Source of the DNA: Citrifermentans bemidjiense Bem | Lineage (GTDB): Bacteria; Desulfobacterota; Desulfuromonadia; Geobacterales; Geobacteraceae | NCBI RefSeq assembly: GCF_000020725.1 | Contig: NC_011146.1 | Span: 744,001 to 808,000 of the forward strand | Length of the DNA stretch: 64,000 nt | Reading direction: 5' to 3' | In this document: piece after piece, positions 1 through 64,000 of the stretch | How positions within the stretch are numbered: the first letter of the stretch is position 1 | Layout of the letters: every line of letters starts with the position of its first letter | Program-made: the position numbers and the translations under genes | Notes under the pieces: generated by a model | What the model saw: only the letters and a program-made list of their open reading frames with translations | Databases searched by the model: none | What the model was told of the DNA's origin: nothing

Positions 1-151
1 TCCCCTTGAGCGAATGGGCTCCCCTGAAGAGGGCGTCGACGGCGCTTCTCTCGGCAGGAGCCTGCTCCAAGGCGACCACCTGGTCGGAGATGGTCTTCAG
101 GTACTCCCTGCTCTCGGAGAGGAAGAGGCTTTTGTACTGCGACATGTCCAT
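1..151 (-). CDS. cheA: CheA histidine kinase, N-terminal fragment
   Basis: Only the first 50 codons are inside the window; the gene continues past position 1. The visible part is an Hpt (P1) domain: an amphipathic N-terminus followed by the phosphorylatable-histidine motif FRGAHSLKG at the very edge. CheA autophosphorylates and passes phosphate from this histidine to CheY. It starts 3 bases after the cheY stop codon and is the last visible gene of the cheR-mcp-cheW-cheY-cheA operon. An in-frame ATG two codons later is an alternative start. The identity rests on the Hpt motif plus context; the kinase core cannot be seen. Confidence 0.85.
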   Translation of the reverse strand, partial: MDMSQYKSLFLSESREYLKTISDQVVALEQAPAERSAVDALFRGAHSLKG

Positions 152-154
152 CCG

Positions 155-520
155 CTATCCCTCGGCCACTTCCCTAAGGGTGCGCGCCACAAGCTCCGGA
201 TTGAACGGCTTCAGGATGAAAGCCTTGGCCCCCGCCTTCGCGGCCGCCTCGGTCATCGATTCCTGCCCGATGGCCGAGCACATCACCACGCGCGCCTGCG
301 GGTCGAGCACCATGATTATCTGCAGCGCCTCGATGCCGGTCTTGTTGGGCATCACGATGTCCAGCGTGACGAGATCGGGGCGGCACTCCTGGTACTTCTC
401 AATTGCCTCATTGCCGTCGGACGCCTCGGCGGTGATCTCGTAACCCTCTTCGGTTAGGATGTCACGGAGCATCTTTCTCATGAACAGCGAGTCGTCGACT
501 ATCATGACCGTAGTGGCCAT
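155..520 (-). CDS. cheY: CheY-type single-domain response regulator
   Basis: A 121-residue receiver domain with no output domain. The acidic pocket (IVDDS, near residue 8), phospho-acceptor Asp in VTLDIVMP (about residue 54), conserved Ser in MCSAIG and Lys in ILKPF (about residue 104) are all present, so it should be phosphorylated normally. It is expected to carry the signal from CheA to a motor or other target. It lies between cheW and cheA on the minus strand. Several chemosensory clusters exist in Geobacter, so the output need not be flagellar. Confidence 0.92.
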   Translation of the reverse strand: MATTVMIVDDSLFMRKMLRDILTEEGYEITAEASDGNEAIEKYQECRPDLVTLDIVMPNKTGIEALQIIMVLDPQARVVMCSAIGQESMTEAAAKAGAKAFILKPFNPELVARTLREVAEG

Positions 521-560
521 TGCTACCTCCTGATCTGCTACAAATCTTAAGCCACTGCGA

Positions 561-995
561 CTAGATGCGGGCGGGGGCCTGCTTGAGCCCGTTCTCCAGC
601 TCGTCGATCAGGGCCTCCAGCTGCAAAAGCCGCACGCGCCCACTTGGGGTCTCCAGGTACGCCTCGGTAAGCGGGTCTTCCCCCGGCTCTTCGCCGGTTA
701 CGAGGTCGGAGGCGATGATGGCGCTCACCCCGTCCACCTTGAGCGCCAAATGGGCGAGCCTCGGGTCGAGCACCAGGAGCTTGCCGGGGATGGGGCGGCT
801 TTTGAGCCCGAGATAAAGAGCCAGGTCCACGAGCGCGGTGAGGTTGCCGTGGAAGTTGATCAGCCCCAGGTAATGCGCGGGGGCGCCGGCGAAGGGGTAG
901 CTTTGCAGAGGCTCCATCACCTCGCCGATCTGCTGCAGGCTGCAGGCGAATTCCTCCCCCCCCAGCGTGAAAAGGATCAGCCGTTCCGGGATCAC
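561..995 (-). CDS. cheW: CheW-like coupling protein
   Basis: A 144-residue CheW domain that would dock the chemoreceptor to CheA. Typical landmarks are the N-terminal ILFTLGGEEFACSLQQIGEV strand and the YLGLINFHGNLTALVDL segment near residue 45. The start is a GTG whose first bases overlap the TGA stop of the upstream receptor gene (GTGA), indicating translational coupling. The region after residue 95 is more acidic than usual but no core element is missing. Confidence 0.88.
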   Translation of the reverse strand: MIPERLILFTLGGEEFACSLQQIGEVMEPLQSYPFAGAPAHYLGLINFHGNLTALVDLALYLGLKSRPIPGKLLVLDPRLAHLALKVDGVSAIIASDLVTGEEPGEDPLTEAYLETPSGRVRLLQLEALIDELENGLKQAPARI

Positions 996-2266
996 TGACC
1001 CGGCTCCCCTTGCACCTGGAACTTCTCGACGGAGCGGAGCAATTCCTCGGCGAGCTTGGAGAGCTCCACGGTCTGGAACACCATCTCCTGCATGGCGGAA
1101 TGCTGCTGCTCGGTCGCGGCGGAGACCTCCTCGGTGGAGGCGGCGTTGTCCTCGGCCACTTTGGCTATCTCGTCCACCATGCTCACCATCTTCTCCGCGC
1201 CGGTGTTCTGCATCTGCGACAGGTCCGCGATGGAGTTGGCCTTGCGCTCGGTATCGATGACGGTGGCCAGGATCTCCTTGAACGACTCCGCGGTGGTGTC
1301 CACGTTCTTCTTTCCGGCGATGATGCCGCGCGAACTGTCGGTGATGGTCTCCTGCAGCTTGCGGCTTTCCATCTTGACCAGGTCGATCATCTCCACGATA
1401 TCTGTGGCGCTCTTGGCGCTGCCGTCGGCGAGCTTTCTTACCTCTTCGGCAACCACGCCGAAACCTTTGCCGTATTCTCCCGCGCGGGCCGCCTCGATGG
1501 ACGCGTTCAAGGCGAGGAGGTTGGTCTGGCGCGCCATGTCCACGATGAAGTCGGCGATCTTCCCTACCTGCTGCAGCTTGCCGTTCAGGTCCATGAACTG
1601 CATCCCAATCAGCTCGACGCTGTCGAAGAAGCTCTTCATCCGCTCCAGCGAATCGTTGGCGAGCTCGCCGCCGCGCTGCGCCGTGATGCTGGTCTCGCGG
1701 GCGGCTTTGGCCGTTTCCCTGGCCCGGCGCGCCACCAGGTCGACGGAGATCGCCATCTCGTGGATCACCTTGGAGCTGCGGACGAGCATCTCGGCCTGGG
1801 TCTCGGCGCCGCCGGAGATCTGCTCGATCGCTTGCGCCACCTCCTCGGTAGAGGCGTTGATTTCAAGCGCGGAGGAGTTGAGCGTCCTGGTGGATTCCGA
1901 AACCCTTTCGGCCGTCTCCCGGATCTGGCGGACCAGGGTCCTGAGGCTTACCAGCATGGCGTTAATGGAGACGGCCATGCTGTGGGTCTCGTCGGGGAAA
2001 CGGGTTGCCGGGAACACGAGGTCGCTGGAGAGATCCCCCTCGCTGATCGACTCGGTGGCCCCGCGCAGGAGGGCGATGTTCTTGGTGAAGCTCTTGGAGA
2101 AGAAGGAGCCGAGGATGAGCCCTATGGTGAGCGCGACTACGTAGGAGAGTATGCTGGTGAGTTCGGGGGAGTAGTCCAGGGCAGCCACCCACGAGGGGAC
2201 AAAGGCTACGGCCGCGACCACGGTCAGGAATCCCAGGATGAACTTGTACCCGATTTGAATGTACAT
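992..2266 (-). CDS. Methyl-accepting chemotaxis protein
   Basis: A receptor of 424 residues starting at ATG 2266, which is preceded by AAGGAG; longer in-frame readings lack a ribosome site. Two membrane segments (about residues 8-30 and 37-58) are separated by only a few residues, so there is no periplasmic ligand domain. A HAMP-like linker follows, then the long signalling coiled coil. The hairpin tip that binds CheW/CheA is intact (IEAARAGEYGKGFGVVAEEV). Signals are therefore probably sensed in or at the membrane or in the cytoplasm. It is coupled to cheW by a GTGA overlap and sits downstream of cheR. Confidence 0.9.
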   Translation of the reverse strand: MYIQIGYKFILGFLTVVAAVAFVPSWVAALDYSPELTSILSYVVALTIGLILGSFFSKSFTKNIALLRGATESISEGDLSSDLVFPATRFPDETHSMAVSINAMLVSLRTLVRQIRETAERVSESTRTLNSSALEINASTEEVAQAIEQISGGAETQAEMLVRSSKVIHEMAISVDLVARRARETAKAARETSITAQRGGELANDSLERMKSFFDSVELIGMQFMDLNGKLQQVGKIADFIVDMARQTNLLALNASIEAARAGEYGKGFGVVAEEVRKLADGSAKSATDIVEMIDLVKMESRKLQETITDSSRGIIAGKKNVDTTAESFKEILATVIDTERKANSIADLSQMQNTGAEKMVSMVDEIAKVAEDNAASTEEVSAATEQQHSAMQEMVFQTVELSKLAEELLRSVEKFQVQGEPGQ

Positions 2267-2291
2267 TGCGGCGAGCTCCTTATTCTGCTGG

Positions 2292-3125
2292 TTAGGCGAT
2301 GGCCCGGTAGATGCGCTCCACGGGACAGAAGGTCTTGAAACGGTTGCGTGGGGCGCCAAAAAGCGTCTCCGACTTTCCCAGCACCAGGCAGCCGCCAGGG
2401 AACAGGGCGTCGGCGAAGCCGTTCAGGATGGTCTCCTGGCGCTCTCTTTCGAAGTAGATCAGCACGTTGCGGCACAGCACCAGGTCGCAGCGCGGCCACT
2501 GCTGCGGCTGGTTCAGGTCCGCCTGGCTGAAGCTGACCAGGGAGCGGATCTCCTGGGACAGGCGAAAGCGCCCGTCCTGCGGGGTGAACCAGCGCGACAA
2601 AAGTTCGGGCGGGACCTCGGCCAGCCGGTCCGGGTGGTAGACCCCTTCTCTTGCGTGCTCCAGCGTAGAGACGTCGACGTCAACGGCGCGAAGGGAGATG
2701 CGCCCCTCTTCCAGCGCCTGGGGAAACCGTTCCTTGAGGATCAAGGCGACCGTGTACGGCTCCTCTCCCCCTGCGCAGCCGACACTGAGGATGTTGAGCT
2801 CCCTGCGCTCGCTTATCAGCTGCGGCAGGATATCGACGGCGAGCCTTTCGAAGACGGGGGGGTTCCTGAAAAAATGGGAAACGTGGATGGTGAGTACCCG
2901 CAGCAGGCGCTCCTGCTCGGCGGGGCTTTCGGTCAGAAGCATGCCGTAAGCCTCGGGGGAGGGGGACTGGGTGGCGCGGACCCTTATGTGTATGCGCCTT
3001 TTGACGCACTTGTCCTTGTAACCGTCCAGGGTGAAGCCGGAGCGTGCCTTCAGGATGCGGCCTATGACGTCGAAGGTTTCCGGGGCGATGTCCGGCTCGG
3101 TGCCGCCTTTAAAACCGTCTATCAT
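2292..3125 (-). CDS. cheR: CheR chemoreceptor methyltransferase
   Basis: A 277-residue SAM-dependent methyltransferase that methylates receptor glutamates. The N-terminal helical domain carries the basic patch KCVKRRIHIRVR, and the catalytic domain has the SAM loop SVGCAGGEEPYTVAL and the conserved CRNVLIYF motif. I chose ATG 3125 because the preceding reading runs through non-conserved sequence and this start matches the usual CheR N-terminus; an AAAGGG lies upstream. It is the first gene of the chemotaxis operon, 25 bases before the receptor. Confidence 0.9.
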   Translation of the reverse strand: MIDGFKGGTEPDIAPETFDVIGRILKARSGFTLDGYKDKCVKRRIHIRVRATQSPSPEAYGMLLTESPAEQERLLRVLTIHVSHFFRNPPVFERLAVDILPQLISERRELNILSVGCAGGEEPYTVALILKERFPQALEEGRISLRAVDVDVSTLEHAREGVYHPDRLAEVPPELLSRWFTPQDGRFRLSQEIRSLVSFSQADLNQPQQWPRCDLVLCRNVLIYFERERQETILNGFADALFPGGCLVLGKSETLFGAPRNRFKTFCPVERIYRAIA

Positions 3126-3346
3126 CGTGGGTCGCCCTTTGCCGGGCACTGCCGCCTGCCTCGCATGCTCGAGGACATCTGAACCTCTGTTGAAAATTGG
3201 GGGAGAACAGCACAAATGGGAAACGAATAACATAATTGGGCCGCAAAAGTCAATCAACACGCAACCTTGTCCCTTTCACCCTCCGGCGTTTCCTGCGAGC
3301 TCCCACATTCCCTTTTTCCTCACCCCCAAACTGCATCAACCGTCTC

Positions 3347-3418
3347 GTTCCCAAGCTGGAGCTTGGGAACCAGAAGAAAGCCGCTCTTGATCCCCCCTCC
3401 CCTTGCGGGAGGGGGAGA
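3347..3418. repeat. Two palindromic intergenic repeats (types A and C)
   Basis: A perfect 24-bp palindrome (GTTCCCAAGCT, GG centre, AGCTTGGGAAC) at 3347-3370 is followed by a G/C-rich inverted repeat of the form CCCCTCCC-loop-GGGAGGGG at 3392-3418. Relatives occur at 25.2-25.45 kb, 13.65-13.75 kb, 28.74-28.85 kb and 54.8-54.9 kb. The rest of 3126-3520 shows no gene. Confidence 0.8.
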
Positions 3419-3520
3419 GCTGAAAACTGCTTGATCTAGATAAGTGTAAATACCTAACCGGGCAGTGCTGGGGGACAGGGGGGATTTCAAGACCTTAGAT
3501 AAATCAGCTCTAGCCAAAGA

Positions 3521-3550
3521 AAAAGCCCCGCTTGCGGCGGGGCTTTTTTT
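3521..3550 (-). terminator. Rho-independent terminator of the aminotransferase gene
   Basis: An 11-bp stem (AAAAGCCCCGC with its complement) and 5-nt loop flanked by A and T runs, directly after the aminotransferase stop at 3558. It is symmetric and could also stop rightward transcription. Confidence 0.85.
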
Positions 3551-3557
3551 ATCTCCT

Positions 3558-4862
3558 CTAGGAGGCGAGGTAGGTGGCGATGTTCTCGGTGAGGGTCCGG
3601 TAGATCCTGCGGCACTCCGCCTCGTCCCGCTCCAGGAGGGTTACCCTGAACCCGAGGAGCTCCGTGTTGAAGGAGGAGAGGGGAACCACGCAGATCCCCG
3701 TGTGCGCCAGGATGTAATAGACGAAACGCTTGTCCGGCGCCACTCCCGGCTGGTTCACGATCCCCTCGACCAACTGCCGGATCTCCGGGTTCTTGATGGG
3801 GAGGGTCTGGGTGTTGTTCAGGACCCCCGGCTTGAAGGGGACCGCCATGTAGAAGGCGCCGTTGGTGCGGTTCACGGCCAGCTCCGGCACCTTCGAGAGC
3901 GCCTCATAGGTGATGTTGCTCATCTTCTCGTAGCGGGTGATGCGCTCGTTCAGGTAGTTGTGGTACTCGGGGTGCTTCATCACCGCCGGCAGGCAGCGCT
4001 GCGGCAGCGTGGTGGAGCAGACCTCGTTCATCTTGGAGGAGAGGATGGAGTTGACGAACTTGTTGAAGCGCGGGTCGCGGTCGGCGTTGTACACCTCGAT
4101 CCAGCCGCAGCGGGAGCCGGGCCACGGGAGTTCCTTGGAGATCCCTTTCATTGCGATCGCGGGGACCTGCCCGATTACGTCCGAGATGGGGACCGTCTTC
4201 TCGCCGTTGTAGACGATGTTGCTGTACACCTCGTCGGCGATGATGAAGAGGTCGTATTTCCTCGCGATCTCGACGATCTGCTTCAGCACCTCCACCGGGT
4301 ACACCATCCCGGTCGGGTTGTCCGGGTTGATCATCATGATCCCGGCGATCTGCGGGTTGTACTTCACGTGGCACTCGAGGTCGTCCATGTCCGGGTACCA
4401 GTTGTCCTCGGGCTTCAAGCGGTAGCAGACCGGCACCGCGTTCGCGTGGGCCGCCTCGCCGATGGAGTGGGTGGTGTAGGTGGGGGAGGGCATGAGCACG
4501 CGGCTTTCGGGGCGCAGGTTGCCGTACACCTTGGCGATGGCGTCGCCCAGGCCGTTGAAGAAGATTATGTCGTCGGGGGTGATCTGCGCGCCCCCGCGCT
4601 TGTTGGTGATCTCGCAGATGAACTCGCGGGTCTCCAGGACGCCGCGGGTCGGGCAGTAGGCGTAGCTGTCGTCGTTCATCGCCTCGGCCGCCACGATCTC
4701 CTTCATCCAGAGCGGGATGTTCTCCCCCTTGACGATGGGGTCGCCTATGTTCTCCCAGTTGATCTTCACCCCTAAGCGTTGCACCTTCTCGGCAACCGTA
4801 ACGATGTTCCTGATCTCGTAGGTAAGTTCTCCCGCGCCGGGAGCGACTATCTCGTTGCGCAT
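3558..4862 (-). CDS. PLP-dependent aminotransferase, class I/II
   Basis: A 434-residue fold-type I aminotransferase. The PLP-binding landmarks are visible: INPDNPTG near residue 178, ADEVYSN near residue 210, and the Schiff-base lysine in GISKELPWPGSRCGW (about residue 240). The C-terminal arginine motif that binds substrate carboxylate appears in GFRVTLL. It is longer than AspC-type enzymes and resembles the alanine/aspartate aminotransferase-like group often seen in Geobacter, but substrate cannot be told from sequence. It is monocistronic, with a terminator on each side. Confidence 0.85.
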   Translation of the reverse strand: MRNEIVAPGAGELTYEIRNIVTVAEKVQRLGVKINWENIGDPIVKGENIPLWMKEIVAAEAMNDDSYAYCPTRGVLETREFICEITNKRGGAQITPDDIIFFNGLGDAIAKVYGNLRPESRVLMPSPTYTTHSIGEAAHANAVPVCYRLKPEDNWYPDMDDLECHVKYNPQIAGIMMINPDNPTGMVYPVEVLKQIVEIARKYDLFIIADEVYSNIVYNGEKTVPISDVIGQVPAIAMKGISKELPWPGSRCGWIEVYNADRDPRFNKFVNSILSSKMNEVCSTTLPQRCLPAVMKHPEYHNYLNERITRYEKMSNITYEALSKVPELAVNRTNGAFYMAVPFKPGVLNNTQTLPIKNPEIRQLVEGIVNQPGVAPDKRFVYYILAHTGICVVPLSSFNTELLGFRVTLLERDEAECRRIYRTLTENIATYLAS

Positions 4863-4920
4863 TCTTTTTCCCCCTAGGACGTTATGCGTTTATTGCAGCT
4901 AAAACCGGATTTTGTATAAA

Positions 4921-4949
4921 AAAAGGCCGCGGGGGTCCCCCACGGCCTT
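4921..4949 (-). terminator. Rho-independent terminator upstream of the aminotransferase
   Basis: A 7-bp GC stem plus an inner GGGGG/CCCCC stem, followed on the minus strand by eight T residues. It most likely ends the VOC/SH3 transcript that crosses the repeat array at 5.1-5.4 kb; alternatively it attenuates the aminotransferase leader. Confidence 0.75.
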
Positions 4950-5126
4950 CAGTATCTCTTGTTTTCTGAATCAGCAGTGGCGGCTCTAGAAGGGTCTGGC
5001 CGCTGCTGCCTCGTGGACGGTGCCACGTGATGTAACGCTGTTAGTATACATGACGCCTCAAATAGCATGCAGTGCTGTCGATGTCAATGTTTTTCATGAA
5101 TGGGGGAGAACTTCCGCCCGCGGAAA

Positions 5127-5393
5127 AGTTACTTTTCCGGCGCAAAGTATCACTTCCTTTGAAAAAACGACATTTTTTGAAGCCAAGTGTTACTTTCCCG
5201 ATAAAAAATGTCATTTTTTTGATTCAAGTGGTACTTTTTTCTCAAAAAAATACCGCTTGGAAGAAAAAAACATCACTTGGGCCGAGAAAAACATCACTTG
5301 GGCCCAAAAAACATCACTTGGACCCAAAAAATATCATTTGGACGAAAAAAACGTCACTTGGGAGAAGAAAATGATCACTTGGAAGAAAAACAC
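5127..5393. repeat. Thirteen-unit tandem repeat with A-tracts phased every 20-21 bp
   Basis: Thirteen degenerate units begin at 5127, 5148, 5168, 5188, 5209, 5229, 5251, 5271, 5292, 5312, 5332, 5352 and about 5372. Each starts with a core like YATCACTT and most end in a run of four to eight A (three older units carry T-runs instead). Units are best preserved at 5271-5330 and decay outward. The two open frames across it encode only low-complexity Lys/Leu/Gly-rich repeats and have no ribosome site, so I do not call a gene. The remainder of 4950-5449 holds nothing recognisable. Confidence 0.85.
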
Positions 5394-5449
5394 GGCGCTC
5401 GGCGCAGGAATTGGAAAGTGTCCGAGATGAACAAAGGCAGATGCTTTGT

Positions 5450-6019
5450 CTACCTCGAGGTCTTAAGGGAGACGGTGAGACGGCCGTCGGGGTCGCGCCA
5501 TCTGAACCAGCCTGAGGGACGCTCCAGCTTCACCCAGTCCTCCTCGACCTCCAGCACTTGTACCAACTGGTCCCGGGAAAGCGAGGCGAGTCCCGCCGCC
5601 TCTTCCGTGGGTGCCCCCTTGAGCTGGTACCACCCCTTCTTCAGTCCGGGGAGCACGCGGACGGTGCGGCCGGGGAGGAACTCCTCCCAGCTCGCGTATT
5701 CCCAGCCGCGCTGCTGCTCCAGCCAACCCTGCCGCCCCGCTTCGTCAAGCGAGAGCCGGGTCCAGTTGCCGCGCCGCTCGCTCGCCGCCACCAGCGGCTC
5801 GACGCCGTCGCCCGCCAGGCGGGGCAGCGCAGCGGCGCTTTTCTCGGCGATGCGCTGCACACCCGGTTCGCGGTAAAGCGGAAGGGGCGCCGACTGCAGC
5901 GCCCCCCACTGTCTCAGCGTCAGGATGCCGCAGCCGCTGTAGGGGCGCGGCGCCGCAGGCGCCGAGTAGGCCGCGCCGGCGGCCAGCGCCACTATGAGCA
6001 GGGCGGCGGGAAGCCTCAC
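5450..6019 (-). CDS. Exported SH3-like domain protein of unknown function
   Basis: A 189-residue protein with a short N-terminal signal peptide (about residues 1-19, ending in an AYSAPA-type cleavage region). The rest contains two segments that look like bacterial SH3 repeats: PLYREPGVQRI... to ...GNWTRLSL near residues 48-92, and RTVRVLPGLKKGWYQLKG to EDWVKLERPSGWFRW near residues 118-178. Such domains bind cell-wall or other extracytoplasmic ligands. Its ATG overlaps the stop of the upstream VOC gene (ATGA). I do not recognise a specific family. Confidence 0.65.
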   Translation of the reverse strand: MRLPAALLIVALAAGAAYSAPAAPRPYSGCGILTLRQWGALQSAPLPLYREPGVQRIAEKSAAALPRLAGDGVEPLVAASERRGNWTRLSLDEAGRQGWLEQQRGWEYASWEEFLPGRTVRVLPGLKKGWYQLKGAPTEEAAGLASLSRDQLVQVLEVEEDWVKLERPSGWFRWRDPDGRLTVSLKTSR

Positions 6020-6369
6020 ATCTCCACCAGCGCGAACTCGTTTCCGTCGGGGTCGGCCACGACGGCCATCTTCCCGTAGGGGGTAACCATGAGCGGCTCG
6101 GTGAAGCGGGCGCCGCCGGCGGTAAGCTTCGCGCAGAGATCCTCGAGCCCCTTCACGTTGAAGGTGATGCCGGTGTGGCGCCCGACGAGCTTCTTCGCGT
6201 CGTCGTGCATGGCGAGCGCGACACCGAGGGCGGTACCCTCGGCGGGGAGGAACTCCATCATGTATTCCGTCTCCTGCCCGGGGGCGAGAGCGAGCTGCTC
6301 GCGGTAAAACCGGCGCGCCGCCGGGAAGTCGTTGACGAATACCACGATATTCTTAATTTTCTCTACCAT
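6016..6369 (-). CDS. VOC superfamily (glyoxalase/dioxygenase-like) protein
   Basis: A 117-residue single VOC module made of two beta-alpha-beta-beta-beta halves (VVFVNDFPAARRFYREQL... and GITFNVKGLEDLCAKLTAGG...VADPDGNEFALVEM). The terminal Glu in DGNEFALVE and residues such as His in GRHTGITF could bind a metal. Substrate is unknown; family members include glyoxalase I and antibiotic-resistance proteins. The start at 6369 gives a standard N-terminus. It is translationally coupled to the SH3-like gene and divergent from the thiolase-like gene. Confidence 0.85.
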   Translation of the reverse strand: MVEKIKNIVVFVNDFPAARRFYREQLALAPGQETEYMMEFLPAEGTALGVALAMHDDAKKLVGRHTGITFNVKGLEDLCAKLTAGGARFTEPLMVTPYGKMAVVADPDGNEFALVEM

Positions 6370-6486
6370 TGGAACCGCCTTGGATGATATTGTGCGAAAG
6401 CTTTCAATACATAGCAGAGTGGGCGGGCGCTGGCAAGCGGTATTCAGCCGTTTCAGGGGGCCGGAAGCCCACCGCAAGGGGGGCAT

Positions 6487-8091
6487 GTGACGCAACAATT
6501 CAAGCCTCGGGAGGTCTATGTCGCCTCCTCTTTCATGGCTCCGGTCGGGCGCTATAACGGGCGCGAACGCGAAGCCCTGAGCTTTTTGGAGATGGCCGAA
6601 AAGGCAGGAGAGGTTTTCGCCGGCAGTCGGCTCAAGCGTTCCGACATAAACGCCGTCGTCGTCGGCTGCCAGAACCCGGTTGCCTTCTCGGGGGTCGACA
6701 ACACTGCGGCCAAGATCGCCGGCGTCCTCGGGATCTCCGGCGCCAAATCGGTCTTGATCGACACCGCCTCCTCCTCGGGCGCCTCGGCTCTCGAATACGC
6801 CTACCTGCAGATCGCCTCCGGCCGCTGCGACCACGTCCTCGCCATCGGGATACAGAAGATGAGCGACGTCCCCACCGGGCAGGCCACCCGCATCGTCGCC
6901 GGCGTGATCGACAAGGACGAGGCGGAGTTCGGGCTCTCCATGCCGGCCTGCGGGGCTCTCGTGGCGCGCTCCCTGATAGAGCGGCTGAAGCTTTCCATCG
7001 ACGAGTGGACCGCCTTCTCCGCCCTTTTGACCCAGCGGGCGCACCGCTATGCCGCGCGCAACCCCGAGGCGCATCTGGGCTTCGAGATCCCGCTGGAGGA
7101 GTATTACCGCCAGATCGTTACCGGCAAGAATTACCGCTACTGGTGGCCTTTGCGCTACCACGACTTCTGCCCCATGTCCGACGGGGTCGCCGCCGTGCTC
7201 CTCTCGGCGACGCCGCACGAGGTGATCGTCTCCGGGGTGGGGAGCGCCACCGACATCCCCACCATCGCCGACCGCCCCTACTTCCACAGCTTCCCCGCCA
7301 CCGTGCGCGCCGCGGCCGAGGCCTATGCCATGGCCGGGATCAAGAAGATCGCCGACTTCGCCGGTAAGATCCACGTGAACATGCACGATCCGTTCAACGG
7401 CTTCGGGCCGATCAACATGGTGGACCTGGGGTTCGTGCACCGGCGCCGGATCGTGGAAGCGCTTTTGAACGACGAGCTTACCGGCGAGCAGGGAGCCTTT
7501 CCGACCAACATAACCGGCGGGCTGAAGGGGCGCGGCCATCCGCTAGGCGCCACCGGCATGATCCAGATCGTCGAGAACCACCGGCTCATTACCTCCGGCC
7601 GCTTTCAGATGGGTCTCGCCCACTCCATCGGCGGGCCGATCAACAACAACGTGGTGACGCTCCTGGAGCGGAGCAGCCATTACCGGCAGCGCTCCCGCCC
7701 AGTACTCACCCCTTGGGGGCTCCCGCCGCTTGGGCGCATGAAGCCCAAGCAGATGAACGTCGGCGAGCTCTTGAAAGCCTCGGGGGAGGTGCAGGGACGT
7801 TTCGTCGCCGCCACCACCCGCTTCGATTTCAAGACCGGCGACCCGGAGGGAATCATCATCATCGTTTCCTGCCTGGTGAACGGGACCCGCTACTCCTTCC
7901 TCTTCGGGGTCGGTGGGGAGCACTACCGGCAGGTGGTGCAGCTCAGGTCTGGGGACCAGGTGAGACTGGAGCAAGGCGAAGAAGGGATACTGGTAAACCG
8001 GATCCCGGTCAGGAAGTTCTACCAAAGGAGCATGAGCGGCGTGCTGGAGTTCGCCGGAAGCGGCTGGAAGAAGCTCACCGGGGGGAGCTAG
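6487..8091 (+). CDS. Thiolase-fold protein lacking both catalytic cysteines, with C-terminal OB-like domain
   Basis: A 534-residue protein from GTG 6487 (AAGGGGGG upstream). Residues 1-395 follow the thiolase fold, with the conserved GHP loop intact at His351 (GGLKGRGHPLGATG). However the acyl-accepting Cys is Ser95 (IDTASSSGASAL) and the C-terminal Cys of the CIGGG motif is Ser380 (HSIGGP). Residues about 408-530 form an extra, beta-rich segment resembling an OB-fold (GRFVAATTRFDF... SFLFGVGG... QVRLEQGEEG). Thiolase-like proteins without cysteines that partner with OB-fold (DUF35) proteins include side-chain aldolases, so a C-C lyase or non-thiolase role is possible. The name acetyl-CoA acetyltransferase would be misleading. 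Confidence 0.75.
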   Translation: MTQQFKPREVYVASSFMAPVGRYNGREREALSFLEMAEKAGEVFAGSRLKRSDINAVVVGCQNPVAFSGVDNTAAKIAGVLGISGAKSVLIDTASSSGASALEYAYLQIASGRCDHVLAIGIQKMSDVPTGQATRIVAGVIDKDEAEFGLSMPACGALVARSLIERLKLSIDEWTAFSALLTQRAHRYAARNPEAHLGFEIPLEEYYRQIVTGKNYRYWWPLRYHDFCPMSDGVAAVLLSATPHEVIVSGVGSATDIPTIADRPYFHSFPATVRAAAEAYAMAGIKKIADFAGKIHVNMHDPFNGFGPINMVDLGFVHRRRIVEALLNDELTGEQGAFPTNITGGLKGRGHPLGATGMIQIVENHRLITSGRFQMGLAHSIGGPINNNVVTLLERSSHYRQRSRPVLTPWGLPPLGRMKPKQMNVGELLKASGEVQGRFVAATTRFDFKTGDPEGIIIIVSCLVNGTRYSFLFGVGGEHYRQVVQLRSGDQVRLEQGEEGILVNRIPVRKFYQRSMSGVLEFAGSGWKKLTGGS

Positions 8092-8210
8092 CGGCTTTGC
8101 CTTGACACCGGCCTCCCGGCCGGGTGATAACGTCCGTCGCTTTACCTTTTTTAGGTTTTCTCAGATTTTCTCCGTGGCAAAGGGTTTGATTCAAAAAAGG
8201 AGTCTGCAGT

Positions 8211-8372
8211 ATGACGCTGTTGTTCAAGATTCTCGGGGTGATTTTCGCCCTTTTCGTGGTTCTCTTCATCGCGATCGTGATCGAGGAGTCGTTTTTCGGC
8301 GGCCGCCGCAGGCGAAAACTGGAGCAAAAGGCGCGCGAGGAGCAGAAGGCGCGCGAGGGGCAGGGGCGATAG
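8211..8372 (+). CDS. Small single-pass membrane protein (53 aa)
   Basis: A 53-codon gene, preceded by AAAAAAGGAG at ideal spacing. Residues 5-24 (FKILGVIFALFVVLFIAIVI) are a strong membrane helix. They are followed by EESFFGG, an Arg-rich stretch and a charged cytoplasmic helix with a repeated QKARE motif. No family is recognised. The good ribosome site and membrane-helix/positive-inside pattern are the reasons to call it. It lies between the thiolase-like and flavin reductase genes; whether they share a transcript is unclear. Confidence 0.6.
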   Translation: MTLLFKILGVIFALFVVLFIAIVIEESFFGGRRRRKLEQKAREEQKAREGQGR

Positions 8373-8454
8373 AGGAAAACATCCCGAAGGGGGACAGGCA
8401 CCTGACGGAGCCAGTCCCCTCCGGCGGAGGTCGCTGATTCATCCCGGAGGTGTC

Positions 8455-9060
8455 ATGACTCGCAAGGCGAAAGTAGTTGCCATAGTCGGAAGTTACCGCA
8501 AGGGGGGAATGATCGATCAGGTGGTGGACGAAATCCTCGCAGCGGCTGCCAGGGAAGGGGGCGAGGTCGAGAAGCTTTACCTGTTGGACACGCAGATAGA
8601 GTTCTGCACCAACTGCCGGCTCTGCACCCAGGAAAGAGAAGGCGCGCGCGGCATCTGCCCCATCGCCGATCAGATGGCCAGGGTGCTGGAACTGGTCGAG
8701 GGGGCGGACGCAGTGGTGCTCGCCTCCCCGATGAACTTCGGCACCGTCACCGCGCTCATGAAACGCTTCATCGAGCGCCTGGCCTGCTATGTCTACTGGC
8801 CCTGGGGGACGGCTGCACCGAAACCCCGCAGCAAAGAGAGGCCGCGGCGCGCGGTGCTCGTCGCTTCCAGCGCGGCGCCCGCTTTCATGGCGCGGTTTCT
8901 GACCCCGATCGTGAAGGTGCTGCGTCGGGCTGCGGAACTTCTGGGGGGTAGGACGGTGGGGGTGCTCCTGGTCGGGCTCGCGGCTCTCGAGGAACGCCAG
9001 GGACCTGGGTCAAGGACACTGGCGCGGGCGCGTCTTTTGGGGAAAAAGCTGGTGTCGTAA
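8455..9060 (+). CDS. NADPH-dependent FMN reductase / flavodoxin-fold oxidoreductase
   Basis: A 201-residue flavodoxin-fold protein. The phosphate-binding loop is GSYRKGGMIDQ (residues 12-22) and the second flavin loop is ASPMNFGTVTALMKRF near residue 90. Between them is a Cys cluster, FCTNCRLCTQ...GICP (residues 50-69), typical of the NADPH-dependent FMN reductase group that can carry an Fe-S site or a redox-active cysteine set. It probably transfers electrons from NAD(P)H to FMN or quinone-like acceptors. The start has GGAGG 6 bases upstream. It ends in a hydrophobic, basic tail that may associate with the membrane. Confidence 0.8.
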   Translation: MTRKAKVVAIVGSYRKGGMIDQVVDEILAAAAREGGEVEKLYLLDTQIEFCTNCRLCTQEREGARGICPIADQMARVLELVEGADAVVLASPMNFGTVTALMKRFIERLACYVYWPWGTAAPKPRSKERPRRAVLVASSAAPAFMARFLTPIVKVLRRAAELLGGRTVGVLLVGLAALEERQGPGSRTLARARLLGKKLVS

Positions 9061-9077
9061 GGGATGCTTCGGGGTGG

Positions 9078-9272
9078 CTACCTTCTCCCCCCGGCCATGG
9101 TGAAACCGTCTTCACGGCTCCAGAGGTGGCGCGAGCGGGTGAGCCTGTTGCGGGTTGCTGCTGCGGGGGCATCGGCCCGCCCCGTAGCGAGAAGCCGCGG
9201 CAGTGCCGCATCGGCGTCCAGCAGGGGGGTGCCTTCAAAAATCTTCACACTTTTCGTTGTTTCTTGTTTCAC
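9078..9272 (-). CDS. Possible small hypothetical protein (64 aa)
   Basis: A GTG-started frame with GGGAGG at good spacing, encoding a 64-residue Arg/Ala-rich peptide beginning VKQETTKSVKIFEG. No family is recognised and the second half is low-complexity. It is the only plausible content of 9061-9526, which otherwise shows nothing I can identify. Confidence 0.3.
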   Translation of the reverse strand: MKQETTKSVKIFEGTPLLDADAALPRLLATGRADAPAAATRNRLTRSRHLWSREDGFTMAGGRR

Positions 9273-9526
9273 ATGAACCCTCCCGCCGGTCATGGGCCGA
9301 CTCAGCGATTCATGAAAGCAAGATACGTTCCTTCCGCGTAACATGCCGGAATTGCGCGGTTGCGACTCCGGTTTAGGCCGTTTTTGGCGCAAGTTTTTTT
9401 GACTTTCGGTGGGGTTGTGACGGGATATTGACGTGAGGGGGGGCAAGCCGGCTGACGGGAGCCAGGCGGCGGAGCACACGCACGCAGGGAAGGCGCGCGG
9501 GTGCCGGAGTCCAGAAACGGCAGGGG

Positions 9527-10156
9527 TTAGATGATGACCTTGCGCCAGACATCCACCACGATGCCGATGGTGCGGGTGCCGTCGTCGGGCTGAAAGGGAG
9601 CATAAGCGGGGTTGTCGGGAGCAAGGTAGATCTCGTCGTCCTTGACGCGGTACCTGCGCAGGATCGGTTCCCCCCAGCGGTTGTGGACGATGATGATGTC
9701 CCCGCTTTTCTTCTGTTCGCTCTCCGGCCTGAAGATCACCACGTCGCCGTCACGGATGGTGGGAGACATGAAATCGCCGTAGCAGACGATGGCGTAGCAC
9801 CCCTCGGGGAGGTCGGGGACGGAGATGTAGCGGCTGATGGCGCCGGGGTCGTCGGGGAAGCTGTCCGGTATCATCTCCAGAAGCGGGGCGCGGCTGACAT
9901 TGGGCTGTTCGGCTCCGGGCTGGTTTTTGAAGCTCTCTCCGCTTCCGTCGCTCAGCCACTGGGCGTTGATGCCGAAGGTGTGCGAGAGGGCGATCAGCAG
10001 CGTGTCGGAAGGGCGCTTCCTGCCGGTCTCGATGCCGCTGAGAAACCCTTGGACGATCCCCAGGGAGGCGGCGAATTCCTTCTGGGTGAGCCCCAGCGCT
10101 AGCCTTGCCTTCTTGATCCTCACCCCTGTTTCTGCATGGTATTCGGTGGACGGCAT
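9527..10156 (-). CDS. XRE-type repressor with S24-like domain lacking the protease dyad
   Basis: A 209-residue protein: a helix-turn-helix of the XRE/Cro-CI type (residues 11-65, with LGLTQKEFAASLGIVQGFLS) and a C-terminal LexA/CI-like S24 fold (residues 90-209). The S24 motif normally GDSMSPTI reads GDFMSPTI, so the nucleophile Ser is Phe129. The position of the general-base Lys reads Arg167 (PILRRYR). It should therefore bind DNA and dimerise but not self-cleave in an SOS-like response. No phage genes are nearby. A palindrome at 10184-10201 in its own promoter region is a candidate operator. Confidence 0.8.
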   Translation of the reverse strand: MPSTEYHAETGVRIKKARLALGLTQKEFAASLGIVQGFLSGIETGRKRPSDTLLIALSHTFGINAQWLSDGSGESFKNQPGAEQPNVSRAPLLEMIPDSFPDDPGAISRYISVPDLPEGCYAIVCYGDFMSPTIRDGDVVIFRPESEQKKSGDIIIVHNRWGEPILRRYRVKDDEIYLAPDNPAYAPFQPDDGTRTIGIVVDVWRKVII

Positions 10157-10183
10157 TATTATCTCCAGGGAATTGATCTATAT

Positions 10184-10201
10184 CACCCGCATTTTGGGGT
10201 G
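10184..10201. promoter_or_regulatory. Candidate operator upstream of the S24-like repressor
   Basis: CACCC-N8-GGGTG dyad lying 28-45 bp upstream of the repressor start codon, where an autoregulatory site is expected. It is short, so the call is tentative. The rest of 10157-10440 holds the def promoter region and an inverted repeat CCCCCTCTGAAGGGGG at 10340-10355. Confidence 0.3.
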
Positions 10202-10440
10202 GCATGTGGCGCCTTCGCGACTTTCGCTCATGCCTTTAGTAATTTAACAGTAGCAGTTCCGGCGGCTTGGGGCAATAGGGAATTTCTCTGAGATATTCGT
10301 GTCCCCCTCTCCAGCTGCGGAAGCAGGCGCCACTTATTCCCCCCTCTGAAGGGGGACGTTGCTCATGAGTATCTCGTTGATTTTTTGCCGGCAACTTTAT
10401 ATAGTGGCGCGATAGTTCTGAAGACAAAGGAAGGACCAGT

Positions 10441-10959
10441 ATGATACGAACAATACTCACCTATCCGGACCCTGAGCTGAAGAAGCGCTCACTGCCGGTT
10501 ACCGTTATCACCGACAAGACCCGCGAGTTGGCTCGCGACATGGCCGAGACCATGTACGACGCCCCCGGAGTGGGGCTTGCCGCCCCCCAGATAGGGGTGC
10601 ACCAGCGCATCATCGTCATCGACGTCTCCGGCAAGGACGAGACGCCCGAGCTGATCGTGGCCATCAACCCCGAGATCGTCCACGCCGAGGGGGAGGCGTT
10701 CGAGGAGGAAGGGTGCCTGTCGGTCCCCAAGTTCTCCGCCAACGTGCGCCGGCACGCCCGCATCGTGGTGAAGGCGCTCAACCTGGAGGGCGAGGAAGTG
10801 ACCTTCCGCGCCGACGACCTCTTGTCCATCGCTTTCCAACACGAGATCGACCACCTGGACGGCGTGCTCTTCATCGACCATCTTTCCCCGCTCAAGAAAG
10901 GGATCTTCCGCAAGCGATACCAGCGCGCCTTGGACGAAGCAAAGGAGCTTAACCGATGA
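10441..10959 (+). CDS. def: Peptide deformylase
   Basis: A 172-residue metalloprotease that removes the N-formyl group from nascent proteins. All three signatures are intact: GVGLAAPQI (residues 42-50), EGCLSVP (residues 95-101, metal-ligand Cys) and HEIDHLDG (residues 137-144, metal-ligand His and catalytic Glu). AAGGA precedes the ATG. The stop overlaps the start of fmt, coupling removal and addition of the formyl group. Confidence 0.97.
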   Translation: MIRTILTYPDPELKKRSLPVTVITDKTRELARDMAETMYDAPGVGLAAPQIGVHQRIIVIDVSGKDETPELIVAINPEIVHAEGEAFEEEGCLSVPKFSANVRRHARIVVKALNLEGEEVTFRADDLLSIAFQHEIDHLDGVLFIDHLSPLKKGIFRKRYQRALDEAKELNR

Positions 10960-11912
10960 CCGGTATGCGCATCGTCTTCATGGGGACCCCCGAATTCGCC
11001 TGCCCCACCTTGCGCACGCTGATCGAGCGCGGCGAAAAGGTGGTGGCCGTGGTCACCCAGCCCGACCGCCCCAAGGGGCGCGGGCAGCAGACCCTCCCCC
11101 CGCCGGTGAAGGTCGTCGCCGAGCAGCACGGGATACCGGTGCTGCAGCCGGTTAAGGTGCGGCTTCCCGAGTCGATCGAAGAGATCCGGGGACTTAACCC
11201 CGACCTCATCGTGGTGATAGCTTTCGGGCAGATCCTGCCCAAGGCGCTGCTCGACATCCCCAAGTACGGCTGCATCAACGTGCACGCCTCGCTTTTGCCG
11301 CGCTACCGCGGCGCCGCGCCCTTGAACTGGTGCATCATCAACGGCGAGAACGAGACCGGGGTCACCACCATGATGATGGACGTGGGGCTCGATACCGGCG
11401 ACATGCTCCTGAAGCGCTCCACCCCCATCGGCGCCGACGAAGATACCCAGAGCCTGCACGACCGGATGTCGCAGCTTGGGGCGGAGCTCCTCGCCGAGAC
11501 GCTGGACCGGCTGGCCCGGGGCGAACTGGTCCCGGAGAAGCAGGACGACGCGCTCACCTGCTACGCCCCGATGATGAAAAAAGAGGACGGTCTCATCGAC
11601 TGGAGCCGGGATGCGCAGGCCATCAAGAACCAGGTCCGCGGCATGACCCCCTGGCCGGGCGCCTACAGCTTCCTGGACGACAAGCTTTTGAAGGTCTTCC
11701 GCGTTCAGACCGCTTCCGGGAGCGGCGCGCCGGGCGAGATCCTCTCCTGCGGCCGTGACGGCATCGAGGTCGCCTGCGGCACGGGTAGCCTGGTGATCGC
11801 GGAACTGCAGCTCGAAGGCAAGAAGCGCCTGCCGGCGGGGGACTTCCTCGCAGGGTACAAACTCCAGCCGGGCGGCCTGCTCGGAAAGAAGGATGCTTCC
11901 GTTGGGGTATAA
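10956..11912 (+). CDS. fmt: Methionyl-tRNA formyltransferase
   Basis: A 318-residue enzyme that formylates initiator Met-tRNA with 10-formyl-THF. Visible features are the N-terminal MRIVFMGTPEFACPTL, the formyl-THF-binding motif SLLPRYRGAAPLNWCIINGE around residue 115 and the C-terminal tRNA-binding OB domain after residue 205. It overlaps def by 4 bases and the next gene by 20 bases, so the three genes form a tight operon. Confidence 0.97.
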   Translation: MTGMRIVFMGTPEFACPTLRTLIERGEKVVAVVTQPDRPKGRGQQTLPPPVKVVAEQHGIPVLQPVKVRLPESIEEIRGLNPDLIVVIAFGQILPKALLDIPKYGCINVHASLLPRYRGAAPLNWCIINGENETGVTTMMMDVGLDTGDMLLKRSTPIGADEDTQSLHDRMSQLGAELLAETLDRLARGELVPEKQDDALTCYAPMMKKEDGLIDWSRDAQAIKNQVRGMTPWPGAYSFLDDKLLKVFRVQTASGSGAPGEILSCGRDGIEVACGTGSLVIAELQLEGKKRLPAGDFLAGYKLQPGGLLGKKDASVGV

Positions 11913-12672
11913 GGGGCCATATCAGGGGCCTCCCCGGAAGCGCCTCTTCGTGGCACTGATGGGGGTGACCTGCCTCCTGGTGGTGGGGCTCATCTACCTT
12001 GGGTGGTGGATCCCGACCATGGGGCTCACCAACATCCATCCCGGCTTGCCGCGCATAGTGGGCATGGTATTCGCCGTCCTCTCCGGCATGGCGGTCCTAG
12101 GAACCCTTCTTTTGGTGCTCACCACGGCGCTCGGGAAGGACATCCTCGGCACCAAGTTCATGCGTGGAGTGGTGATCAAGTTCCTGCTGCCGCTCATCGA
12201 GCAGATCGGCAGCCTCTGCGGCATCTCCAAGGACACCATCCGCCAGTCCTTCGTCGCCATGAACAACTCCCTGGTCATCTCGCAACGCCTCAAGGTCAAG
12301 CCCGACCGAATCCTGATCCTGCTCCCGCACTGCCTGCAGCTCTCCCAATGCGAGATCAAGGTCACCGGCGACATCACCAAGTGCCTGCGTTGCGGCAGGT
12401 GCGACATCATGGGGCTCGCCGAACTGGCGCAGAAATACCAGGTGGAGATCTCCGTCGCCACAGGCGGCACCCTGGCCCGCAAGGTCATCATCGAAAAGCG
12501 TCCCAAGCTGGTACTGGCCGTCGCCTGCGAGCGCGACCTCACCTCCGGCATCAAGGACTGTTACCCCCTCCCGGTGATCGGGGTCCTGAACGATCGCCCC
12601 TACGGCCCCTGCATCGACACGCGGGTCGACGTGAACAAGATAGAAGCCGCTCTACGCAGCGTCTTGGTGTAA
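11893..12672 (+). CDS. DUF116 domain membrane protein
   Basis: A 259-residue protein with two N-terminal membrane helices (about residues 19-40 and 53-76) and a cytoplasmic DUF116 domain. The domain has a Cys pattern suited to an Fe-S or Zn site: CLQLSQCEIKV (about residue 148), CLRCGRCD (about residue 165), and single Cys at VACERD, KDCYPLP and GPCIDTR. DUF116 proteins are commonly encoded next to fmt, as here, but have no established function. The start lies inside the end of fmt. Confidence 0.85.
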   Translation: MLPLGYKGPYQGPPRKRLFVALMGVTCLLVVGLIYLGWWIPTMGLTNIHPGLPRIVGMVFAVLSGMAVLGTLLLVLTTALGKDILGTKFMRGVVIKFLLPLIEQIGSLCGISKDTIRQSFVAMNNSLVISQRLKVKPDRILILLPHCLQLSQCEIKVTGDITKCLRCGRCDIMGLAELAQKYQVEISVATGGTLARKVIIEKRPKLVLAVACERDLTSGIKDCYPLPVIGVLNDRPYGPCIDTRVDVNKIEAALRSVLV

Positions 12673-12679
12673 AAATCCT

Positions 12680-13705
12680 ATGAGCAGATCCCCCCTGGCG
12701 AAAATCCCCGCCTTTTCTCTTTTTCTGGCGCTTTTTCTGTTTTTTTGCGCCGCACAGGCGCAGGCCGCGCAGATAACGGAATATCGCGTCATCCGGGAGC
12801 CGGTAAGCGACCGCTCCGGCAAACGGCTCCTCGCGGTCCGCAGTTTCAAATGCGACGGCGTGCCGCGCCTGCTCGCCGTCGACCCGGAAACGCTTGCGAG
12901 CTACGATCTCCCGGCCGACTCGCCGAAAAGAAGCGGCGACGCCGGCGCTGACGCTTTCCGCGCCACCAGGCTCGCCCGCGCGCTCAATAAGTACAACTCC
13001 CCGCCATACCGGCTGCAAAACGGCGGGGCAGTCCACGCCGAGACGCAGGTTCAGGGGCTTTTCCTCACCGTCGACCTCTGCCCCTCCAAGCGCCCCTTCG
13101 AGCGGGAGCTCTTCGAGGCGACCGCAGCGCTAGGCCATGGCCGCGCCGTCCCGGTGGCCGTAATGATCTCCGGAGTGTGGCTGTCCACTCATCCGCAGGA
13201 ACTCTCCTACCTGAAAGAGGCGATAGCCTCGGGGAAACTGGCCGTGACCTGGGTGAACCATTCGTACCACCACCATTACGACCCCAAGGTCCCCCTGGCG
13301 GAGAACTTCCTGCTCGCTCCGGGGACCGACCCGATGCAGGAGGTGCTTCAGGCAGAAGAGCTGCTGCTCTCCCAAGGGCTGGTCCCTTCCCCGTTTTTCC
13401 GCTTCCCGGGGCTTGTCTCCGACGGAGCCTGGATGCAGCGGCTCAAGGAACTCTCGCTGATCCCCATCGGGAGCGACGCCTGGCTTGCCAAGGGAGAGGC
13501 GCCGCGCCCGGGAAGCTTCATCCTGGTGCACGGCAACGGCAACGAGCCAAAAGGGGTGAAGCTGCTCTTGCCGATCTTGAAGGAAAAGGCGCCGCGCCTT
13601 TTGCCGCTTGCCGCCGCCTTCGGCGCCAAGGCGGAACCCATCTCTCCCCCTCCCTTGACGGGAGGGGGCAGGGGGGTGGGTGAACTTGCCACGCAGCGCA
13701 AATAG
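12680..13705 (+). CDS. Exported polysaccharide deacetylase-like protein
   Basis: A 341-residue protein with a signal peptide (residues 1-29, ending AQAQAA). The NodB-like domain includes the metal-binding segment NHSYHHHYD (about residue 194), an FRFPG arginine motif near residue 238 and a terminal VHGNG motif. The first motif reads LTVDLCPSK, with a single Asp rather than the usual TFDD, as in divergent members. It probably trims acetyl groups from cell-wall or exopolysaccharide sugars. The last roughly 20 residues (PPPLTGGGRGVGEL...) are encoded by an intergenic-type GC-rich repeat, so the original C-terminus was probably shorter. Confidence 0.75.
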   Translation: MSRSPLAKIPAFSLFLALFLFFCAAQAQAAQITEYRVIREPVSDRSGKRLLAVRSFKCDGVPRLLAVDPETLASYDLPADSPKRSGDAGADAFRATRLARALNKYNSPPYRLQNGGAVHAETQVQGLFLTVDLCPSKRPFERELFEATAALGHGRAVPVAVMISGVWLSTHPQELSYLKEAIASGKLAVTWVNHSYHHHYDPKVPLAENFLLAPGTDPMQEVLQAEELLLSQGLVPSPFFRFPGLVSDGAWMQRLKELSLIPIGSDAWLAKGEAPRPGSFILVHGNGNEPKGVKLLLPILKEKAPRLLPLAAAFGAKAEPISPPPLTGGGRGVGELATQRK

Positions 13706-13749
13706 CACCTACCCCCACCCCCTAACCCCCTCCCGCTGGGGGAGGGGGG
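13645..13749. repeat. Composite GC-rich palindromic repeat (type C), partly inside a coding sequence
   Basis: Two inverted repeats, CCCCCTCCC-TTGAC-GGGAGGGGG at 13646-13668 and CCCCCTCCCGC-TGGGGGAGGGGG at 13726-13748, are separated by a GGGTGGGTGAA spacer and the ACCCCCACCCCCTAACCCC block. The same composite is at 28743-28851 and its second half at 25209-25306. The first palindrome lies within the deacetylase reading frame. Confidence 0.85.
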
Positions 13750-13777
13750 ACTTGCTGGAGTCTTAGAGGATAAAGAG

Positions 13778-14620
13778 ATGAAGACGATGTTCCTCGCGCT
13801 CTTGGCGCTTCCCATATTCTCTCCCGCAGCCCATGCCGCAGATTCCCCCCGCTACGCCGTCGCCGTCGCAGCCACCCCGGTCTTAAACACCCCCGACTTC
13901 GCCAGGACCTTCAGCGGCAAGGTGAAGCTCGACCCTTGCAAAGGGGTGCGCCCCGTCGAGTTCGTTGCCTTTCCCGGCACCCTGTTCCGGATCGAGGGGG
14001 AGCAGGAAAAGGACGGCGTCAAGGTGTACCGGGTCACCAGCAACGACTACCCGTACCCGACCAAGACCGGCCTCTTCGTGGACGCGCGCTTCGTGGAGAC
14101 GGTGGAGGGAACGCCCCGCGAGCGGCAACGGACCCTTCCCGAGACGGCCGAGATAAGGAAAAGGCTCCTCTCGGCGGTGGGGAGACCCTACGTCTGGGGG
14201 GGTAACTTCAAGGAGGGGGTGCCGCTTTTGAGGACGCTCTATCCGCAGGGGGACCCGCTTTACGGGGTGGATTGCACCGGGCTTCTCTACGAGGCGACCG
14301 ACGGCTATACCCCGAGGAACAGCTCGTACCTCACCCGCTACGGAAAAGGGGTGAAGGTGGCGGGGCTCTCCGCGGCGGAAATCGCCAAGAAGCTGGAGCC
14401 GTTGGACCTCGTGGTCTACAAGGGGCACGTGATGATGGTTGTGGACGAGGATTCGATCATCCAGAGCGTGATGGGGTGCGGCGGCGGGAAAAAAGGGGTG
14501 GTGCTTTCCTCCAGGGAGGAGACCCTGAAGAAACTGATGCGGACCAGGGAGCCGGCGGACCGGTATCCGAAGGGGGCTGCCGGGGTGAAGAGCTTCGTGG
14601 TGCGCCGCTGGCTTCGCTAG
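13778..14620 (+). CDS. Exported NlpC/P60-type cell-wall peptidase
   Basis: A 280-residue protein with a signal peptide (residues 1-20, HAADS). An SH3-like part (about residues 25-110) precedes a papain-like NlpC/P60 domain. It has the entry motif GRPYVWGGNF (about residue 136), the catalytic cysteine in YGVDCTGLLYEA (about residue 168) and the His in LVVYKGHVMMVVDE (about residue 217). Such enzymes cleave peptidoglycan peptides. It follows the deacetylase, suggesting joint envelope work, although a repeat separates them. Confidence 0.75.
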   Translation: MKTMFLALLALPIFSPAAHAADSPRYAVAVAATPVLNTPDFARTFSGKVKLDPCKGVRPVEFVAFPGTLFRIEGEQEKDGVKVYRVTSNDYPYPTKTGLFVDARFVETVEGTPRERQRTLPETAEIRKRLLSAVGRPYVWGGNFKEGVPLLRTLYPQGDPLYGVDCTGLLYEATDGYTPRNSSYLTRYGKGVKVAGLSAAEIAKKLEPLDLVVYKGHVMMVVDEDSIIQSVMGCGGGKKGVVLSSREETLKKLMRTREPADRYPKGAAGVKSFVVRRWLR

Positions 14621-14636
14621 CCGGGCCGCGCGGCAA

Positions 14637-15674
14637 TCAGCAGGTAGCGGCCGGAAGCACCAGGTTGAGGGGCTTCTTCCCGCCCGCTCGGTGGGAGTCG
14701 CACTCCGGGAACTCCTCGCTCGACGGTAGCGGCCCGTCGGGGACCACGGCCAGGAACACCTCGACCACCGCCGGGTCCAGCGCCGTGCCCGCCATCTCGC
14801 GCACCATCTGGCGCGCCTTCTCGAAGGTATATGCCTTGCGGTAGGACCGGTCCGAGGTGAGGGCGTCGTAGACGTCGGCCACCGAAACGATGCGCGCTTC
14901 GATGGGAATCTCCTCCCCCATGAGCCCGCAGGGGTAGCCGCTGCCGTCGTACTTCTCGTGATGGTAGTGGATGATGTTCCGCGCCACCTGGGACAGGTCG
15001 GCTTTTTCCGCCACGTCCACCCCCCAGTCGGTGTGCATCTTCATGGTCTCGAACTCGTCCTCGCTCAACTTGCCCGGACCGTTCAGTATGAACTCCGAAA
15101 CCCCGATCTTGCCGCAGTCGTGCAGCCAGCTTCCGTACTTGATCTGCCGCTGCATCTCCTTCGCTATCCCCATCGCCTCGGCGACCAAAAGCGCGTAGAC
15201 CGCGACACGGTCGCAGTGCCCCTTGGTGCTCGGGTCCTTGAGCTCAATGGTCTGCGCCAGGGAACGGAGCACCGCCTCGTCCTCGCGCCGTATGTCATGA
15301 ATGGTGCGGTAGCGCCTCAACCCCTCCTGCACCACCTCGACGATCTCCTCGTCCTTCCACGGTTTCATCATACAGCGGTAGACCTCGGAACTGTTGATGG
15401 CGGCAAGCGCCGTCGGGAGGTCGACGTGGGAGGAGATGAGTACCTTCACGGTGTCCGGCGAGACGTTCCTGAGCTCGCGCAGGAACTCCAGCCCCGACAT
15501 CCCCGGCATCTGGTTGTCCGAGACCACCACCGCTATCTCGTGCTTTTTGAAGAGTTCCAGGGCCTCTTCCGCGTCGCTGGCGGCGAGGGGGGCGATGCCG
15601 TGCGACCTCAGTAGGTCGCTCAGCGCCTGGAGTACCAGTTTGTTGTCGTCCACAAAGAGTATCTCTGCCGCCAT
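14637..15674 (-). CDS. Response regulator with HD-GYP phosphodiesterase domain
   Basis: A receiver domain (residues 1-120, phospho-acceptor Asp in VVSDNQMPG) linked to an HD-GYP domain. The output domain has GHCDRVA, the HD pair in WLHDCGKIG, HYHHEKYDGSGYPCGL (GYP signature) and VADVYDALTSDR, all needed for metal-dependent c-di-GMP hydrolysis. It should lower c-di-GMP when activated. I start at ATG 15674, which begins the receiver cleanly; a longer reading to 15767 has no ribosome site and adds non-conserved residues. No partner kinase gene is adjacent. Confidence 0.9.
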   Translation of the reverse strand: MAAEILFVDDNKLVLQALSDLLRSHGIAPLAASDAEEALELFKKHEIAVVVSDNQMPGMSGLEFLRELRNVSPDTVKVLISSHVDLPTALAAINSSEVYRCMMKPWKDEEIVEVVQEGLRRYRTIHDIRREDEAVLRSLAQTIELKDPSTKGHCDRVAVYALLVAEAMGIAKEMQRQIKYGSWLHDCGKIGVSEFILNGPGKLSEDEFETMKMHTDWGVDVAEKADLSQVARNIIHYHHEKYDGSGYPCGLMGEEIPIEARIVSVADVYDALTSDRSYRKAYTFEKARQMVREMAGTALDPAVVEVFLAVVPDGPLPSSEEFPECDSHRAGGKKPLNLVLPAATC

Positions 15675-15820
15675 CTTCACCGCCCCCGTCTGCGCCTGAC
15701 GCTGATGCGGCGCGGAACCGTCTCGGTCCGTTAGCCGCAACCAATTTGAGGCATAGTAGTCTTTCATGAAATTGTTGTCAATTTTAAACTAATGGGAAGC
15801 GGGGGCGGGGGAGCCTTGGG

Positions 15821-17227
15821 CTATTCGGCGCAGCAGGAGAGATGGTCCAGGTTTCTGCTAAAGGCCTGGGCGCAGAGCCGCAACCCTTCACCCATCGAGG
15901 GGTAGACGTGGAGGGTGTCGGCAAGCTCCGCCACGGTCATGCGGCAACGGATGGCGAGTGCGGCCTCGTTGATGATGTCGGCCCCGCGGTGCAGGCAGAG
16001 GTGCACGCCCAGAATCCTTCCGGTTCCTGTCTCGGCGACGATCTTGACGGCGCCGGCGAGCGCCCCGGTGACGTGCGCCTTTGCGATGGCGGAGGCGGGG
16101 ATGGTGTGGCTTTCTACCTCGAACCCGGCCCGGCGCGCTCCCTCTTCTGTGTAGCCGACGGTTCCGACCTCCGGGTCGGTGAAGATGGCCATAGGGAGGG
16201 TCTGGTAGTCGAGGGCGCAGTTGCAGCCGGTCTCCAGCATGTTGTCCACGGCGGCGATCCCCTCGCGGGCGCCGACGGTGGCGATCTGCATCCGGCCGGT
16301 GACGTCGCCTGCGGCCCAGATCCCGGGGGAGGAGGTGCGCATCTGCTCGTCCACCACGATGAACCCCCTTTGGTCCACCTGCACCCCGGCCTGCTCCAGG
16401 CCAAGCCCTTCGGTGGCGGGGGCGGTGCCGACGGCCACGAGGAGCTGCTGCGAATCAAGGCAGGTGCGTTCCCCCCCGACCAGCGCCTCGACCCTCACGC
16501 CGTCGCCATGCCGGCAGGCGCTCAGCACCGAGGCGTTCAGGATGATGCGCATCCCCTCGGAGGCGAGGACGTCCTGCAGCGCCAGGGCGGGCTCCGCCTC
16601 GATCGCCGGAAGCACCCTCTGCCCGTGCTCAAGGACGGTTACCTTTACCCCCAGCCTAAGGAACATCTGTCCCAGTTCCAGGGCGATGACGCCGCCGCCG
16701 ATGATGGTGAGCGATACGGGGATTTTTTTCAGCATCAGCGCGCTCTTGCTGGTCAGGAAGGGGGTCTCGTCGAGTCCTGCGATGGGGGGGACGCGGGGGA
16801 CGCCCCCGGCGGCGATGAGGAACCGGCTCCCGGTGAGGCGCCGCTCCCCGACCCGGACGGTGTCCGGGGAGGTGAAGACCGCCATCCCCTTGACCAGGGT
16901 GAGCCCCGGGACGTTTTTGAGCACGTCCAGGTACTTGGTCGTTCTCAGCCTTTGCACCACGTCCAGCTTGTGGGAGTCCAAAAGCGGGAAGTCGAGCGCC
17001 TGGCTCAGCGCCCCCAGCCCGAGCCGCTCGCCAAGCGTCGCCTCGTGCCGGAAGAGCGCCGCGTGGATCAGGGTCTTGCTGGGGATGCACCCCCAGTTGA
17101 TGCAGGTCCCGCCGAGGGCGCTTCGCTCGATCATGATGGAGGCTGCACCCCGCTCCTGCGCCCTGAGCGCTGCGGCAAAGGCGGTGGAGCCGGAGCCTAT
17201 GATGATGATTTCGGGTTGCTGGTTCAT
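15821..17227 (-). CDS. merA: Mercuric reductase
   Basis: A 468-residue flavoprotein disulfide reductase that reduces Hg(II) to Hg(0) with NADPH. It has the FAD loop IIIGSGSTAFAAAL, the redox disulfide GGTCINWGCIPSK (Cys43/Cys48), a second Rossmann loop IIGGGVIALELG, the ATG/GD motif GIWAAGDVT and a dimerisation domain. The diagnostic feature is the C-terminal vicinal pair LSCCAE, which loads Hg(II) into the active site, together with a Tyr in HVYPSMGEG. It lacks the N-terminal HMA-like domain of Tn501 MerA. No merR, merT or merP is adjacent, so regulation and uptake must come from elsewhere. Confidence 0.88.
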   Translation of the reverse strand: MNQQPEIIIIGSGSTAFAAALRAQERGAASIMIERSALGGTCINWGCIPSKTLIHAALFRHEATLGERLGLGALSQALDFPLLDSHKLDVVQRLRTTKYLDVLKNVPGLTLVKGMAVFTSPDTVRVGERRLTGSRFLIAAGGVPRVPPIAGLDETPFLTSKSALMLKKIPVSLTIIGGGVIALELGQMFLRLGVKVTVLEHGQRVLPAIEAEPALALQDVLASEGMRIILNASVLSACRHGDGVRVEALVGGERTCLDSQQLLVAVGTAPATEGLGLEQAGVQVDQRGFIVVDEQMRTSSPGIWAAGDVTGRMQIATVGAREGIAAVDNMLETGCNCALDYQTLPMAIFTDPEVGTVGYTEEGARRAGFEVESHTIPASAIAKAHVTGALAGAVKIVAETGTGRILGVHLCLHRGADIINEAALAIRCRMTVAELADTLHVYPSMGEGLRLCAQAFSRNLDHLSCCAE

Positions 17228-17361
17228 CTGAAATTACCCCCACCTCAGTGTACCTTGAACGCCAGTTTCGGTAAACGGGAAGAATAAAGAGACCTTTGCA
17301 CCCTTTCCCCATTGACCGGGGTAAAAGACACAGTTTTTGCCTTGTTGACGGGCGATATTCC

Positions 17362-17389
17362 TTGACAGCCGCTTCTCAGGTATTGTAAT
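17362..17389 (+). promoter_or_regulatory. Sigma-70-type promoter for glyQS
   Basis: TTGACA at 17362-17367 and TGTAAT at 17384-17389, 16 bp apart. An imperfect dyad ACTGT-N6-ACAGT (17402-17417) follows just downstream and could be an operator. Confidence 0.6.
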
Positions 17390-17472
17390 CTGGCGAGCCT
17401 AACTGTTTGGATACAGTAAACTTTTTTTGCGATGGACGCAGAGTCTGAAATAACGAGTTGATCGGAGGCGGC

Positions 17473-18350
<878 letters not shown>

Positions 18351-18351
<1 letters not shown>

Positions 18352-20414
18352 TGGCTAAGGACCTGTTTCTGGAGATAGGTTGCGAAGAGATCCCGGCCGG
18401 CTTCGTCCCCAAGGCGATGGCCGACATGGAGCTTTTGATCAAGAAAGAGTTCGACAGCGCCCGCATCGAGTACGGCGAGATCGTGACGCTCGGTACCCCG
18501 CGCCGCCTGGTGCTGGCCGTTAAGGGGGTCGCCGAGAGGCAGCCTGACGCGGAACTGACCGCGATGGGGCCGGCCAAAAGCCACGCCTACGACGCCGACG
18601 GGAACCCCACCAAGGCAGCCCAGGGCTTCGCCCGCGGCCAGGGAATCGATGTCTCGCAGCTGAAGCTCGTGACCACGGAGAAAGGCGAGTATCTCGCCGC
18701 CGTGAAAAGCGAGATAGGCCGCGCTACGGCAGAACTCCTCCCCGAACTCCTGCCGCGCCTGATCGGGAACATCCCCTTCAAGAAGTCGATGCGCTGGGCC
18801 GACTTCGACGTCCGCTTCGCCCGCCCCATCCACTGGATCGTGGCGCTCTTCGACGGCAAGGTGGTTCCCTTCTCCTTCGGCAACATCGACAGCGGAAGCG
18901 CCTCGCGCGGCCACCGCTTCATGGCCAATACCTCCTTCCCGGTGCGCGACCTGGCCCACTACTTAGAGGAGTGCGAGCGCCATTTCGTCATCCCCGACCC
19001 GAATAAGCGCAAAGAGATCATCCGCGCCGAGATCGAGCGGGTGGCCAAGCAGGCCAAGGGGAACGTCCTTCCCGACGAGGCTCTCCTGGAGCAGGTGAGC
19101 TACCTGGTCGAGTACCCGAGCGCGGTGCACGGCACCTTCTCACCCGATTTCCTGGTGGTGCCGCGCGAGGTGCTGATCACCTCCATGCGCGAGCACCAGC
19201 GCTACTTCTCCCTGGTGGACGATGAGGGGAAACTCCTCCCCGGCTTCATCACCATCAACAACACCATCACCGAGGACCCGCAGGTGGTGGTCAAGGGGAA
19301 CGAGAGGGTGCTCCGCGCCCGCCTCTCCGACGCCCGCTTCTTCTTCGACGAGGACCACAAGGTGAGGCTCGAAGCCCGCGTCGAGTCCCTGAAGAGCGTG
19401 GTGTACCAGGCGAAGCTCGGCACCTCCTACGAGAAGATGGAGCGTTTCCGCGAGCTGGGCAAACGCCTGGCCCAGAGGCTGAACCCCGCCGTGACCAAAG
19501 AGGTCGAGCGCGCGGCGACGCTTTGCAAGGCGGATCTCGTCTCCGGCATGGTCGGGGAATTCCCCGAGGTGCAGGGGATCATGGGGCGCGAGTATGCGCT
19601 CCACGACGGCGAGGAGAAGGCTGTGGCCAACGCCATCGCCGAGCACTACCTCCCGACCCAGGCAGGGGGCGAGCTTCCCGCCTCCGACATCGGCGCCTTC
19701 GTCTCCTTGGCCGACAAGATGGACACCATCTGCGGCTGCTTCTCGGTTGGGCTCATCCCCACCGGTTCCGCCGACCCCTACGCCCTCAGGCGTTCGGCGC
19801 TCGGCATCATCAACATCATTCTGGACAAGGGGTACCGCGAGCCGCTCTCCGACTTCGTCAAGGCGTCGCTCGATCTCCTCTCCGCCAAGGCGACCCGGCC
19901 GCTTGCCGAGGTGCAAAAGGACGTCCTCGACTTCTTCCGCGGGCGCTTCGTGAACCTGATGGCGGACCGCTTCCCCTCCGACGCGGTGGAGGCGGTGGTG
20001 TCGGTCTCCTTCGACGACCTGGTCGAGGCGGCAGCGAAGATCGAGGCACTGGCAGGCTTCCGTAACCGCGACGACTTCGGCCCCCTGGCCGTCGCCTTCA
20101 AAAGGGTCTGCAACATCGTCAAGGACGGGGTGGATACCCCGGTCTCGACCGAACTCTTCCAGGACGCCGCCGAAGGTGAACTGCACCAGGCGCTGACGCA
20201 GGTCTCCGGCAAAGTGGCGGCAGCGCTCAAAAAGGCCGACTACCTGGCGGCCCTGACCGAGATAGCGACGCTGAAGCCCGCCGTCGACCTCTTCTTCGAA
20301 AAGGTCATGGTCATGGCCGAGGACGAACGGGTGCGCCAGAATCGCCTGGCGCTTCTCACCGGCATAGCGAGGCTCTTCGGAAGCCTGGCGGACTTCTCGA
20401 GGTTGTCGCCCTGA
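18351..20414 (+). CDS. glyS: Glycyl-tRNA synthetase beta subunit
   Basis: A 687-residue subunit that recognises tRNA-Gly. The N-terminus MAKDLFLEIGCEEIPAGF is typical, followed by the LVEYPSAVHGTFSPDFL segment and an HD-like domain; the C-terminal third is the anticodon-binding DALR-like region. It directly follows glyQ, to which it is translationally coupled. Confidence 0.96.
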
Positions 20415-20496
20415 TGATGAAGCTGCGGCAAAAGCAGATGAACGGGAACATGAAGACCACATCCGCAGCACAGAAGACCAAAAATAACGCTCACGT

Positions 20497-20538
20497 AAAC
20501 AGCCGTACGCGCCTGGAACCCAGGCCGGCGGCTGTTTG
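20497..20538 (+). terminator. Probable terminator after glyS
   Basis: A long hairpin: outer stem AAACAGCCG with CGGCTGTTT and an inner stem GCCTGG with CCAGGC. Only a short T-rich tail follows, so efficiency is uncertain. Confidence 0.5.
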
Positions 20539-20554
20539 CCTTTCAAAAAATAAT

Positions 20555-20562
20555 TTGTATAC
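20555..20562. promoter_or_regulatory. TTGTATAC motif upstream of ppdK
   Basis: TTGTATAC about 43 bp before the ppdK start codon. The same octamer lies upstream of sfrB (37944-37951), and a close relative at 38023-38033, suggesting a shared regulator. Confidence 0.35.
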
Positions 20563-20604
20563 GTTAAGCTTGGGACTTATTAAAAACATCTAAGGAGGAT
20601 TTCA

Positions 20605-23349
20605 ATGGGAACGAAGTATGTGTACTTTTTCGGCGCCGGCAAGGCGGACGGCAACGCCAAGATGAAGGAGCTTCTGGGCGGTAAGGGGGCGAACCTCGCC
20701 GAGATGACCAGCATCGGTCTCCCGGTCCCCGCCGGCTTCACCATCAGCACCGAAGTCTGCACCGAGTACTACAAGAACGACCGCAACTACCCTTCCTCCT
20801 TGGCGGCCGAGGTGGAAAAGAACCTGGCCCAGGTCGAGGCGCTTATGGGGAAGAAGTTCGGCGACGCCAAGAACCCGCTCCTGGTCTCGGTCCGCTCCGG
20901 CGCCCGCGCCTCTATGCCCGGCATGATGGACACCATCCTGAACCTGGGTCTTAACGACACCACGGTGCAGGGGATCATCGCGCAGTCCGGCGACGAGCGC
21001 TTCGCCTACGACGCCTACCGCCGCTTCGTGCAGATGTACTCCGACGTGGTGATGGGGATGCCCAAGGACGAGATGGAGCACCTCCTGGAGCAGAAGAAGG
21101 ACGCCCGCGGCGTGCACCTCGACACCGACCTCAAGGCATCCGACTGGAAGGAGCTCGTGGGCGAGTTCAAGGCGAAGGTCAAGGCGACCCTGGGGGTAGA
21201 GTTCCCCGAGGACCCGAAAGAGCAGCTTTGGGGCGCCATCGGCGCCGTGTTCGGCTCCTGGATGAACCAGCGCGCCATCACCTACAGAAGGCTCAACAGC
21301 ATCCCCGCCGACTGGGGCACCGCCGTCAACGTGCAGTCCATGGTGTTCGGCAACATGGGTAACGACTGCGCCACCGGCGTCGCCTTCACCCGCGACCCCT
21401 CTACCGGCGAGAACTACTTCTACGGCGAGTACCTGGTGAACGCCCAGGGCGAGGACGTCGTCGCCGGCATCCGCACCCCGCAGCCGATCAACAGGGCCAA
21501 GTACAAGCCGGGCGACCTCCCCAGCATGGAGGAGGTGCTCCCCGAGTGCTATAAGCAACTGGCCGAGATCCGCGACATCCTGGAGCGCCACTACCAGGAC
21601 ATGCAGGACATCGAGTTCACCATCGAGAAGGGAATCCTCTACATGCTGCAGTGCAGAAGCGGCAAGAGGACGGCCAAGGCGGCCATCAAGATCGCGGTGG
21701 ACATGGTGGCTGAGAAGCTTATCGACGAGAAGACCGCCGTGCTGCGCGTAGCTCCCAATCAGCTGGACCAGCTCTTGCACCCCTCCCTCGACCCGAAGGC
21801 CGATAAGAAGGTGATAGCCAAGGGGCTTCCGGCCTCGCCTGGGGCCGCTTCCGGCGAGGTGGTCTTCACCGCCGACGAGGCAGAGACGCTGGCGAAGCTC
21901 GGGCACAAGGTGATCCTGGTCCGCGTCGAGACCTCCCCCGAGGACATCCACGGCATGCACGCGGCGCAGGGCATCCTGACCGCCCGCGGCGGCATGACCT
22001 CCCACGCGGCGGTCGTCGCCCGCGGCATGGGCAAATGCTGCGTGGCCGGCTGCGGCGACATCAAGGTCGACTACAATCAGGCGCAGTTCGTAGCCAAGGA
22101 CGGGAGCGTGATCAAGAAAGGGGACGTCATCACTCTCGACGGCTCCACCGGCGAGGTGATGAAGGGCGCGGTCGCGACCGTCGCCGCCGGCGTAGGCGGT
22201 GACTTCGGCACCCTGATGGGTTGGGTAGACAAGTTCCGCAGGATGAAGGTCCGCGCCAACGCCGACACCCCGCACGACGCGAAGACCGCCCGCGACTTCG
22301 GCGCCGAGGGGATCGGCCTTTGCCGCACCGAGCACATGTTCTTCGAAGCGGACCGCATCGCGGCGGTGCGCGAGATGATCCTCTCCGCGGACCTGGAAGG
22401 CAGGAAGAAGGCGCTCGCCAAGATCCTCCCGATGCAAAAGGGCGACTTCAAGGGGCTCTTCCGCGAGATGAAGGGGCTTCCGGTCACCATCCGCCTCCTC
22501 GATCCGCCGCTGCACGAGTTCCTCCCCCAGGAGGAGAAGGACATCGAGGCGCTCTCCGCCACCATGGGGGTCTCGGTGCAGACCCTGAAGCACAAGGTCG
22601 AGTTCCTGCACGAGTTCAACCCGATGCTCGGGCACCGCGGCTGCCGCCTCGGCATCACCTTCCCGGAGATCTACGACATGCAGGTGCAGGCCATCATGGA
22701 GGCTGCCTGCGAGCTGGTGAAGGAAGAGGGCTTCGACATCGTCCCCGAGATCATGATCCCGCTGGTGGCAACGACCAAGGAACTCGCGGTGCTGCGCGCC
22801 AACTCGGTCGGGGTCTGCGAGGACGTGATCAAGCGCTACGCCGTGAAGGTTGAGTACCTGATCGGGACCATGATCGAGCTCCCCCGCGCGGCCATCACCG
22901 CCGACGCCATCGCGGCCGAGGCCGAATTCTTCTCCTTCGGCACCAACGACCTGACCCAGACCACCTTCGGTCTCTCCCGCGACGACGCCGGCAAGTTCCT
23001 CCCCTTCTACGTGGAGAACGGCCTCCTCGAGGACGACCCGTTCGTGACCCTGGACCAGCAGGGGGTAGGCGAGCTGGTGCGCATGGGTTGCCAGAAGGGG
23101 CGCCAGACCCGTCCCGGGATCAAGCTAGGCATCTGCGGCGAGCACGGCGGCGACCCGGCCTCAGTCATCTTCTGCGACTCAGTCGGGCTCGACTACGTCT
23201 CCTGCTCCCCCTTCCGGGTACCCATCGCGCGCCTGTCCGCCGCCCACGCCACGCTGAACGCCGAGGCGAAGGCCGCCTCCGCGGCGAAGGGATGCGGCTG
23301 CGGGGGAAAGGGGAGTGACGCCTCGCAGCAGCCCGCGGCGACCGCCTGA
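20605..23349 (+). CDS. ppdK: Pyruvate, phosphate dikinase
   Basis: A 914-residue enzyme interconverting pyruvate + ATP + Pi and PEP + AMP + PPi, a gluconeogenic step for acetate growth. It has the N-terminal nucleotide domain (VRSGARASMPGMMDT), the swivelling phosphohistidine motif GGMTSHAAVVARGMGKCC (about residue 455) and the PEP domain with GHRGCRLG, FSFGTNDLTQ and the active-site Cys in GICGEHGGDP. AAGGAGG precedes the ATG. Beyond the normal end there is a 25-residue tail with KGCGCGGKGS, unusual for the family. Confidence 0.97.
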   Translation: MGTKYVYFFGAGKADGNAKMKELLGGKGANLAEMTSIGLPVPAGFTISTEVCTEYYKNDRNYPSSLAAEVEKNLAQVEALMGKKFGDAKNPLLVSVRSGARASMPGMMDTILNLGLNDTTVQGIIAQSGDERFAYDAYRRFVQMYSDVVMGMPKDEMEHLLEQKKDARGVHLDTDLKASDWKELVGEFKAKVKATLGVEFPEDPKEQLWGAIGAVFGSWMNQRAITYRRLNSIPADWGTAVNVQSMVFGNMGNDCATGVAFTRDPSTGENYFYGEYLVNAQGEDVVAGIRTPQPINRAKYKPGDLPSMEEVLPECYKQLAEIRDILERHYQDMQDIEFTIEKGILYMLQCRSGKRTAKAAIKIAVDMVAEKLIDEKTAVLRVAPNQLDQLLHPSLDPKADKKVIAKGLPASPGAASGEVVFTADEAETLAKLGHKVILVRVETSPEDIHGMHAAQGILTARGGMTSHAAVVARGMGKCCVAGCGDIKVDYNQAQFVAKDGSVIKKGDVITLDGSTGEVMKGAVATVAAGVGGDFGTLMGWVDKFRRMKVRANADTPHDAKTARDFGAEGIGLCRTEHMFFEADRIAAVREMILSADLEGRKKALAKILPMQKGDFKGLFREMKGLPVTIRLLDPPLHEFLPQEEKDIEALSATMGVSVQTLKHKVEFLHEFNPMLGHRGCRLGITFPEIYDMQVQAIMEAACELVKEEGFDIVPEIMIPLVATTKELAVLRANSVGVCEDVIKRYAVKVEYLIGTMIELPRAAITADAIAAEAEFFSFGTNDLTQTTFGLSRDDAGKFLPFYVENGLLEDDPFVTLDQQGVGELVRMGCQKGRQTRPGIKLGICGEHGGDPASVIFCDSVGLDYVSCSPFRVPIARLSAAHATLNAEAKAASAAKGCGCGGKGSDASQQPAATA

Positions 23350-23396
23350 TTCCCGCATGCTGCACCCGGCAAAGGTGTCGCCTGTAGCCGGCAGAC

Positions 23397-23425
23397 TTGA
23401 CACTTTTTCCGTAAACGTGTAATAG
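23397..23425 (+). promoter_or_regulatory. Sigma-70 promoter for the cold-shock gene
   Basis: TTGACA (23397-23402) and TAATAG (23420-23425) with a 17-bp spacer. This predicts a leader of about 85 nt. Confidence 0.65.
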
Positions 23426-23438
23426 GGCAGGCAGCAGA

Positions 23439-23482
23439 TGCGTCGAAGACGCACAAAGGGGGGGGCGGCGCAGTCGCCCCCC
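23439..23482 (+). promoter_or_regulatory. Two-hairpin 5' leader of the cold-shock gene
   Basis: TGCGTC-GAA-GACGCA (23439-23453) and GGGGGGCG-N7-CGCCCCCC (23460-23482) are two perfect hairpins between the promoter and the ribosome site (GGGAGA near 23503). Cold-shock mRNAs often have structured leaders; a regulatory role here is inferred. Confidence 0.5.
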
Positions 23483-23515
23483 ATCCAACAACAAGCAGCA
23501 AAGGGAGAAAAAGTA

Positions 23516-23716
23516 ATGGCAAACGGTGTGGTGAAATGGTTCAACGACGCTAAGGGATTCGGCTTCATCGAGCAGGATAACGGGGTGGACGTGTTCGTGC
23601 ACTTCTCGTCGATCCAGGGAGACGGTTTCAAGTCCCTCGTCGAGGGTGACTCGGTCACCTTTGACGTCGTGCAGGGCGCCAAGGGGCCGCAGGCGGCCAA
23701 CGTGGTAAAGAACTAG
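23516..23716 (+). CDS. Cold-shock protein (CspA family)
   Basis: A 66-residue cold-shock domain: [17 protein letters not shown] carries RNP1 and DVFVHFSSI carries RNP2, ending with the GPQAANV strand. It binds single-stranded RNA or DNA and acts as an RNA chaperone. I start at ATG 23516, which gives the standard N-terminus MANGVVKWF; an upstream in-frame ATG lies inside the leader hairpin. It has its own promoter, a structured leader and a terminator. Confidence 0.95.
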
Positions 23717-23737
23717 CTAAGCCTATCCACCATCATT

Positions 23738-23766
23738 GGGCCCCGGATTTCCGGGGCTCTTTTTGT
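23738..23766 (+). terminator. Terminator of the cold-shock gene
   Basis: GGCCCCGG-ATTT-CCGGGGCT hairpin followed by CTTTTTGTTTT. Confidence 0.85.
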
Positions 23767-23809
23767 TTTCCCCGCCGCACTGCCGCCGCGGGGCGCGGAG
23801 TACCTCCAG

Positions 23810-24259
23810 ATGCGCATCGACGAAAAGAGCGAATCACGCAGCGTCGCCAAGAAAGGGAAGGGGACCCCGGCCAAAAGCGTCGCCGGTTCCTCCGGGCAGC
23901 TCTTCGCCGGGCGGCTCACGGCCATCGCCAAGAGCGGCACCGAGTACGAAGGGGAACTAAAGCGTCTGAAGGAGGAGATCGACAAGGCGGGCGAGGTCCT
24001 GGAGCAGGAGCCGACCATCGCCAACTTCAAGGTGTTCCGCGAGCTGATCGGCACCATGGCTCGCAAGGTCACGGCCGAAGCCTACCGGGTGGAACTTTTG
24101 AGCGGCGGCGTGACCGGGCGCGCCCACGAGGTGATCTCGGTCATCGACAAGGAGGCGGACCTCCTCTACCACCTGGTGATGCGCGAGCAGAAAGACCACA
24201 TCCGCATCGTCTCCCAGATCATCAAGATCAAGGGGCTGGTGGTCGACTTCCTCCTATAA
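23810..24259 (+). CDS. YaaR (DUF327) family protein
   Basis: A 149-residue, largely helical and charged protein. The segment from about residue 30 (LFAGRLTAIAKSGTEYEGEL...) to the end (VIDKEADLLYHLVMREQKDH) follows the YaaR/DUF327 pattern, known from firmicutes and deltaproteobacteria without a defined biochemical role. The first 25 residues are Lys/Ser-rich and disordered-looking. It follows the cold-shock terminator; a hairpin GTTTTCG-N8-CGAAAAC (24265-24286) follows the stop codon. Confidence 0.75.
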   Translation: MRIDEKSESRSVAKKGKGTPAKSVAGSSGQLFAGRLTAIAKSGTEYEGELKRLKEEIDKAGEVLEQEPTIANFKVFRELIGTMARKVTAEAYRVELLSGGVTGRAHEVISVIDKEADLLYHLVMREQKDHIRIVSQIIKIKGLVVDFLL

Positions 24260-24396
24260 AGGGAGTTTTCGTAACTTAACGAAAACCCTCAAGTTAATGA
24301 AGGATGCGGCCGATGTTGTAAAGGTTGCCCCTCTCAAATCCGTTCCCGGGACCAGCCCTGTTTTTTTCACCGTCGGACAGCCGAAAGGAGCGCATC

Positions 24397-25224
24397 ATGT
24401 CTCACCCGTATCTCCCCCGCGGGGTCGTTTTGGCCTTGCTCTTTCTCCTTTTGTCCTGGCAGCCGGCCGCCGCGGAAACTATCAGGCTCAACGGTACGGG
24501 GTGCGGGGTGACCCTGATGAAGCCTTTGATCGCCTCCTTTCAGAAGAGCCACCCGGAGATCACCTTTGACGTGCAGAAAAGCGTCGGTTCCGCCGCGTCG
24601 CTCAAGGCCATCGCCAAGGGTGCGCTTGACGTCGCCGTTCCCGGCCGCGAGCTCAAGCCGCAGGAAAAGGTAGCGGGAGTCGCCTGGTACGAGTACGGCA
24701 GGACCCCCTACGCCGTGGTCACCCACCGCGGCACCAAGCTCGACAACGTGACCACCGGGCAGCTTGCCGCCATGTACTTCGGGACCCATGGACAGTGGGC
24801 GGACGGCGACTTCGTACGCGTGGTCCTGCGTCCCAAGGAAGACATCGACACGGCGGTGCTCCGTTCGCTTTCTCCGGAGATGGACCGCGCGGTCACCGCG
24901 GCGCACGCGCGACCGGACATGCTGATGGGCATCACCGACCAGGAGACCTTCGACCACCTCAAGAAGACTGCAGGAACCATCTCCTTCATCCCCCTGATCA
25001 TGCCCCTTTCCGAGCCCGGCACAGTCAACGTCGCGCGCCTGAACGGCGTGGAGCCGACCCTGTCCAATCTCTCGACAGGGAAGTACGGCTACGCCAAAAA
25101 GATCTTCCTTGTGACCAGGAAAAACCCCTCCCCCGGAGTAAAGGCGTTCGTGCAGTTCCTGGACTCCAAGAAGGCGCGGGCAATGGCGCAGAAGCACGGG
25201 TTGCTTCCGGCCGCAGGGAAGTGA
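24397..25224 (+). CDS. Periplasmic PstS-like substrate-binding protein, copy 1
   Basis: A 275-residue protein with a signal peptide (residues 1-26, AAAET) and the type II periplasmic-binding fold of the PstS group: GTGCGVTLMKPLIASF at the N-terminus and the hinge LDVAVPGRELKP. The Ser/Thr/Arg phosphate cage is not obviously conserved, so the ligand may not be phosphate. AAAGGAG is 6 bases before ATG 24397. It is about half identical by eye to the protein at 25619-26452. No permease or ATPase genes are nearby, so transport is unlikely to be its main role. Confidence 0.75.
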   Translation: MSHPYLPRGVVLALLFLLLSWQPAAAETIRLNGTGCGVTLMKPLIASFQKSHPEITFDVQKSVGSAASLKAIAKGALDVAVPGRELKPQEKVAGVAWYEYGRTPYAVVTHRGTKLDNVTTGQLAAMYFGTHGQWADGDFVRVVLRPKEDIDTAVLRSLSPEMDRAVTAAHARPDMLMGITDQETFDHLKKTAGTISFIPLIMPLSEPGTVNVARLNGVEPTLSNLSTGKYGYAKKIFLVTRKNPSPGVKAFVQFLDSKKARAMAQKHGLLPAAGK

Positions 25225-25306
25225 CACGGGGGGGTGAAGCCGCAACGTCTGGCAATGATGCCACCTTCCCCCACCCCCTAACCCCCTCCCGCAAGGGGAG
25301 GGGGGC
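25209..25306. repeat. GC-rich repeat (type C) after binding-protein copy 1
   Basis: The spacer GGTGAAGC-GCAACGT and block CCCCCACCCCCTAACCCC followed by CCTCCCGCAAGGGGAGGG match the second half of the composite at 28743-28851 and 13645-13749. Confidence 0.8.
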
Positions 25307-25336
25307 AAAGTGCGGCTTGCCACGGGATTGAATCTC

Positions 25337-25445
25337 GTTCCCAAGGTCCACCTTGGGAACGCAATGCCAGTTGAAGCTCCAGCTTCCGTCGGGTGCCAAG
25401 CTGGAGCTTGCGCTGCCTTGGGTTCCCAAGCTGGAGCTTGGGAAC
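25337..25445. repeat. Paired palindromic repeats (types B and A) between the duplicated binding-protein genes
   Basis: A 24-bp palindrome (GTTCCCAAGGTC/CACCTTGGGAAC) at 25337-25360 and another (GTTCCCAAGCTG/GAGCTTGGGAAC) at 25422-25445 flank a degenerate copy. The same B-then-A order with the same GCAATGCCAGT spacer recurs at 54833-54916. Confidence 0.85.
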
Positions 25446-25618
25446 CAGAAACCCTTCGCAAAGTGGGAAGAATGCTGGCAGGCAATTCATGAAGATGGAG
25501 CCGGGCGCTTTTCATGATAAAATACCTCAAGCGGGAATGCCCCGGGGCCGATACGTTGAAAAGCATGTTCCGACCCGTTCCGGGCTCATTCTGAAAAGAT
25601 AATCGACGAGGAGGTTGC

Positions 25619-26452
25619 ATGAGCATGGTAGAGAAGCGGTTCATCCCCATAGCGTTGGTCCTCTGTCTGGCACTGGGATGGGGACAGGCGGCACCGGCCC
25701 AGGAGATTGTAAGGATCAGCGGCACCGGAGCGGGAGTGGCCCTGATGGCGCCGCTCGTCGAGGTTTTCGAGAAGGAGAATAAGGGGATCAAGGTCCACCT
25801 GGAGAAAAGCCTGGGGAGCACGGCCTCCATAAAGGCGACGGTCAAGAGCGCGCTGGACCTTGCCATTTCCGGGCGGCCGCTGAAGCCGGCCGAGAGCGCG
25901 GAGGGGCTGGTCCAGCTCGAATACGGCAAGAGTCCTTTCGTGGTGGTGACCCATGCCGGTACCAAGCAGAGCAACATCTCGCTGAAAGAGGTGATCGACA
26001 TGTACTCCGGGAAGATCCCCAAGTGGCCCAACGGCGACTACGTCCGCGTGGTGCTGCGCCCCAACGAGGACGTCGACACCAAGCTCGTGCGCGCCATCTC
26101 GCCCGATATGGACATGGCCGTGACAGCCGCACAGTCGCGCAAGGACATGCTGCTCGCCATCACCGATAACGAGGGGTTCGACGCGTTGAAAAGGACCCCG
26201 GGGACGATCGCCTTCCTGGCGCTCACCCTTCCCCTCTCCCAGCCTGGGAGCGTCAAGGTCCTGCGTCTGGACGGCATGCAGGGAAGCGTCGCCACCCTGG
26301 CCGGGGGGAAGTACCCCTACGTCAAGCCGCTCTACCTGGTGACCAGGAAAGAGAGCTCCGCCGCGACGGAGAAGTTCGTGAAGTTCCTCTACTCTAAGAA
26401 GGGAAAGTCGCTGGCAGTCAGGCACGGGCTGCTGCCGACCGGGATTAAATGA
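25619..26452 (+). CDS. Periplasmic PstS-like substrate-binding protein, copy 2
   Basis: A 277-residue paralogue of the preceding binding protein with a signal peptide (residues 1-27, AAPAQE). Shared landmarks are GTGAGVALMAPLVEVF, KSLGSTASIKA, DYVRVVLRPNEDVDT and a C-terminal SKKGKSLAVRHGLLP. GAGGAGG precedes the ATG. Its stop codon overlaps the start of the GGDEF/EAL gene (ATGA). The pair therefore probably works as a periplasmic sensor feeding a c-di-GMP enzyme rather than as a transporter component; that is inference from the overlap and the absence of transporter genes. Confidence 0.8.
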   Translation: MSMVEKRFIPIALVLCLALGWGQAAPAQEIVRISGTGAGVALMAPLVEVFEKENKGIKVHLEKSLGSTASIKATVKSALDLAISGRPLKPAESAEGLVQLEYGKSPFVVVTHAGTKQSNISLKEVIDMYSGKIPKWPNGDYVRVVLRPNEDVDTKLVRAISPDMDMAVTAAQSRKDMLLAITDNEGFDALKRTPGTIAFLALTLPLSQPGSVKVLRLDGMQGSVATLAGGKYPYVKPLYLVTRKESSAATEKFVKFLYSKKGKSLAVRHGLLPTGIK

Positions 26453-28677
26453 CCCAGGAAAGCCAAAACATCCGGCGCAGGACCACCTTCATTGCGCTGA
26501 TCGTCTCCACGATGCTGACGGTGGTTCCCCCCGCTATCTACTTCGTCATGTCCTTTTCTCACATGAGGGGCGTGGTCGAGGCCGAAGGGGAAATCAACGC
26601 CCGCCTCGTAGGGACGCTCGTGGTGGCGAACCCGCAGATGTGGGAGTTCGAAGAACTGCGCCTGAAGGAGTTGCTGGGGCGCCGCTCCAAAAGCGGCGTA
26701 AAGGAAATAAGAAGGATCTACAACCTGAAGCGCGAAGTGATCGCGGAGAGCGGGGAGCCGCTGCCGCGGCCGGTCTTCGCACTCTCCTTCCCCGTTCACG
26801 ATGCCGGGCACGAGGTGGCCCTCCTCGAGGTTTCCCGCTCGTTGCAGCCGGTTCTGATCAAGACGCTCCTGGCCCTTATCGGGGGCGCCCTGGTGGGGGC
26901 GTACGCCTTCTTCCGGCTGAGGACCGTGCCGCTGCGCGCACTCGATGAGGCGTACCGGGTCCTGAAGCAGAGCGAGGAGAAGTACCGCTCCGTGTACGAG
27001 TCGCTCAACGAAGGGCTGGCGCTGTACCGGGCTTCCCGCCGTGAGGACGGCTCCGCCGACCTGGTCCTGACCGACGTGAACCCTGCCGCCATCAACGTGT
27101 TCGGCTTCAGCAGGGACGACATCGGCGGCTGGATCACGGAGCTTCTGGACGGGCTCTTCGCGGAATGCGCCGAGCAGGTCTTCGGGGCGCTGCAGGCCCG
27201 GGGCGAGGTGAGCCTGGATCTGGAGCAAAACTCCACCGGCCGCATCTTCTCGCTCACCGCCTTCCCCATGGGGTACGGCATGGTGGCGACGCTCCTTGAG
27301 GACGTGACGGAGAAGAAGAGGACCGCGGAGCAGTTGGAGCGGCTCGCCTACTACGACAGCCTCACCGGGCTTTTGAACCGCCGCATGCTGCTGGACCGGA
27401 TGGAGCAGGCCATCGGGACCGCGCAGCGGGAGGGGGTGAAAGTGGCCACCCTGTTCATGGACCTGAACGGCTTCAAGGTGATCAACGACACGCTCGGGCA
27501 CAAGGCGGGGGACCAGATACTTGTCGAGGTGGCAAAGCGCCTGCAGAAGATGGTGCGCAAGAGGGATACCCTGGCGAGGCTCGGGGGGGACGAGTTCGTG
27601 GTGGCGGCGACCTTCGAGAAGGACGAAAACGCGAGCGCCATCGCCAAGAACCTGATCAACGCCATCACCCCGGTTTACCAGGTCTGCGACCGGGAGGTCT
27701 ACGTGGGGGTGAGCGTGGGGATCTCCATTTTCCCCGACGACGGGGATGTACCCGAGACCCTCTTGAAGAACGCGGACATCGCCATGTACAACGCCAAGAG
27801 CCAGGGGCAGGGCGGCTTCTGCTTCTACAGCGCGCAGTTGAACGAAAGGCTGCACGAACGGATGCAGCTGGAGTTCAAGCTGAGGGGGGCCGTGGAGCGC
27901 GAGGAATTCTTCCTTGAGTACCAGCCCATCCTGGACAGCAAGACCGGGCGCATCACCGCGGTGGAGGCGCTGTTGCGCTGGAACGACCCGGAAAAGGGGA
28001 GGGTGATGCCCGACTCCTTCATCCCGCTCGCCGAGGATACCGGCGTCATCCTCCCGCTTGGGGAATGGGTGCTCCGCACGGCCTGCGCCAAGCTCAGGCA
28101 GTGGCAGGACGCAGGGGTCATGCCGGTGCGGATGGCGGTGAACATCTCGGGGAGACAGTTCACCCAGGGGGACCTGTCGAAGACGGTGGAGGATGCCCTG
28201 CTGCAAAGCGGCGTCCACCCCTCCTGGCTGGAGCTGGAATTGACCGAGACCTGCCTGATCAAGAACGTCGAGGAGACGGTGAGAAAGCTCTGCCGCCTCA
28301 AGGGGTTGTGCGTCTCCATCTCCATCGACGACTTCGGGACCGGCTACTCCTCGCTGCAGTACCTGAAGAACTTCCCCATCGACCACCTGAAGATCGACAG
28401 GGGGTTCATCAACAACGTCTGCGAGCTCCCGGACGACAGGGCCATTGTGGACGCCATCATCGGCATAGCGAAGGCGATGGATCTCCACGTCATCGCGGAA
28501 GGGGTCGAGACGAGGCAGCAGGCGGAGCACCTGATGCGGCGCGGCTGCGACGAGTTCCAGGGGTACTACTTCTACCGGCCGCTCCCCGAGGAGAAGCTCC
28601 TGGAGGTGCTGGCGAGCAAGGCCGCAGCGGGCCTTCCCCCCGGCGAAGACGCCGACTGGCTGGAGCTTCAGGCCTAG
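26449..28677 (+). CDS. Membrane GGDEF/EAL c-di-GMP enzyme with PAS domain
   Basis: A 742-residue protein: membrane helix (about 13-33), short periplasmic domain (about 35-138), second helix (about 141-158), PAS (about 170-290), GGDEF (about 298-460) and EAL (about 480-725). The cyclase motif RLGGDEF is intact with an RxxD inhibitory site five residues before it. The phosphodiesterase has EALLRW, the ELTET and DDFGTGYSSL motifs, KIDRGF and EGVET, so both activities look possible. The start overlaps the stop of binding-protein copy 2. Confidence 0.92.
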   Translation: MTQESQNIRRRTTFIALIVSTMLTVVPPAIYFVMSFSHMRGVVEAEGEINARLVGTLVVANPQMWEFEELRLKELLGRRSKSGVKEIRRIYNLKREVIAESGEPLPRPVFALSFPVHDAGHEVALLEVSRSLQPVLIKTLLALIGGALVGAYAFFRLRTVPLRALDEAYRVLKQSEEKYRSVYESLNEGLALYRASRREDGSADLVLTDVNPAAINVFGFSRDDIGGWITELLDGLFAECAEQVFGALQARGEVSLDLEQNSTGRIFSLTAFPMGYGMVATLLEDVTEKKRTAEQLERLAYYDSLTGLLNRRMLLDRMEQAIGTAQREGVKVATLFMDLNGFKVINDTLGHKAGDQILVEVAKRLQKMVRKRDTLARLGGDEFVVAATFEKDENASAIAKNLINAITPVYQVCDREVYVGVSVGISIFPDDGDVPETLLKNADIAMYNAKSQGQGGFCFYSAQLNERLHERMQLEFKLRGAVEREEFFLEYQPILDSKTGRITAVEALLRWNDPEKGRVMPDSFIPLAEDTGVILPLGEWVLRTACAKLRQWQDAGVMPVRMAVNISGRQFTQGDLSKTVEDALLQSGVHPSWLELELTETCLIKNVEETVRKLCRLKGLCVSISIDDFGTGYSSLQYLKNFPIDHLKIDRGFINNVCELPDDRAIVDAIIGIAKAMDLHVIAEGVETRQQAEHLMRRGCDEFQGYYFYRPLPEEKLLEVLASKAAAGLPPGEDADWLELQA

Positions 28678-28742
28678 AGGCAAAGTCAAAGGCGCCGCAC
28701 GCGGATTTGACGGATACAACGGGAATTCCGGGGAGAAGAGTC

Positions 28743-28851
28743 CCCCCCTCCCTTGACGGGAGGGGGACGGGGGGTGGGTGAAGCTGCAACGTACGGAAAT
28801 GGTGGCACCTTTCCCCACCCCCTAACCCCCTCCCGCAAGGGGAGGGGGAAC
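28743..28851. repeat. Composite GC-rich palindromic repeat (type C)
   Basis: Two inverted repeats, CCCCCTCCC-TTGAC-GGGAGGGGG (28744-28766) and CCCCCTCCCGC-AAGGGGAGGGGG (28827-28849), joined by GGGTGGGTGAAGC and CCCCACCCCCTAACC. Nearly the same arrangement as 13645-13749. Confidence 0.85.
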
Positions 28852-28887
28852 CAAGAGCGGCTTTCCCCGGTATATTTCGATGACCCC

Positions 28888-28921
28888 AAAAAAAGGGGGC
28901 TCTCAGGAGCCCCCTTTTTTT
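28888..28921. terminator. Bidirectional terminator
   Basis: AAAAAAAGGGGGCTC-loop-GAGCCCCCTTTTTT with T-runs on both strands, between the GGDEF/EAL gene (plus) and the small zinc-ribbon gene (minus). Confidence 0.9.
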
Positions 28922-29063
28922 ATTCGCCGCAGCCGCACCCTTTGTTTTTGGGGTCGAGCGGGGTTTTCTTGCCGCACTTCTGGCACCGCCAGAAGAGGCC
29001 GCCTCAACCGGGTATCAGCACCATGAGCCCCTGGCATTCGGGGCACTCTTGTTCGTTTTTCAT
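28920..29063 (-). CDS. Small zinc-ribbon protein with in-frame UGA: candidate selenoprotein
   Basis: Starting at ATG 29063, preceded by AAAAGGAG, the frame reads 19 codons (MKNEQECPECQGLMVLIPG) to a TGA at 29004-29006. It then continues without interruption for 27 more codons (beginning GGLFWRCQKCGKK, ending NKGCGCGE) to a TAA next to the terminator. The two halves each supply one CxxC knuckle (CPEC and CQKC), so only the full 47-residue product makes a complete zinc ribbon. A perfect 8-bp hairpin with a GGU loop lies 8 nt after the UGA, matching the geometry of bacterial SECIS elements. Alternatives are a nonsense mutation or a sequence error. A conventional caller would show a 19-aa fragment or nothing. 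Confidence 0.6.
28977..28995 (-). promoter_or_regulatory. SECIS-like hairpin downstream of the in-frame UGA
   Basis: On the minus strand CTTCTGGC-GGT-GCCAGAAG forms an 8-bp perfect stem with a GGU triloop. The GGU begins 17 nt after the UGA. Bacterial SECIS elements sit within the coding sequence just after the UGA, with a short stem and a conserved G (often GGU) in the apical loop roughly 16-37 nt away. Confidence 0.55.
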
Positions 29064-29080
29064 TCGATTCTCCTTTTTAT

Positions 29081-29737
29081 TTATTTGACCGAGACCTGCA
29101 GTCTCCCCACTTGGGTAATTTCGGCGACGACGCTGTCCCCGCTTTTTATCGGGCCGACGCCGGCCGGTGTGCCGGTCAGCACCAGGTCGCCCGGCTCCAG
29201 GGTGAAGATGGAGGAGAGGTAGGAGATGAGCTCCGGGATGCGGTGGATCATGAGGCCGGTCGAGCCGTCCTGCCGCTTGACCCCGTTGACGCTGAGCGTG
29301 ATGGTGAGCGCCTGCGGGTCGGCCACAGCACCTGCCGGCACGAAGTCGGAGAGGGGGCAGGCGGTGTCGAACCCCTTGGCGATCTCCCAAGGGAGCCCCT
29401 TTTTCTTCTGCTCCGCCTGCACGTCCCTGAGGGTCAGGTCGATGGCTACGCCGTACCCGGCCAGGTGGCCTAACGCCTCAGCGGGAGGGATATCGCTCCC
29501 GCCGGTGCCGATCAAAAGCGCCAGCTCCGCCTCGTGGTGGCAGTCGCTGGAGTAGGGGGGGATCACGATCTCTTCCCCTTCGCCGATGACGCTGGAGGCC
29601 GGCTTCATGAAGATCACCGGGCGTTCCGGGGTCTCGTTCCCCAGTTCCTTGATGTGGTCCGCGTAGTTCCTCCCGATGCAGAGGATCTTGCCGATCCGAT
29701 ACTCTTTTGCTTCTCCCTTGACCCTTGCCGTCTTCAT
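29081..29737 (-). CDS. Fumarylacetoacetate hydrolase (FAH) family protein
   Basis: A 218-residue FAH-fold enzyme. It has the family pattern ILCIGRNYADHIKELGN, the metal-binding HHEAELALLIG (Glu pair), a conserved DLTLRDVQ and the terminal LEPGDLVLTGTPAGVG. Members hydrolyse or decarboxylate 2-oxo acids, such as acylpyruvate hydrolase or oxaloacetate decarboxylase; the substrate is not determined. ATG 29737 follows GAGGAG; the longer reading upstream is non-conserved. It is downstream of the thi/radical SAM genes and upstream of the zinc-ribbon gene on the same strand. Confidence 0.88.
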   Translation of the reverse strand: MKTARVKGEAKEYRIGKILCIGRNYADHIKELGNETPERPVIFMKPASSVIGEGEEIVIPPYSSDCHHEAELALLIGTGGSDIPPAEALGHLAGYGVAIDLTLRDVQAEQKKKGLPWEIAKGFDTACPLSDFVPAGAVADPQALTITLSVNGVKRQDGSTGLMIHRIPELISYLSSIFTLEPGDLVLTGTPAGVGPIKSGDSVVAEITQVGRLQVSVK

Positions 29738-29754
29738 GTTTCTCCTCGCTTTAG

Positions 29755-30711
29755 CTAGCCGTTCACCGCGCGCATCTCGCAACCCACCCGGCACCCCTGC
29801 CAGCTGCCGCGCCTTTTCAGCTCGTTCACCACCGCGTACCACATCTGGTTGTTCTTCAGGTTCCAGTTGGGCGCGACCCGGATGGAGAGGGGCGCCGAGC
29901 CGTATAGCCTCTGGATCGAGACCTTGGGCGAGAGCTCTTCCAGGAAGTCGCAGGCCGCACCTACGTATTCGGCAAGGGAGATGGGGAGGTAGCTCCCGTC
30001 GCGGTACATGCGGGCGAGCTTGGTTCCCTCCACCGCGTGCAGCTGGTGCAGCTTCACCGCGGTCACCGGGAGCGAGGAGATGAGCCGCGCCCCCTTGACG
30101 AAGCCGCTCCTCTTTTCCCCGGGAAAGCCGTAGATAAGGTGGGTGCAGATGTCGATGCCGCGCCCGGCAAGCCGGTCCACGGTTGAGAGGTACTCGGCGA
30201 AGGTGTGGCCGCGGTTGATGCCGGTGAGGATGGCGTCGTCGATGGACTGAAGCCCCAGTTCCACGCAGACGTAGCGGTCGCGGGCAAGCTCGGTCAGAAG
30301 CGCCACGGCGTCGTCGTCGATCGAGTCGGGCCTGGTGCCGACCGAGATCCCCACCACGTCCGGATGCGAAAGCGCGCGCCGGTACAGATCGGAGAGCTTC
30401 TCCACGGGCGCGTAGGTGTTGGTGAATTTCTGGAAATAGACGATGAACTTCTCGCTCGCCAGGCGGGTCCGGTGATAGGCCATCCCGGCCGCCATCTGCT
30501 CCTCGATGGGTATGACGGCTACCGTCTCCTTGGGGGAGAACGAGCTGTTGTCGCAGTAGATGCAGCCGCCGGTGCCGCGGCTGCCGTCGCGGTTGGGGCA
30601 GGTGAAGCCGCCGTCCACGTTCACCTTGGAGACGCGGCAGGAAAAGCGCCTTCTCAGGTAGGAGCCGTAGGAGTTGATGCGGAGCTCGCTATGGATGGGG
30701 GATCCGGTCAT
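29755..30711 (-). CDS. Radical SAM protein, TIGR01212/YhcC-like
   Basis: A 318-residue radical SAM protein. The cluster-binding cysteines are in VDGGFTCPN...GGCIYCDNSSF (about residues 34-54), with the wide first gap seen in the YhcC/TIGR01212 group rather than the usual CxxxCxxC. Downstream motifs SVGTRPDSID and ELGLQSIDD match the B12-independent, Elp3-like subgroup. The function in bacteria is not established. It starts 3 bases after the thiE stop and so belongs to the thiamine operon's transcript. Confidence 0.8.
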   Translation of the reverse strand: MTGSPIHSELRINSYGSYLRRRFSCRVSKVNVDGGFTCPNRDGSRGTGGCIYCDNSSFSPKETVAVIPIEEQMAAGMAYHRTRLASEKFIVYFQKFTNTYAPVEKLSDLYRRALSHPDVVGISVGTRPDSIDDDAVALLTELARDRYVCVELGLQSIDDAILTGINRGHTFAEYLSTVDRLAGRGIDICTHLIYGFPGEKRSGFVKGARLISSLPVTAVKLHQLHAVEGTKLARMYRDGSYLPISLAEYVGAACDFLEELSPKVSIQRLYGSAPLSIRVAPNWNLKNNQMWYAVVNELKRRGSWQGCRVGCEMRAVNG

Positions 30712-30713
30712 GT

Positions 30714-31370
30714 TCAGTCGGCGTGCTCCAGGGGGGGGAGAAGGGCGATGAGCTTCTTCGCCGCCTCGCGCGGGTCGGCTGCGGAGAGGACGGCGGAGAT
30801 GAGCGCGACGCCGCGCACGCCGCAGCCGGCTGCCTCGGCGCAGTTCTCCTTTTTGATCCCCCCGAGCGCGAAGACCGGGACCTGCAAAAGTCCCGCCACT
30901 GTCTGAAGCTTTGCGGTCCCCACCGGGTCGCCGTAGGGGGCCTTGGAGGGGGTGTAGTAGACCGGGCCGAAGGTGATGAAGTCGGCCCCCATCTCCTGGG
31001 CTGCGATGGCCTGCGCCTTGTTGTGGCAGGAGACCCCGATCAGCTTCCGCTCTCCCAGGATCCGCCGCACCTTGTAGATGGGCATGCTGGCGCTTCCTAT
31101 GTGCACGCCGTCGGCGTCGACGGCGAGCGCTATGTCGGCGCGGTCGTTGATGATGAGTTTCGCGCCGTAGCGCGAGGTGAGGCGGCGCAGCTCGTGGGCC
31201 GTCTCGTAGAGTTCCTTGCTGGTGGCGTCCTTGTCGCGGTACTGTACCGCGCGCACCCCGCCCTTAAGCGCTTCCTCGACCACGTACCCGAGGGGGCGCC
31301 CCTGCGTCTCCTCCCTGCCGGTAATCAGGTAGAGGTTGAAGTCTATCCAGGGGGATTCCAGCTCTTTCAC
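30714..31370 (-). CDS. thiE: Thiamine-phosphate synthase
   Basis: A 218-residue TIM-barrel enzyme joining HMP-PP and thiazole phosphate. Visible motifs are [59 protein letters not shown] and [10 protein letters not shown], all characteristic. Its ATG overlaps the thiG stop by 4 bases. Confidence 0.95.
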
Positions 31371-32149
31371 CCGATGAGCCCCGCCAAGGGGGAGGAGGCG
31401 CTGGCGTAGAGCTTCCTCGGGATGCGCCCGGCCAGGTAGGCGAGCCTCCCCGCGCGCACCGCGCAGTTCATCGCCTCTGCCATGGCGACCGGGTCCTTGG
31501 CCCCGGCGATGGCGGTGTTCATGAGGACGCCGTGGCAGCCGAGCTCCATGGCGATGGCAGCGTCCGAGGCTGTCCCGACCCCCGCGTCCACGATGACCGG
31601 CACCTTGACGCTCTCCAGGATGATCTGGATGTTATAGGGGTTGCGGATGCCGAGACCGGAGCCTATGGGGGCTCCCAGCGGCATCACCGCGGCGCATCCC
31701 ATGTCCTCCAGCTTTTTGCAGATGATGGGGTCGTCGCTTGTGTAGGGAAGGACGGTGAATCCCTCGGCCAGAAGCACCTTGGCCGCCTTCAGGAGCTCCT
31801 CGTTGTTGGGATAGAGCGTCTTCTCGTCGCCCAGCACCTCGAGTTTCACGAAATCGGAGAGCCCTGCCTCGCGCGCCAGGCGGCAGGTGCGGATGGCGTC
31901 CTCGGCGGTGTAGCAGCCGGCGGTGTTGGGAAGGAGCGTGTACTTCTTCAGGTCGATATGGTCGAGCAGCGACTCCTTGCTGCGGTCCGAGATGTTGACC
32001 CTTCTCACCGCCACGGTGATGATCTGCGCCCCGGAAACCTCGATGGCGCGCACCATCTGCTGGAAGTCGGCATATTTTCCGGTGCCGACCATGAGGCGGG
32101 AGTCGAATTCGCGTCCTGCAATAACGAGCTTGTCGTTTGTCTGGGTCAT
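31367..32149 (-). CDS. thiG: Thiazole synthase
   Basis: A 260-residue TIM barrel that forms the thiazole ring from deoxyxylulose phosphate, dehydroglycine or glyoxylate imine and ThiS thiocarboxylate. [15 protein letters not shown] (with the start of the barrel), [47 protein letters not shown] and [12 protein letters not shown] are diagnostic; the Schiff-base Lys is in VKLEVLGD. It lies between thiS and thiE. Confidence 0.96.
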
Positions 32150-32218
32150 CTCGATTCTCCAATTATCTATTTCCCGGAAGGATCCGGGGGACCCCGGCCC
32201 GGGTGCGGCGGGCGCTCG

Positions 32219-32446
32219 TTATCCTGCCTTGGGCAGGGAAGCCGGAAGGCTTCCTCCTCCCACGAACTGGACTATCTCCAGGGTGTCTCCCTCTGCGAGG
32301 TCCGTGGTTTCGTACTGTGCCTTGGGAAGGATCTCCAGGTTCAGCTCGACGGCGACCCGGCGCGGGTCGATGCCCAGGGAGAGGAGGTACTCTTGAACGG
32401 TAAGGGGATCGATGGATACGGCGTCGCCGTTGGTGGTGATGTTCAC
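32219..32446 (-). CDS. thiS: ThiS sulfur carrier with a C-terminal extension
   Basis: A 75-residue ubiquitin-fold sulfur carrier. The fold matches ThiS (TVQEYLLSLGIDPRRVAVELN... EGDTLEIVQFVGGG). Functional ThiS ends in Gly-Gly so that ThiF can adenylate the terminal carboxylate. Here ten more residues (SLPASLPKAG) follow VGGG before the stop codon. Either the tail is removed by a peptidase, as in sulfur carriers such as QbsE and CysO-type systems, or it reflects a lost stop codon. No thiF or peptidase gene is adjacent. It is the first gene of the thiS-thiG-thiE group. Confidence 0.88.
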   Translation of the reverse strand: MNITTNGDAVSIDPLTVQEYLLSLGIDPRRVAVELNLEILPKAQYETTDLAEGDTLEIVQFVGGGSLPASLPKAG

Positions 32447-32631
32447 TGCTGCTCCGGTGTTGCGCGCGGCGGTTAGCGGTTCTCTCCCGCCGGGGCCTTC
32501 TCAGGGTCCGCAGGGCGAGGGGACGAATGCCGTAAACTATCAATATGCCTTGCCGCTGTCAATCGTTTTCTTCCGCGCAGTTGCGCTGCCGCGAGGGGGA
32601 GGAAGGGGGAGCAGTCGTCTCGTATACAGGA

Positions 32632-34260
32632 TCAGGCGCAGGGAAGGGAGGACGGGTCGCCGGGGGGGGAGAGCGGGGTGGGTGCCAGGGGGGTGACGGA
32701 TGCGCGGTCGGGGAGGGGGAGGGTCACGGTGAAGGCGGTCCCCACCCCGATTTCGCTGGTGACGTCGATGCGCCCGCCGTGCTCCTGCACGATCCCGTAG
32801 GAGACGGAGAGCCCGAGGCCGGTTCCTTTGTTGGCCTTGGTGGAGAAGAAGGGGTCGAAGATCTTGGTGAGGTTTTGCTCGGAGATGCCGCAGCCGTTGT
32901 CCACGATCCTGATGAAGGCCGCCCCCTCGTCCGATTCCATACCGGTCGCGATGTGCAGCACCCCTTCGCCGAGCATGGCGTGCCCGGCGTTGACGAACAT
33001 GTTGACCAGCACCTGTTCGATCTGATTCGCGTCGATCAAAAGCTTGGGGAGATCGCTTGCGTACTCGCGGATGATGCTCACGTCCTGGAACAGTATCTGG
33101 TGCTGGATCAGGGTGAGCGCCGCCTCCGAGATGTCGCTCAGGCTGTGCAGCTCCTTTTGGGGGGGCGAGCAGCGGGCGAACTCCAGAAGCCCCTTTACGA
33201 TCCCCGCGCAGCGCTTGGTCTCCCTGATCACCGTCTCTATGTCGTTTCTGAGCGTTTCATCGAGCTTCTTGTTGCTCTGGATCAGCGAGGCGAAGACCAG
33301 GATCCCGGTGAGGGGGTTGTTGATCTCGTGCGCGATGCCGGCTACCAGCTCGCCTAACGAGGCAAGCTTTTCGCTGCGGATCAGTTGCGCCTGCATCTGG
33401 GTCACTTCGTAGGTTCTTTGCTGCACCATCTCTTCCAGGTCCCGCCCCCATCCCTCCAGGTCCTGGCGCGCCCTTTTCAGGTTCAGGGTCATGGCGTTAA
33501 AGGAGTCGGCGAGTTCCCCCAGTTCGTCGTTGGCGAACCCTTCCACCAGGCCGTCCAGCTCCCCACGCGAGAGCATCTGGGTGTGCTCCAGAAGCTCGCG
33601 CACCGGGCGGTTCACCAGTTTTTGGGTGAAGAGGGTGATGCAAAGGGCGGTGAGGGTGAGGACCAAAACGGTGAGGGCGATGCTGCGGTTGCGGAAGGCG
33701 TCCAGGACCGAGTGCATCCGGTCCAGCGGGACCACCACGTCGAGAACCCCCAGCACCTTGAAGTTTTCCGGGTGGAAGTGGCAGCTTGCCGTGTAGCAGC
33801 TTTCCTCGTTGTAGATGGCGCTGGTGATCCCCAGAAGCTCGCCGCCGCTTTCGCTGAAAAAGCGCCGGCTCCTGTGCTTGGAGGAGGCGGTCAGCAGGAG
33901 CTGGGTGGTTCCATGGCAGACGGCGCAGACCTCGGTGTTCTTTTTCAGCAGGAACCCGGTTTCGGCGTCCTTGGTGGAGAAGATGATGCGTCCGGTCTTG
34001 TTGATCAGCCTGATCCGCTCCACCTCCTGCTGGCTCCCCATCTCCTCCAGGGTCTTGTAGAACATTGGGCGGTCGTCCCTGAGCATCTGGTTGTGGGTGG
34101 TGCGCAGTATGGTTTCGCTGATGCGGTCCGCCTCGGAGATGGCCTCCTGCAAAAGCAGGCCCTGAAGGCTACGGAAATTGAGATAGGCGAAGAGCGCCAT
34201 GGTGCTCAAGAGCACCAGGCTGGTGGCGATGGCAAGTTTGGAAATCAGGTTGAGACGCAC
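32632..34260 (-). CDS. Sensor histidine kinase with a periplasmic diheme sensor
   Basis: About 542 residues from GTG 34260 (GGAG upstream). Membrane helices at about 7-27 and 185-207 enclose a periplasmic domain with a CxxCH heme c site (EVCAVCHG, about residue 112) and an atypical CxxxxCH site in CYTASCHFHP (about residue 155). HAMP, a coiled coil, HisKA (GIAHEINNPLTG) and a HATPase domain (N, DNGCGIS, FDPFFSTK, GTGLGLS) follow. It should sense redox state, ligand or heme status in the periplasm. The stand-alone protein at 43638-44480 has the same sensor. It is divergent from the IclR gene; no cognate regulator is adjacent. A longer in-frame reading to 34326 lacks a ribosome site. Confidence 0.85.
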   Translation of the reverse strand: MRLNLISKLAIATSLVLLSTMALFAYLNFRSLQGLLLQEAISEADRISETILRTTHNQMLRDDRPMFYKTLEEMGSQQEVERIRLINKTGRIIFSTKDAETGFLLKKNTEVCAVCHGTTQLLLTASSKHRSRRFFSESGGELLGITSAIYNEESCYTASCHFHPENFKVLGVLDVVVPLDRMHSVLDAFRNRSIALTVLVLTLTALCITLFTQKLVNRPVRELLEHTQMLSRGELDGLVEGFANDELGELADSFNAMTLNLKRARQDLEGWGRDLEEMVQQRTYEVTQMQAQLIRSEKLASLGELVAGIAHEINNPLTGILVFASLIQSNKKLDETLRNDIETVIRETKRCAGIVKGLLEFARCSPPQKELHSLSDISEAALTLIQHQILFQDVSIIREYASDLPKLLIDANQIEQVLVNMFVNAGHAMLGEGVLHIATGMESDEGAAFIRIVDNGCGISEQNLTKIFDPFFSTKANKGTGLGLSVSYGIVQEHGGRIDVTSEIGVGTAFTVTLPLPDRASVTPLAPTPLSPPGDPSSLPCA

Positions 34261-34515
34261 AGGCTCTCCGTCCTCGGGATGCTGCCTCAGTCGTGTTGGT
34301 CCTGTTTTAAAATCGCATGGCGACATGCTTTTTTGCTGCTTGACTTCTTTAGAACATTATTCTACATTTTCACTACATACCGGTGCTATCCCCCGTCCGT
34401 GTCGCCGGGAAAGCGGTTTGCGCTGTTTTGGCAGGGAAGGACGAGGGCGTCTGGGCGCGAATCGGCTAGCGCGAGTTTAATCACATTAAAAGCGTTTATC
34501 AAGCTATTTATTTCC

Positions 34516-34544
34516 TTGACAGCTTTTATTAAATGTCCTAGTTA
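34516..34544 (+). promoter_or_regulatory. Sigma-70 promoter for the IclR gene
   Basis: TTGACA (34516-34521), 17-bp spacer, TAGTTA (34539-34544). The AT-rich 34450-34586 gap is the divergent regulatory region with the sensor kinase. Confidence 0.6.
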
Positions 34545-34586
34545 ATACTGTTTGAAATTTTTTCCATAACAGAATAGGTGCAGCCA

Positions 34587-35369
34587 ATGGCGAAAAAAGA
34601 GAAATCCGAGTACATCATCCAGGCCGTTTCGCACGCTCTCGACCTGCTGGAGCAGTTTCACGACGAAGTGGACGAGCTGGGCGTGACGGAGCTGAGCAAA
34701 AGGCTCAAGCTTCATAAGAACAACGTTTTCAGGCTTCTCGCTACCCTGGAGTCGAGAAACTACATCGAGCAGAACAGGGTCACGGAGAACTACCGGCTGG
34801 GGCTCAAGACCCTGGAACTGGGGCAGACCTTCATCAAGCAGATGGGGCTTTTAAGGCAGTCCCGCCCGGTGCTGGAGACGCTGGTGAAGGAGTGCAACGA
34901 GACTACCTACGTGGCGATCCTCAAGGAGTTCCACATCGTCTATCTCGACGTGGTGGAGACCGACCTGACCGTGAGGGTGGTGCCGAGGGTCGGCGCCCGG
35001 CTCCCCGCCTACTGCACAGCGGCAGGGAAGGTCCAGATCGCCTACATGACCGACGAGGAACTGGAGAACTACCTCCCCACCAAGGAGATGAAGCGCTACA
35101 CCCCGAAGACGGTGATCGACCGCGAGGAGCTGAAAAAGCACCTCAAGGTGATCGCGGACCAGGGTTATGCCATAGACGACGAGGAAATGGATGTCGGCGT
35201 GAAATGCGTCGGCGCCCCGATCCGCGACTACACCCGCAGGATCATCGGCGCGGTGAGCATCTCCGGCCCCTCGATGCGCTTCACCGACGAGCGCCTGGAG
35301 AAGGAGCTGATCCCGCTGGTGATTCGCTCCGGCGAGGAGATCTCCCACAAGCTCGGCTACCACAAATAA
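34587..35369 (+). CDS. IclR-family transcriptional regulator
   Basis: About 260 residues: winged helix-turn-helix (residues 10-70, VTELSKRLKLHKNNVFRLLATL) and IclR effector domain (residues 80-255, with RVGARLPAYCTAAGKVQIAYM and DDEEMDVGVKCVGAPIRD). By context (next to coaE and sfrBA) it is probably the counterpart of the G. sulfurreducens IclR-type regulator GSU0514, linked in the literature to control of TCA-cycle genes; that is synteny-based inference. I prefer ATG 34587 to GTG 34578. It has its own promoter and a UUCG-loop terminator. Confidence 0.88.
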   Translation: MAKKEKSEYIIQAVSHALDLLEQFHDEVDELGVTELSKRLKLHKNNVFRLLATLESRNYIEQNRVTENYRLGLKTLELGQTFIKQMGLLRQSRPVLETLVKECNETTYVAILKEFHIVYLDVVETDLTVRVVPRVGARLPAYCTAAGKVQIAYMTDEELENYLPTKEMKRYTPKTVIDREELKKHLKVIADQGYAIDDEEMDVGVKCVGAPIRDYTRRIIGAVSISGPSMRFTDERLEKELIPLVIRSGEEISHKLGYHK

Positions 35370-35371
35370 AG

Positions 35372-35403
35372 AAAAGGCCCCGTTCGCGGGGCCTTTTCTT
35401 TTT
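35372..35403 (+). terminator. Terminator with UUCG loop after the IclR gene
   Basis: AAAAGGCCCCG-TTCG-CGGGGCCTTTT followed by CTTTTTC. It is convergent between the IclR gene and coaE and can serve both. Confidence 0.9.
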
Positions 35404-35408
35404 CAGTT

Positions 35409-36029
35409 CTACGGTTCGGCGGGGGGGGGCTGCCCGGCCGCGATCTCCTCGCGCCAGACCCTTAGCACCTCTGCCTCCAGATCCTCCCTGCTCCCCCGGT
35501 TGTCGATCACGACCCTTCCCAGCCGCTTCTTCTCCTCCATCGGCATCTGCGAAGCGATGCGCGAAAGCGCCGCCTCGCGCGAGAGCCCGTCCCGCGCCAT
35601 GAGGCGGGCCAACTGGGTCTCGTGGTCGAGGTAGACCACCCAGACCTCGTGCACCCTAGAGGTGATCCCCGCTTCGATCAGGAGCGGCGCCACGTAGAAG
35701 GCGGTCTTCGCCCCCGCAGCCTTTAGCCGCGCGAGCTTCTCCTCGGCCCGCTCCTTGATGGCGGGGTGGGTGATCGACTCAAGCTTTCGCCTTTTCTCCG
35801 GGTCGGCGAAGACGATCTCCCCAAGGGCCGCCCGGTTCAGGCTTCCGTCCGCATTCAAGACCGCCTTGCCGAAGCTCTCCGCTATCTGCGCCAGCGCCCG
35901 CTCGCCCGGTTCCACCACCTCCCGGGCCAGTTGGTCCGCGTCGACGACCGGCGCGCCGAGCCGTTCCAGGAGGTTCGCCACGCTCGTTTTTCCCGAGGCT
36001 ATTCCCCCAGTGAGCCCTATGATGCGCAT
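35409..36029 (-). CDS. coaE: Dephospho-CoA kinase
   Basis: A 206-residue P-loop kinase for the last step of CoA synthesis. Walker A GLTGGIASGKTSV (residues 5-17), the substrate motif VDADQLAREVV, THPAIKERAEE and VAPLLIEAG are intact. It follows the DUF342 gene by 43 bases. Confidence 0.96.
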   Translation of the reverse strand: MRIIGLTGGIASGKTSVANLLERLGAPVVDADQLAREVVEPGERALAQIAESFGKAVLNADGSLNRAALGEIVFADPEKRRKLESITHPAIKERAEEKLARLKAAGAKTAFYVAPLLIEAGITSRVHEVWVVYLDHETQLARLMARDGLSREAALSRIASQMPMEEKKRLGRVVIDNRGSREDLEAEVLRVWREEIAAGQPPPAEP

Positions 36030-36072
36030 CGCTCACTCCGGCGCAACGATTTGTAGTCGGGTGAGGCTGGTT

Positions 36073-37711
36073 TCATGAGTAGATGATTCCCTGTTCGCCC
36101 AGGGCGAAGGTCGGGTTGGTCAGGTCCTCCTCGATCATCAGCGCCGTCGAGCCGATCCTGATCTGGGTCCCCAGGAAGGCGTCGCGTTCCACCTCCACCC
36201 TTGCCTGCGCGTTGATCTCCATTCTTTTCTCCAGTCGCTTCTTCTCGCCGGTCAGTTCGGCGATCTCCCCCTGGTACTTGGCGTAGATCCGCTCTTTGAG
36301 GGCCAGAAGGCCCGGCTCCATTTTCCCGGGGTTCTCGCGCACGTAGGCGAGCGTCTTGCCCAGTTCCTCGATGAGGCGCCCCTTCTCGGCTAAGGCGTCC
36401 AGCACTATCTCGAGCTTCTTGTTCAGCGCCGGGTCGACCCCCACCTCGATGACGGTGGGGACCCCGGCGTGGGAGCCGACCACCACGGCATGCACCAGCG
36501 AGACGGCGCGGCAGACCCCGCCGATGAGGTGCCCTTTGCGCGCCCCCTTTTCGCCGACCGTGATGCTGGAGCCTGAGGTGAGCTCGCTCTGCATGGAGAG
36601 TTCCTTGACCACGATCTCGCCCCCGGCGTTGATGAGGGCGTTCTCGGCGAACTGCACCCAGACAGTGCCTCCCGCCTCCAGCTGCGCCATCTCCTTGCGG
36701 TTCTCCACCTTCCCCTGCGCACCTTTGCCGTGGCCGATCACCCCGCCGCTGACCACGATGTTCCCCCCCGCCGTGACTATCGCCGCCTCGACGATCCCTC
36801 CGACGTTGATGTCGTGGGTGGCGCTCACCTCCATCCCCTCCAGCACGTCCCCCTCGATCTCGAGGGATCCCTTGAAGTGGAGGTTGCCGGTGGAGAGGTC
36901 GACCCGTTTCACCTTGAAGACCGGGTCGACGATCACCCCCCGGGGGGACGATGACCGGGTGCCCTGAGATGGCGGCGACCAGGAGATCGCAGTCGGTGAG
37001 ATCGCAGGCGATCCCGGTGAGGTTCTCGGCGAAGGAGAGCTCGACCCCGTCGGTGGTGGGGAGTTCGACCCCCAAAAGGTTCATCCCGGGGATCCCCTGG
37101 GTGGGGTGGGTGCGGCGCAAAAGCGGGTCGCCAAGGCTTACGCTGACGATGTCCCCGAGGTTGCGGTAGTCGGCCGTGTCGTCATCGGAGACCAGCGGCG
37201 CCTGGGCGGTTATCTCCGGGATGAGCGAGATGAACTGGGTGTCGTCGCCAGGTACCGGCGGGGTGCCCGCTGCGATGACGAGCTTCGACGCCTCGCCCGC
37301 TTCGACGGCGCACCTGATCTCGTCGTAGAGGATGCCGCAGACTACGCCCCTGGCCGCCAGCTCCTGCTCCACCTCTTCGACCGTGATGCGGCGCCCCCCG
37401 CAGGCGGGCTGGATGGTCATGACGGCCTGCATCATGTCGTCCGGGATCTGGATGGCGAGGGTGGCGTCGCGCCGCTCCCCTATCTGCAGGGAGAACGCCA
37501 TGGGGGAGACTTCCCACTTCTTCAGGAACTGCCCGAGCGCGTCCTGGGAGATGAAGAGGTCGCCGTAGCCTTCCTCGGCGATCGCCTCCTCCAGCTGTTC
37601 CTGGGTGATCCCCTGCTTGTTCACCACCGGGGTGAACGAAGCGGTGAGCACCCTCTGGTCGGGGCTCAATTTGAACGCGATTCCTGTCCCTTCGAGACGA
37701 TTGCTCTGCAT
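36073..37711 (-). pseudogene. DUF342/FapA-family protein, interrupted by a frameshift at a C6G6 tract
   Basis: The N-terminal half (ATG 37711, GGAGGGG upstream, to about 36942) reads MQSNRLEGTG... to AISGHPVIVPPGG. The C-terminal half continues in the next frame from about 36936 (VIVDPVFKVKRVDLSTGNLH... to the end at 36073). Together they make a full FapA/DUF342 protein of about 545 residues: an N-terminal domain, a beta-helix repeat region and a C-terminal coiled coil. The break lies exactly at CCCCCCGGGGGG (36936-36947); removing one G restores the frame. The uninterrupted second half argues for a recent mutation, a sequence error or slippage. It resembles proteins thought to bind polar or chemosensory complexes; the function is unknown. 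Confidence 0.8.
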
Positions 37712-37943
37712 AACCCCTCCGCCCAAGGCGCCCGCCGTTTTGTCGGCGCGCTGTCGCAATATATATCGGCATTTCGCGGGAAAGATTTAATAAATGCTGC
37801 AGCAAGGCGCTTTTTCCGCCCGAAAGGGTGCCGTCGCGGCGGTCGCCAAGGCGTCCGGGGGATGTTAGGTCGGAACCGGATTAAAAACAACAATTAAATC
37901 AGGCAGGGGAAAAGTGGACGCACGCGGGGTTCGCAGCCCGATG

Positions 37944-38033
37944 TTGTATACGAGCTACACCGGCGATAATCCGAGCGATTTTTCACTTGATTAGAGCTGA
38001 GTGATGTGGTAAAAACTGGATACTGTATACAAT
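37944..38033. promoter_or_regulatory. TTGTATAC-type sites upstream of sfrB
   Basis: TTGTATAC at 37944-37951 and CTGTATACAAT at 38023-38033 lie 164 and 82 bp before the sfrB start. An identical octamer precedes ppdK. The remainder of 37712-38114 is AT-rich promoter DNA without a gene. Confidence 0.4.
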
Positions 38034-38114
38034 CTGACCAATACGATTTGCTTAATAAATGTAAACATTTAGCCGTTAAAAAGGTGAAATCTAACAGCTA
38101 TTTCGGAGGCCTAA

Positions 38115-40127
38115 GTGGCAGAGGTTGTTTTTTCCAGCTGGGGCAGAAACATAGTTGATAACCGCAAGGGGGGCGAGGCCAAAGAGGTCAGCTTCAAGCT
38201 CCCGGTCAGCTACGACGGAGAGCGCCCGCTTTCGGCCTTTATCGGCTGGGACGGGATCATCCTTTACAACAAGGACGTCGACGTCCCCGCCATGGTCGCC
38301 GAGTACATGAAGCGAGTGCAGACCAAGTACGTCTGCGGCAAATGCACCCCCGGCAAGAAGGGGACGCGGGTGATGATGGACGCGCTTCTCGCCATCGTCG
38401 AGGGGCGCGGCAGCGAGCAGGACCTGGACACCATCCTCGACCTGGGGGAGGTGCTCAAGCACTGCAAATGCACCCTCTGCCCGAGCTCGTCCGTGCCGGT
38501 CATCGACGCCGTCACCCACTTCCGAGACGCCTTCGTCAACTACGTCCGCGGCGCCAAGAGCCTCTCGAAGGAGTTCAGCTACATCGAGAAGTACACGGCT
38601 CCCTGCATGGACAAGTGCCCGGCCCATATCGACATCCCCGCCTACATCGAGGCGGTTAAGGACTACCGCTTCGGCGACTCCCTCTCCACCATCCGCGACT
38701 CCATGCCGCTTCCGTCGGTCTGCGGGCGCGTCTGTCCGCATCCCTGCGAGACGGCCTGCCGCAGGAAGAACGTGGACGAGTCGATCAACATCATGGTGCT
38801 GAAAAGAAGCGCCTCCGACTACGAATGGCAGCACGGCCACCTTCCCCCCATGGTCCCCAAAGAGAAGAAGTCGAAGAAAGTGGCCGTCGTGGGCGCGGGT
38901 CCGGCAGGCCTTGCCGCAGCCTACTACCTGGCGCTGGAAGGGTACCCGGTGACCATCTACGAAGCGCTTCCCCTGGGGGGCGGCATGGTCGCGGTGGGGA
39001 TTCCCCCGTACCGTCAGCCGCGCCACCTGTTGCAGCGCGACATCGACATCATCTCTTCGCTCGGCGTCGAGATCGTCTACAACACCCGGATCGGCAAGGA
39101 CATCACGCTGGACGAGCTGAGGCAGAAGTTCGACGCGGTCTTTCTCGCCCCGGGCGCGCACCGCTCGAAACCGATGGGGGTCGAGGGTGAGGACAAGGGT
39201 TACAAGGGTTTCCTCACCGGCGGCATCGACTTTTTGAGAAACGTCTACCTGGGCCTTCCCACCGGCATGGGGAAGAAGGTCTTCGTGGTGGGCGGCGGCA
39301 ACACCGCCATCGACTGCGTCAGGGTGGCGCTCAGGGAAGGGGCCGAGGAATCGGTGCTGGTCTACCGCCGCTCCAGGAAAGAGATGCCGGCTGACGTCTG
39401 GGAGGTCGACGGGGCGGACGAGGAAGGCGTGCGCTTCGAGTTCCAGGTGCTCCCGACCCGCGTCGTCGCCAACGACAAGAACGAGGTCACCGGGGTCGAG
39501 CTGATCAGGATGGCCATGGGCGAGCCTGACGCCTCCGGGCGCCGCCGTCCCGAACCGGTCCCCGGCTCCGAGTTCGTCATCGAGTGCGACACCATCATCC
39601 CGGCCATCGGCCAGGATGCGGACCTTTCCTTCATCCCGGCCGAGGCGGGGATCGACACCACCAAGTGGAGCACCATCGTCACCAAGCACATCCCGCTCTC
39701 CGGGCCTGACGGCAAGGCGCTGAAGGACGGCATGGGGAACGATCTCTCCAGGACGCTCATCACCAACTGCGACGGCGTCTTCGCCGGGGGCGACGCCGAG
39801 ATCGGCCCGCTCACCGTCGTAGCCTGCGTGGGAAGCGGCCACCGCGCCGCCAACGTGATCGCCCGCTACCTCGAAGGGAAAGGGGTCTCGCTTACCGACC
39901 AGGAGCGGATGGAGGACATCCTCACCTACTTCGGCGTCTACGACAAAAACGAGAACGTCCAGTGGCTGGACAGCGCCTCCCGCGAGCACCAGGCGGAGGT
40001 GCACGGCAAGGAGAGGGCGAGCTACAAGAACTACTGCGAGGTGGAGCTTGGCTACGCCAACAGCCAGGCGGTGCGCGAGGCGGAACGCTGCCTGCGCTGC
40101 TACCGCGTCGCCATGGTTGCGGTCTAA
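38115..40127 (+). CDS. sfrB: NADPH oxidoreductase beta subunit (SfrB-like)
   Basis: A 670-residue flavo/iron-sulfur subunit. The N-terminal third has Cys clusters (CGKCTPGKKG, CKCTLCPSS) like an Fe-S input module. The rest is a GltD-like unit with CPAHIDIPAYIE and CGRVCPHPCETACRR (4Fe-4S), the FAD loop VAVVGAGPAGLAAAYYLA and the NADPH loop VFVVGGGNTAIDCVRVAL. In Geobacter, SfrAB was first described as a soluble Fe(III) reductase and is now viewed as an NADPH:acceptor/ferredoxin-type oxidoreductase important for acetate growth. GTG start with GGAGG upstream. Confidence 0.9.
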   Translation: MAEVVFSSWGRNIVDNRKGGEAKEVSFKLPVSYDGERPLSAFIGWDGIILYNKDVDVPAMVAEYMKRVQTKYVCGKCTPGKKGTRVMMDALLAIVEGRGSEQDLDTILDLGEVLKHCKCTLCPSSSVPVIDAVTHFRDAFVNYVRGAKSLSKEFSYIEKYTAPCMDKCPAHIDIPAYIEAVKDYRFGDSLSTIRDSMPLPSVCGRVCPHPCETACRRKNVDESINIMVLKRSASDYEWQHGHLPPMVPKEKKSKKVAVVGAGPAGLAAAYYLALEGYPVTIYEALPLGGGMVAVGIPPYRQPRHLLQRDIDIISSLGVEIVYNTRIGKDITLDELRQKFDAVFLAPGAHRSKPMGVEGEDKGYKGFLTGGIDFLRNVYLGLPTGMGKKVFVVGGGNTAIDCVRVALREGAEESVLVYRRSRKEMPADVWEVDGADEEGVRFEFQVLPTRVVANDKNEVTGVELIRMAMGEPDASGRRRPEPVPGSEFVIECDTIIPAIGQDADLSFIPAEAGIDTTKWSTIVTKHIPLSGPDGKALKDGMGNDLSRTLITNCDGVFAGGDAEIGPLTVVACVGSGHRAANVIARYLEGKGVSLTDQERMEDILTYFGVYDKNENVQWLDSASREHQAEVHGKERASYKNYCEVELGYANSQAVREAERCLRCYRVAMVAV

Positions 40128-40184
40128 GGGGCTCGCTGGCAGGACCTGTTAAATTCAATTCACGGAAATATTGAGGTTTCTTAT

Positions 40185-42653
40185 ATGGTCAGCTTAACCA
40201 TCGATGGCAAAAGCGTGCAGGTCGAAAAAGGTACCACCATACTGGAGGCCGCGGCCACAGTCGGGATCAAGATCCCGACCCTTTGCTGGCTGCAGAAGGT
40301 CTCCCCGACCGGCGCCTGCCGCGTCTGCGCCGTGGAGGTAGCCGGCGTGGAGCGCACCATGACCGCCTGCAACACCCCGGTCAAGGAAGGGATACAGGTC
40401 ACCACCGACACCCCGGCGCTCAGGGAAGCGCGCAAGAAGATCATGGAGCTCATGCTGGTGAACCACCCGCTGGACTGCCCGGTCTGCGACGCCGGCGGCG
40501 AGTGCGACCTGCAGGATTCCTGCTACGCGCTGGACGCGAACAAGCAGGAGTACTCGGCGGTCCTCGAGCGCCGCCCGATCCGCTACGACTGGCCGCTCAT
40601 CGAAAGCGACCCGAACCGCTGCATCCTCTGCGAGAAGTGCGTCAAGGTGGACCACGAGATCGTCGGCTGCGACGCCATCGAGGTGGTGAACAAGGGTGAG
40701 GCGGCCATCATCGACACGGTGGACGGCAAACCGCTCAACTGCGAGTTCTGCGGCAACTGCGTCGCCGCCTGCCCGACCGGGGCTCTCATCACCAAGCCCT
40801 TCAAGTTCAAGGGTCGCCCCTGGTCCTTCAACACGGTCCCCAGCGTCTGCGCCTTCTGCGGCGCCGGCTGCCAGATCGATTACCATGCCAAAAACGGCCG
40901 CATCGAGCGGGTCACGAGCGACGACGGCAGCTACAACAACGGCAACCTCTGCATCAACGGCCGCTTCGGCTACCGCTACCTCCACTCGCTGGAGCGGATC
41001 TCGGACCCGATGCTGCGCGACGGCTCCGGCCGCCTGGCCAAAGCCGACTGGGAGACCGCCCTCACCGCCGCGGCCGACAAGCTGAAGCAGATCGTCTCCC
41101 AAAACGGCGGCAAGGCCGTCGCAGGCCTTAGCTCGCCCAGGGTGACCAACGAGGAGAACTTCCTCTTCAAAAAGTTCCTCACCGAGGCGATAGGCTCCGC
41201 GAACGTCGACTCCGAGGCACGCTTGGGCTTCGCCCAGGCCCAGGCCCAGATGTCGCGCCGCTTCGGCTTCACCGGTGCCAGCACCACCATCGACGCCCTC
41301 GACAACGCCCAGGCCATCCTGGTCTTCGGCTGCGACCTGAACGCCGAGGCCACCGGCCTCGAATACCGGGTGATCAAGGCCGCCACCAAGAAGGACGCGC
41401 GGCTCGTCCTGGTCAACATGCGCGACGTGAAGCTGAGGAAGTTCTCCAACGCGCAGCTGAAGCACCTCCCGGGGAGCGAGCTCTCCGTGATCTACGCCCT
41501 GATGAAGGGGATCCTCGCCGCAGGCGGCGTGCTTCCGGCCGGCTCCGAGGCGATCAAGGACGCCCTCGACAAGCTCACCATGGCCGAGCTCTGCAGCCAG
41601 GCAGGGGTTACCGAAAAGGCCGTGGCCGACGCCGCCTCGCTCATCGCGGGCAAAAGCCGCGTCTCCATCGTCTTCGGCGCCGACCTGATCAGAAGCGCAG
41701 ACGCCGCCCAGAAGATATCGGCGCTCGCCGATCTCGCCATCCTGACCGGTTCGGCCGCGAAGGAAGGCGGTGGGCTCTTCCCGGTCGACGCCAAGAACAA
41801 CACGGTCGGCCTCCTCGACATGGGGGTCGCCCCCGGCGCCGACGGAAAGGACCTCTGGGGGATGGTCGAGGGTATCGAAGAGGGCTCGATCAAGGCGCTC
41901 TACCTTCTCGGGTGCGACCTGGCCTCCTTCCCGGACAACCAGAGGATCAGGAAGGCGCTCGGAAAGCTCGAACTCCTCATCGTCCAGGACGTGTTCCAGG
42001 GTGATTCCCTCGAGTTCGCCCACGTGGTCTTCCCCGCCTCCGCCGCCGCCGAGAAGAGCGGAAGCTTCACCTCGCTCGACAACCGGGTGCAGCCGATCTT
42101 CAAGTCGACCGCCGCCCCCGGCGCCGCCCGCGAGGACTGGGCCATCGTCTCCGACCTCTACGGCAAGGTCACCGGGACCGTCCCCTCCTTCACCCCGGCA
42201 AGCCTCATGGCGCAGATCAAGAGCGAAATCCCGGCCTACCAGCCGTTCGACGGCTCCAGGAACGGCTTCGTGAAGTCCGGTAACGGCAAGGTGGCGCCCG
42301 CCCTCGCCCCCATCGCCAAGCCGGCCGCGCCCACACAGGCGACGTTCCAGCTCCTGGTCGGCCCGATCGGGTTCCACAACGGCACCTCCACCACCCGCTC
42401 CGACGCGAACCTGAGCGTCGCCCCGGCAGGGTTCGTCGAGCTGCACCCGGCCGACGCCGGCAAGCTCGGCATAGAAGAGGGGGGGAGCGTCAAGGTGATC
42501 TCGGCTAACGCGTCCTTCACCGCGCCGGCGAAGATCAGCGACAAGCTGCAGCCGGGGCTCCTCTTCGCCCCCTCGCACTTCCGGGAACTGAACGCCAACG
42601 CGCTTCTTGCCGGCGGCTGCAACCTGGCCGAGGTGAAGGTGGAGAAGGGGTAG
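40185..42653 (+). CDS. sfrA: NADPH oxidoreductase alpha subunit (SfrA-like)
   Basis: An 822-residue NuoG/molybdopterin-oxidoreductase-like subunit. It starts with a 2Fe-2S ferredoxin domain (LCWLQ...GACRVC...C), an HPLDCPVCDAGGECDLQD His/Cys cluster and two 4Fe-4S motifs (CILCEKC, CEFCGNCVAACP). The large domain begins with CAFCGAGCQI, a further cluster site, followed by the formate-dehydrogenase-like fold that is probably cofactor-free, as in NuoG. It sits 57 bases after sfrB and is followed by a strong terminator, so sfrBA is a two-gene operon. Confidence 0.9.
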   Translation: MVSLTIDGKSVQVEKGTTILEAAATVGIKIPTLCWLQKVSPTGACRVCAVEVAGVERTMTACNTPVKEGIQVTTDTPALREARKKIMELMLVNHPLDCPVCDAGGECDLQDSCYALDANKQEYSAVLERRPIRYDWPLIESDPNRCILCEKCVKVDHEIVGCDAIEVVNKGEAAIIDTVDGKPLNCEFCGNCVAACPTGALITKPFKFKGRPWSFNTVPSVCAFCGAGCQIDYHAKNGRIERVTSDDGSYNNGNLCINGRFGYRYLHSLERISDPMLRDGSGRLAKADWETALTAAADKLKQIVSQNGGKAVAGLSSPRVTNEENFLFKKFLTEAIGSANVDSEARLGFAQAQAQMSRRFGFTGASTTIDALDNAQAILVFGCDLNAEATGLEYRVIKAATKKDARLVLVNMRDVKLRKFSNAQLKHLPGSELSVIYALMKGILAAGGVLPAGSEAIKDALDKLTMAELCSQAGVTEKAVADAASLIAGKSRVSIVFGADLIRSADAAQKISALADLAILTGSAAKEGGGLFPVDAKNNTVGLLDMGVAPGADGKDLWGMVEGIEEGSIKALYLLGCDLASFPDNQRIRKALGKLELLIVQDVFQGDSLEFAHVVFPASAAAEKSGSFTSLDNRVQPIFKSTAAPGAAREDWAIVSDLYGKVTGTVPSFTPASLMAQIKSEIPAYQPFDGSRNGFVKSGNGKVAPALAPIAKPAAPTQATFQLLVGPIGFHNGTSTTRSDANLSVAPAGFVELHPADAGKLGIEEGGSVKVISANASFTAPAKISDKLQPGLLFAPSHFRELNANALLAGGCNLAEVKVEKG

Positions 42654-42680
42654 CGCCTACGCGCAACCGCTCATGCAACG

Positions 42681-42713
42681 AAAAAGGCCCCGGTTTCCGA
42701 CCGGGGCCTTTTT
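42681..42713 (+). terminator. Terminator of sfrBA
   Basis: AAAAAGGCCCCGGT-loop-ACCGGGGCCTTTTT. Confidence 0.92.
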
Positions 42714-42796
42714 GCTGGCAAGCCTTGACGGCAAATGTTAGGCTGGCATTCGATCCGCTGTCGCAGTATCAAGCCGCATCTATCGGGAGGTGTACC

Positions 42797-43033
42797 ATGG
42801 ATGAGAAACTGGCACGTGTGGCGGTCCTGGCAGGCGCCAACAGCGAGGTCGCCGAAACCCTGGACAAGGTCCTTACCGGCCCCAACGACCGCGCCTACGT
42901 GGTCTGCGGCTACCTCGATTGCAAGCTGAACGTGAAAGGGCACTGCACCATCTACACGGTGCTGGACGTGCCGCGCATGAAGACCGGCCGCCCCTGCAGC
43001 AGCTACGAGAAGCGGCAGGTCGCCGAGAACTGA
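42797..43033 (+). CDS. Small Cys-containing protein of unknown function (78 aa)
   Basis: A 78-residue protein from ATG 42797, with GGGAGG upstream. It has the cysteine-bearing segments VVCGYLDCKLNVKGHCTIY and GRPCSSYE, four Cys in total, which could bind a metal. No family is recognised. It is alone between the sfrBA terminator and the convergent membrane-protein gene at 43046. Confidence 0.65.
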   Translation: MDEKLARVAVLAGANSEVAETLDKVLTGPNDRAYVVCGYLDCKLNVKGHCTIYTVLDVPRMKTGRPCSSYEKRQVAEN

Positions 43034-43045
43034 GGTGAAGGGAAT

Positions 43046-43600
43046 TTACAACTCGGGGGAATCTTCCTCGGGGGGGAGACGGCCGTTTCGGTCCAGGAAG
43101 GCGAGCTGCTCGGTCCTTTTCCCGACCTGGTCGCTGCAGAAGGTCCAGATGCGGTAGCTCTCCAGGCAGAGGATGGTGAACCCGGCGCCGAAGACCGCCC
43201 AGTAGTTGTCGGCCAAGGCCTCGGCGAAATAGTAGAAGAGGTAGAAGCCGGCCAAGTAGCCGACGTGGCAGAAGCTGCTCGGGTGCCTGAGCCCGGCCAT
43301 CATCCGGGAGAGGCTCAGGATGATGGCGGAAAAGGTGTAGAGCACCAGCACCAGGCTGATCATGAGTGGCGTCGGGGGCGCGCCCAGCGCCTGGATCACG
43401 GCCTGGGGCGTCGGGAGGAACCAGAACTCGCGCCAGGCCAGCATGCTCAAAAGCAGAAACAGGGAAAGCGCCCAGAGTCCCCGGTTGGAGAACCTCTTCA
43501 GGCGCTTTATCTCGTCCAAAAGTCCCTGGCGCAACGCTGCCTGCGAGTCGCACGGCGCCTGCCCCATAACCCCTGTCTTATCGTTCTCCGCCTGCTCCAT
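43046..43600 (-). CDS. Four-helix membrane protein, paralogue of 58126-58671
   Basis: A 184-residue protein with a charged N-terminus and about four membrane helices (near 43-60, 76-98, 110-130, 134-152). The motif IKRLKRFSNRGLWALSLFL corresponds to IDELHALSRRGLWGLLLFL in the protein at 58126-58671, and both have an aromatic-rich second half (FYLFYYFAEALADNYWAVF versus FYPLYVFSDAAGGYFPAVF). It is the last gene of cluster 1. No family is recognised. The ribosome site is weak. Its repeated position at the end of both respiratory clusters suggests an accessory role in the complexes. Confidence 0.7.
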   Translation of the reverse strand: MEQAENDKTGVMGQAPCDSQAALRQGLLDEIKRLKRFSNRGLWALSLFLLLSMLAWREFWFLPTPQAVIQALGAPPTPLMISLVLVLYTFSAIILSLSRMMAGLRHPSSFCHVGYLAGFYLFYYFAEALADNYWAVFGAGFTILCLESYRIWTFCSDQVGKRTEQLAFLDRNGRLPPEEDSPEL

Positions 43601-43637
43601 TCACACACTCGATTGCTGACACTGGCTTAAGTTACAG

Positions 43638-44480
43638 CTACTTGTTCCGGCAGGGGGCTGCGTTGTTGACCGGCTTGAAGGATCCTTGCTCAATCTCGTT
43701 TAATTTAACTCTGATAAAGTAGTAAGATTGAGCGATCTTGTCAAGCTCGTAAGGCAGATTCGTAGGACGCAATGTTTCAGAGTTCCTCTCGCTTCTCTCT
43801 GTGTATTCCTGCAGCTTCCTCATCGGCACCAAAACGATCATCTTTAACAGAGTGATCACCCCGGCTACTGTCAGCACCAGCGTCAAGAGTGAGAAAATCA
43901 GCATCTGGATCTTGATGGATGCCAGTGCCCCCTGGGTCGCCTCCTGTGAGAGACCGATGTCCAGGGTGCCCAGGACCTTCTGGCTTGCTGGGTGGAAGTG
44001 GCAGGCGGCGTTGGCGCATTCCGGGTCGTTGTAGATCGGGGCCATTATGGCCAAAACCCCTTCGCCCGCGGCGTTTTTGAATTGCCGCGCCTTCTCCATG
44101 CTCCCCAGGGTCGAAACCGGCGCCTCCTTCTCGTGGCACATGACGCACCCTTCGGCCTTCTTGTCCACCTGGCGGTTCACTTCCTCCGGCTTGGAGGAGA
44201 AGGCGACTACCCCCTTCTTGTTGAAGATCCTGACGTGCTGCACGCCGCTTTGCGCGCTGATGTTCTGGATGATGGCCCGGTTCAGTTCGGCGTCGGACTT
44301 CATCATGGCGTAGCGGGTCGATTTGAGCACGACGCCGGCCAGGTTGTTCGCCTGCAGTATGGAGTCGCGGATCACCACCTGCTTTATGGCGGCGTAAAGG
44401 AGCACGAAGCAGACCACGAGAAATCCGGTTACCACTATGCCTACGGGGACCAGGGCCCTTCCTGCGATCTTGTCGAACAT
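43638..44480 (-). CDS. Stand-alone diheme periplasmic sensor with HAMP and no output domain
   Basis: A 280-residue protein from ATG 44480 (AAGGGAG upstream). Membrane helices at about 10-32 and 192-216 enclose a periplasmic domain with CVMCH (residues 112-116) and CxxxxCH in CANAACHFHP (residues 155-164). The spacing and sequence match the sensor half of the kinase at 32632-34260. After the second helix only a HAMP-like stretch and a short tail remain; no kinase, receptor or cyclase domain follows. It sits at the end of the NrfD cluster, so it may be a redox-sensing subunit or a non-catalytic electron carrier of that complex. Confidence 0.8.
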   Translation of the reverse strand: MFDKIAGRALVPVGIVVTGFLVVCFVLLYAAIKQVVIRDSILQANNLAGVVLKSTRYAMMKSDAELNRAIIQNISAQSGVQHVRIFNKKGVVAFSSKPEEVNRQVDKKAEGCVMCHEKEAPVSTLGSMEKARQFKNAAGEGVLAIMAPIYNDPECANAACHFHPASQKVLGTLDIGLSQEATQGALASIKIQMLIFSLLTLVLTVAGVITLLKMIVLVPMRKLQEYTERSERNSETLRPTNLPYELDKIAQSYYFIRVKLNEIEQGSFKPVNNAAPCRNK

Positions 44481-44572
44481 GGCGCCATCTCCCTTGCGCT
44501 CTTCGCGCGCCTTACCCTGGCGGCTCGCCGGACCTCGTTTCGTCCTTTGAGCCGCCGCCGGTTTCGCGAGGG

Positions 44573-45928
44573 TCAATCCAATTTGGTCATTTTGCTGTAG
44601 GAGGCGACGGCCACGGGGCTCGCCTCGCGGTGGCCAGCCGCCGGTGCGGTCACCGCCTCGGTTACCGTGACCTCTTCCTCCTGCTGCCTCCACTTGTAGA
44701 GGATGGGTAGGCGGTACAGGATGAAGCGGTACACCACGATGTAGATGGCGAAGATGGTCAGGCTGATGACGACCTCGCGCCAGGGCGGGATCTCCCTTTC
44801 CGGCAGTTTCCAGTTGAAGGTGATGATGGCGGTGTTGACCCGATTCAGCACCACGCCGAAGACGGTGGCGAAGGCGCCCAGGCGGATGACGCCCATCTTG
44901 CGGGTGTGCACGCCGTAGGTCATCAGCACGAGCGGCAGCATGAAGCCGACGATGATCTCGAGCATGAACCACTGCCCCCAACCGCTGTCCAGGTAGCTCC
45001 ACTTGTTGTCATGGGCGATGCCGATGAGCTTGATGGTGATGTAGGTCGCGATCCCCATGCAGGCCCCTTTGGCGAGGGTCACGGTGCAGCGGTCGAGGGC
45101 TTCCTTGAACCTTCTGTCGGTGCGCCATCCCATGAACTTGTAGGCGATGGTGCTGACCGTGATCACCATGCAAAGGCCCCCGGGAAGGGACGACACGAAG
45201 AAGTGCAGCCACTGGAAGGATGAGGAATACCAAAGCGGGTGCACCTTGCCGGGCGCGTAGGTGAAGAGCGCCCCTAACGCCCCCTGGTGCAGCGTGGAGA
45301 GGATGATCCCGGAAACGGTGAGCCCCAAGGTGATCCTGCGCACCCCGCGCTTGCCCGCCGGGAACCCGATCCACTCGAAGAAGGCGGTGGAGACCTCGGC
45401 CACCTGCACCGAGAGGTAGGTGGCGACGTGCCAGGCGACCAGGAAGAGGACCGCCGCCGGGCCGAAGGAGACCACCATCGGGTAGGGGAGCCGCCAGGGC
45501 TGCCCCAGGTCCGCCAGCAGGTAGACTACCGCGAAGAAGTAACCCAAAAGCCCGTTCAAAAGGGCGAGCCGCTCGATCGGCTCCAGGTCGTGGCGGCCGA
45601 AGATCTCGCAGGCGGTTCCCAACTGGAACCCCGAGGAGGATAGCGGCACCATGGCGAAGAGGCCGAAGCCCAGGAAAAGGCCCCAGGGGTAGTCGTTGGA
45701 GCCGCTGGTGGCCCAGGCGAGCCCGAAGACGAAGCGCCCCAAAAGGATCGGGATGCCGATGGCGAAGATGGCGGCGAGTATCCAGTTGAAGGGGTTTCTG
45801 AACGCCTGCAACAGGTACTGGCTCGGGGAGAGCCCCAGAAGGAGCTTCTGGACCACGGTCCGCTTCTTCCCGGACTCGTCATAGGGCGAATCGACGACGG
45901 CCAAGCCGTGTTTAATCATGTTTTTCAT
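44573..45928 (-). CDS. NrfD/PsrC-type quinol-oxidising membrane subunit
   Basis: A 451-residue integral membrane protein with about nine to ten helices, typical of the NrfD/HybB family that exchanges electrons with menaquinone in the membrane and passes them to a ferredoxin-like subunit. Motifs include WGLFLGFGLFAMVPLSSSG and LADLGQPWRL. It forms a set with the 4Fe-4S protein and pentaheme cytochrome upstream, resembling the Geobacter Cbc4 (CbcSTU) menaquinol oxidoreductase; CbcU-like is the closest name. GAGGAG precedes its ATG within 10 bases of the Fe-S gene's stop. Confidence 0.88.
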   Translation of the reverse strand: MKNMIKHGLAVVDSPYDESGKKRTVVQKLLLGLSPSQYLLQAFRNPFNWILAAIFAIGIPILLGRFVFGLAWATSGSNDYPWGLFLGFGLFAMVPLSSSGFQLGTACEIFGRHDLEPIERLALLNGLLGYFFAVVYLLADLGQPWRLPYPMVVSFGPAAVLFLVAWHVATYLSVQVAEVSTAFFEWIGFPAGKRGVRRITLGLTVSGIILSTLHQGALGALFTYAPGKVHPLWYSSSFQWLHFFVSSLPGGLCMVITVSTIAYKFMGWRTDRRFKEALDRCTVTLAKGACMGIATYITIKLIGIAHDNKWSYLDSGWGQWFMLEIIVGFMLPLVLMTYGVHTRKMGVIRLGAFATVFGVVLNRVNTAIITFNWKLPEREIPPWREVVISLTIFAIYIVVYRFILYRLPILYKWRQQEEEVTVTEAVTAPAAGHREASPVAVASYSKMTKLD

Positions 45929-45930
45929 GG

Positions 45931-46839
45931 TTAGGGCTCCTCCTCTTTGGATTCGGTGTCATGTCCCTCTCCCCCCGATTCGTGTTTGGAGAGGAGGTGG
46001 ATCCCGGAAAAGAGTGCCGGCCAGATGGAAAGCACCATGGGCACCATGCCGAGGAAGTCCTTCACGTTGGAAATGATCGGGTCGTTGCTGAGCGACGGGT
46101 CGAAACCGATCTTGTCGAACTCGGTGCCGGAGAGGTAGAGCCAGCTGGTGCCGCCGACCTCCTTTTCACCGTAGACATGGTCTAGGTAGCGGTCGGGGTT
46201 CGAGCGGATACGCTCGTGCGCGATCTTGATCAGGTCGGCCCGGTGCCCGAAGGTGAGCGCCTCTTGAGGGCAGATGTCGACGCATGCCGGGGGTTTGCCC
46301 ACCTTGAGGCGGGTGTCGTAGCAAAGGATGCATTTCTTGATCACCGGGTTGGTGACGCTTTCGTAGTCGTACCCCGGGACGTTGAAGGGGCAGGCGATCA
46401 TGCAGTTGCGGCAGCCGACGCAGACCTTGGAGTTGTAGATGACCGCCCCCTCCTTGGTCTTCGTATAGGCGTTCACGAAGCACGAGGTGAGGCAGGCCGG
46501 TTCGTTGCAGTGGTTGCACTGCACCTTGCGGTAGACGGGGCCTCCGGGCTTTTCCTTCTCGTACTGGTTCACCACCGTGTACGCCTTGGCCGTCGGGCGG
46601 CGGGGCTCCTCGAATACCGACTTGTCGTCGAAGGAGGTGTCCGGCTCCGGCAGTTTCTGTTCCTTGTTGCAGGCAGCCTCGCAGCTGCGGCAGCCGATGC
46701 AGCGGGTGGTATCCACCAGGACCCCCATCGATTCCGGGTATCCTTCGAAGGAACCACTTGCCCACCCCTTGTTGGTCTTGCCCATCGCTATGGTGGTCCC
46801 GCCAATCAGGCACGCCTTCAGGAAGTTTCTTCGTTTCAT
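45931..46839 (-). CDS. Tat-exported 4Fe-4S ferredoxin-type subunit
   Basis: A 302-residue protein. ATG 46839 has GAGGAGG upstream and begins with a twin-arginine signal (MKRRNFLKAC). Four cluster-binding Cys sets are visible: CIGCRSCEAAC, CNHCNEPACLTSC, CVGCRNCMIACPF and CILCYD...CVDICP, as in DmsB/NrfC/HybA proteins. A hydrophobic C-terminal helix (MVPMVLSIWPALFSGIHLL) may anchor it. It should relay electrons between the NrfD subunit and the pentaheme cytochrome on the periplasmic side (CbcT-like). Confidence 0.9.
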   Translation of the reverse strand: MKRRNFLKACLIGGTTIAMGKTNKGWASGSFEGYPESMGVLVDTTRCIGCRSCEAACNKEQKLPEPDTSFDDKSVFEEPRRPTAKAYTVVNQYEKEKPGGPVYRKVQCNHCNEPACLTSCFVNAYTKTKEGAVIYNSKVCVGCRNCMIACPFNVPGYDYESVTNPVIKKCILCYDTRLKVGKPPACVDICPQEALTFGHRADLIKIAHERIRSNPDRYLDHVYGEKEVGGTSWLYLSGTEFDKIGFDPSLSNDPIISNVKDFLGMVPMVLSIWPALFSGIHLLSKHESGGEGHDTESKEEEP

Positions 46840-46884
46840 CAGCGTCCTCCTCAAATCATGAATGAGCTGCTATCGATGTCGATT

Positions 46885-47409
46885 CTAGTGCTTCTTGGCA
46901 TGGGCGGGTTTGGCCCCCAGTCGCGAAGAGCTGTTGAACGCCTCTCCCGCTTCCGTGCGGGTATGGCACTCCTGGCAGCCGACCGGACCGGCTCCTTCCT
47001 TCTGGTGGCAGCCGATGCAGTTTTGGTGCATGGCCCCTTTGAGCCCCATCTTGTCCTTGTGGTAGCGCTGCTTGTCGGCATGCTTTTCGGCCAAGGTCTC
47101 CGGGGAGAAAGGCTGCGCCGAGTGGCACCCCTTGCAGGAGACCACGGCGGTGGGGCTCGAGTTCTGGTGGCACCTGGCGCAATCGGGGTCGAGCACCAGC
47201 GTGCCGGTTGTGTGGTGATGGCAGCCGGCGCATTCCTTCAACTGCTGGATGTGCTTCGCGTGGTTGAAGTCGAACGGTTTGTACAGCGTGCCGTTCTGGT
47301 TGAGGGTGACGGAGTCGGGAACCGCCGCGCATTGAGCCGCGAGAGGGGTGAACACCGAAATGGCGCCCAGGGAAAGCGCAGCAACTATAAGGTGTTTATA
47401 AGAGGACAT
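46885..47409 (-). CDS. Periplasmic pentaheme c-type cytochrome
   Basis: A 174-residue protein with a signal peptide (residues 1-28) and five CxxCH sites: CAGCH, CARCH, CKGCH, CIGCH and CQECH. The first is followed by extra histidines (CAGCHHH), and FNHAKHIQQ supplies a distal ligand, as in class III (c3/c7-like) cytochromes. AGGAG precedes ATG 47409. It is probably the periplasmic electron acceptor of the Fe-S/NrfD complex (CbcS-like, although CbcS is described as having four hemes). Confidence 0.88.
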   Translation of the reverse strand: MSSYKHLIVAALSLGAISVFTPLAAQCAAVPDSVTLNQNGTLYKPFDFNHAKHIQQLKECAGCHHHTTGTLVLDPDCARCHQNSSPTAVVSCKGCHSAQPFSPETLAEKHADKQRYHKDKMGLKGAMHQNCIGCHQKEGAGPVGCQECHTRTEAGEAFNSSSRLGAKPAHAKKH

Positions 47410-47471
47410 GTCATGTTCTCCTGGCTGTGAGAGTTGGGGAGGCGGACTCCCTTGAACCGTGCAGCTAGCTA

Positions 47472-47654
47472 CTAGTGATGCGTTTGCGTCTTCGTCTGCT
47501 GCTCCTTGTGGTGCAGGTAGCGGTAGAACATCGGGAACCCGATGAAGAAGGCGACGCAGATCAGGTACTCGACCCCCTTGATGTACTGGTAGAAGTCGAC
47601 CAGAGTGAAGACCTCCTTGATCTGTCCTATCGATCCCAGTGATTGCTCGACCAT
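47472..47654 (-). CDS. Small membrane protein (60 aa)
   Basis: A 60-residue protein with one membrane helix (VEYLICVAFFIGFPMFYRYL, about residues 28-47), an amphipathic N-terminus and a His/Lys/Gln-rich tail. AAAAAGGAG lies at good spacing before the ATG. CcoQ-like in size only. It sits between two other cluster-1 genes and is likely a small subunit or assembly factor. Confidence 0.75.
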   Translation of the reverse strand: MVEQSLGSIGQIKEVFTLVDFYQYIKGVEYLICVAFFIGFPMFYRYLHHKEQQTKTQTHH

Positions 47655-47693
47655 GGTAGTGGCTCCTTTTTGACGGTAATGAAAGCCTGGCGG

Positions 47694-47942
47694 CTAGTGC
47701 GACTTCACGCGCGACGGCGATTTCTCCTGCTCCTTGCCAAGCCCCTTCAGCATGCCGTAAAGGGTCATCATGGCCGGGATCAACTGCACCACGAGCACCA
47801 GTGCGCAAAAGCCCAGGAAAATGAAGATCCCCAGCTTGCTGACGAAGACCTTGCTGGTAGAGGCGGCGAAAGCGTTAGCTGTCGTCATGAAGAAGACTAT
47901 GGCAGTGTTGACTGCCGCCGACATACGCATTCTCGTTTTCAT
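47694..47942 (-). CDS. Small membrane protein (82 aa), KG-tail family member
   Basis: An 82-residue protein with an N-terminal export or membrane segment (about 8-26, ending FAAS) and a second helix (IFIFLGFCALVLVVQLIPAM). A short cytoplasmic tail with MLKGLGKEQ follows. AAAAAGGAGG precedes the ATG. The second helix closely matches the C-terminal helix of the receiver fusion at 55569-56228 (IWLFLAFCALLLVTQLLPVF) and, more loosely, those at 48480-48731 and 55273-55539. No described family is recognised. Confidence 0.75.
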   Translation of the reverse strand: MKTRMRMSAAVNTAIVFFMTTANAFAASTSKVFVSKLGIFIFLGFCALVLVVQLIPAMMTLYGMLKGLGKEQEKSPSRVKSH

Positions 47943-48015
47943 GGTGTTCCTCCTTTTTAGTTGATGTTGAAAAGGACGTGCCGGGCGCGATACCCGGTTT
48001 GTTCCTGGGCTATTG

Positions 48016-48402
48016 TCATGCGAGCTGCGGTCTCAGGCTGTCGAAGGCGCAGCGCACCGCCTGCCTGATCTCCTCCCTGTCCTCGGCGTTCACCGGTTTC
48101 AGCGCGTGGTAGAAAATCCCTTCGCTTCTGAGCTTTCTGGAGAGCGGCAGCGACGCGCCGGCGGCGATCAGTATGATGGTCAGCCTGCGGTTGCACTGCT
48201 TTAAGAGCGGTATCAATTCGGCAGCGGTGAACTCGTCGAACTTGGTTCCCAAAAGCACTACCTGGGCCGTCTTCTTCAGTATCCCGGAGAGCGCGCTCTC
48301 CACGGAATTGGTAACGATCACGTTGTAGCCGGACTCGATGAACATCTCTGCCATCTGCTTTCTGCAATCCATATCTTCATCCACTATGAGAAGTCCTTGC
48401 AT
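48016..48402 (-). CDS. Receiver-like protein lacking the phospho-acceptor Asp (pseudo-receiver)
   Basis: A 128-residue CheY-like fold. The acidic pocket (IVDED, residues 6-10) and the Lys of HALKP (residue 102) are kept, but the phospho-acceptor strand reads VVLLGTKF, with Gly52 where Asp should be, and the Thr/Ser strand reads IILIAAG. The receiver domain at 55569-56228 has the same substitution and shares EGIFYHALKP exactly. It probably acts by protein contact rather than phosphorylation. ATG 48402 is preceded by GAGGG. It is embedded between small membrane protein genes in cluster 1. Confidence 0.8.
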   Translation of the reverse strand: MQGLLIVDEDMDCRKQMAEMFIESGYNVIVTNSVESALSGILKKTAQVVLLGTKFDEFTAAELIPLLKQCNRRLTIILIAAGASLPLSRKLRSEGIFYHALKPVNAEDREEIRQAVRCAFDSLRPQLA

Positions 48403-48479
48403 GGCTTTACCCTCACATGGCTTGGAACGTTGCAAGCGGGCACCGGACCAAAGGACGCTCGGCCCGGCGGTTTCAGGAG

Positions 48480-48731
48480 TCACACCCCGGTCTTGTTCTC
48501 CTTGACCGCGTCTTGAGCGCGGCTTTCGGCCTCCGAGGAAAAAATACCTTTCACGATGTCAACGAACATGTTCAGGCCGGGGCGCAGCTGGAACAGGATC
48601 ACCACGGCGATGAAGGCTATGAAAACGATGCCGGCAAGGCCGAGCCCCGTCGATTCTTTTGCTCCGGAGGCGGCCAGGGCCTGGGTTCCGGTAACCAATA
48701 GTGACGCTGTAGCTGCGGATAGAAGTTTCAT
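48480..48731 (-). CDS. Small membrane protein (83 aa), KG-tail family member
   Basis: An 83-residue protein: an N-terminal signal-like helix (residues 3-21, LAASG), a membrane helix (about 31-50, IVFIAFIAVVILFQL) and a tail with MFVDIVKGIFSSEAES. AAAGGAG precedes the ATG. It is the first gene of cluster 1, about 70 bp after a sigma-54 promoter. It has the same layout as the proteins at 47694-47942 and 55273-55539. Confidence 0.78.
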   Translation of the reverse strand: MKLLSAATASLLVTGTQALAASGAKESTGLGLAGIVFIAFIAVVILFQLRPGLNMFVDIVKGIFSSEAESRAQDAVKENKTGV

Positions 48732-48801
48732 GATAATCTCCTTTCCTTTTTTCAGGTTTCCAGACAGCGGATGACAGCTTTTACCGGCTTGGCTACCTGA
48801 A

Positions 48802-48818
48802 TAGCATCGACCGTGCCA
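48802..48818 (-). promoter_or_regulatory. Sigma-54 promoter of respiratory cluster 1
   Basis: On the minus strand TGGCACG-GTCG-ATGCTA, matching the -24 (TGGCACG) and -12 (TTGCW) elements with the obligatory spacing. It lies 71 bp upstream of the first gene (ATG at 48731). Confidence 0.85.
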
Positions 48819-48902
48819 TATGAATTTTAATTTTATACTTCGTTTAATTTCGGTGAGTTAGCGTGAGGAGAGCGCACGGGAGAGGCGCTTTCAGGGGGGA
48901 AA

Positions 48903-49023
48903 TGTATAGGCGGGGTATACACGCGATTTGCCCCCTTCAGAGCCAAAAAGAGGGCTTTTCAGCTAAAAGGGAATGATTTCAGGTACTAAGCTTAGGTAGG
49001 GTGGTGTATGGCTATGCAATACA
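48903..49023. promoter_or_regulatory. Pair of activator-binding sites (TGTATA-N7-TATACA)
   Basis: A perfect dyad TGTATA-N7-TATACA at 48903-48921 and an imperfect one (TGTATG-N7-AATACA) at 49005-49023, 102 bp apart. They lie 85 bp upstream of the sigma-54 promoter. A half-site TGTATA is at 49053-49058. The same pair with 101-bp spacing occurs at 59930-60049. The rest of 48732-49285 holds no gene. Confidence 0.75.
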
Positions 49024-49285
49024 CCCGTTTTTCGCTCCGCCGCCTCCCCCGGTGTATAGGGTGAAGCGGCGCACCGAACTGAAGAGGGGAAGCGGGGTGA
49101 ATGTCTTTTCATGTCTTTTTGTTGACACCAGCTTTATTGTGGGCTATTGATGGACTGCTACTATGCCAGTAGCCTCCTCACAGCGGCAACTTTCAGGACA
49201 AAGTGGCTGCACCAGGCTCAACAACCTCGTCTAACCTCATGACAACGTGGCGCATCTATAACTGAAGTATGAAATGGTGGCTTGC

Positions 49286-50695
49286 ATGAATATTCTCGTG
49301 GTTGATGATGAGTCTGTGATCAGAGATGGCCTTGCCAGAATACTGGAGGGAGATTCTTTCACGGTGGATACGGCAAAGAGTGGTCATGTCGCCATTGAGC
49401 ATCTCCAGCAAAAAGAATTCGACCTGATAATAACCGACCTGAAGATGCCGGGGGTGAGCGGATTCGAGGTCCTTGCCGCGGTGAAGACGCTGCAGCCGGA
49501 TACCCCGGTCATCATGATCACCGGCTTCGCCACTGTGGAGACTGCGGTCGATGCGATGAAAAACGGCACGGTCGACTACATCGTGAAGCCCTTCACCCCG
49601 GAACAGATACTGGAAAAGGTGCACCTGGCGCTGGAGCAGAAAAAGAACACGGTGGAAGATCTCTATGTGAAGAAGGAGATCGACTGCCATCACGGCTTCG
49701 ACCAGTTCATCGGCGACAGCCGGGAGATGCAGAAGGTCTACCGCCGCATCATGCAGGTTGCCGCCACCGACTCAACCGTCCTCATCACCGGGGAGAGCGG
49801 CACCGGAAAGGAACTGGCGGCGCGGGCGATCCACAAGAACAGCCCGAGAAGGGACCTTCCCTTCGTCGCCGTCGATTGCACGGCACTTGCCGAAAACCTC
49901 CTGGAGAGCGAGCTGTTCGGGCACGTGAAGGGTTCCTTCACCGGCGCGATGCAGACCAAGATGGGGCTCTTCATGGTCGCCGACGGCGGCACGCTGTTCC
50001 TGGACGAGGTCTCCAACATAAGCCTCGCCACACAGGCGAAGCTCTTGCGGGCCCTGCAGGAGAGGCAGGTGACTCCCATCGGCGGGACGCAGCCGGTCTC
50101 CTTCAACATACACCTCGTAGCCGCGACCAACCGCAACCTGAAGACCATGGTGTCGGAGGGGATCTTCCGCGAAGACCTTTATTTTCGGCTCAACATCATC
50201 CCCCTGGACCTCCCCCCCCTGAGGGAGCGCAAGGGGGACATCCCGCTTTTGGTCCGCCACTTCATGAACAAGTTCATGGAGGAGGTAGGGAAGGACCTGC
50301 GCGGCATCTCGCCCGAGGCGATGCAGTTTTTGGAAAACTACTCCTACCCCGGCAACGTCAGGGAACTGGTGAACACCCTGGAGCGCGCCGTGGTGCTGGC
50401 CGAGGGGGACGTGATCCAGAAGGAGAACCTGGAGCTGGGGGATTCCGCCGAGACCGAGCTTTGCACCGGGTTCGACGGCTTCGTGCCGACCAGCGCCGAG
50501 GCCTTGAAGGAGATGAAGCGCCACATCCGCGACCGCTCGGTGGAAAACGTCGAGAAAGCCTTCGTCATCAACGCGCTCAAGCGGAGCAACTGGAACATCT
50601 CCCGCGCCGCCGAGGATACCGGGATGCTGCGCCCCAACTTCCAGACCATGCTGAAGCGGCTGGGGATCTCGGTGAAGGACTACTTCGGCAAGTAA
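49286..50695 (+). CDS. NtrC-type sigma-54-dependent response regulator
   Basis: A 469-residue activator: receiver (residues 1-118, phospho-acceptor in IITDLKMPG), AAA+ domain (about 140-375, Walker A GESGTGKE) and a Fis-type helix-turn-helix at the end (ISRAAEDTGMLRPNFQTML). The sigma-54-contact loop reads GSFTGA instead of GAFTGA, an accepted variant. It is divergent from cluster 1 and borders the TGTATA-N7-TATACA sites, so it is a good candidate to bind them. ATG 49286 gives a canonical receiver start (MNILVVDDE); ATG 49274 is also possible. Confidence 0.92.
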   Translation: MNILVVDDESVIRDGLARILEGDSFTVDTAKSGHVAIEHLQQKEFDLIITDLKMPGVSGFEVLAAVKTLQPDTPVIMITGFATVETAVDAMKNGTVDYIVKPFTPEQILEKVHLALEQKKNTVEDLYVKKEIDCHHGFDQFIGDSREMQKVYRRIMQVAATDSTVLITGESGTGKELAARAIHKNSPRRDLPFVAVDCTALAENLLESELFGHVKGSFTGAMQTKMGLFMVADGGTLFLDEVSNISLATQAKLLRALQERQVTPIGGTQPVSFNIHLVAATNRNLKTMVSEGIFREDLYFRLNIIPLDLPPLRERKGDIPLLVRHFMNKFMEEVGKDLRGISPEAMQFLENYSYPGNVRELVNTLERAVVLAEGDVIQKENLELGDSAETELCTGFDGFVPTSAEALKEMKRHIRDRSVENVEKAFVINALKRSNWNISRAAEDTGMLRPNFQTMLKRLGISVKDYFGK

Positions 50696-50957
50696 TCACT
50701 GCAGAGCAACTGGTTTGAAACTGGCAAGTCGATCCCTGGCGCACTCATCTGTTCCTTTCCCGCAACATCTCCCCAGTTCTCACTGGACCTGCCGCCGCCT
50801 TTGCAGGAACAGTAAAATGTCTAAACCTCCCTGCTACTGCGCCGCGTTCCTGCGCCCTGACAGAAAAACTCCCCTTCAATAGCAAGATTCGATCTCTGTG
50901 TTACACTGGGTTCCATTGTTCTTCTCTAACGGTTGTTGCCCAGACAGAGGTCAACCT

Positions 50958-53270
50958 ATGAGCCATGCAGAGAGCAGGAGAAGATTGACCCCATTCAACA
51001 TCACCATGGCCTATGCCACCTTCGGTGTCGCATGGGGCGCTGCGTCCTGTCTGTTCCCCGCGGTCCTAGCACATCAATCCTTCATGTACGACGCAGTCGA
51101 AACAGTGAACCATGCCTTATTCGTATTCGGCACGGCCTGCCTTTTGTACCTGCTGATCAAGCGCAGCGACGGCGAGGCGTCCCGCGGCCGCGAGTCCCTC
51201 TCCAGGGTGAACCGGGCGCTCAAGACCTTCAGCGGCTGCAACCAGGCGCTGGTGCGCGCCAGCGGCGAGCTCCAGCTGATGCAGGAGATCTGCCGCACCA
51301 TCGTCGAGGTGGGGGGGTACCGGCTCGCCTGGGTAGGGGTAGCCGAGCACGACGCCTGGAAGACGGTCCGCCCGGTGGCCCAGTGGGGAGACCGCGACGG
51401 TTACCTCACCGACCTGGATCTCAGTTGGGGGGACATAGACCACGGCCGTGGGCCGACCGGGACGGCGATCAGGACCTGTACCACCCAGATCGTGCAGAAC
51501 ATCAAATACGACCCCTCTTGGGCGCTCTGGCGGGAGGCCGGGGTGCAGCACGGCTTCGCCTCCTCCATCTCGCTGCCGCTCGTCGGGAGGGACCGCGCCA
51601 TGGGGGCGCTGGTGATCTTCGCCGCGGAAAAAAGGGCCTTCGGCAAGGAGGAGGTGAAGCTTCTCGAAGAACTGTCGGCAGACCTTTCTTACGGCATAGA
51701 AGCGCTCCGGATGGACGCCGAGCGCAAAAAGGCGGAGAAGGAGATCCTCCTCCTCGCCTCGGTGCTAGAGCAGTCGATGGAGGGGTTGCTCCTTTTGGAC
51801 AGCGACGGCACCGTGAAGTACGTGAACCCCGCCATCGAGATCATCACCGGCCTCGATGCGGCGGACATCGTCGGGCACGACCTCGCCACGCTCGGCGCCG
51901 ACGAGGAGAACGGCGGGTTTTACCGTTACCTCTTGGACGCGCTGGAAAAAGGGGAATGCCGGACCGGGCACTTCATCCATACCGACGACGACGGCGACTT
52001 CTACGAGATAGACGCGACCCTTTGGTCCATCGCGGACAACATGGGCGCGGTCAGCAATTACGCGGTGCTGATAAAGGACGTGACCCACGAGGTGAAGCTG
52101 GAGCGGCAACTGCGCCAGGCCCAGCGGATGGAGGCCATCGCCACGCTCGCCGGGGGGATCGCCCACGACTTCAACAACAACCTGGCCTCGATCATCACCT
52201 GCACCGAGATGGCGCGGGACGACGTCCCTCCGGAGAGCCCGCTGCGCGAGTTGCTGGACGTGGTGCTGAAATCGAGCTACCGCGGCAGGAAACTGGTGAA
52301 GCAGATCCTCACCTTCTGCTGTCAGGGGGAGCAGGAGAGGCAGCCGGTGCAGATCGAGCCGATCGTCACCGAGTGCCTGAACCTGATGCGCGCCTCGCTC
52401 TCCTCCTCCATCAGCATCAGGACCGAGATGGGGGAGAACCTCGGCCTGATCATGGCGGACCCGACCCAGATCCACCAGATCATCATGAACCTGATCGCCA
52501 ACGCCTCCCATGCCATGCGGCACAAGGGTGGGATGCTGGACGTCGCCGTCGAGAACGTGGGGCTCGACACCGCTGCGGTCGCCGGGTTCCCCGACCTCCC
52601 CTCGGGGCGCTACCTGAAGCTGACCGTGAAGGATACCGGGCACGGCATGGACCAAAAGACCATGGAGCGCATCTTCGATCCCTTCTTCACCACCAAGAGC
52701 CATTCGGAGGGGACGGGGCTCGGCCTTTCCGTGGTGCACGGCATCGTGAGAAACCACGGCGGTGCCATCTCGGTGAGCAGCAAGCCCGGCGGCGGCGCCA
52801 CCTTCGAGGTCTACCTCCCCCGCATCGACCAGTCCGGGACGGCACCGGGGGTGGTGGGGGAGCGGGCCGATCTGTCCGGGAGCGGAAGCATCCTCTTCGT
52901 GGACGACGAGGAGGACGTGGTCTTTGGCTGCAAAAAAATGCTGGAGCGGCTGGGGTACCAGGTGACTACCGGAGCCGACGGCTTGCAGGCACTGGAACTG
53001 TTCCGGGGGAACCCGGAGGGGTTCGACCTGGTGGTCACCGACCAGACCATGCCGCGCATGACCGGGACCGAGCTCTCGCGGGAACTCTTGCAGATACGCC
53101 CCGACATCCCGGTCATCCTCTGCACCGGGCTTGGTGCCGCGGCGGAGAAAGCGCAGTTGAAAGAGGAGGCCGAACAGGTTGGGATACGCGAGCTGGCGCT
53201 GAAGCCCTTGGACCGTGAGGAGTTCGCGTCGACGATACGGCGGGTGCTGGCGGGAAGGGAGCAGGAGTGA
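50958..53270 (+). CDS. Hybrid sensor histidine kinase (GAF-PAS-HisKA-HATPase-REC)
   Basis: About 770 residues. Two membrane helices (about 12-32 and 43-65) lead into a GAF domain (about 90-245), a PAS domain (about 260-385), HisKA with LAGGIAHDFNNNLASI, a HATPase domain (N box, DTGHGMD, FDPFFTTK, GTGLGLS) and a C-terminal receiver with phospho-acceptor Asp in LVVTDQTMP. ATG 50958 is preceded by AGAGG. It ends 7 bases before the sigma-54 activator gene and is probably its kinase. The 50696-50957 gap shows no gene. Confidence 0.9.
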   Translation: MSHAESRRRLTPFNITMAYATFGVAWGAASCLFPAVLAHQSFMYDAVETVNHALFVFGTACLLYLLIKRSDGEASRGRESLSRVNRALKTFSGCNQALVRASGELQLMQEICRTIVEVGGYRLAWVGVAEHDAWKTVRPVAQWGDRDGYLTDLDLSWGDIDHGRGPTGTAIRTCTTQIVQNIKYDPSWALWREAGVQHGFASSISLPLVGRDRAMGALVIFAAEKRAFGKEEVKLLEELSADLSYGIEALRMDAERKKAEKEILLLASVLEQSMEGLLLLDSDGTVKYVNPAIEIITGLDAADIVGHDLATLGADEENGGFYRYLLDALEKGECRTGHFIHTDDDGDFYEIDATLWSIADNMGAVSNYAVLIKDVTHEVKLERQLRQAQRMEAIATLAGGIAHDFNNNLASIITCTEMARDDVPPESPLRELLDVVLKSSYRGRKLVKQILTFCCQGEQERQPVQIEPIVTECLNLMRASLSSSISIRTEMGENLGLIMADPTQIHQIIMNLIANASHAMRHKGGMLDVAVENVGLDTAAVAGFPDLPSGRYLKLTVKDTGHGMDQKTMERIFDPFFTTKSHSEGTGLGLSVVHGIVRNHGGAISVSSKPGGGATFEVYLPRIDQSGTAPGVVGERADLSGSGSILFVDDEEDVVFGCKKMLERLGYQVTTGADGLQALELFRGNPEGFDLVVTDQTMPRMTGTELSRELLQIRPDIPVILCTGLGAAAEKAQLKEEAEQVGIRELALKPLDREEFASTIRRVLAGREQE

Positions 53271-53277
53271 AGAGGCC

Positions 53278-54702
53278 ATGGCGAAGATTCTGATTGTCGA
53301 CGATGAAGAGACCGTTTGCGAGTCGATGGCGCTGATAGGAAGGCGCAGCGGCCATGAAACGAGCTGCGCCCGCACCCTCGCGGCTGGGCTGGAGCTTGCC
53401 AATACCGGGGCCTTTGACTTGGTGTTCTTGGACGTGAAGCTGCCGGACGGCAACGGTCTTGAATTCCTTCCCCGACTGACGCAGGCCCCTTCCAGGCCGG
53501 ACATCATCATCATGACCGGGTACGGCGATCCCCAGGGGGCGGAACTCGCCATCAACAGCGGCGCCTGGGACTACATCGAGAAGGGGTGCTCCGCCAAGGA
53601 CATCACCCTGACCCTGGCCCGCGCCCTGGAGTACCGCAAACAGAAGCTGACCCTCGCCGGGGCCAAGGGGGTGGTGGCCCTGAAGCGGGAGAACATCGTC
53701 GGGAACAGCGCGAGCCTGAACGCCTGCCTGGACCAGGTGGCCTGCGCCGCCGGGAGCGAGGCGGGGGTCCTCATCATGGGCGAGACCGGGACCGGCAAGG
53801 AGCTCTTCGCCCGGGCCGTGCACCAAAACAGCAAGCGGGCGGACAAACAGTTCGTGGTGGTCGATTGCGCGAGCCTGCCGGAAACGCTCGTGGAGAGCAT
53901 CCTTTTCGGGCACGACAAGGGGGCCTTTACCGGCGCGGAACGCGCGCGCGAGGGACTCGTCGCCGAGGCCAACGGCGGAACTCTTTTCCTCGACGAGGTA
54001 GGGGAGCTGCCGCTTGCCACGCAGAAGGCTTTCCTGAGGGTGCTCCAGGAAAGGCGCTTCCGGCCGGTGGGAAGCCCGCGGGAGATCGAGAGCGACTTCA
54101 GGCTCGTCGCGGCGACCAACAGGGACTTGAACGCCATGGCGCAGACAGGCGAATTCAGAAGCGACCTCCTCTTCCGGCTCAGCTCCGTGGTCATCAACCT
54201 CCCCCCTTTAAGGGAGCGCCGCGACGACATCAAGGAGCTGGCCCGCTACTACATGGACAAGTTCTGCGAGCGCAACGGACTCTCCCCCAAAGGGAGCTGC
54301 CCCGAGTTCATGGCCACGCTGATGGCCTACGGCTGGCCCGGCAACATCCGGGAGTTCATCAACACCATCGAGCGCACCGTCATCTCCGCGCGCGAGGAGC
54401 CGGTGCTCTTCGCGCAGCATCTCCCCACCGCCATCCGCGCCCAGGTCGCCCAGAGCGGCGTCGGGCACCGGGGGGCGCCGCCTGCAGCCGAGGAGCAGAG
54501 CGCGCCGCCGGCGGTCGAGGGCGAGCTCCCGAGGCTCAACGACTTCCGCGAGACCATCTATGCCAAGGCCGAGAAGCAATATCTTGCCGACCTTATGTCG
54601 GTTGCCCACAACGACATCCCCGCCGCTTGCAGGCTTTCGGGGCTGTCGCAGTCGCGGCTGTACGCGCTTTTGAAAACCCACGAGTTGCACCGCTCTCCGT
54701 AG
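53278..54702 (+). CDS. Sigma-54-dependent response regulator (BccR-like by context)
   Basis: A 474-residue activator: receiver (residues 1-120, Asp in LVFLDVKLPD), AAA+ domain (about 140-375, GETGTGKE, intact GAFTGA, GWPGNIREF) and Fis-type DNA-binding domain at the end. A Pro/Ala/Glu-rich linker separates the last two. In G. sulfurreducens a sigma-54 regulator, BccR, is needed for cbcBA expression and is encoded near it; this gene's position just upstream of the cbcA/cbcB cluster suggests the same role, but the activator at 49286 is an alternative. GAAGAGG precedes ATG 53278. Confidence 0.9.
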   Translation: MAKILIVDDEETVCESMALIGRRSGHETSCARTLAAGLELANTGAFDLVFLDVKLPDGNGLEFLPRLTQAPSRPDIIIMTGYGDPQGAELAINSGAWDYIEKGCSAKDITLTLARALEYRKQKLTLAGAKGVVALKRENIVGNSASLNACLDQVACAAGSEAGVLIMGETGTGKELFARAVHQNSKRADKQFVVVDCASLPETLVESILFGHDKGAFTGAERAREGLVAEANGGTLFLDEVGELPLATQKAFLRVLQERRFRPVGSPREIESDFRLVAATNRDLNAMAQTGEFRSDLLFRLSSVVINLPPLRERRDDIKELARYYMDKFCERNGLSPKGSCPEFMATLMAYGWPGNIREFINTIERTVISAREEPVLFAQHLPTAIRAQVAQSGVGHRGAPPAAEEQSAPPAVEGELPRLNDFRETIYAKAEKQYLADLMSVAHNDIPAACRLSGLSQSRLYALLKTHELHRSP

Positions 54703-54832
54703 CTTTTCGCCGGTCTCCCCGGTCGTTCCCGCCGTCCCCTCACTCCCGCCATATTCTCACCTCTCTGCTCTTTCCCTCACCCCCGCTCTCCCAGAGGGCG
54801 AGGGGAGACCAGCCACCCGCCTCTTTGTTCTC

Positions 54833-54916
54833 GTTCCCAAGGTCCACCTTGGGAACGCAATGCCAGTACGAAGCTTCAGCTTCACCCTGGTGCCAAGCTG
54901 GAGCTTGGGAACCAGA
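54833..54916. repeat. Paired palindromic repeats (types B and A), second locus
   Basis: GTTCCCAAGGTC/CACCTTGGGAAC at 54833-54856, spacer GCAATGCCAGT, then TGCCAAGCTGGAGCTTGGGA at 54891-54910 with ACCAGAA following. Same order and spacer as 25337-25445. Flanking GGGAG-rich inverted repeats lie at 54779-54808 and 54945-54983. The rest of 54703-55208 shows no gene. Confidence 0.85.
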
Positions 54917-55208
54917 AAAAACGGCAAACAGATCGCTTGTCCATCCCCTCTCCCTCTGGGAGAGGGTGGCCGAAGGCCGGGTGAGGGAAATGCCATCACT
55001 TCATTCTTGCGGCGCAGGAAATTCCTGTGCGGCAGGAAACCTGCCCCAACTGCTGAACCCGCCTCCCTTTAAATCTAACTTGCCGGAATTACAATTATTT
55101 TTCTGCCGCTCCTTCCCGCCTCAGTGGCTTCAGCCCGATATCGCCATTTTGTCGGTTCTCTGTCGCTAACTTGCTGTTATCACGCGTTAAATCAAGAAAA
55201 TACGGTTT

Positions 55209-55225
55209 CGGCACCCTCTATGCTA
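55209..55225 (+). promoter_or_regulatory. Sigma-54 promoter of respiratory cluster 2
   Basis: CGGCACC-CTCT-ATGCTA: GG at -24 and GC at -12 with correct spacing, and the same ATGCTA -12 element as the other two sigma-54 promoters here. It lies 48 bp upstream of the first gene. No TGTATA-N7-TATACA site is found upstream. Confidence 0.7.
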
Positions 55226-55272
55226 ATACCTGGGTAACCCCACGGGGAATCAAATGAAAAAAGGAGATAGCC

Positions 55273-55539
55273 ATGAAAAAGGAAACCGAAAATTCACTGG
55301 CAGGGAAAGTGACGAGTTGGTCGATCATAGGCGTCGTGCTGGCCGGTACCCTTCTCATCTCCGGCATAGCAGATGTATCCGAGGGGAGCGGGGTCATGGC
55401 GAAGCTGTTCCTGTTCTTCATCGGCGCCATCATCGTGGTCCAGGTGATACCGGGCGTCATGCTCTTCAGCGCCATGATCAAGGGGATCTACGGCCTGGTC
55501 GGCAAGAAGGCGAAAGCGACGGTGGAAGAGAAGAAGTAG
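55273..55539 (+). CDS. Small membrane protein (88 aa), KG-tail family member
   Basis: An 88-residue protein with two membrane helices (about 15-33 and 43-62) and a Lys-rich cytoplasmic tail. The second helix and following loop (FFIGAIIVVQVIPGVMLFS then AMIKGIYG) align with the small proteins of cluster 1. AAAAAAGGAG precedes the ATG. It is the first gene of cluster 2. Confidence 0.78.
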   Translation: MKKETENSLAGKVTSWSIIGVVLAGTLLISGIADVSEGSGVMAKLFLFFIGAIIVVQVIPGVMLFSAMIKGIYGLVGKKAKATVEEKK

Positions 55540-55568
55540 CGAAGCGGCGCTAGGGCGCGAGGTGAGTT

Positions 55569-56228
55569 ATGGACGAGCGGGGAATCATGATAGCGGACCG
55601 GGACGCCGACTTCCGCAGCCAAGTGGCTGAGCACTTCAGGAAGGCGGGGTACCGGGTGGAAACGACCGATTCGGCAGTCCATGTACTTTGCAACATTCTG
55701 GAGAAACAAACGCCGGTCCTGCTTTTGGGAAACGATTTCGATCAGAAGATCTCATCGGCAGACCTGATCCACCTTTTGAAGAAATGCAACCGCCACCTGC
55801 ACGTCATCCTCGTCTCCGACGAGATGCCGCTGGCACAGGCCCGGCAGGTGCGCCAGGAAGGGATTTTCTATCACGCCTTGAAACCGGCCGATGCTACGGA
55901 CAACGAGGAACTGGGACTTGCCGTGGAATGCGCCTTCAACAAGGAGCGCGTCAGATCAGCAGCAACGCCGGAGCCGGCCGTACAGGAAGGGGGATTGCTT
56001 TCCTGGCTGGCCCCCCTGGCGGTTCTTGTTTGCGGTACGAGCCTGGTAGCACTGGCCACGGCAGCCAGCATGGAGCAGGGAAGCAGCATGGCGATCTGGT
56101 TGTTCCTTGCTTTCTGTGCGCTGCTTCTCGTGACGCAGTTGCTGCCGGTTTTCCGGATCACCCTGCCGGCGCCGATGCGCAAGCTGGGGGCGGTGCGAAA
56201 ACAGGAAGCGAAGGGCGAAAAGAAATAA
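55569..56228 (+). CDS. Asp-less receiver domain fused to a two-helix membrane segment
   Basis: A 219-residue protein. Residues 1-125 are a receiver-like domain: acidic pocket IADRD, phospho-acceptor replaced by Gly54 (VLLLGNDF), Lys in HALKP. It is the paralogue of 48016-48402 with shared EGIFYHALKP. Residues about 141-165 and 173-195 are membrane helices, and IWLFLAFCALLLVTQLLPVF matches the small membrane protein at 47694-47942. This is a natural fusion of two proteins that are separate in cluster 1, implying that they interact. No output domain is present. Confidence 0.8.
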   Translation: MDERGIMIADRDADFRSQVAEHFRKAGYRVETTDSAVHVLCNILEKQTPVLLLGNDFDQKISSADLIHLLKKCNRHLHVILVSDEMPLAQARQVRQEGIFYHALKPADATDNEELGLAVECAFNKERVRSAATPEPAVQEGGLLSWLAPLAVLVCGTSLVALATAASMEQGSSMAIWLFLAFCALLLVTQLLPVFRITLPAPMRKLGAVRKQEAKGEKK

Positions 56229-56273
56229 CCCAAAGCCGCTGGGGGAAGCGATCCCCGGCAAAAGGAGGGGTAC

Positions 56274-57353
56274 GTGAGATACAGGGAAACCGCATTTTTT
56301 CTTACGCTGTCGATTGCCGCCTGGGTCTGCCTGAGCGTGTTGGCGCAACCCGGCGCATCGGCTTTTTCCTACGGTGAGGAGGCCGGCAAGAACGAGAGTT
56401 GCCTAGCCTGCCACGGCGATTCGGCGCAGGTGCCCAAAGGCTTCTTCATCGACACCAAGCACTTCAACCAGACCACCCACGCCAGGATCGGGTGCGAGGC
56501 CTGTCACGCGGCGGTCCCGGCCACCCATCCGGACGGCGCGAAGGTGGCAAGGGCTGGGTGCGGCGAGTGCCATGCCGACGTGGACCGGGAATACGCCACT
56601 GGGCTGCACGTCAAAAAGACCACCTGCAACGGTTGCCACAACCCGCACATGGTGCACAGCCCCAAGGAGATCTCCGGGCAGGAGATCAACGCCATGTGCT
56701 CCAACTGCCACAACACGCTGGAAATGACGGCCAGGCACGGCGAGTGGCTCCCCCAGTCGGAACTGCACCTGCGGATGCTGCCGTGCATAACCTGCCATAC
56801 CGGATCGAAGGAGTATTTCATCAGCATGTACATAGTGAAGAGCAAGAACGGTTCGATGTTCGGCAAGCAGGAGGTGGCGGGGTACGACGAGTTGAAGCAG
56901 ATGTCCGGGGGGAAGGAGATCGTCTCGCTGATCGACAAAAACCGCGACAACTACGTCTCGCTTGAGGAGCTGCGCGTCTTCAACCGCAGCCAGAATTCGC
57001 TGCGCCTGCACGGCATGATGACGCCGGTCTCCGTCTCGCACAAGTTCGAGATCCTCGACGACCGCCGCAACTGCACCTTCTGCCACACCTCAGGCCCGGC
57101 CCTGATGCAGACAAGCTTCATCGCGGTGCCGGAAGCCGACGGCAGCTACAGCCGCGTGCCGGTGGAAAAGGGAGCGGTCCTGGACGCACTTTACGGCACG
57201 CCCGACTTCTACATGATGGGGTCGACCAAGAACGGCGCCTTGAACAAGATCGGCCTCGCCATCATCTGCGGCGGACTGATCATGCCGGTAGGCCACGGCT
57301 TTGTGCGCTTCTTGACCCGTAAAAACAGGAACACAAAGGAGCATAAGTCATGA
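56274..57353 (+). CDS. cbcA: Membrane-anchored heptaheme cytochrome c with EF-hand (CbcA-like)
   Basis: A 359-residue protein with a signal peptide, seven CxxCH sites (CLACH, CEACH, CGECH, CNGCH, CSNCH, CITCH, CTFCH) and a C-terminal membrane helix (IGLAIICGGLIMPVGHGF). Between hemes six and seven, residues 221-232 (DKNRDNYVSLEE) match the EF-hand calcium loop. Seven hemes plus an adjacent cytochrome b match CbcA of the CbcBA quinol oxidoreductase that G. sulfurreducens needs near its lowest respirable potential. GTG start with AAAGGAGGGG upstream. The stop overlaps the next start (ATGA). Confidence 0.8.
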   Translation: MRYRETAFFLTLSIAAWVCLSVLAQPGASAFSYGEEAGKNESCLACHGDSAQVPKGFFIDTKHFNQTTHARIGCEACHAAVPATHPDGAKVARAGCGECHADVDREYATGLHVKKTTCNGCHNPHMVHSPKEISGQEINAMCSNCHNTLEMTARHGEWLPQSELHLRMLPCITCHTGSKEYFISMYIVKSKNGSMFGKQEVAGYDELKQMSGGKEIVSLIDKNRDNYVSLEELRVFNRSQNSLRLHGMMTPVSVSHKFEILDDRRNCTFCHTSGPALMQTSFIAVPEADGSYSRVPVEKGAVLDALYGTPDFYMMGSTKNGALNKIGLAIICGGLIMPVGHGFVRFLTRKNRNTKEHKS

Positions 57354-58084
57354 GCGAAAATTCGAGCGAGAAAAAGAGGATCTACCTCCAGCCCTGGCCG
57401 GTCCGCATCTGGCACTGGATCAACGCCACCGGCATCATCGTCCTGATCGTAACCGGCGCGCAGATCCGTTTCCCGGAAAGCGTCGCCGTCCTGTCGAGCT
57501 ACAAGAGCGCCATCGACGTCCACAACGTAACCGGGCTCATCGTCTCCATCTCGTTCTCCTTCTGGTTCTTCTACTACAAGATGGTGAAGAACACCCTGGA
57601 CAAGCTGTACATCCCGGACGAGGAGGACCTGAAGCACGGCCTGGTGCGCCAACTGCTTTACTACTGCTTCTGGTACTTCCTGGGCAGGCCAAGCCCGTAC
57701 CATGCCTCGCCCGACCACAAGTTCAACCCGATGCAGAAGTACGCCTACCTAGCCGTCATGTTCGTCCTGATGCCGCTGGTGGGACTTACCGGGATACTGC
57801 TTTTGAACGTCACCCCGCTGCGCATCCTCGTCCTCATGTGGGGCGGCATCAAGTTCATCGTTGCGCTGCATTTCCTGTTAGCCTGCTCGCTTCTCGCCTT
57901 TCTCTGCACCCACGTCTATCTCGCCACACTGGGCAACTACATAAAGCCGATGCTGATCGGGTGGGAAGACGTGGAAGAGCACGAGGAGAAGCATGTCGAA
58001 GCGCCGGCCGCCATACCGGGATACCGCCCGGTGCGCCACTACCCCGAGTACGCCGAGATGCAGCATGAGCAGCGACAAGGATAG
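57350..58084 (+). CDS. cbcB: Cytochrome b subunit (CbcB-like)
   Basis: A 244-residue b561-type protein with four to five membrane helices. Histidines suited to bind two b hemes are in WPVRIWHWINATG, DVHNVTGLIV, IVALHFLLACSL and FLCTHVYLATLG. It would oxidise menaquinol and pass electrons to the heptaheme CbcA-like subunit, to which it is translationally coupled. The C-terminus is a charged tail. Confidence 0.82.
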   Translation: MSENSSEKKRIYLQPWPVRIWHWINATGIIVLIVTGAQIRFPESVAVLSSYKSAIDVHNVTGLIVSISFSFWFFYYKMVKNTLDKLYIPDEEDLKHGLVRQLLYYCFWYFLGRPSPYHASPDHKFNPMQKYAYLAVMFVLMPLVGLTGILLLNVTPLRILVLMWGGIKFIVALHFLLACSLLAFLCTHVYLATLGNYIKPMLIGWEDVEEHEEKHVEAPAAIPGYRPVRHYPEYAEMQHEQRQG

Positions 58085-58125
58085 TTGTTCCTACGGGCTG
58101 CTCCCTTAGGGAAAGGAGAAACGCC

Positions 58126-58671
58126 ATGTCAGGCCATGTCATAGAACAGATAAAGACCAAGCCGGCTGCCGCTTTGGACCGGAGCGTAGAGAGTTCGATT
58201 GCTGCCAACCGCTGCCGCGAAGAGCTGGCCAGAAACATCGACGAACTGCACGCGCTTTCCCGCAGGGGACTCTGGGGACTGCTACTGTTCCTTGGCGTGA
58301 GCGCTGCCGCCCTTTACCTGAGCCAGATGGAAGCGTGCAGCCTGATCCAGCTCCAGTTGAAGGAGATCTTCGGACCTCCCCCCCCTAGCGATCTGTTGCA
58401 TGTGGTGCTGGCCGTTTCCTGGCTCTCGGGTTTCGTGCTGATCCTGGGGCGCCGGGGGGCGGACGGCAAACCTGGCTACAACTGGTGCAACATTGCGCTT
58501 CCCACCGCCTTCTACCCGCTCTACGTCTTCTCCGATGCAGCCGGCGGCTACTTTCCCGCGGTCTTTTGCGCCGGGCTCGTCCTCTTGCTTTTGGAACACG
58601 GCTTTGCCGTGTGCTATGCCCGCAAGGTGATCCGCGAGGCCAACGATAGACTCAGCCGGCTTCCCCTATGA
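58126..58671 (+). CDS. Four-helix membrane protein, paralogue of 43046-43600
   Basis: A 181-residue protein: a charged N-terminal region (residues 1-45), RRGLWGLLLFLGVSAAALYL, then three further hydrophobic segments and a basic tail. It shares the SxRGLWxLxLFL motif, length and helix layout with 43046-43600. It is the last gene of cluster 2, as its paralogue ends cluster 1. GAAAGGAG precedes the ATG. No described family is recognised. Confidence 0.72.
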   Translation: MSGHVIEQIKTKPAAALDRSVESSIAANRCREELARNIDELHALSRRGLWGLLLFLGVSAAALYLSQMEACSLIQLQLKEIFGPPPPSDLLHVVLAVSWLSGFVLILGRRGADGKPGYNWCNIALPTAFYPLYVFSDAAGGYFPAVFCAGLVLLLLEHGFAVCYARKVIREANDRLSRLPL

Positions 58672-58702
58672 CAAAAGCCACAACCGCAGCGACCGATACG
58701 AA

Positions 58703-58739
58703 ACCGGCCACTCGTCATCGAGCGGCCGGTCTCGTTTTT
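58703..58739. terminator. Terminator between convergent cluster 2 and the dodecaheme gene
   Basis: ACCGGCCACTCG-TCAT-CGAGCGGCCGGT with one mismatch, followed by CTCGTTTTT on the plus strand. Confidence 0.8.
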
Positions 58740-58743
58740 ACCG

Positions 58744-59736
58744 CTAGCCGCGCTGGTGACAGGAGTCGCAGTTGCCGGTGACCGAGAAGGCGCTCTTGCC
58801 GTCATGGCAGGCACCGCATGACTTGGCCTTATTCATCTCCGCCATCGATACCGGCTTCCCTCCCCTTTTGGTGGGGAAGGTCCTGGTATGGCACTCGCCG
58901 CACTTGTACATCCCCAGGTGCGTGGCATGGCTGAACTTGACGTCCCCAACCCGGGAGACCCGGAATTTCACCTCCTGCACCGGGTGGCACTTCTCGCACT
59001 GAGCAACAGCGAACGCTTCCTTGGCATTGTGGCACGCACCGCATGATTTCCCCTTTTCCATGGCCGCCATGGTGACCGACTTGCTCGATCCGATAGGGTA
59101 GAGTTTGGTGTGGCAGGCGCTGCAGCTGTACATCTCGACGTGCTTTGAGTGGCTGAAGACGGTCGGTCCGGTTTCCTTCACCTTGAACACCACCTGCTTG
59201 GGAGTGGGGTGGCACCCGTCGCACTTGGCGAGGGCGAAGGCCTTGCCGCCGTTATGGCAGGCGCCGCACGATTTCCCTTTCTCCATCTCGGCCATCGAGA
59301 CCGTCTTGTTGGGACCCGTCTTGTACAGGGCGTTGTGGCAGGCGCTGCACTGCATGCTCTTCAGGTGCTTGACGTGGCTGAAGAGCACAGGCCCTGTCTC
59401 CTTGACCTGGAAGGTGACGTTCTTCACCTTGTGGCAGCCGGTGCACTTGGCTACGCTGAAGGCCCGCCGGCCGTTATGGCACTTGCCGCACGATTTCCCC
59501 TTCTCCATATCCGCCATGGTGTACTTGGTCTTGGCCGTGCGCGGATTTTCATGGCAGCTCTTGCAGCTTACGTTAGGACTCTTGGCGGTTTTCTTTTTCA
59601 GGTGCTGTTGATGGCTGAAGACCACCTTCCCCCCGCCATCGGTGTTGTAGGTGACGTCCTTGATATCAAGGGCGTACGCTCCGGATGACCCGACTGCGAG
59701 CGCGACCATGACGATGAATGCCGATCTGAATCCCAT
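58744..59736 (-). CDS. Periplasmic dodecaheme cytochrome of four c7-type domains
   Basis: A 330-residue protein with a signal peptide (residues 1-22, YALD) and twelve CxxCH sites in four repeats of about 75 residues. Each repeat has a VxFSHxxH stretch, one CxxCH, a MAxMxKGKSCGACHNG segment and a terminal CxxCH. This is the polymeric cytochrome c7 architecture of GSU1996 and GSU0592 of G. sulfurreducens, thought to act as a periplasmic electron wire or capacitor. AAGGAGG precedes the ATG. It has its own sigma-54 promoter and activator sites. Confidence 0.92.
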   Translation of the reverse strand: MGFRSAFIVMVALAVGSSGAYALDIKDVTYNTDGGGKVVFSHQQHLKKKTAKSPNVSCKSCHENPRTAKTKYTMADMEKGKSCGKCHNGRRAFSVAKCTGCHKVKNVTFQVKETGPVLFSHVKHLKSMQCSACHNALYKTGPNKTVSMAEMEKGKSCGACHNGGKAFALAKCDGCHPTPKQVVFKVKETGPTVFSHSKHVEMYSCSACHTKLYPIGSSKSVTMAAMEKGKSCGACHNAKEAFAVAQCEKCHPVQEVKFRVSRVGDVKFSHATHLGMYKCGECHTRTFPTKRGGKPVSMAEMNKAKSCGACHDGKSAFSVTGNCDSCHQRG

Positions 59737-59816
59737 GGTTATCCTCCTTGTATGCTTTTATGAGCCACGCGTCCCTCTGCTCTGGTAGCCGAAAAACATT
59801 TTCACGTCGATCTCTT

Positions 59817-59833
59817 TAGCATCAGTCGTGCCT
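59817..59833 (-). promoter_or_regulatory. Sigma-54 promoter of the dodecaheme cytochrome gene
   Basis: On the minus strand AGGCACG-ACTG-ATGCTA, with GG/GC spacing conserved, 81 bp upstream of the start codon. Near-identical to the cluster 1 promoter. Confidence 0.82.
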
Positions 59834-59929
59834 AATCTGATTCAAGCACCCCCTTTATGTGCAACTGCCCGTTTTCGCAGGCATTCCCTTTCCGGCGCCT
59901 AAGAAGGGTCTTGCGGCTGGAGGCAAAAA

Positions 59930-60049
59930 TGTATAGCGCCGCTATACAGCGGGGCTTTTGGCCCAGCTGCAGTCGGTTGGGAAAACGCATAAGTTCTCTA
60001 TTGGTAGGCGCTTAGGGGTTCGCCGCGAGATGTATAGAAAAGATATACG
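59930..60049. promoter_or_regulatory. Pair of activator-binding sites (TGTATA-N7-TATACA), second locus
   Basis: A perfect 19-bp dyad TGTATAGCGCCGCTATACA at 59930-59948 and TGTATA-N7-TATACG at 60031-60049, 101 bp apart. The first is 97 bp from the sigma-54 promoter. This is the same layout as 48903-49023. Confidence 0.78.
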
Positions 60050-60120
60050 TGTGCCAAAAGCAGAAAATCGGGCAGGTAAAGAGGCCCGTTCGCAGTTGCG
60101 GCGGGCCATTTATTTCCGGG

Positions 60121-60267
60121 TCACCCCTGGCCGGTCACCACCAGCACTATGTGCACCAGGATGATCTTTCCTATGGTGGCGAAGGGAAAGACGCAGGCGT
60201 ACCCCTGGTCGGCCAGGTCGTTGCCGGTCTGCTCCTTGATGTAGCCAAGCCCCGGCGTCGAGGTGTG
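60121..60267 (-). pseudogene. C-terminal remnant of a YidE/YbjL-duplication-type transporter
   Basis: A 48-codon open stretch reading TSTPGLGYIKEQTG..., NDLADQGYACVFPFATIGKI and a final hydrophobic helix to a TGA. It looks like the end of an aspartate-alanine exchanger-type membrane transporter (TPGLGY and the GYxxVFPxAxI pattern). Upstream there is an immediate stop codon and no further coding sequence, so the gene is truncated. The surrounding 60050-60414 shows nothing else. Confidence 0.55.
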
Positions 60268-60414
60268 CTAATGATTGCTTGGCAAGCCGTGCTCTACGCT
60301 AAGCGGAGGTGGCGGGGCGGGTCTTGATCCCGGGCTGCAGAGCCGCTGTGGGAGGGGATGTCGCGAAGGAGCGTGATGGCCGGGGAGGTGCGGAGAGGCC
60401 GCGATTTCTAATGA

Positions 60415-60443
60415 ACTAAAAAAGCCTGCGCAGGGCAGGCTTT
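60415..60443 (-). terminator. Terminator of the mltG/receiver transcript
   Basis: AAAGCCTGC-N5-GCAGGCTTT, followed on the minus strand by six T residues, downstream of the gene ending at 60484. Confidence 0.85.
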
Positions 60444-60483
60444 CCAATGAGAGGGAATTTGTTCGTGGCGGGGCGCGGCGCGG

Positions 60484-62403
60484 CTAACCGAAGATCCTCT
60501 TGAAGAGTCCCTTCTTCTCGGCTTCGTGCCTTTCCCGGATCAGCCGCATCCCCCCCAGGGCATGCCGCTCTTGCGGGTTCAGCCTGAGCGCCTTCTGGAA
60601 TTCACCCTCGGCGAGCCCGTCTCTTCCCTCGTCCAGCAGCATGCACCCCCGGAAGGCGAAAGCCTCGGCGCTGCGCCCCATCTGCAGGCTCTTGGAGAGG
60701 AGCATGCGGCACTTTTCCAGCGCGACCTGAGACCCGTGGTTGGCGGGGTTCTTGTAGATGGACCAGGCCAGATAGGCGCTGGTCTGCGAGTCCTCCGCGT
60801 CGAGGGTGTAGGCATCCTGCAGGGCGCGCTCGGCGTTTTTGTAGTCCTCCATCTCCAGGAAGACCTTGCCGGACTGGAACTGTATGCGCGCCTGGAGTGC
60901 GTCTTCCTGGCGCCCTCCGAGGCCGATCACGTTGGCGTTCAGCATCTCGTCGTAGCGCTCCTTGGCGATGACGCTGGAGAGGGTGTTGTAGGCGTTGGCG
61001 TAGTGGGATAGGACGTCCTGCGCGCGGGAGAGGGTGTCGCCGGAAAGCTGCATGAACTTTTCCGGGGAGTACTGGCGCGTCTTGGAGAAATAGGATTCCT
61101 TGAGGCTCGCGAAGCTGAAATTAGCCTGGGAGAGCCCGAAGATCTCGTAGTAGTTCTTGTTCTGGATGGCGGCGTAGTCGCGCTGGACCTCCTGCTCGAA
61201 GTCGATCTCGCTTGCCGAAAGCGGCGCGGCCATGCCGGTCTCGCCCACCGCCAGGTCGATGGAGTCCGAGACCTCGTCCACCAGGTCTTCGAAGCTCATC
61301 CCCTGGACCTCCACCTCGACCACCTCTTCGATCGGGCGGTTGAAGAGCATCTTCTGGGGGAAACCCGCATCCCGGTCCTCGGCCGGTTCCAGGGCGAGGT
61401 TCACCATGCCCATCCGCACCAGGAAATCGAGGAACCACGCCTGCCGCGCGGGGGGGGCTGAGGCGAAGATCTCCCGGACGCTTTTACCCTGCCCCAACTG
61501 CTCCAGTACTCCTATCTCCTCGGGGCCCAGCCCCAGCAGGTTGGCTAGGCGGAAGTACCTCTCCGTTCTCAAGGGGAAGAGCGCTCCGGTACGGTTCAGG
61601 AAGCTGTCGGCCCCGAAACGGTCGGCCCCCTGTTTCGCCGCCTGGTACAGCAGGCGCGGCAACGAAAGGGGCGTGAGCGGGGGCTCGATGGCGCCTACGT
61701 CCGGCAGAAACTGCGGGGGCTGATTCTGCAGCACCGCCTCGACCAGGACCTTGGAGAGGAACAGGCGCGACTGCTCCTGTAGTTCGTCGTAGTTCAAAAG
61801 CCCCGCCTCGCAAAGCGGCATCTTGCCTGGCCGGCTGAGCGGGTACTTCTCCAGGTCGCCGCGCAACAGGCGCCCCTCCGCCAACAGGAACGGGACGAAC
61901 CCGGGCGAGGAGAAAGAGGCGGGTTCCCCGGCGAGAAAAACGACGCGCGTCCCGCCTCCCAACTGAAGTACGCCGCTTTTGCCGTTATGGTAGAGGTCGA
62001 GCAGCATGGCTGATAACTCCCTTGGTCCCGGCGGCGGGGCGAGGGCGGCGCCGACTGCCTCAAGAAAGGCGTCCTTGCCAAACGGCTTCTCCAGATACGC
62101 CTTTACCCCAAGCTTCGCGGCTGCCCGCGCGTATCCCTCGCCGCGGAAAACGCCGGTCATGATGATTGCCGGGAGCTCTTTCAGCTCCGGGTTCCTGCGC
62201 ACCCGCTGCAGCAGTTCCACCCCGTTCATCCCGGCGAGTTTCAGGTCCAGGACCAGCAGGTCGATTTTTTCCTTCCCGAGGAGGGCTAGCGCCGTCTCGG
62301 CGTCGGCCAAAGCTAGCACCTCGTGCCCGAGCGACGCGAGGAAGCTGGTCAGCATCCCCGCCAGGCGGTCGTTGTCCTCGACCAGAAGGATGCGGTGTTT
62401 CAC
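60484..62403 (-). CDS. Receiver-DUF4388-DnaJ-like-TPR protein
   Basis: A 639-residue protein. Residues 1-118 are a receiver with the phospho-acceptor Asp in LLVLDLKLAG and Lys in YLEKPFG. Residues about 130-330 resemble DUF4388/PATAN-type regions (LLDLYHNGKSGVLQLGGG). Residues about 425-490 look like a degenerate J-domain (NYYEIFGLSQANFSFASLKE; the HPD motif is absent). Residues about 510-630 are TPR-like helices. Such proteins occur in deltaproteobacteria and may link two-component signals to protein complexes, but the target is unknown. Its start overlaps the mltG stop by 4 bases. Confidence 0.8.
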   Translation of the reverse strand: MKHRILLVEDNDRLAGMLTSFLASLGHEVLALADAETALALLGKEKIDLLVLDLKLAGMNGVELLQRVRRNPELKELPAIIMTGVFRGEGYARAAAKLGVKAYLEKPFGKDAFLEAVGAALAPPPGPRELSAMLLDLYHNGKSGVLQLGGGTRVVFLAGEPASFSSPGFVPFLLAEGRLLRGDLEKYPLSRPGKMPLCEAGLLNYDELQEQSRLFLSKVLVEAVLQNQPPQFLPDVGAIEPPLTPLSLPRLLYQAAKQGADRFGADSFLNRTGALFPLRTERYFRLANLLGLGPEEIGVLEQLGQGKSVREIFASAPPARQAWFLDFLVRMGMVNLALEPAEDRDAGFPQKMLFNRPIEEVVEVEVQGMSFEDLVDEVSDSIDLAVGETGMAAPLSASEIDFEQEVQRDYAAIQNKNYYEIFGLSQANFSFASLKESYFSKTRQYSPEKFMQLSGDTLSRAQDVLSHYANAYNTLSSVIAKERYDEMLNANVIGLGGRQEDALQARIQFQSGKVFLEMEDYKNAERALQDAYTLDAEDSQTSAYLAWSIYKNPANHGSQVALEKCRMLLSKSLQMGRSAEAFAFRGCMLLDEGRDGLAEGEFQKALRLNPQERHALGGMRLIRERHEAEKKGLFKRIFG

Positions 62404-63401
62404 TTGGTCCCTCTCGGGGGCGCTGGCGGTGCCTTCAGGTACTTGTTCACGGCGTTGTTGTGGGAAGCCAGGTCCCGCGAGAACTGGTGGCTCCCGTCGC
62501 CGCGTCCCACGAAGTAGAGGTAGGGGACGCTGGGCGGGCTCAGCACCGCCTCGATGGCGTCCCTGCCGGGGTTGCCGATGGGGCCCGGAGGGAGTGCCGG
62601 TATCCGGTAGGTGTTGTAGGGGGTCTCTTTCATGATGTCGTCACGGGAGACCTTGCCGGCGAAGGCGCGCACGCCGTAAAGCGCAGTGGGATCGCTTTGC
62701 AGCCGCATCCCGATCTTGAGCCGGTTCTGGAACACCGCGGCGATGAGCGGCTTCTCCGCCGGCTGCACCGCTTCCTTTTCCACCATCGAGGCGAGGGTCA
62801 ACAGTTGGACCTCGGAAAGCCCGCGGGCCTTCAAACGGTTCCTTACCCCGTTTTTCAGGAATTCCTGCTGCCGCTCTATCATCTCGCGCACCACCTCCTG
62901 CTCCGTTCTTCCGGGAAGGATGTTGTAGCTGCCGGGAAAGAGGTATCCCTCCGCGCTGGGCGCCTGAATCCCCAGCTGGGACAGCATCACCTCGTCGCGG
63001 CAGGCCATGAGGAACTTTTCCTTGGTGAAGATGCCGCGCTTGTCCAGCATTTCGGCCACCTGAAAGCTCGAGTACCCTTCGGGGAGCGCGAAGAGCCGCT
63101 GGTACACGTCTCCGGTCAGCATCTTGGAAAGGATCCGGCTCGGCCGCATCCCGTTGTCGAAAAGGTAGACGCCGGCCTTCACCCTGGAGTCCCCACCCAT
63201 GAGGCGGGCGTACAGCGTGAAGAGTCGCGCGCTGGAGACGATGCCGCGGCTCTCCAACTCCTGTGCCACGGCGCGCAGGGGGCGGCCTTTTCCCAGTTCG
63301 ACCATTTCGGTTAGTCTGCCGTCGCCTGCCGGCAATGACAGGAAGAGGGCGAAACGGGCAGCAGGCAGCAGTACGACTATCACAAGCAACGCAATGAACA
63401 A
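62400..63401 (-). CDS. mltG: Endolytic murein transglycosylase
   Basis: About 333 residues. An N-terminal membrane helix (about 2-22) is followed by a LysM-like part (LFALPEGYSSFQVAEML) and the YceG domain: AEGYLFPGSY, LASMVEKEA (catalytic Glu), LQSDPTALYG and YNTYRIPALPPGPIGNPG. MltG cleaves nascent glycan strands and sets their length. The start is uncertain: TTG 63401 has no ribosome site, and the frame stays open upstream with the plausible residues KTRRK before the helix but without an ATG. Confidence 0.9.
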   Translation of the reverse strand: MFIALLVIVVLLPAARFALFLSLPAGDGRLTEMVELGKGRPLRAVAQELESRGIVSSARLFTLYARLMGGDSRVKAGVYLFDNGMRPSRILSKMLTGDVYQRLFALPEGYSSFQVAEMLDKRGIFTKEKFLMACRDEVMLSQLGIQAPSAEGYLFPGSYNILPGRTEQEVVREMIERQQEFLKNGVRNRLKARGLSEVQLLTLASMVEKEAVQPAEKPLIAAVFQNRLKIGMRLQSDPTALYGVRAFAGKVSRDDIMKETPYNTYRIPALPPGPIGNPGRDAIEAVLSPPSVPYLYFVGRGDGSHQFSRDLASHNNAVNKYLKAPPAPPRGTK

Positions 63402-63676
63402 CTTGCGGCGCGTTTTGAGGGCGTTTATAAGGCTGGAAGGTATGATGGCACTTATCCTATGTAAAAACGGGCTATTGCTGATTCAGTGACTAGGTGTAGG
63501 GGAAATCTCAAACTGTGTCAAGGGCAAATCCCTGACCGGAAAGGGATACTACTGGATATTTCCCAAACTTAATAATAATTTTTTTAAAGACAGTCCAAGT
63601 ATTCCAATGTATCATATCTGACCGTCCCGCCCTGCCGGGACCCGACCACAACCATACCGAGGCCACGAGGTGTCCG

Positions 63677-64000
63677 ATGAAGCAGAGATTGATTAACTCC
63701 GACTATTTCCCCTTCCAGATACAGATCTCGGCGGATTGCGGCTCGAAGATTGAGCTGCGCGATCTGCTCGAGGAGCTGGGAGAGGTGCCCGGCATCATAT
63801 ACGCCAGGCGGGTGGCGGCTAAGCTGAACCGCCAGTTGGCCCCGCAGGAAACCCCGGTCCAGCCCGGCCTTTTGCACCTATATTCCATCCTGAGCCGGGT
63901 TTACCGCTACGTGCTCAGCCAGTACTGCTCCAAACAGCAGCCGGGCATACTGGCGGCCTTGTTGGCTCAGGCGGGCTACCCGGAGTTCTCCGGCGACGCC
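63677..64000 (+). CDS. Unidentified protein, N-terminal fragment
   Basis: An open frame of 108 codons from ATG 63677 (GAGG upstream) to the window edge. It begins MKQRLINSDYFPFQIQISADCG and contains helices such as LLHLYSILSRVYRYVLSQYC. No motif is recognised; I do not assign a function. Its upstream region 63402-63676 is AT-rich around 63550-63600 and probably holds divergent promoters. Confidence 0.7.
   Translation, partial: MKQRLINSDYFPFQIQISADCGSKIELRDLLEELGEVPGIIYARRVAAKLNRQLAPQETPVQPGLLHLYSILSRVYRYVLSQYCSKQQPGILAALLAQAGYPEFSGDA

Follow-up and report, generated by a model that had tools for sequence, protein, structure and literature searches.

Selenoproteins of very small size, in which selenocysteine (Sec) lies between two CxxC motifs, have been brought together in the dual-CXXC family described by the model NF041197. 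In the portion of a 2026 review table (PMC13188914) that deals with this model, OS_HP3 with an RxU motif and hypothetical protein DW with a GxU motif are entered, and a PGU form is not. OS_HP3 is characterized by its small size, by the spacing C-x2-C-x9-[UC]-x6-C-x2-C, by a column occupied by Sec or Cys and, in many of the Sec-containing members, by a SECIS-like hairpin past the UGA. DW, reported by the authors of deep-Sep (PMC12013277) and listed as NF041197, has the same dual-CXXC spacing around Sec. The deep-Sep authors state that their method may lose selenoproteins without Cys homologues (PMC12013277), so that Sec-only families, such as the one described here, may be systematically overlooked. 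For bacterial SECIS elements the same review, in its part on the bSECIS model, sets constraints on loop size, stem length, the presence of a loop G, spacing and minimum free energy (MFE) (PMC13188914).

In this work we have analyzed a locus of Citrifermentans bemidjiense Bem lying in a stretch of 64,000 nt (contig NC_011146.1, positions 744,001 to 808,000; hereafter the window). It encodes a PGU-type protein, which apparently represents a third, Sec-only subtype of the dual-CXXC small (seleno)protein family beside RxU and GxU, and not a new fold.

Organization of the locus and its place in the dual-CXXC family

On the minus strand, the ORF 29063-28920 is preceded by a good ribosome-binding site and interrupted by exactly one in-frame TGA. 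Its read-through product of 47 residues is MKNEQECPECQGLMVLIPGUGGLFWRCQKCGKKTPLDPKNKGCGCGE. The perfect hairpin CTTCTGGC-GGT-GCCAGAAG (28995-28977; loop GGU in the RNA) is situated inside the coding sequence, 8 nt 3′ of the TGA. An earlier note on this DNA had described the frame with TGA at codon 20, the CPEC and CQKC knuckles united only by read-through, and an 8-bp hairpin with a GGU loop starting 8 nt past the TGA; all of these were confirmed from the sequence, every element being found where it had been placed (Table 1). The ORF has very probably been missed by annotation owing to the use of UGA for selenocysteine.

Table 1 Features of the PGU selenoprotein locus (coordinates of the window)
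Feature	Position	Strand	Basis
Predicted PGU-type dual-CXXC selenoprotein CDS, 47 aa, ATG to TAA through TGA	28920..29063	-	sequence; homologues with the same TGA
Start codon ATG	29063-29061	-	sequence
Shine-Dalgarno AAGGAG	29070..29075	-	sequence; similar sites 5′ of the start in relatives
TGA, codon 20, almost certainly read as selenocysteine	29004..29006	-	invariant in all 45 loci with organism records and all 47 matching genomes of the class
Putative bacterial SECIS: 8-bp stem, GGU apical loop at 28987-28985, TGA-to-loop distance 16 nt	28977..28995	-	folding; no synonymous change; fits the bSECIS model
First predicted metal-binding knuckle CPEC	29034..29045	-	both Cys invariant
Second predicted metal-binding knuckle CQKC	28974..28985	-	invariant
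C-terminal tail GCGCGE with conserved CxC	28923..28940	-	C45 invariant, C43 in at least 90%
Stop codon TAA	28922-28920	-	sequence
Intrinsic-terminator-like hairpin and T-run 3′ of the gene	~28888..28914	-	sequence
FAH-family (FAHD1/YcgM-type) gene, directly upstream, probable operon partner	29081..29737	-	PF01557 and NF007967 matches; adjoins in 40 of 46 loci

The view of the earlier note that no selenoprotein family of this shape had been described did not hold, since NF041197 (OS_HP3, DW) has the same spacing, which is common to the PGU, RxU and GxU types. The match of the window protein to NF041197 (25.2 bits, E 1.3e-5) lies below the curated cut-off of 40 bits, as do those of all 27 PGU members tested, among which the window protein had the best E-value. 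A phylum-wide search with NF041197 revealed two kinds of relatives, RxU, with Sec or Cys at the column, and GxU. Profile comparison of PGU by hhalign gave E 3.2e-10 (probability 96.7) against RxU and E 1.8e-05 against GxU, which supports homology. An intermediate motif, FWRCKECG, is present in two of the RxU members (L092 and L093), and the column homologous to codon 20 is occupied by Sec or Cys in the sister subtypes at identical spacing. The PGU proteins are distinguished by the motif P-G-U-G-G-L-F-W-R-C-Q-K-C-G and a C-terminal CxC, whereas OS_HP3 has RxU and an acidic tail ending in CDRx; Cys forms were found for OS_HP3 and not for PGU. The GxU proteins differ from PGU in the motif, in the C-terminal region, in their occurrence in other lineages of the phylum and in the existence of a Cys form (L077); judged by the motif alone, the GxU loci found here probably correspond to the DW group. 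PGU is a well-supported selenoprotein subtype lying beneath the cut-offs of current family models. The GxU-type dual-CXXC selenoproteins (L072-L091) are common in the phylum, often encoded in the same genome as RxU, and also below the NF041197 cut-off; they may merit a model of their own.

Conservation of the TGA codon and of the hairpin

The ORF was found in 32 of the 58 relatives searched, representing three families of the Geobacterales and 13 of 24 genera, and in all 32 matches codon 20 is the single in-frame TGA. With a profile, 47 matches were obtained among 244 genomes of the class, all of them from this order and carrying the TGA. When 84,980 species genomes were scanned, one of the patterns used (FWRCQKC) matching whatever is encoded at codon 20, 45 loci with organism records were recovered, each of them with TGA; they come from Citrifermentans, Geomonas, Trichlorobacter, Oryzomonas, Geotalea, Geomobilimonas, Geobacter sp. 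and one Methylomirabilota metagenome-assembled genome (MAG). No sense codon at codon 20 was found in the PGU subtype, either in the 45 loci with organism records or in the 47 genomes of the class, nor was there a Cys form of the subtype among the homologues found. It had been proposed earlier that conservation of the TGA, or its alternation with TGC, would argue for Sec, and that an ordinary codon such as Gly or Arg at this position in a homologue without the hairpin would argue against it. The TGA is present in every homologue of the subtype, alternation with TGC is seen between subtypes only and not within PGU, and an ordinary codon without the hairpin occurs in no homologue of the subtype. 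Within the family, three weak matches without the TGA (G001, G024 and G352) were rejected, as they are not dual-CXXC homologues of the PGU type.

The gene is absent from many Geobacteraceae and is therefore dispensable there. In 19 relatives that have the adjacent FAH-family gene and no selenoprotein gene, no Cys or sense-codon version was found behind the FAH gene, which indicates that the gene was lost and not substituted. A search of eight species in one sibling genus did not find the gene either; should the usual Geobacter model strains belong to this genus, its absence would help to explain how the gene escaped earlier surveys. The MAG of Candidatus Methylomirabilota encodes a divergent relative, GDUGGSFWRCQKCG (L138, ~4395), in which the TGA and the same stem are kept, possibly as a result of horizontal transfer or of a deeper origin. 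In the copy of Geotalea toluenoxydans (L140, ~6056) 1 nt is deleted directly past the TGA and the hairpin is intact; the deletion reflects recent decay or an assembly error.

Taken on its own, the hairpin is only mildly unusual. It forms part of the predicted minimum-energy structure (-26.3 kcal/mol; z -1.88 versus shuffles), and a perfect hairpin of at least 8 bp is found in the same position range after 6 of the 1705 TGA triplets of the window, several of these hairpins being terminator-like. Since the significance of the single-sequence fold is weak and other TGAs are followed by such hairpins, the case for a selenoprotein rests on comparison. The GGU loop with its loop G, the 8-bp stem, the 16-nt spacing and the MFE of -19.0 kcal/mol (42 nt past the TGA) conform to all published bSECIS constraints, as had been suggested earlier from the size and distance of the hairpin. 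A low-threshold Rfam search gave chance matches only, none of them to a SECIS family at the hairpin, and the best scores fell on the palindromic repeat described below.

Across 31 distinct coding sequences the synonymous substitution rate (dS) is 0.00 over codons +3 to +9, the seven codons spanned by the hairpin, compared with 1.06 5′ of the TGA, 0.94 in the pair of glycine codons that follows and 1.66 from +10 to the end, where dN/dS is 0.31. The synonymously frozen stretch thus coincides with the hairpin, and the ratio past the hairpin shows that purifying selection also acts on the peptide encoded 3′ of the TGA. All five degenerate columns in the hairpin (+4 and +6 to +9) are codon-invariant in 38 loci; the FAH gene beside it in these loci, which serves as a control of equal relatedness, has 66 columns with an invariant degenerate amino acid, and just 1 of them keeps to a single codon. 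The only departures in the hairpin region are CAC at +3 (L115) and, in the Methylomirabilota relative, TCC at +3 and CGT at +6 in the loop. All of them lie outside the stem, which is intact. The stem sequence is invariant across the loci of the PGU subtype and hence without compensatory changes. Such an invariant hairpin within a coding sequence provides a clean natural example of SECIS constraint on codons.

Decoding of the UGA codon

The genome of C. bemidjiense encodes selA and selD, the latter with an in-frame TGA of its own. Each of the 58 relatives has selB and a tRNA-Sec, the latter scoring over the family cut-off in 56 of them, and the presence of SelB in every sampled relative leaves no SelB-free genome for comparison. 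Absence of the Sec machinery, which the earlier note had regarded as decisive against its proposal, is contradicted by the presence of selA, selB, selD and tRNA-Sec. In the proposed mechanism UGA codon 20 would be decoded by SelB and tRNA-Sec under the direction of the 8-bp GGU hairpin 8 nt downstream. In the sequences compared, the TGA, the hairpin at the nucleotide level, the read-through peptide and the gene pair are conserved, and we consider it almost certain from this comparison that the codon is read as Sec in the PGU subtype. The main proposal of the earlier note, a new selenoprotein with a SECIS element, has thereby gained strong support from the conserved TGA, the frozen hairpin, purifying selection and the Sec machinery.

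If the UGA were a true stop, only a peptide of 19 residues would be made and the hairpin would be a regulatory RNA, an attenuator or an mRNA-stability structure, of which conservation at the nucleotide level is likewise expected. The protein, however, is conserved beyond the hairpin, with dN/dS well below one at high dS, C30 and G31 invariant and the C-terminal CxC conserved; moreover, the two CxxC motifs can form one zinc ribbon only by read-through, and sister families have Cys and no stop at the same column, all of which makes termination at this codon very improbable. Decoding by a near-cognate tRNA or other recoding would insert a standard residue, e.g. Trp or Cys, and it is true that clear selection on the read-through peptide, taken alone, leaves the identity of the inserted residue unspecified. 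We nevertheless find such decoding highly unlikely, given the frozen hairpin that fits the bSECIS model, the full Sec machinery, the occurrence of Sec or Cys at the homologous column of the sister subtypes and a TGA never exchanged for a sense codon in the 45 loci with organism records. A pseudogene or sequencing error, in favor of which the deletion in the G. toluenoxydans copy could be cited, is refuted to the point of negligible probability by conservation, since dozens of independent genomes share the TGA together with an unbroken frame, a Shine-Dalgarno sequence and purifying selection, which bears out the earlier remark that the rest of the coding sequence is undamaged, unlike an old pseudogene.

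Predicted structure and the FAH-family neighbor

An AlphaFold2 model of moderate confidence (27 sequences; mean pLDDT 76.9, pTM 0.52) predicts strands at 13-19 and 22-27 that form a beta-hairpin, its turn containing Sec. The two CxxC knuckles are placed on this fold in the manner of a zinc ribbon, and the top Foldseek matches in the PDB are zinc ribbons, with E-values above 0.1; together with the conservation of the knuckles this supports the assignment as a zinc ribbon made in the earlier note. Generic zinc ribbons (ZifS TTHA0897, Rpb9/RPC11, the topoisomerase I C4 ribbon; PF07191, PF13453) share the beta-hairpin and two CxxC knuckles, but they have no Sec and score weakly in both sequence and structure. 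The two knuckles would hold one metal, as a zinc ribbon or a rubredoxin-like knuckle pair, and Sec would lie in the P-G-U-G-G turn, followed by the C-terminal CxC tail.

The protein would most likely be a small redox protein, in which the selenol reacts at the tip of the hairpin and is resolved by the C-terminal cysteines, and we regard a redox role as fairly probable. Alternatively, Sec could be a metal or substrate ligand and the protein a metal chaperone or an accessory subunit of the FAH enzyme, which would agree with the zinc-ribbon architecture and with linkage to a gene of the FAH family, whose enzymes are metal-dependent. Against such a role, which we judge unlikely, four of 46 loci have no FAH gene adjoining the selenoprotein gene within the DNA compared, and redox functions are thought to be typical of most selenoproteins (PMC13188914).

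The FAH-family gene ends 17 nt before the selenoprotein start; its product matches PF01557 and exceeds the cut-off of NF007967 (PRK10691). Of 46 loci, 40 have this gene immediately 5′ of the selenoprotein gene; in the remainder it lies ~1 kb away once, a contig edge intervenes once, and four have no FAH gene nearby. All 32 relatives with the selenoprotein gene have the FAH gene, the seven relatives without FAH also lack the selenoprotein gene, and 19 have FAH alone; shared ancestry confounds this co-occurrence. Oxaloacetate tautomerase activity has been assigned to E. coli YcgM and to other FAHD proteins (PMC10825186), and FAHD genes have been reported to cluster with L2HGDH/D2HGDH genes, a selenoprotein partner not being mentioned in the passages of that paper bearing on these clusters. 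FAHD1/YcgM is kin to the neighboring gene and not a homologue of the selenoprotein. The upstream gene likely encodes an oxaloacetate-repair enzyme.

The selenoprotein gene is probably co-transcribed with this FAHD1/YcgM-type gene, and its product may serve or protect the enzyme; the conserved neighbor thus offers a concrete hypothesis for the task of the selenium zinc ribbon, and the functional link itself is put forward tentatively, as possible rather than probable. As YcgM/FAHD proteins are oxaloacetate tautomerases, a tie of the selenoprotein to TCA-cycle metabolite repair is plausible by analogy. The most specific version, in which an obligate-Sec zinc ribbon without a Cys form is the dedicated partner of an FAHD1-type oxaloacetate tautomerase, seems quite unlikely to us; if true, the repair of TCA-cycle metabolites in the Geobacter order would have a branch that depends on selenium.

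A short distance past the terminator, a 121-bp palindromic repeat (28745-28865) resembles a REP/MITE-type interspersed element. It gave 47 matches, at about 40 distinct places, in a search of its own genome and is the source of spurious microRNA matches in Rfam.
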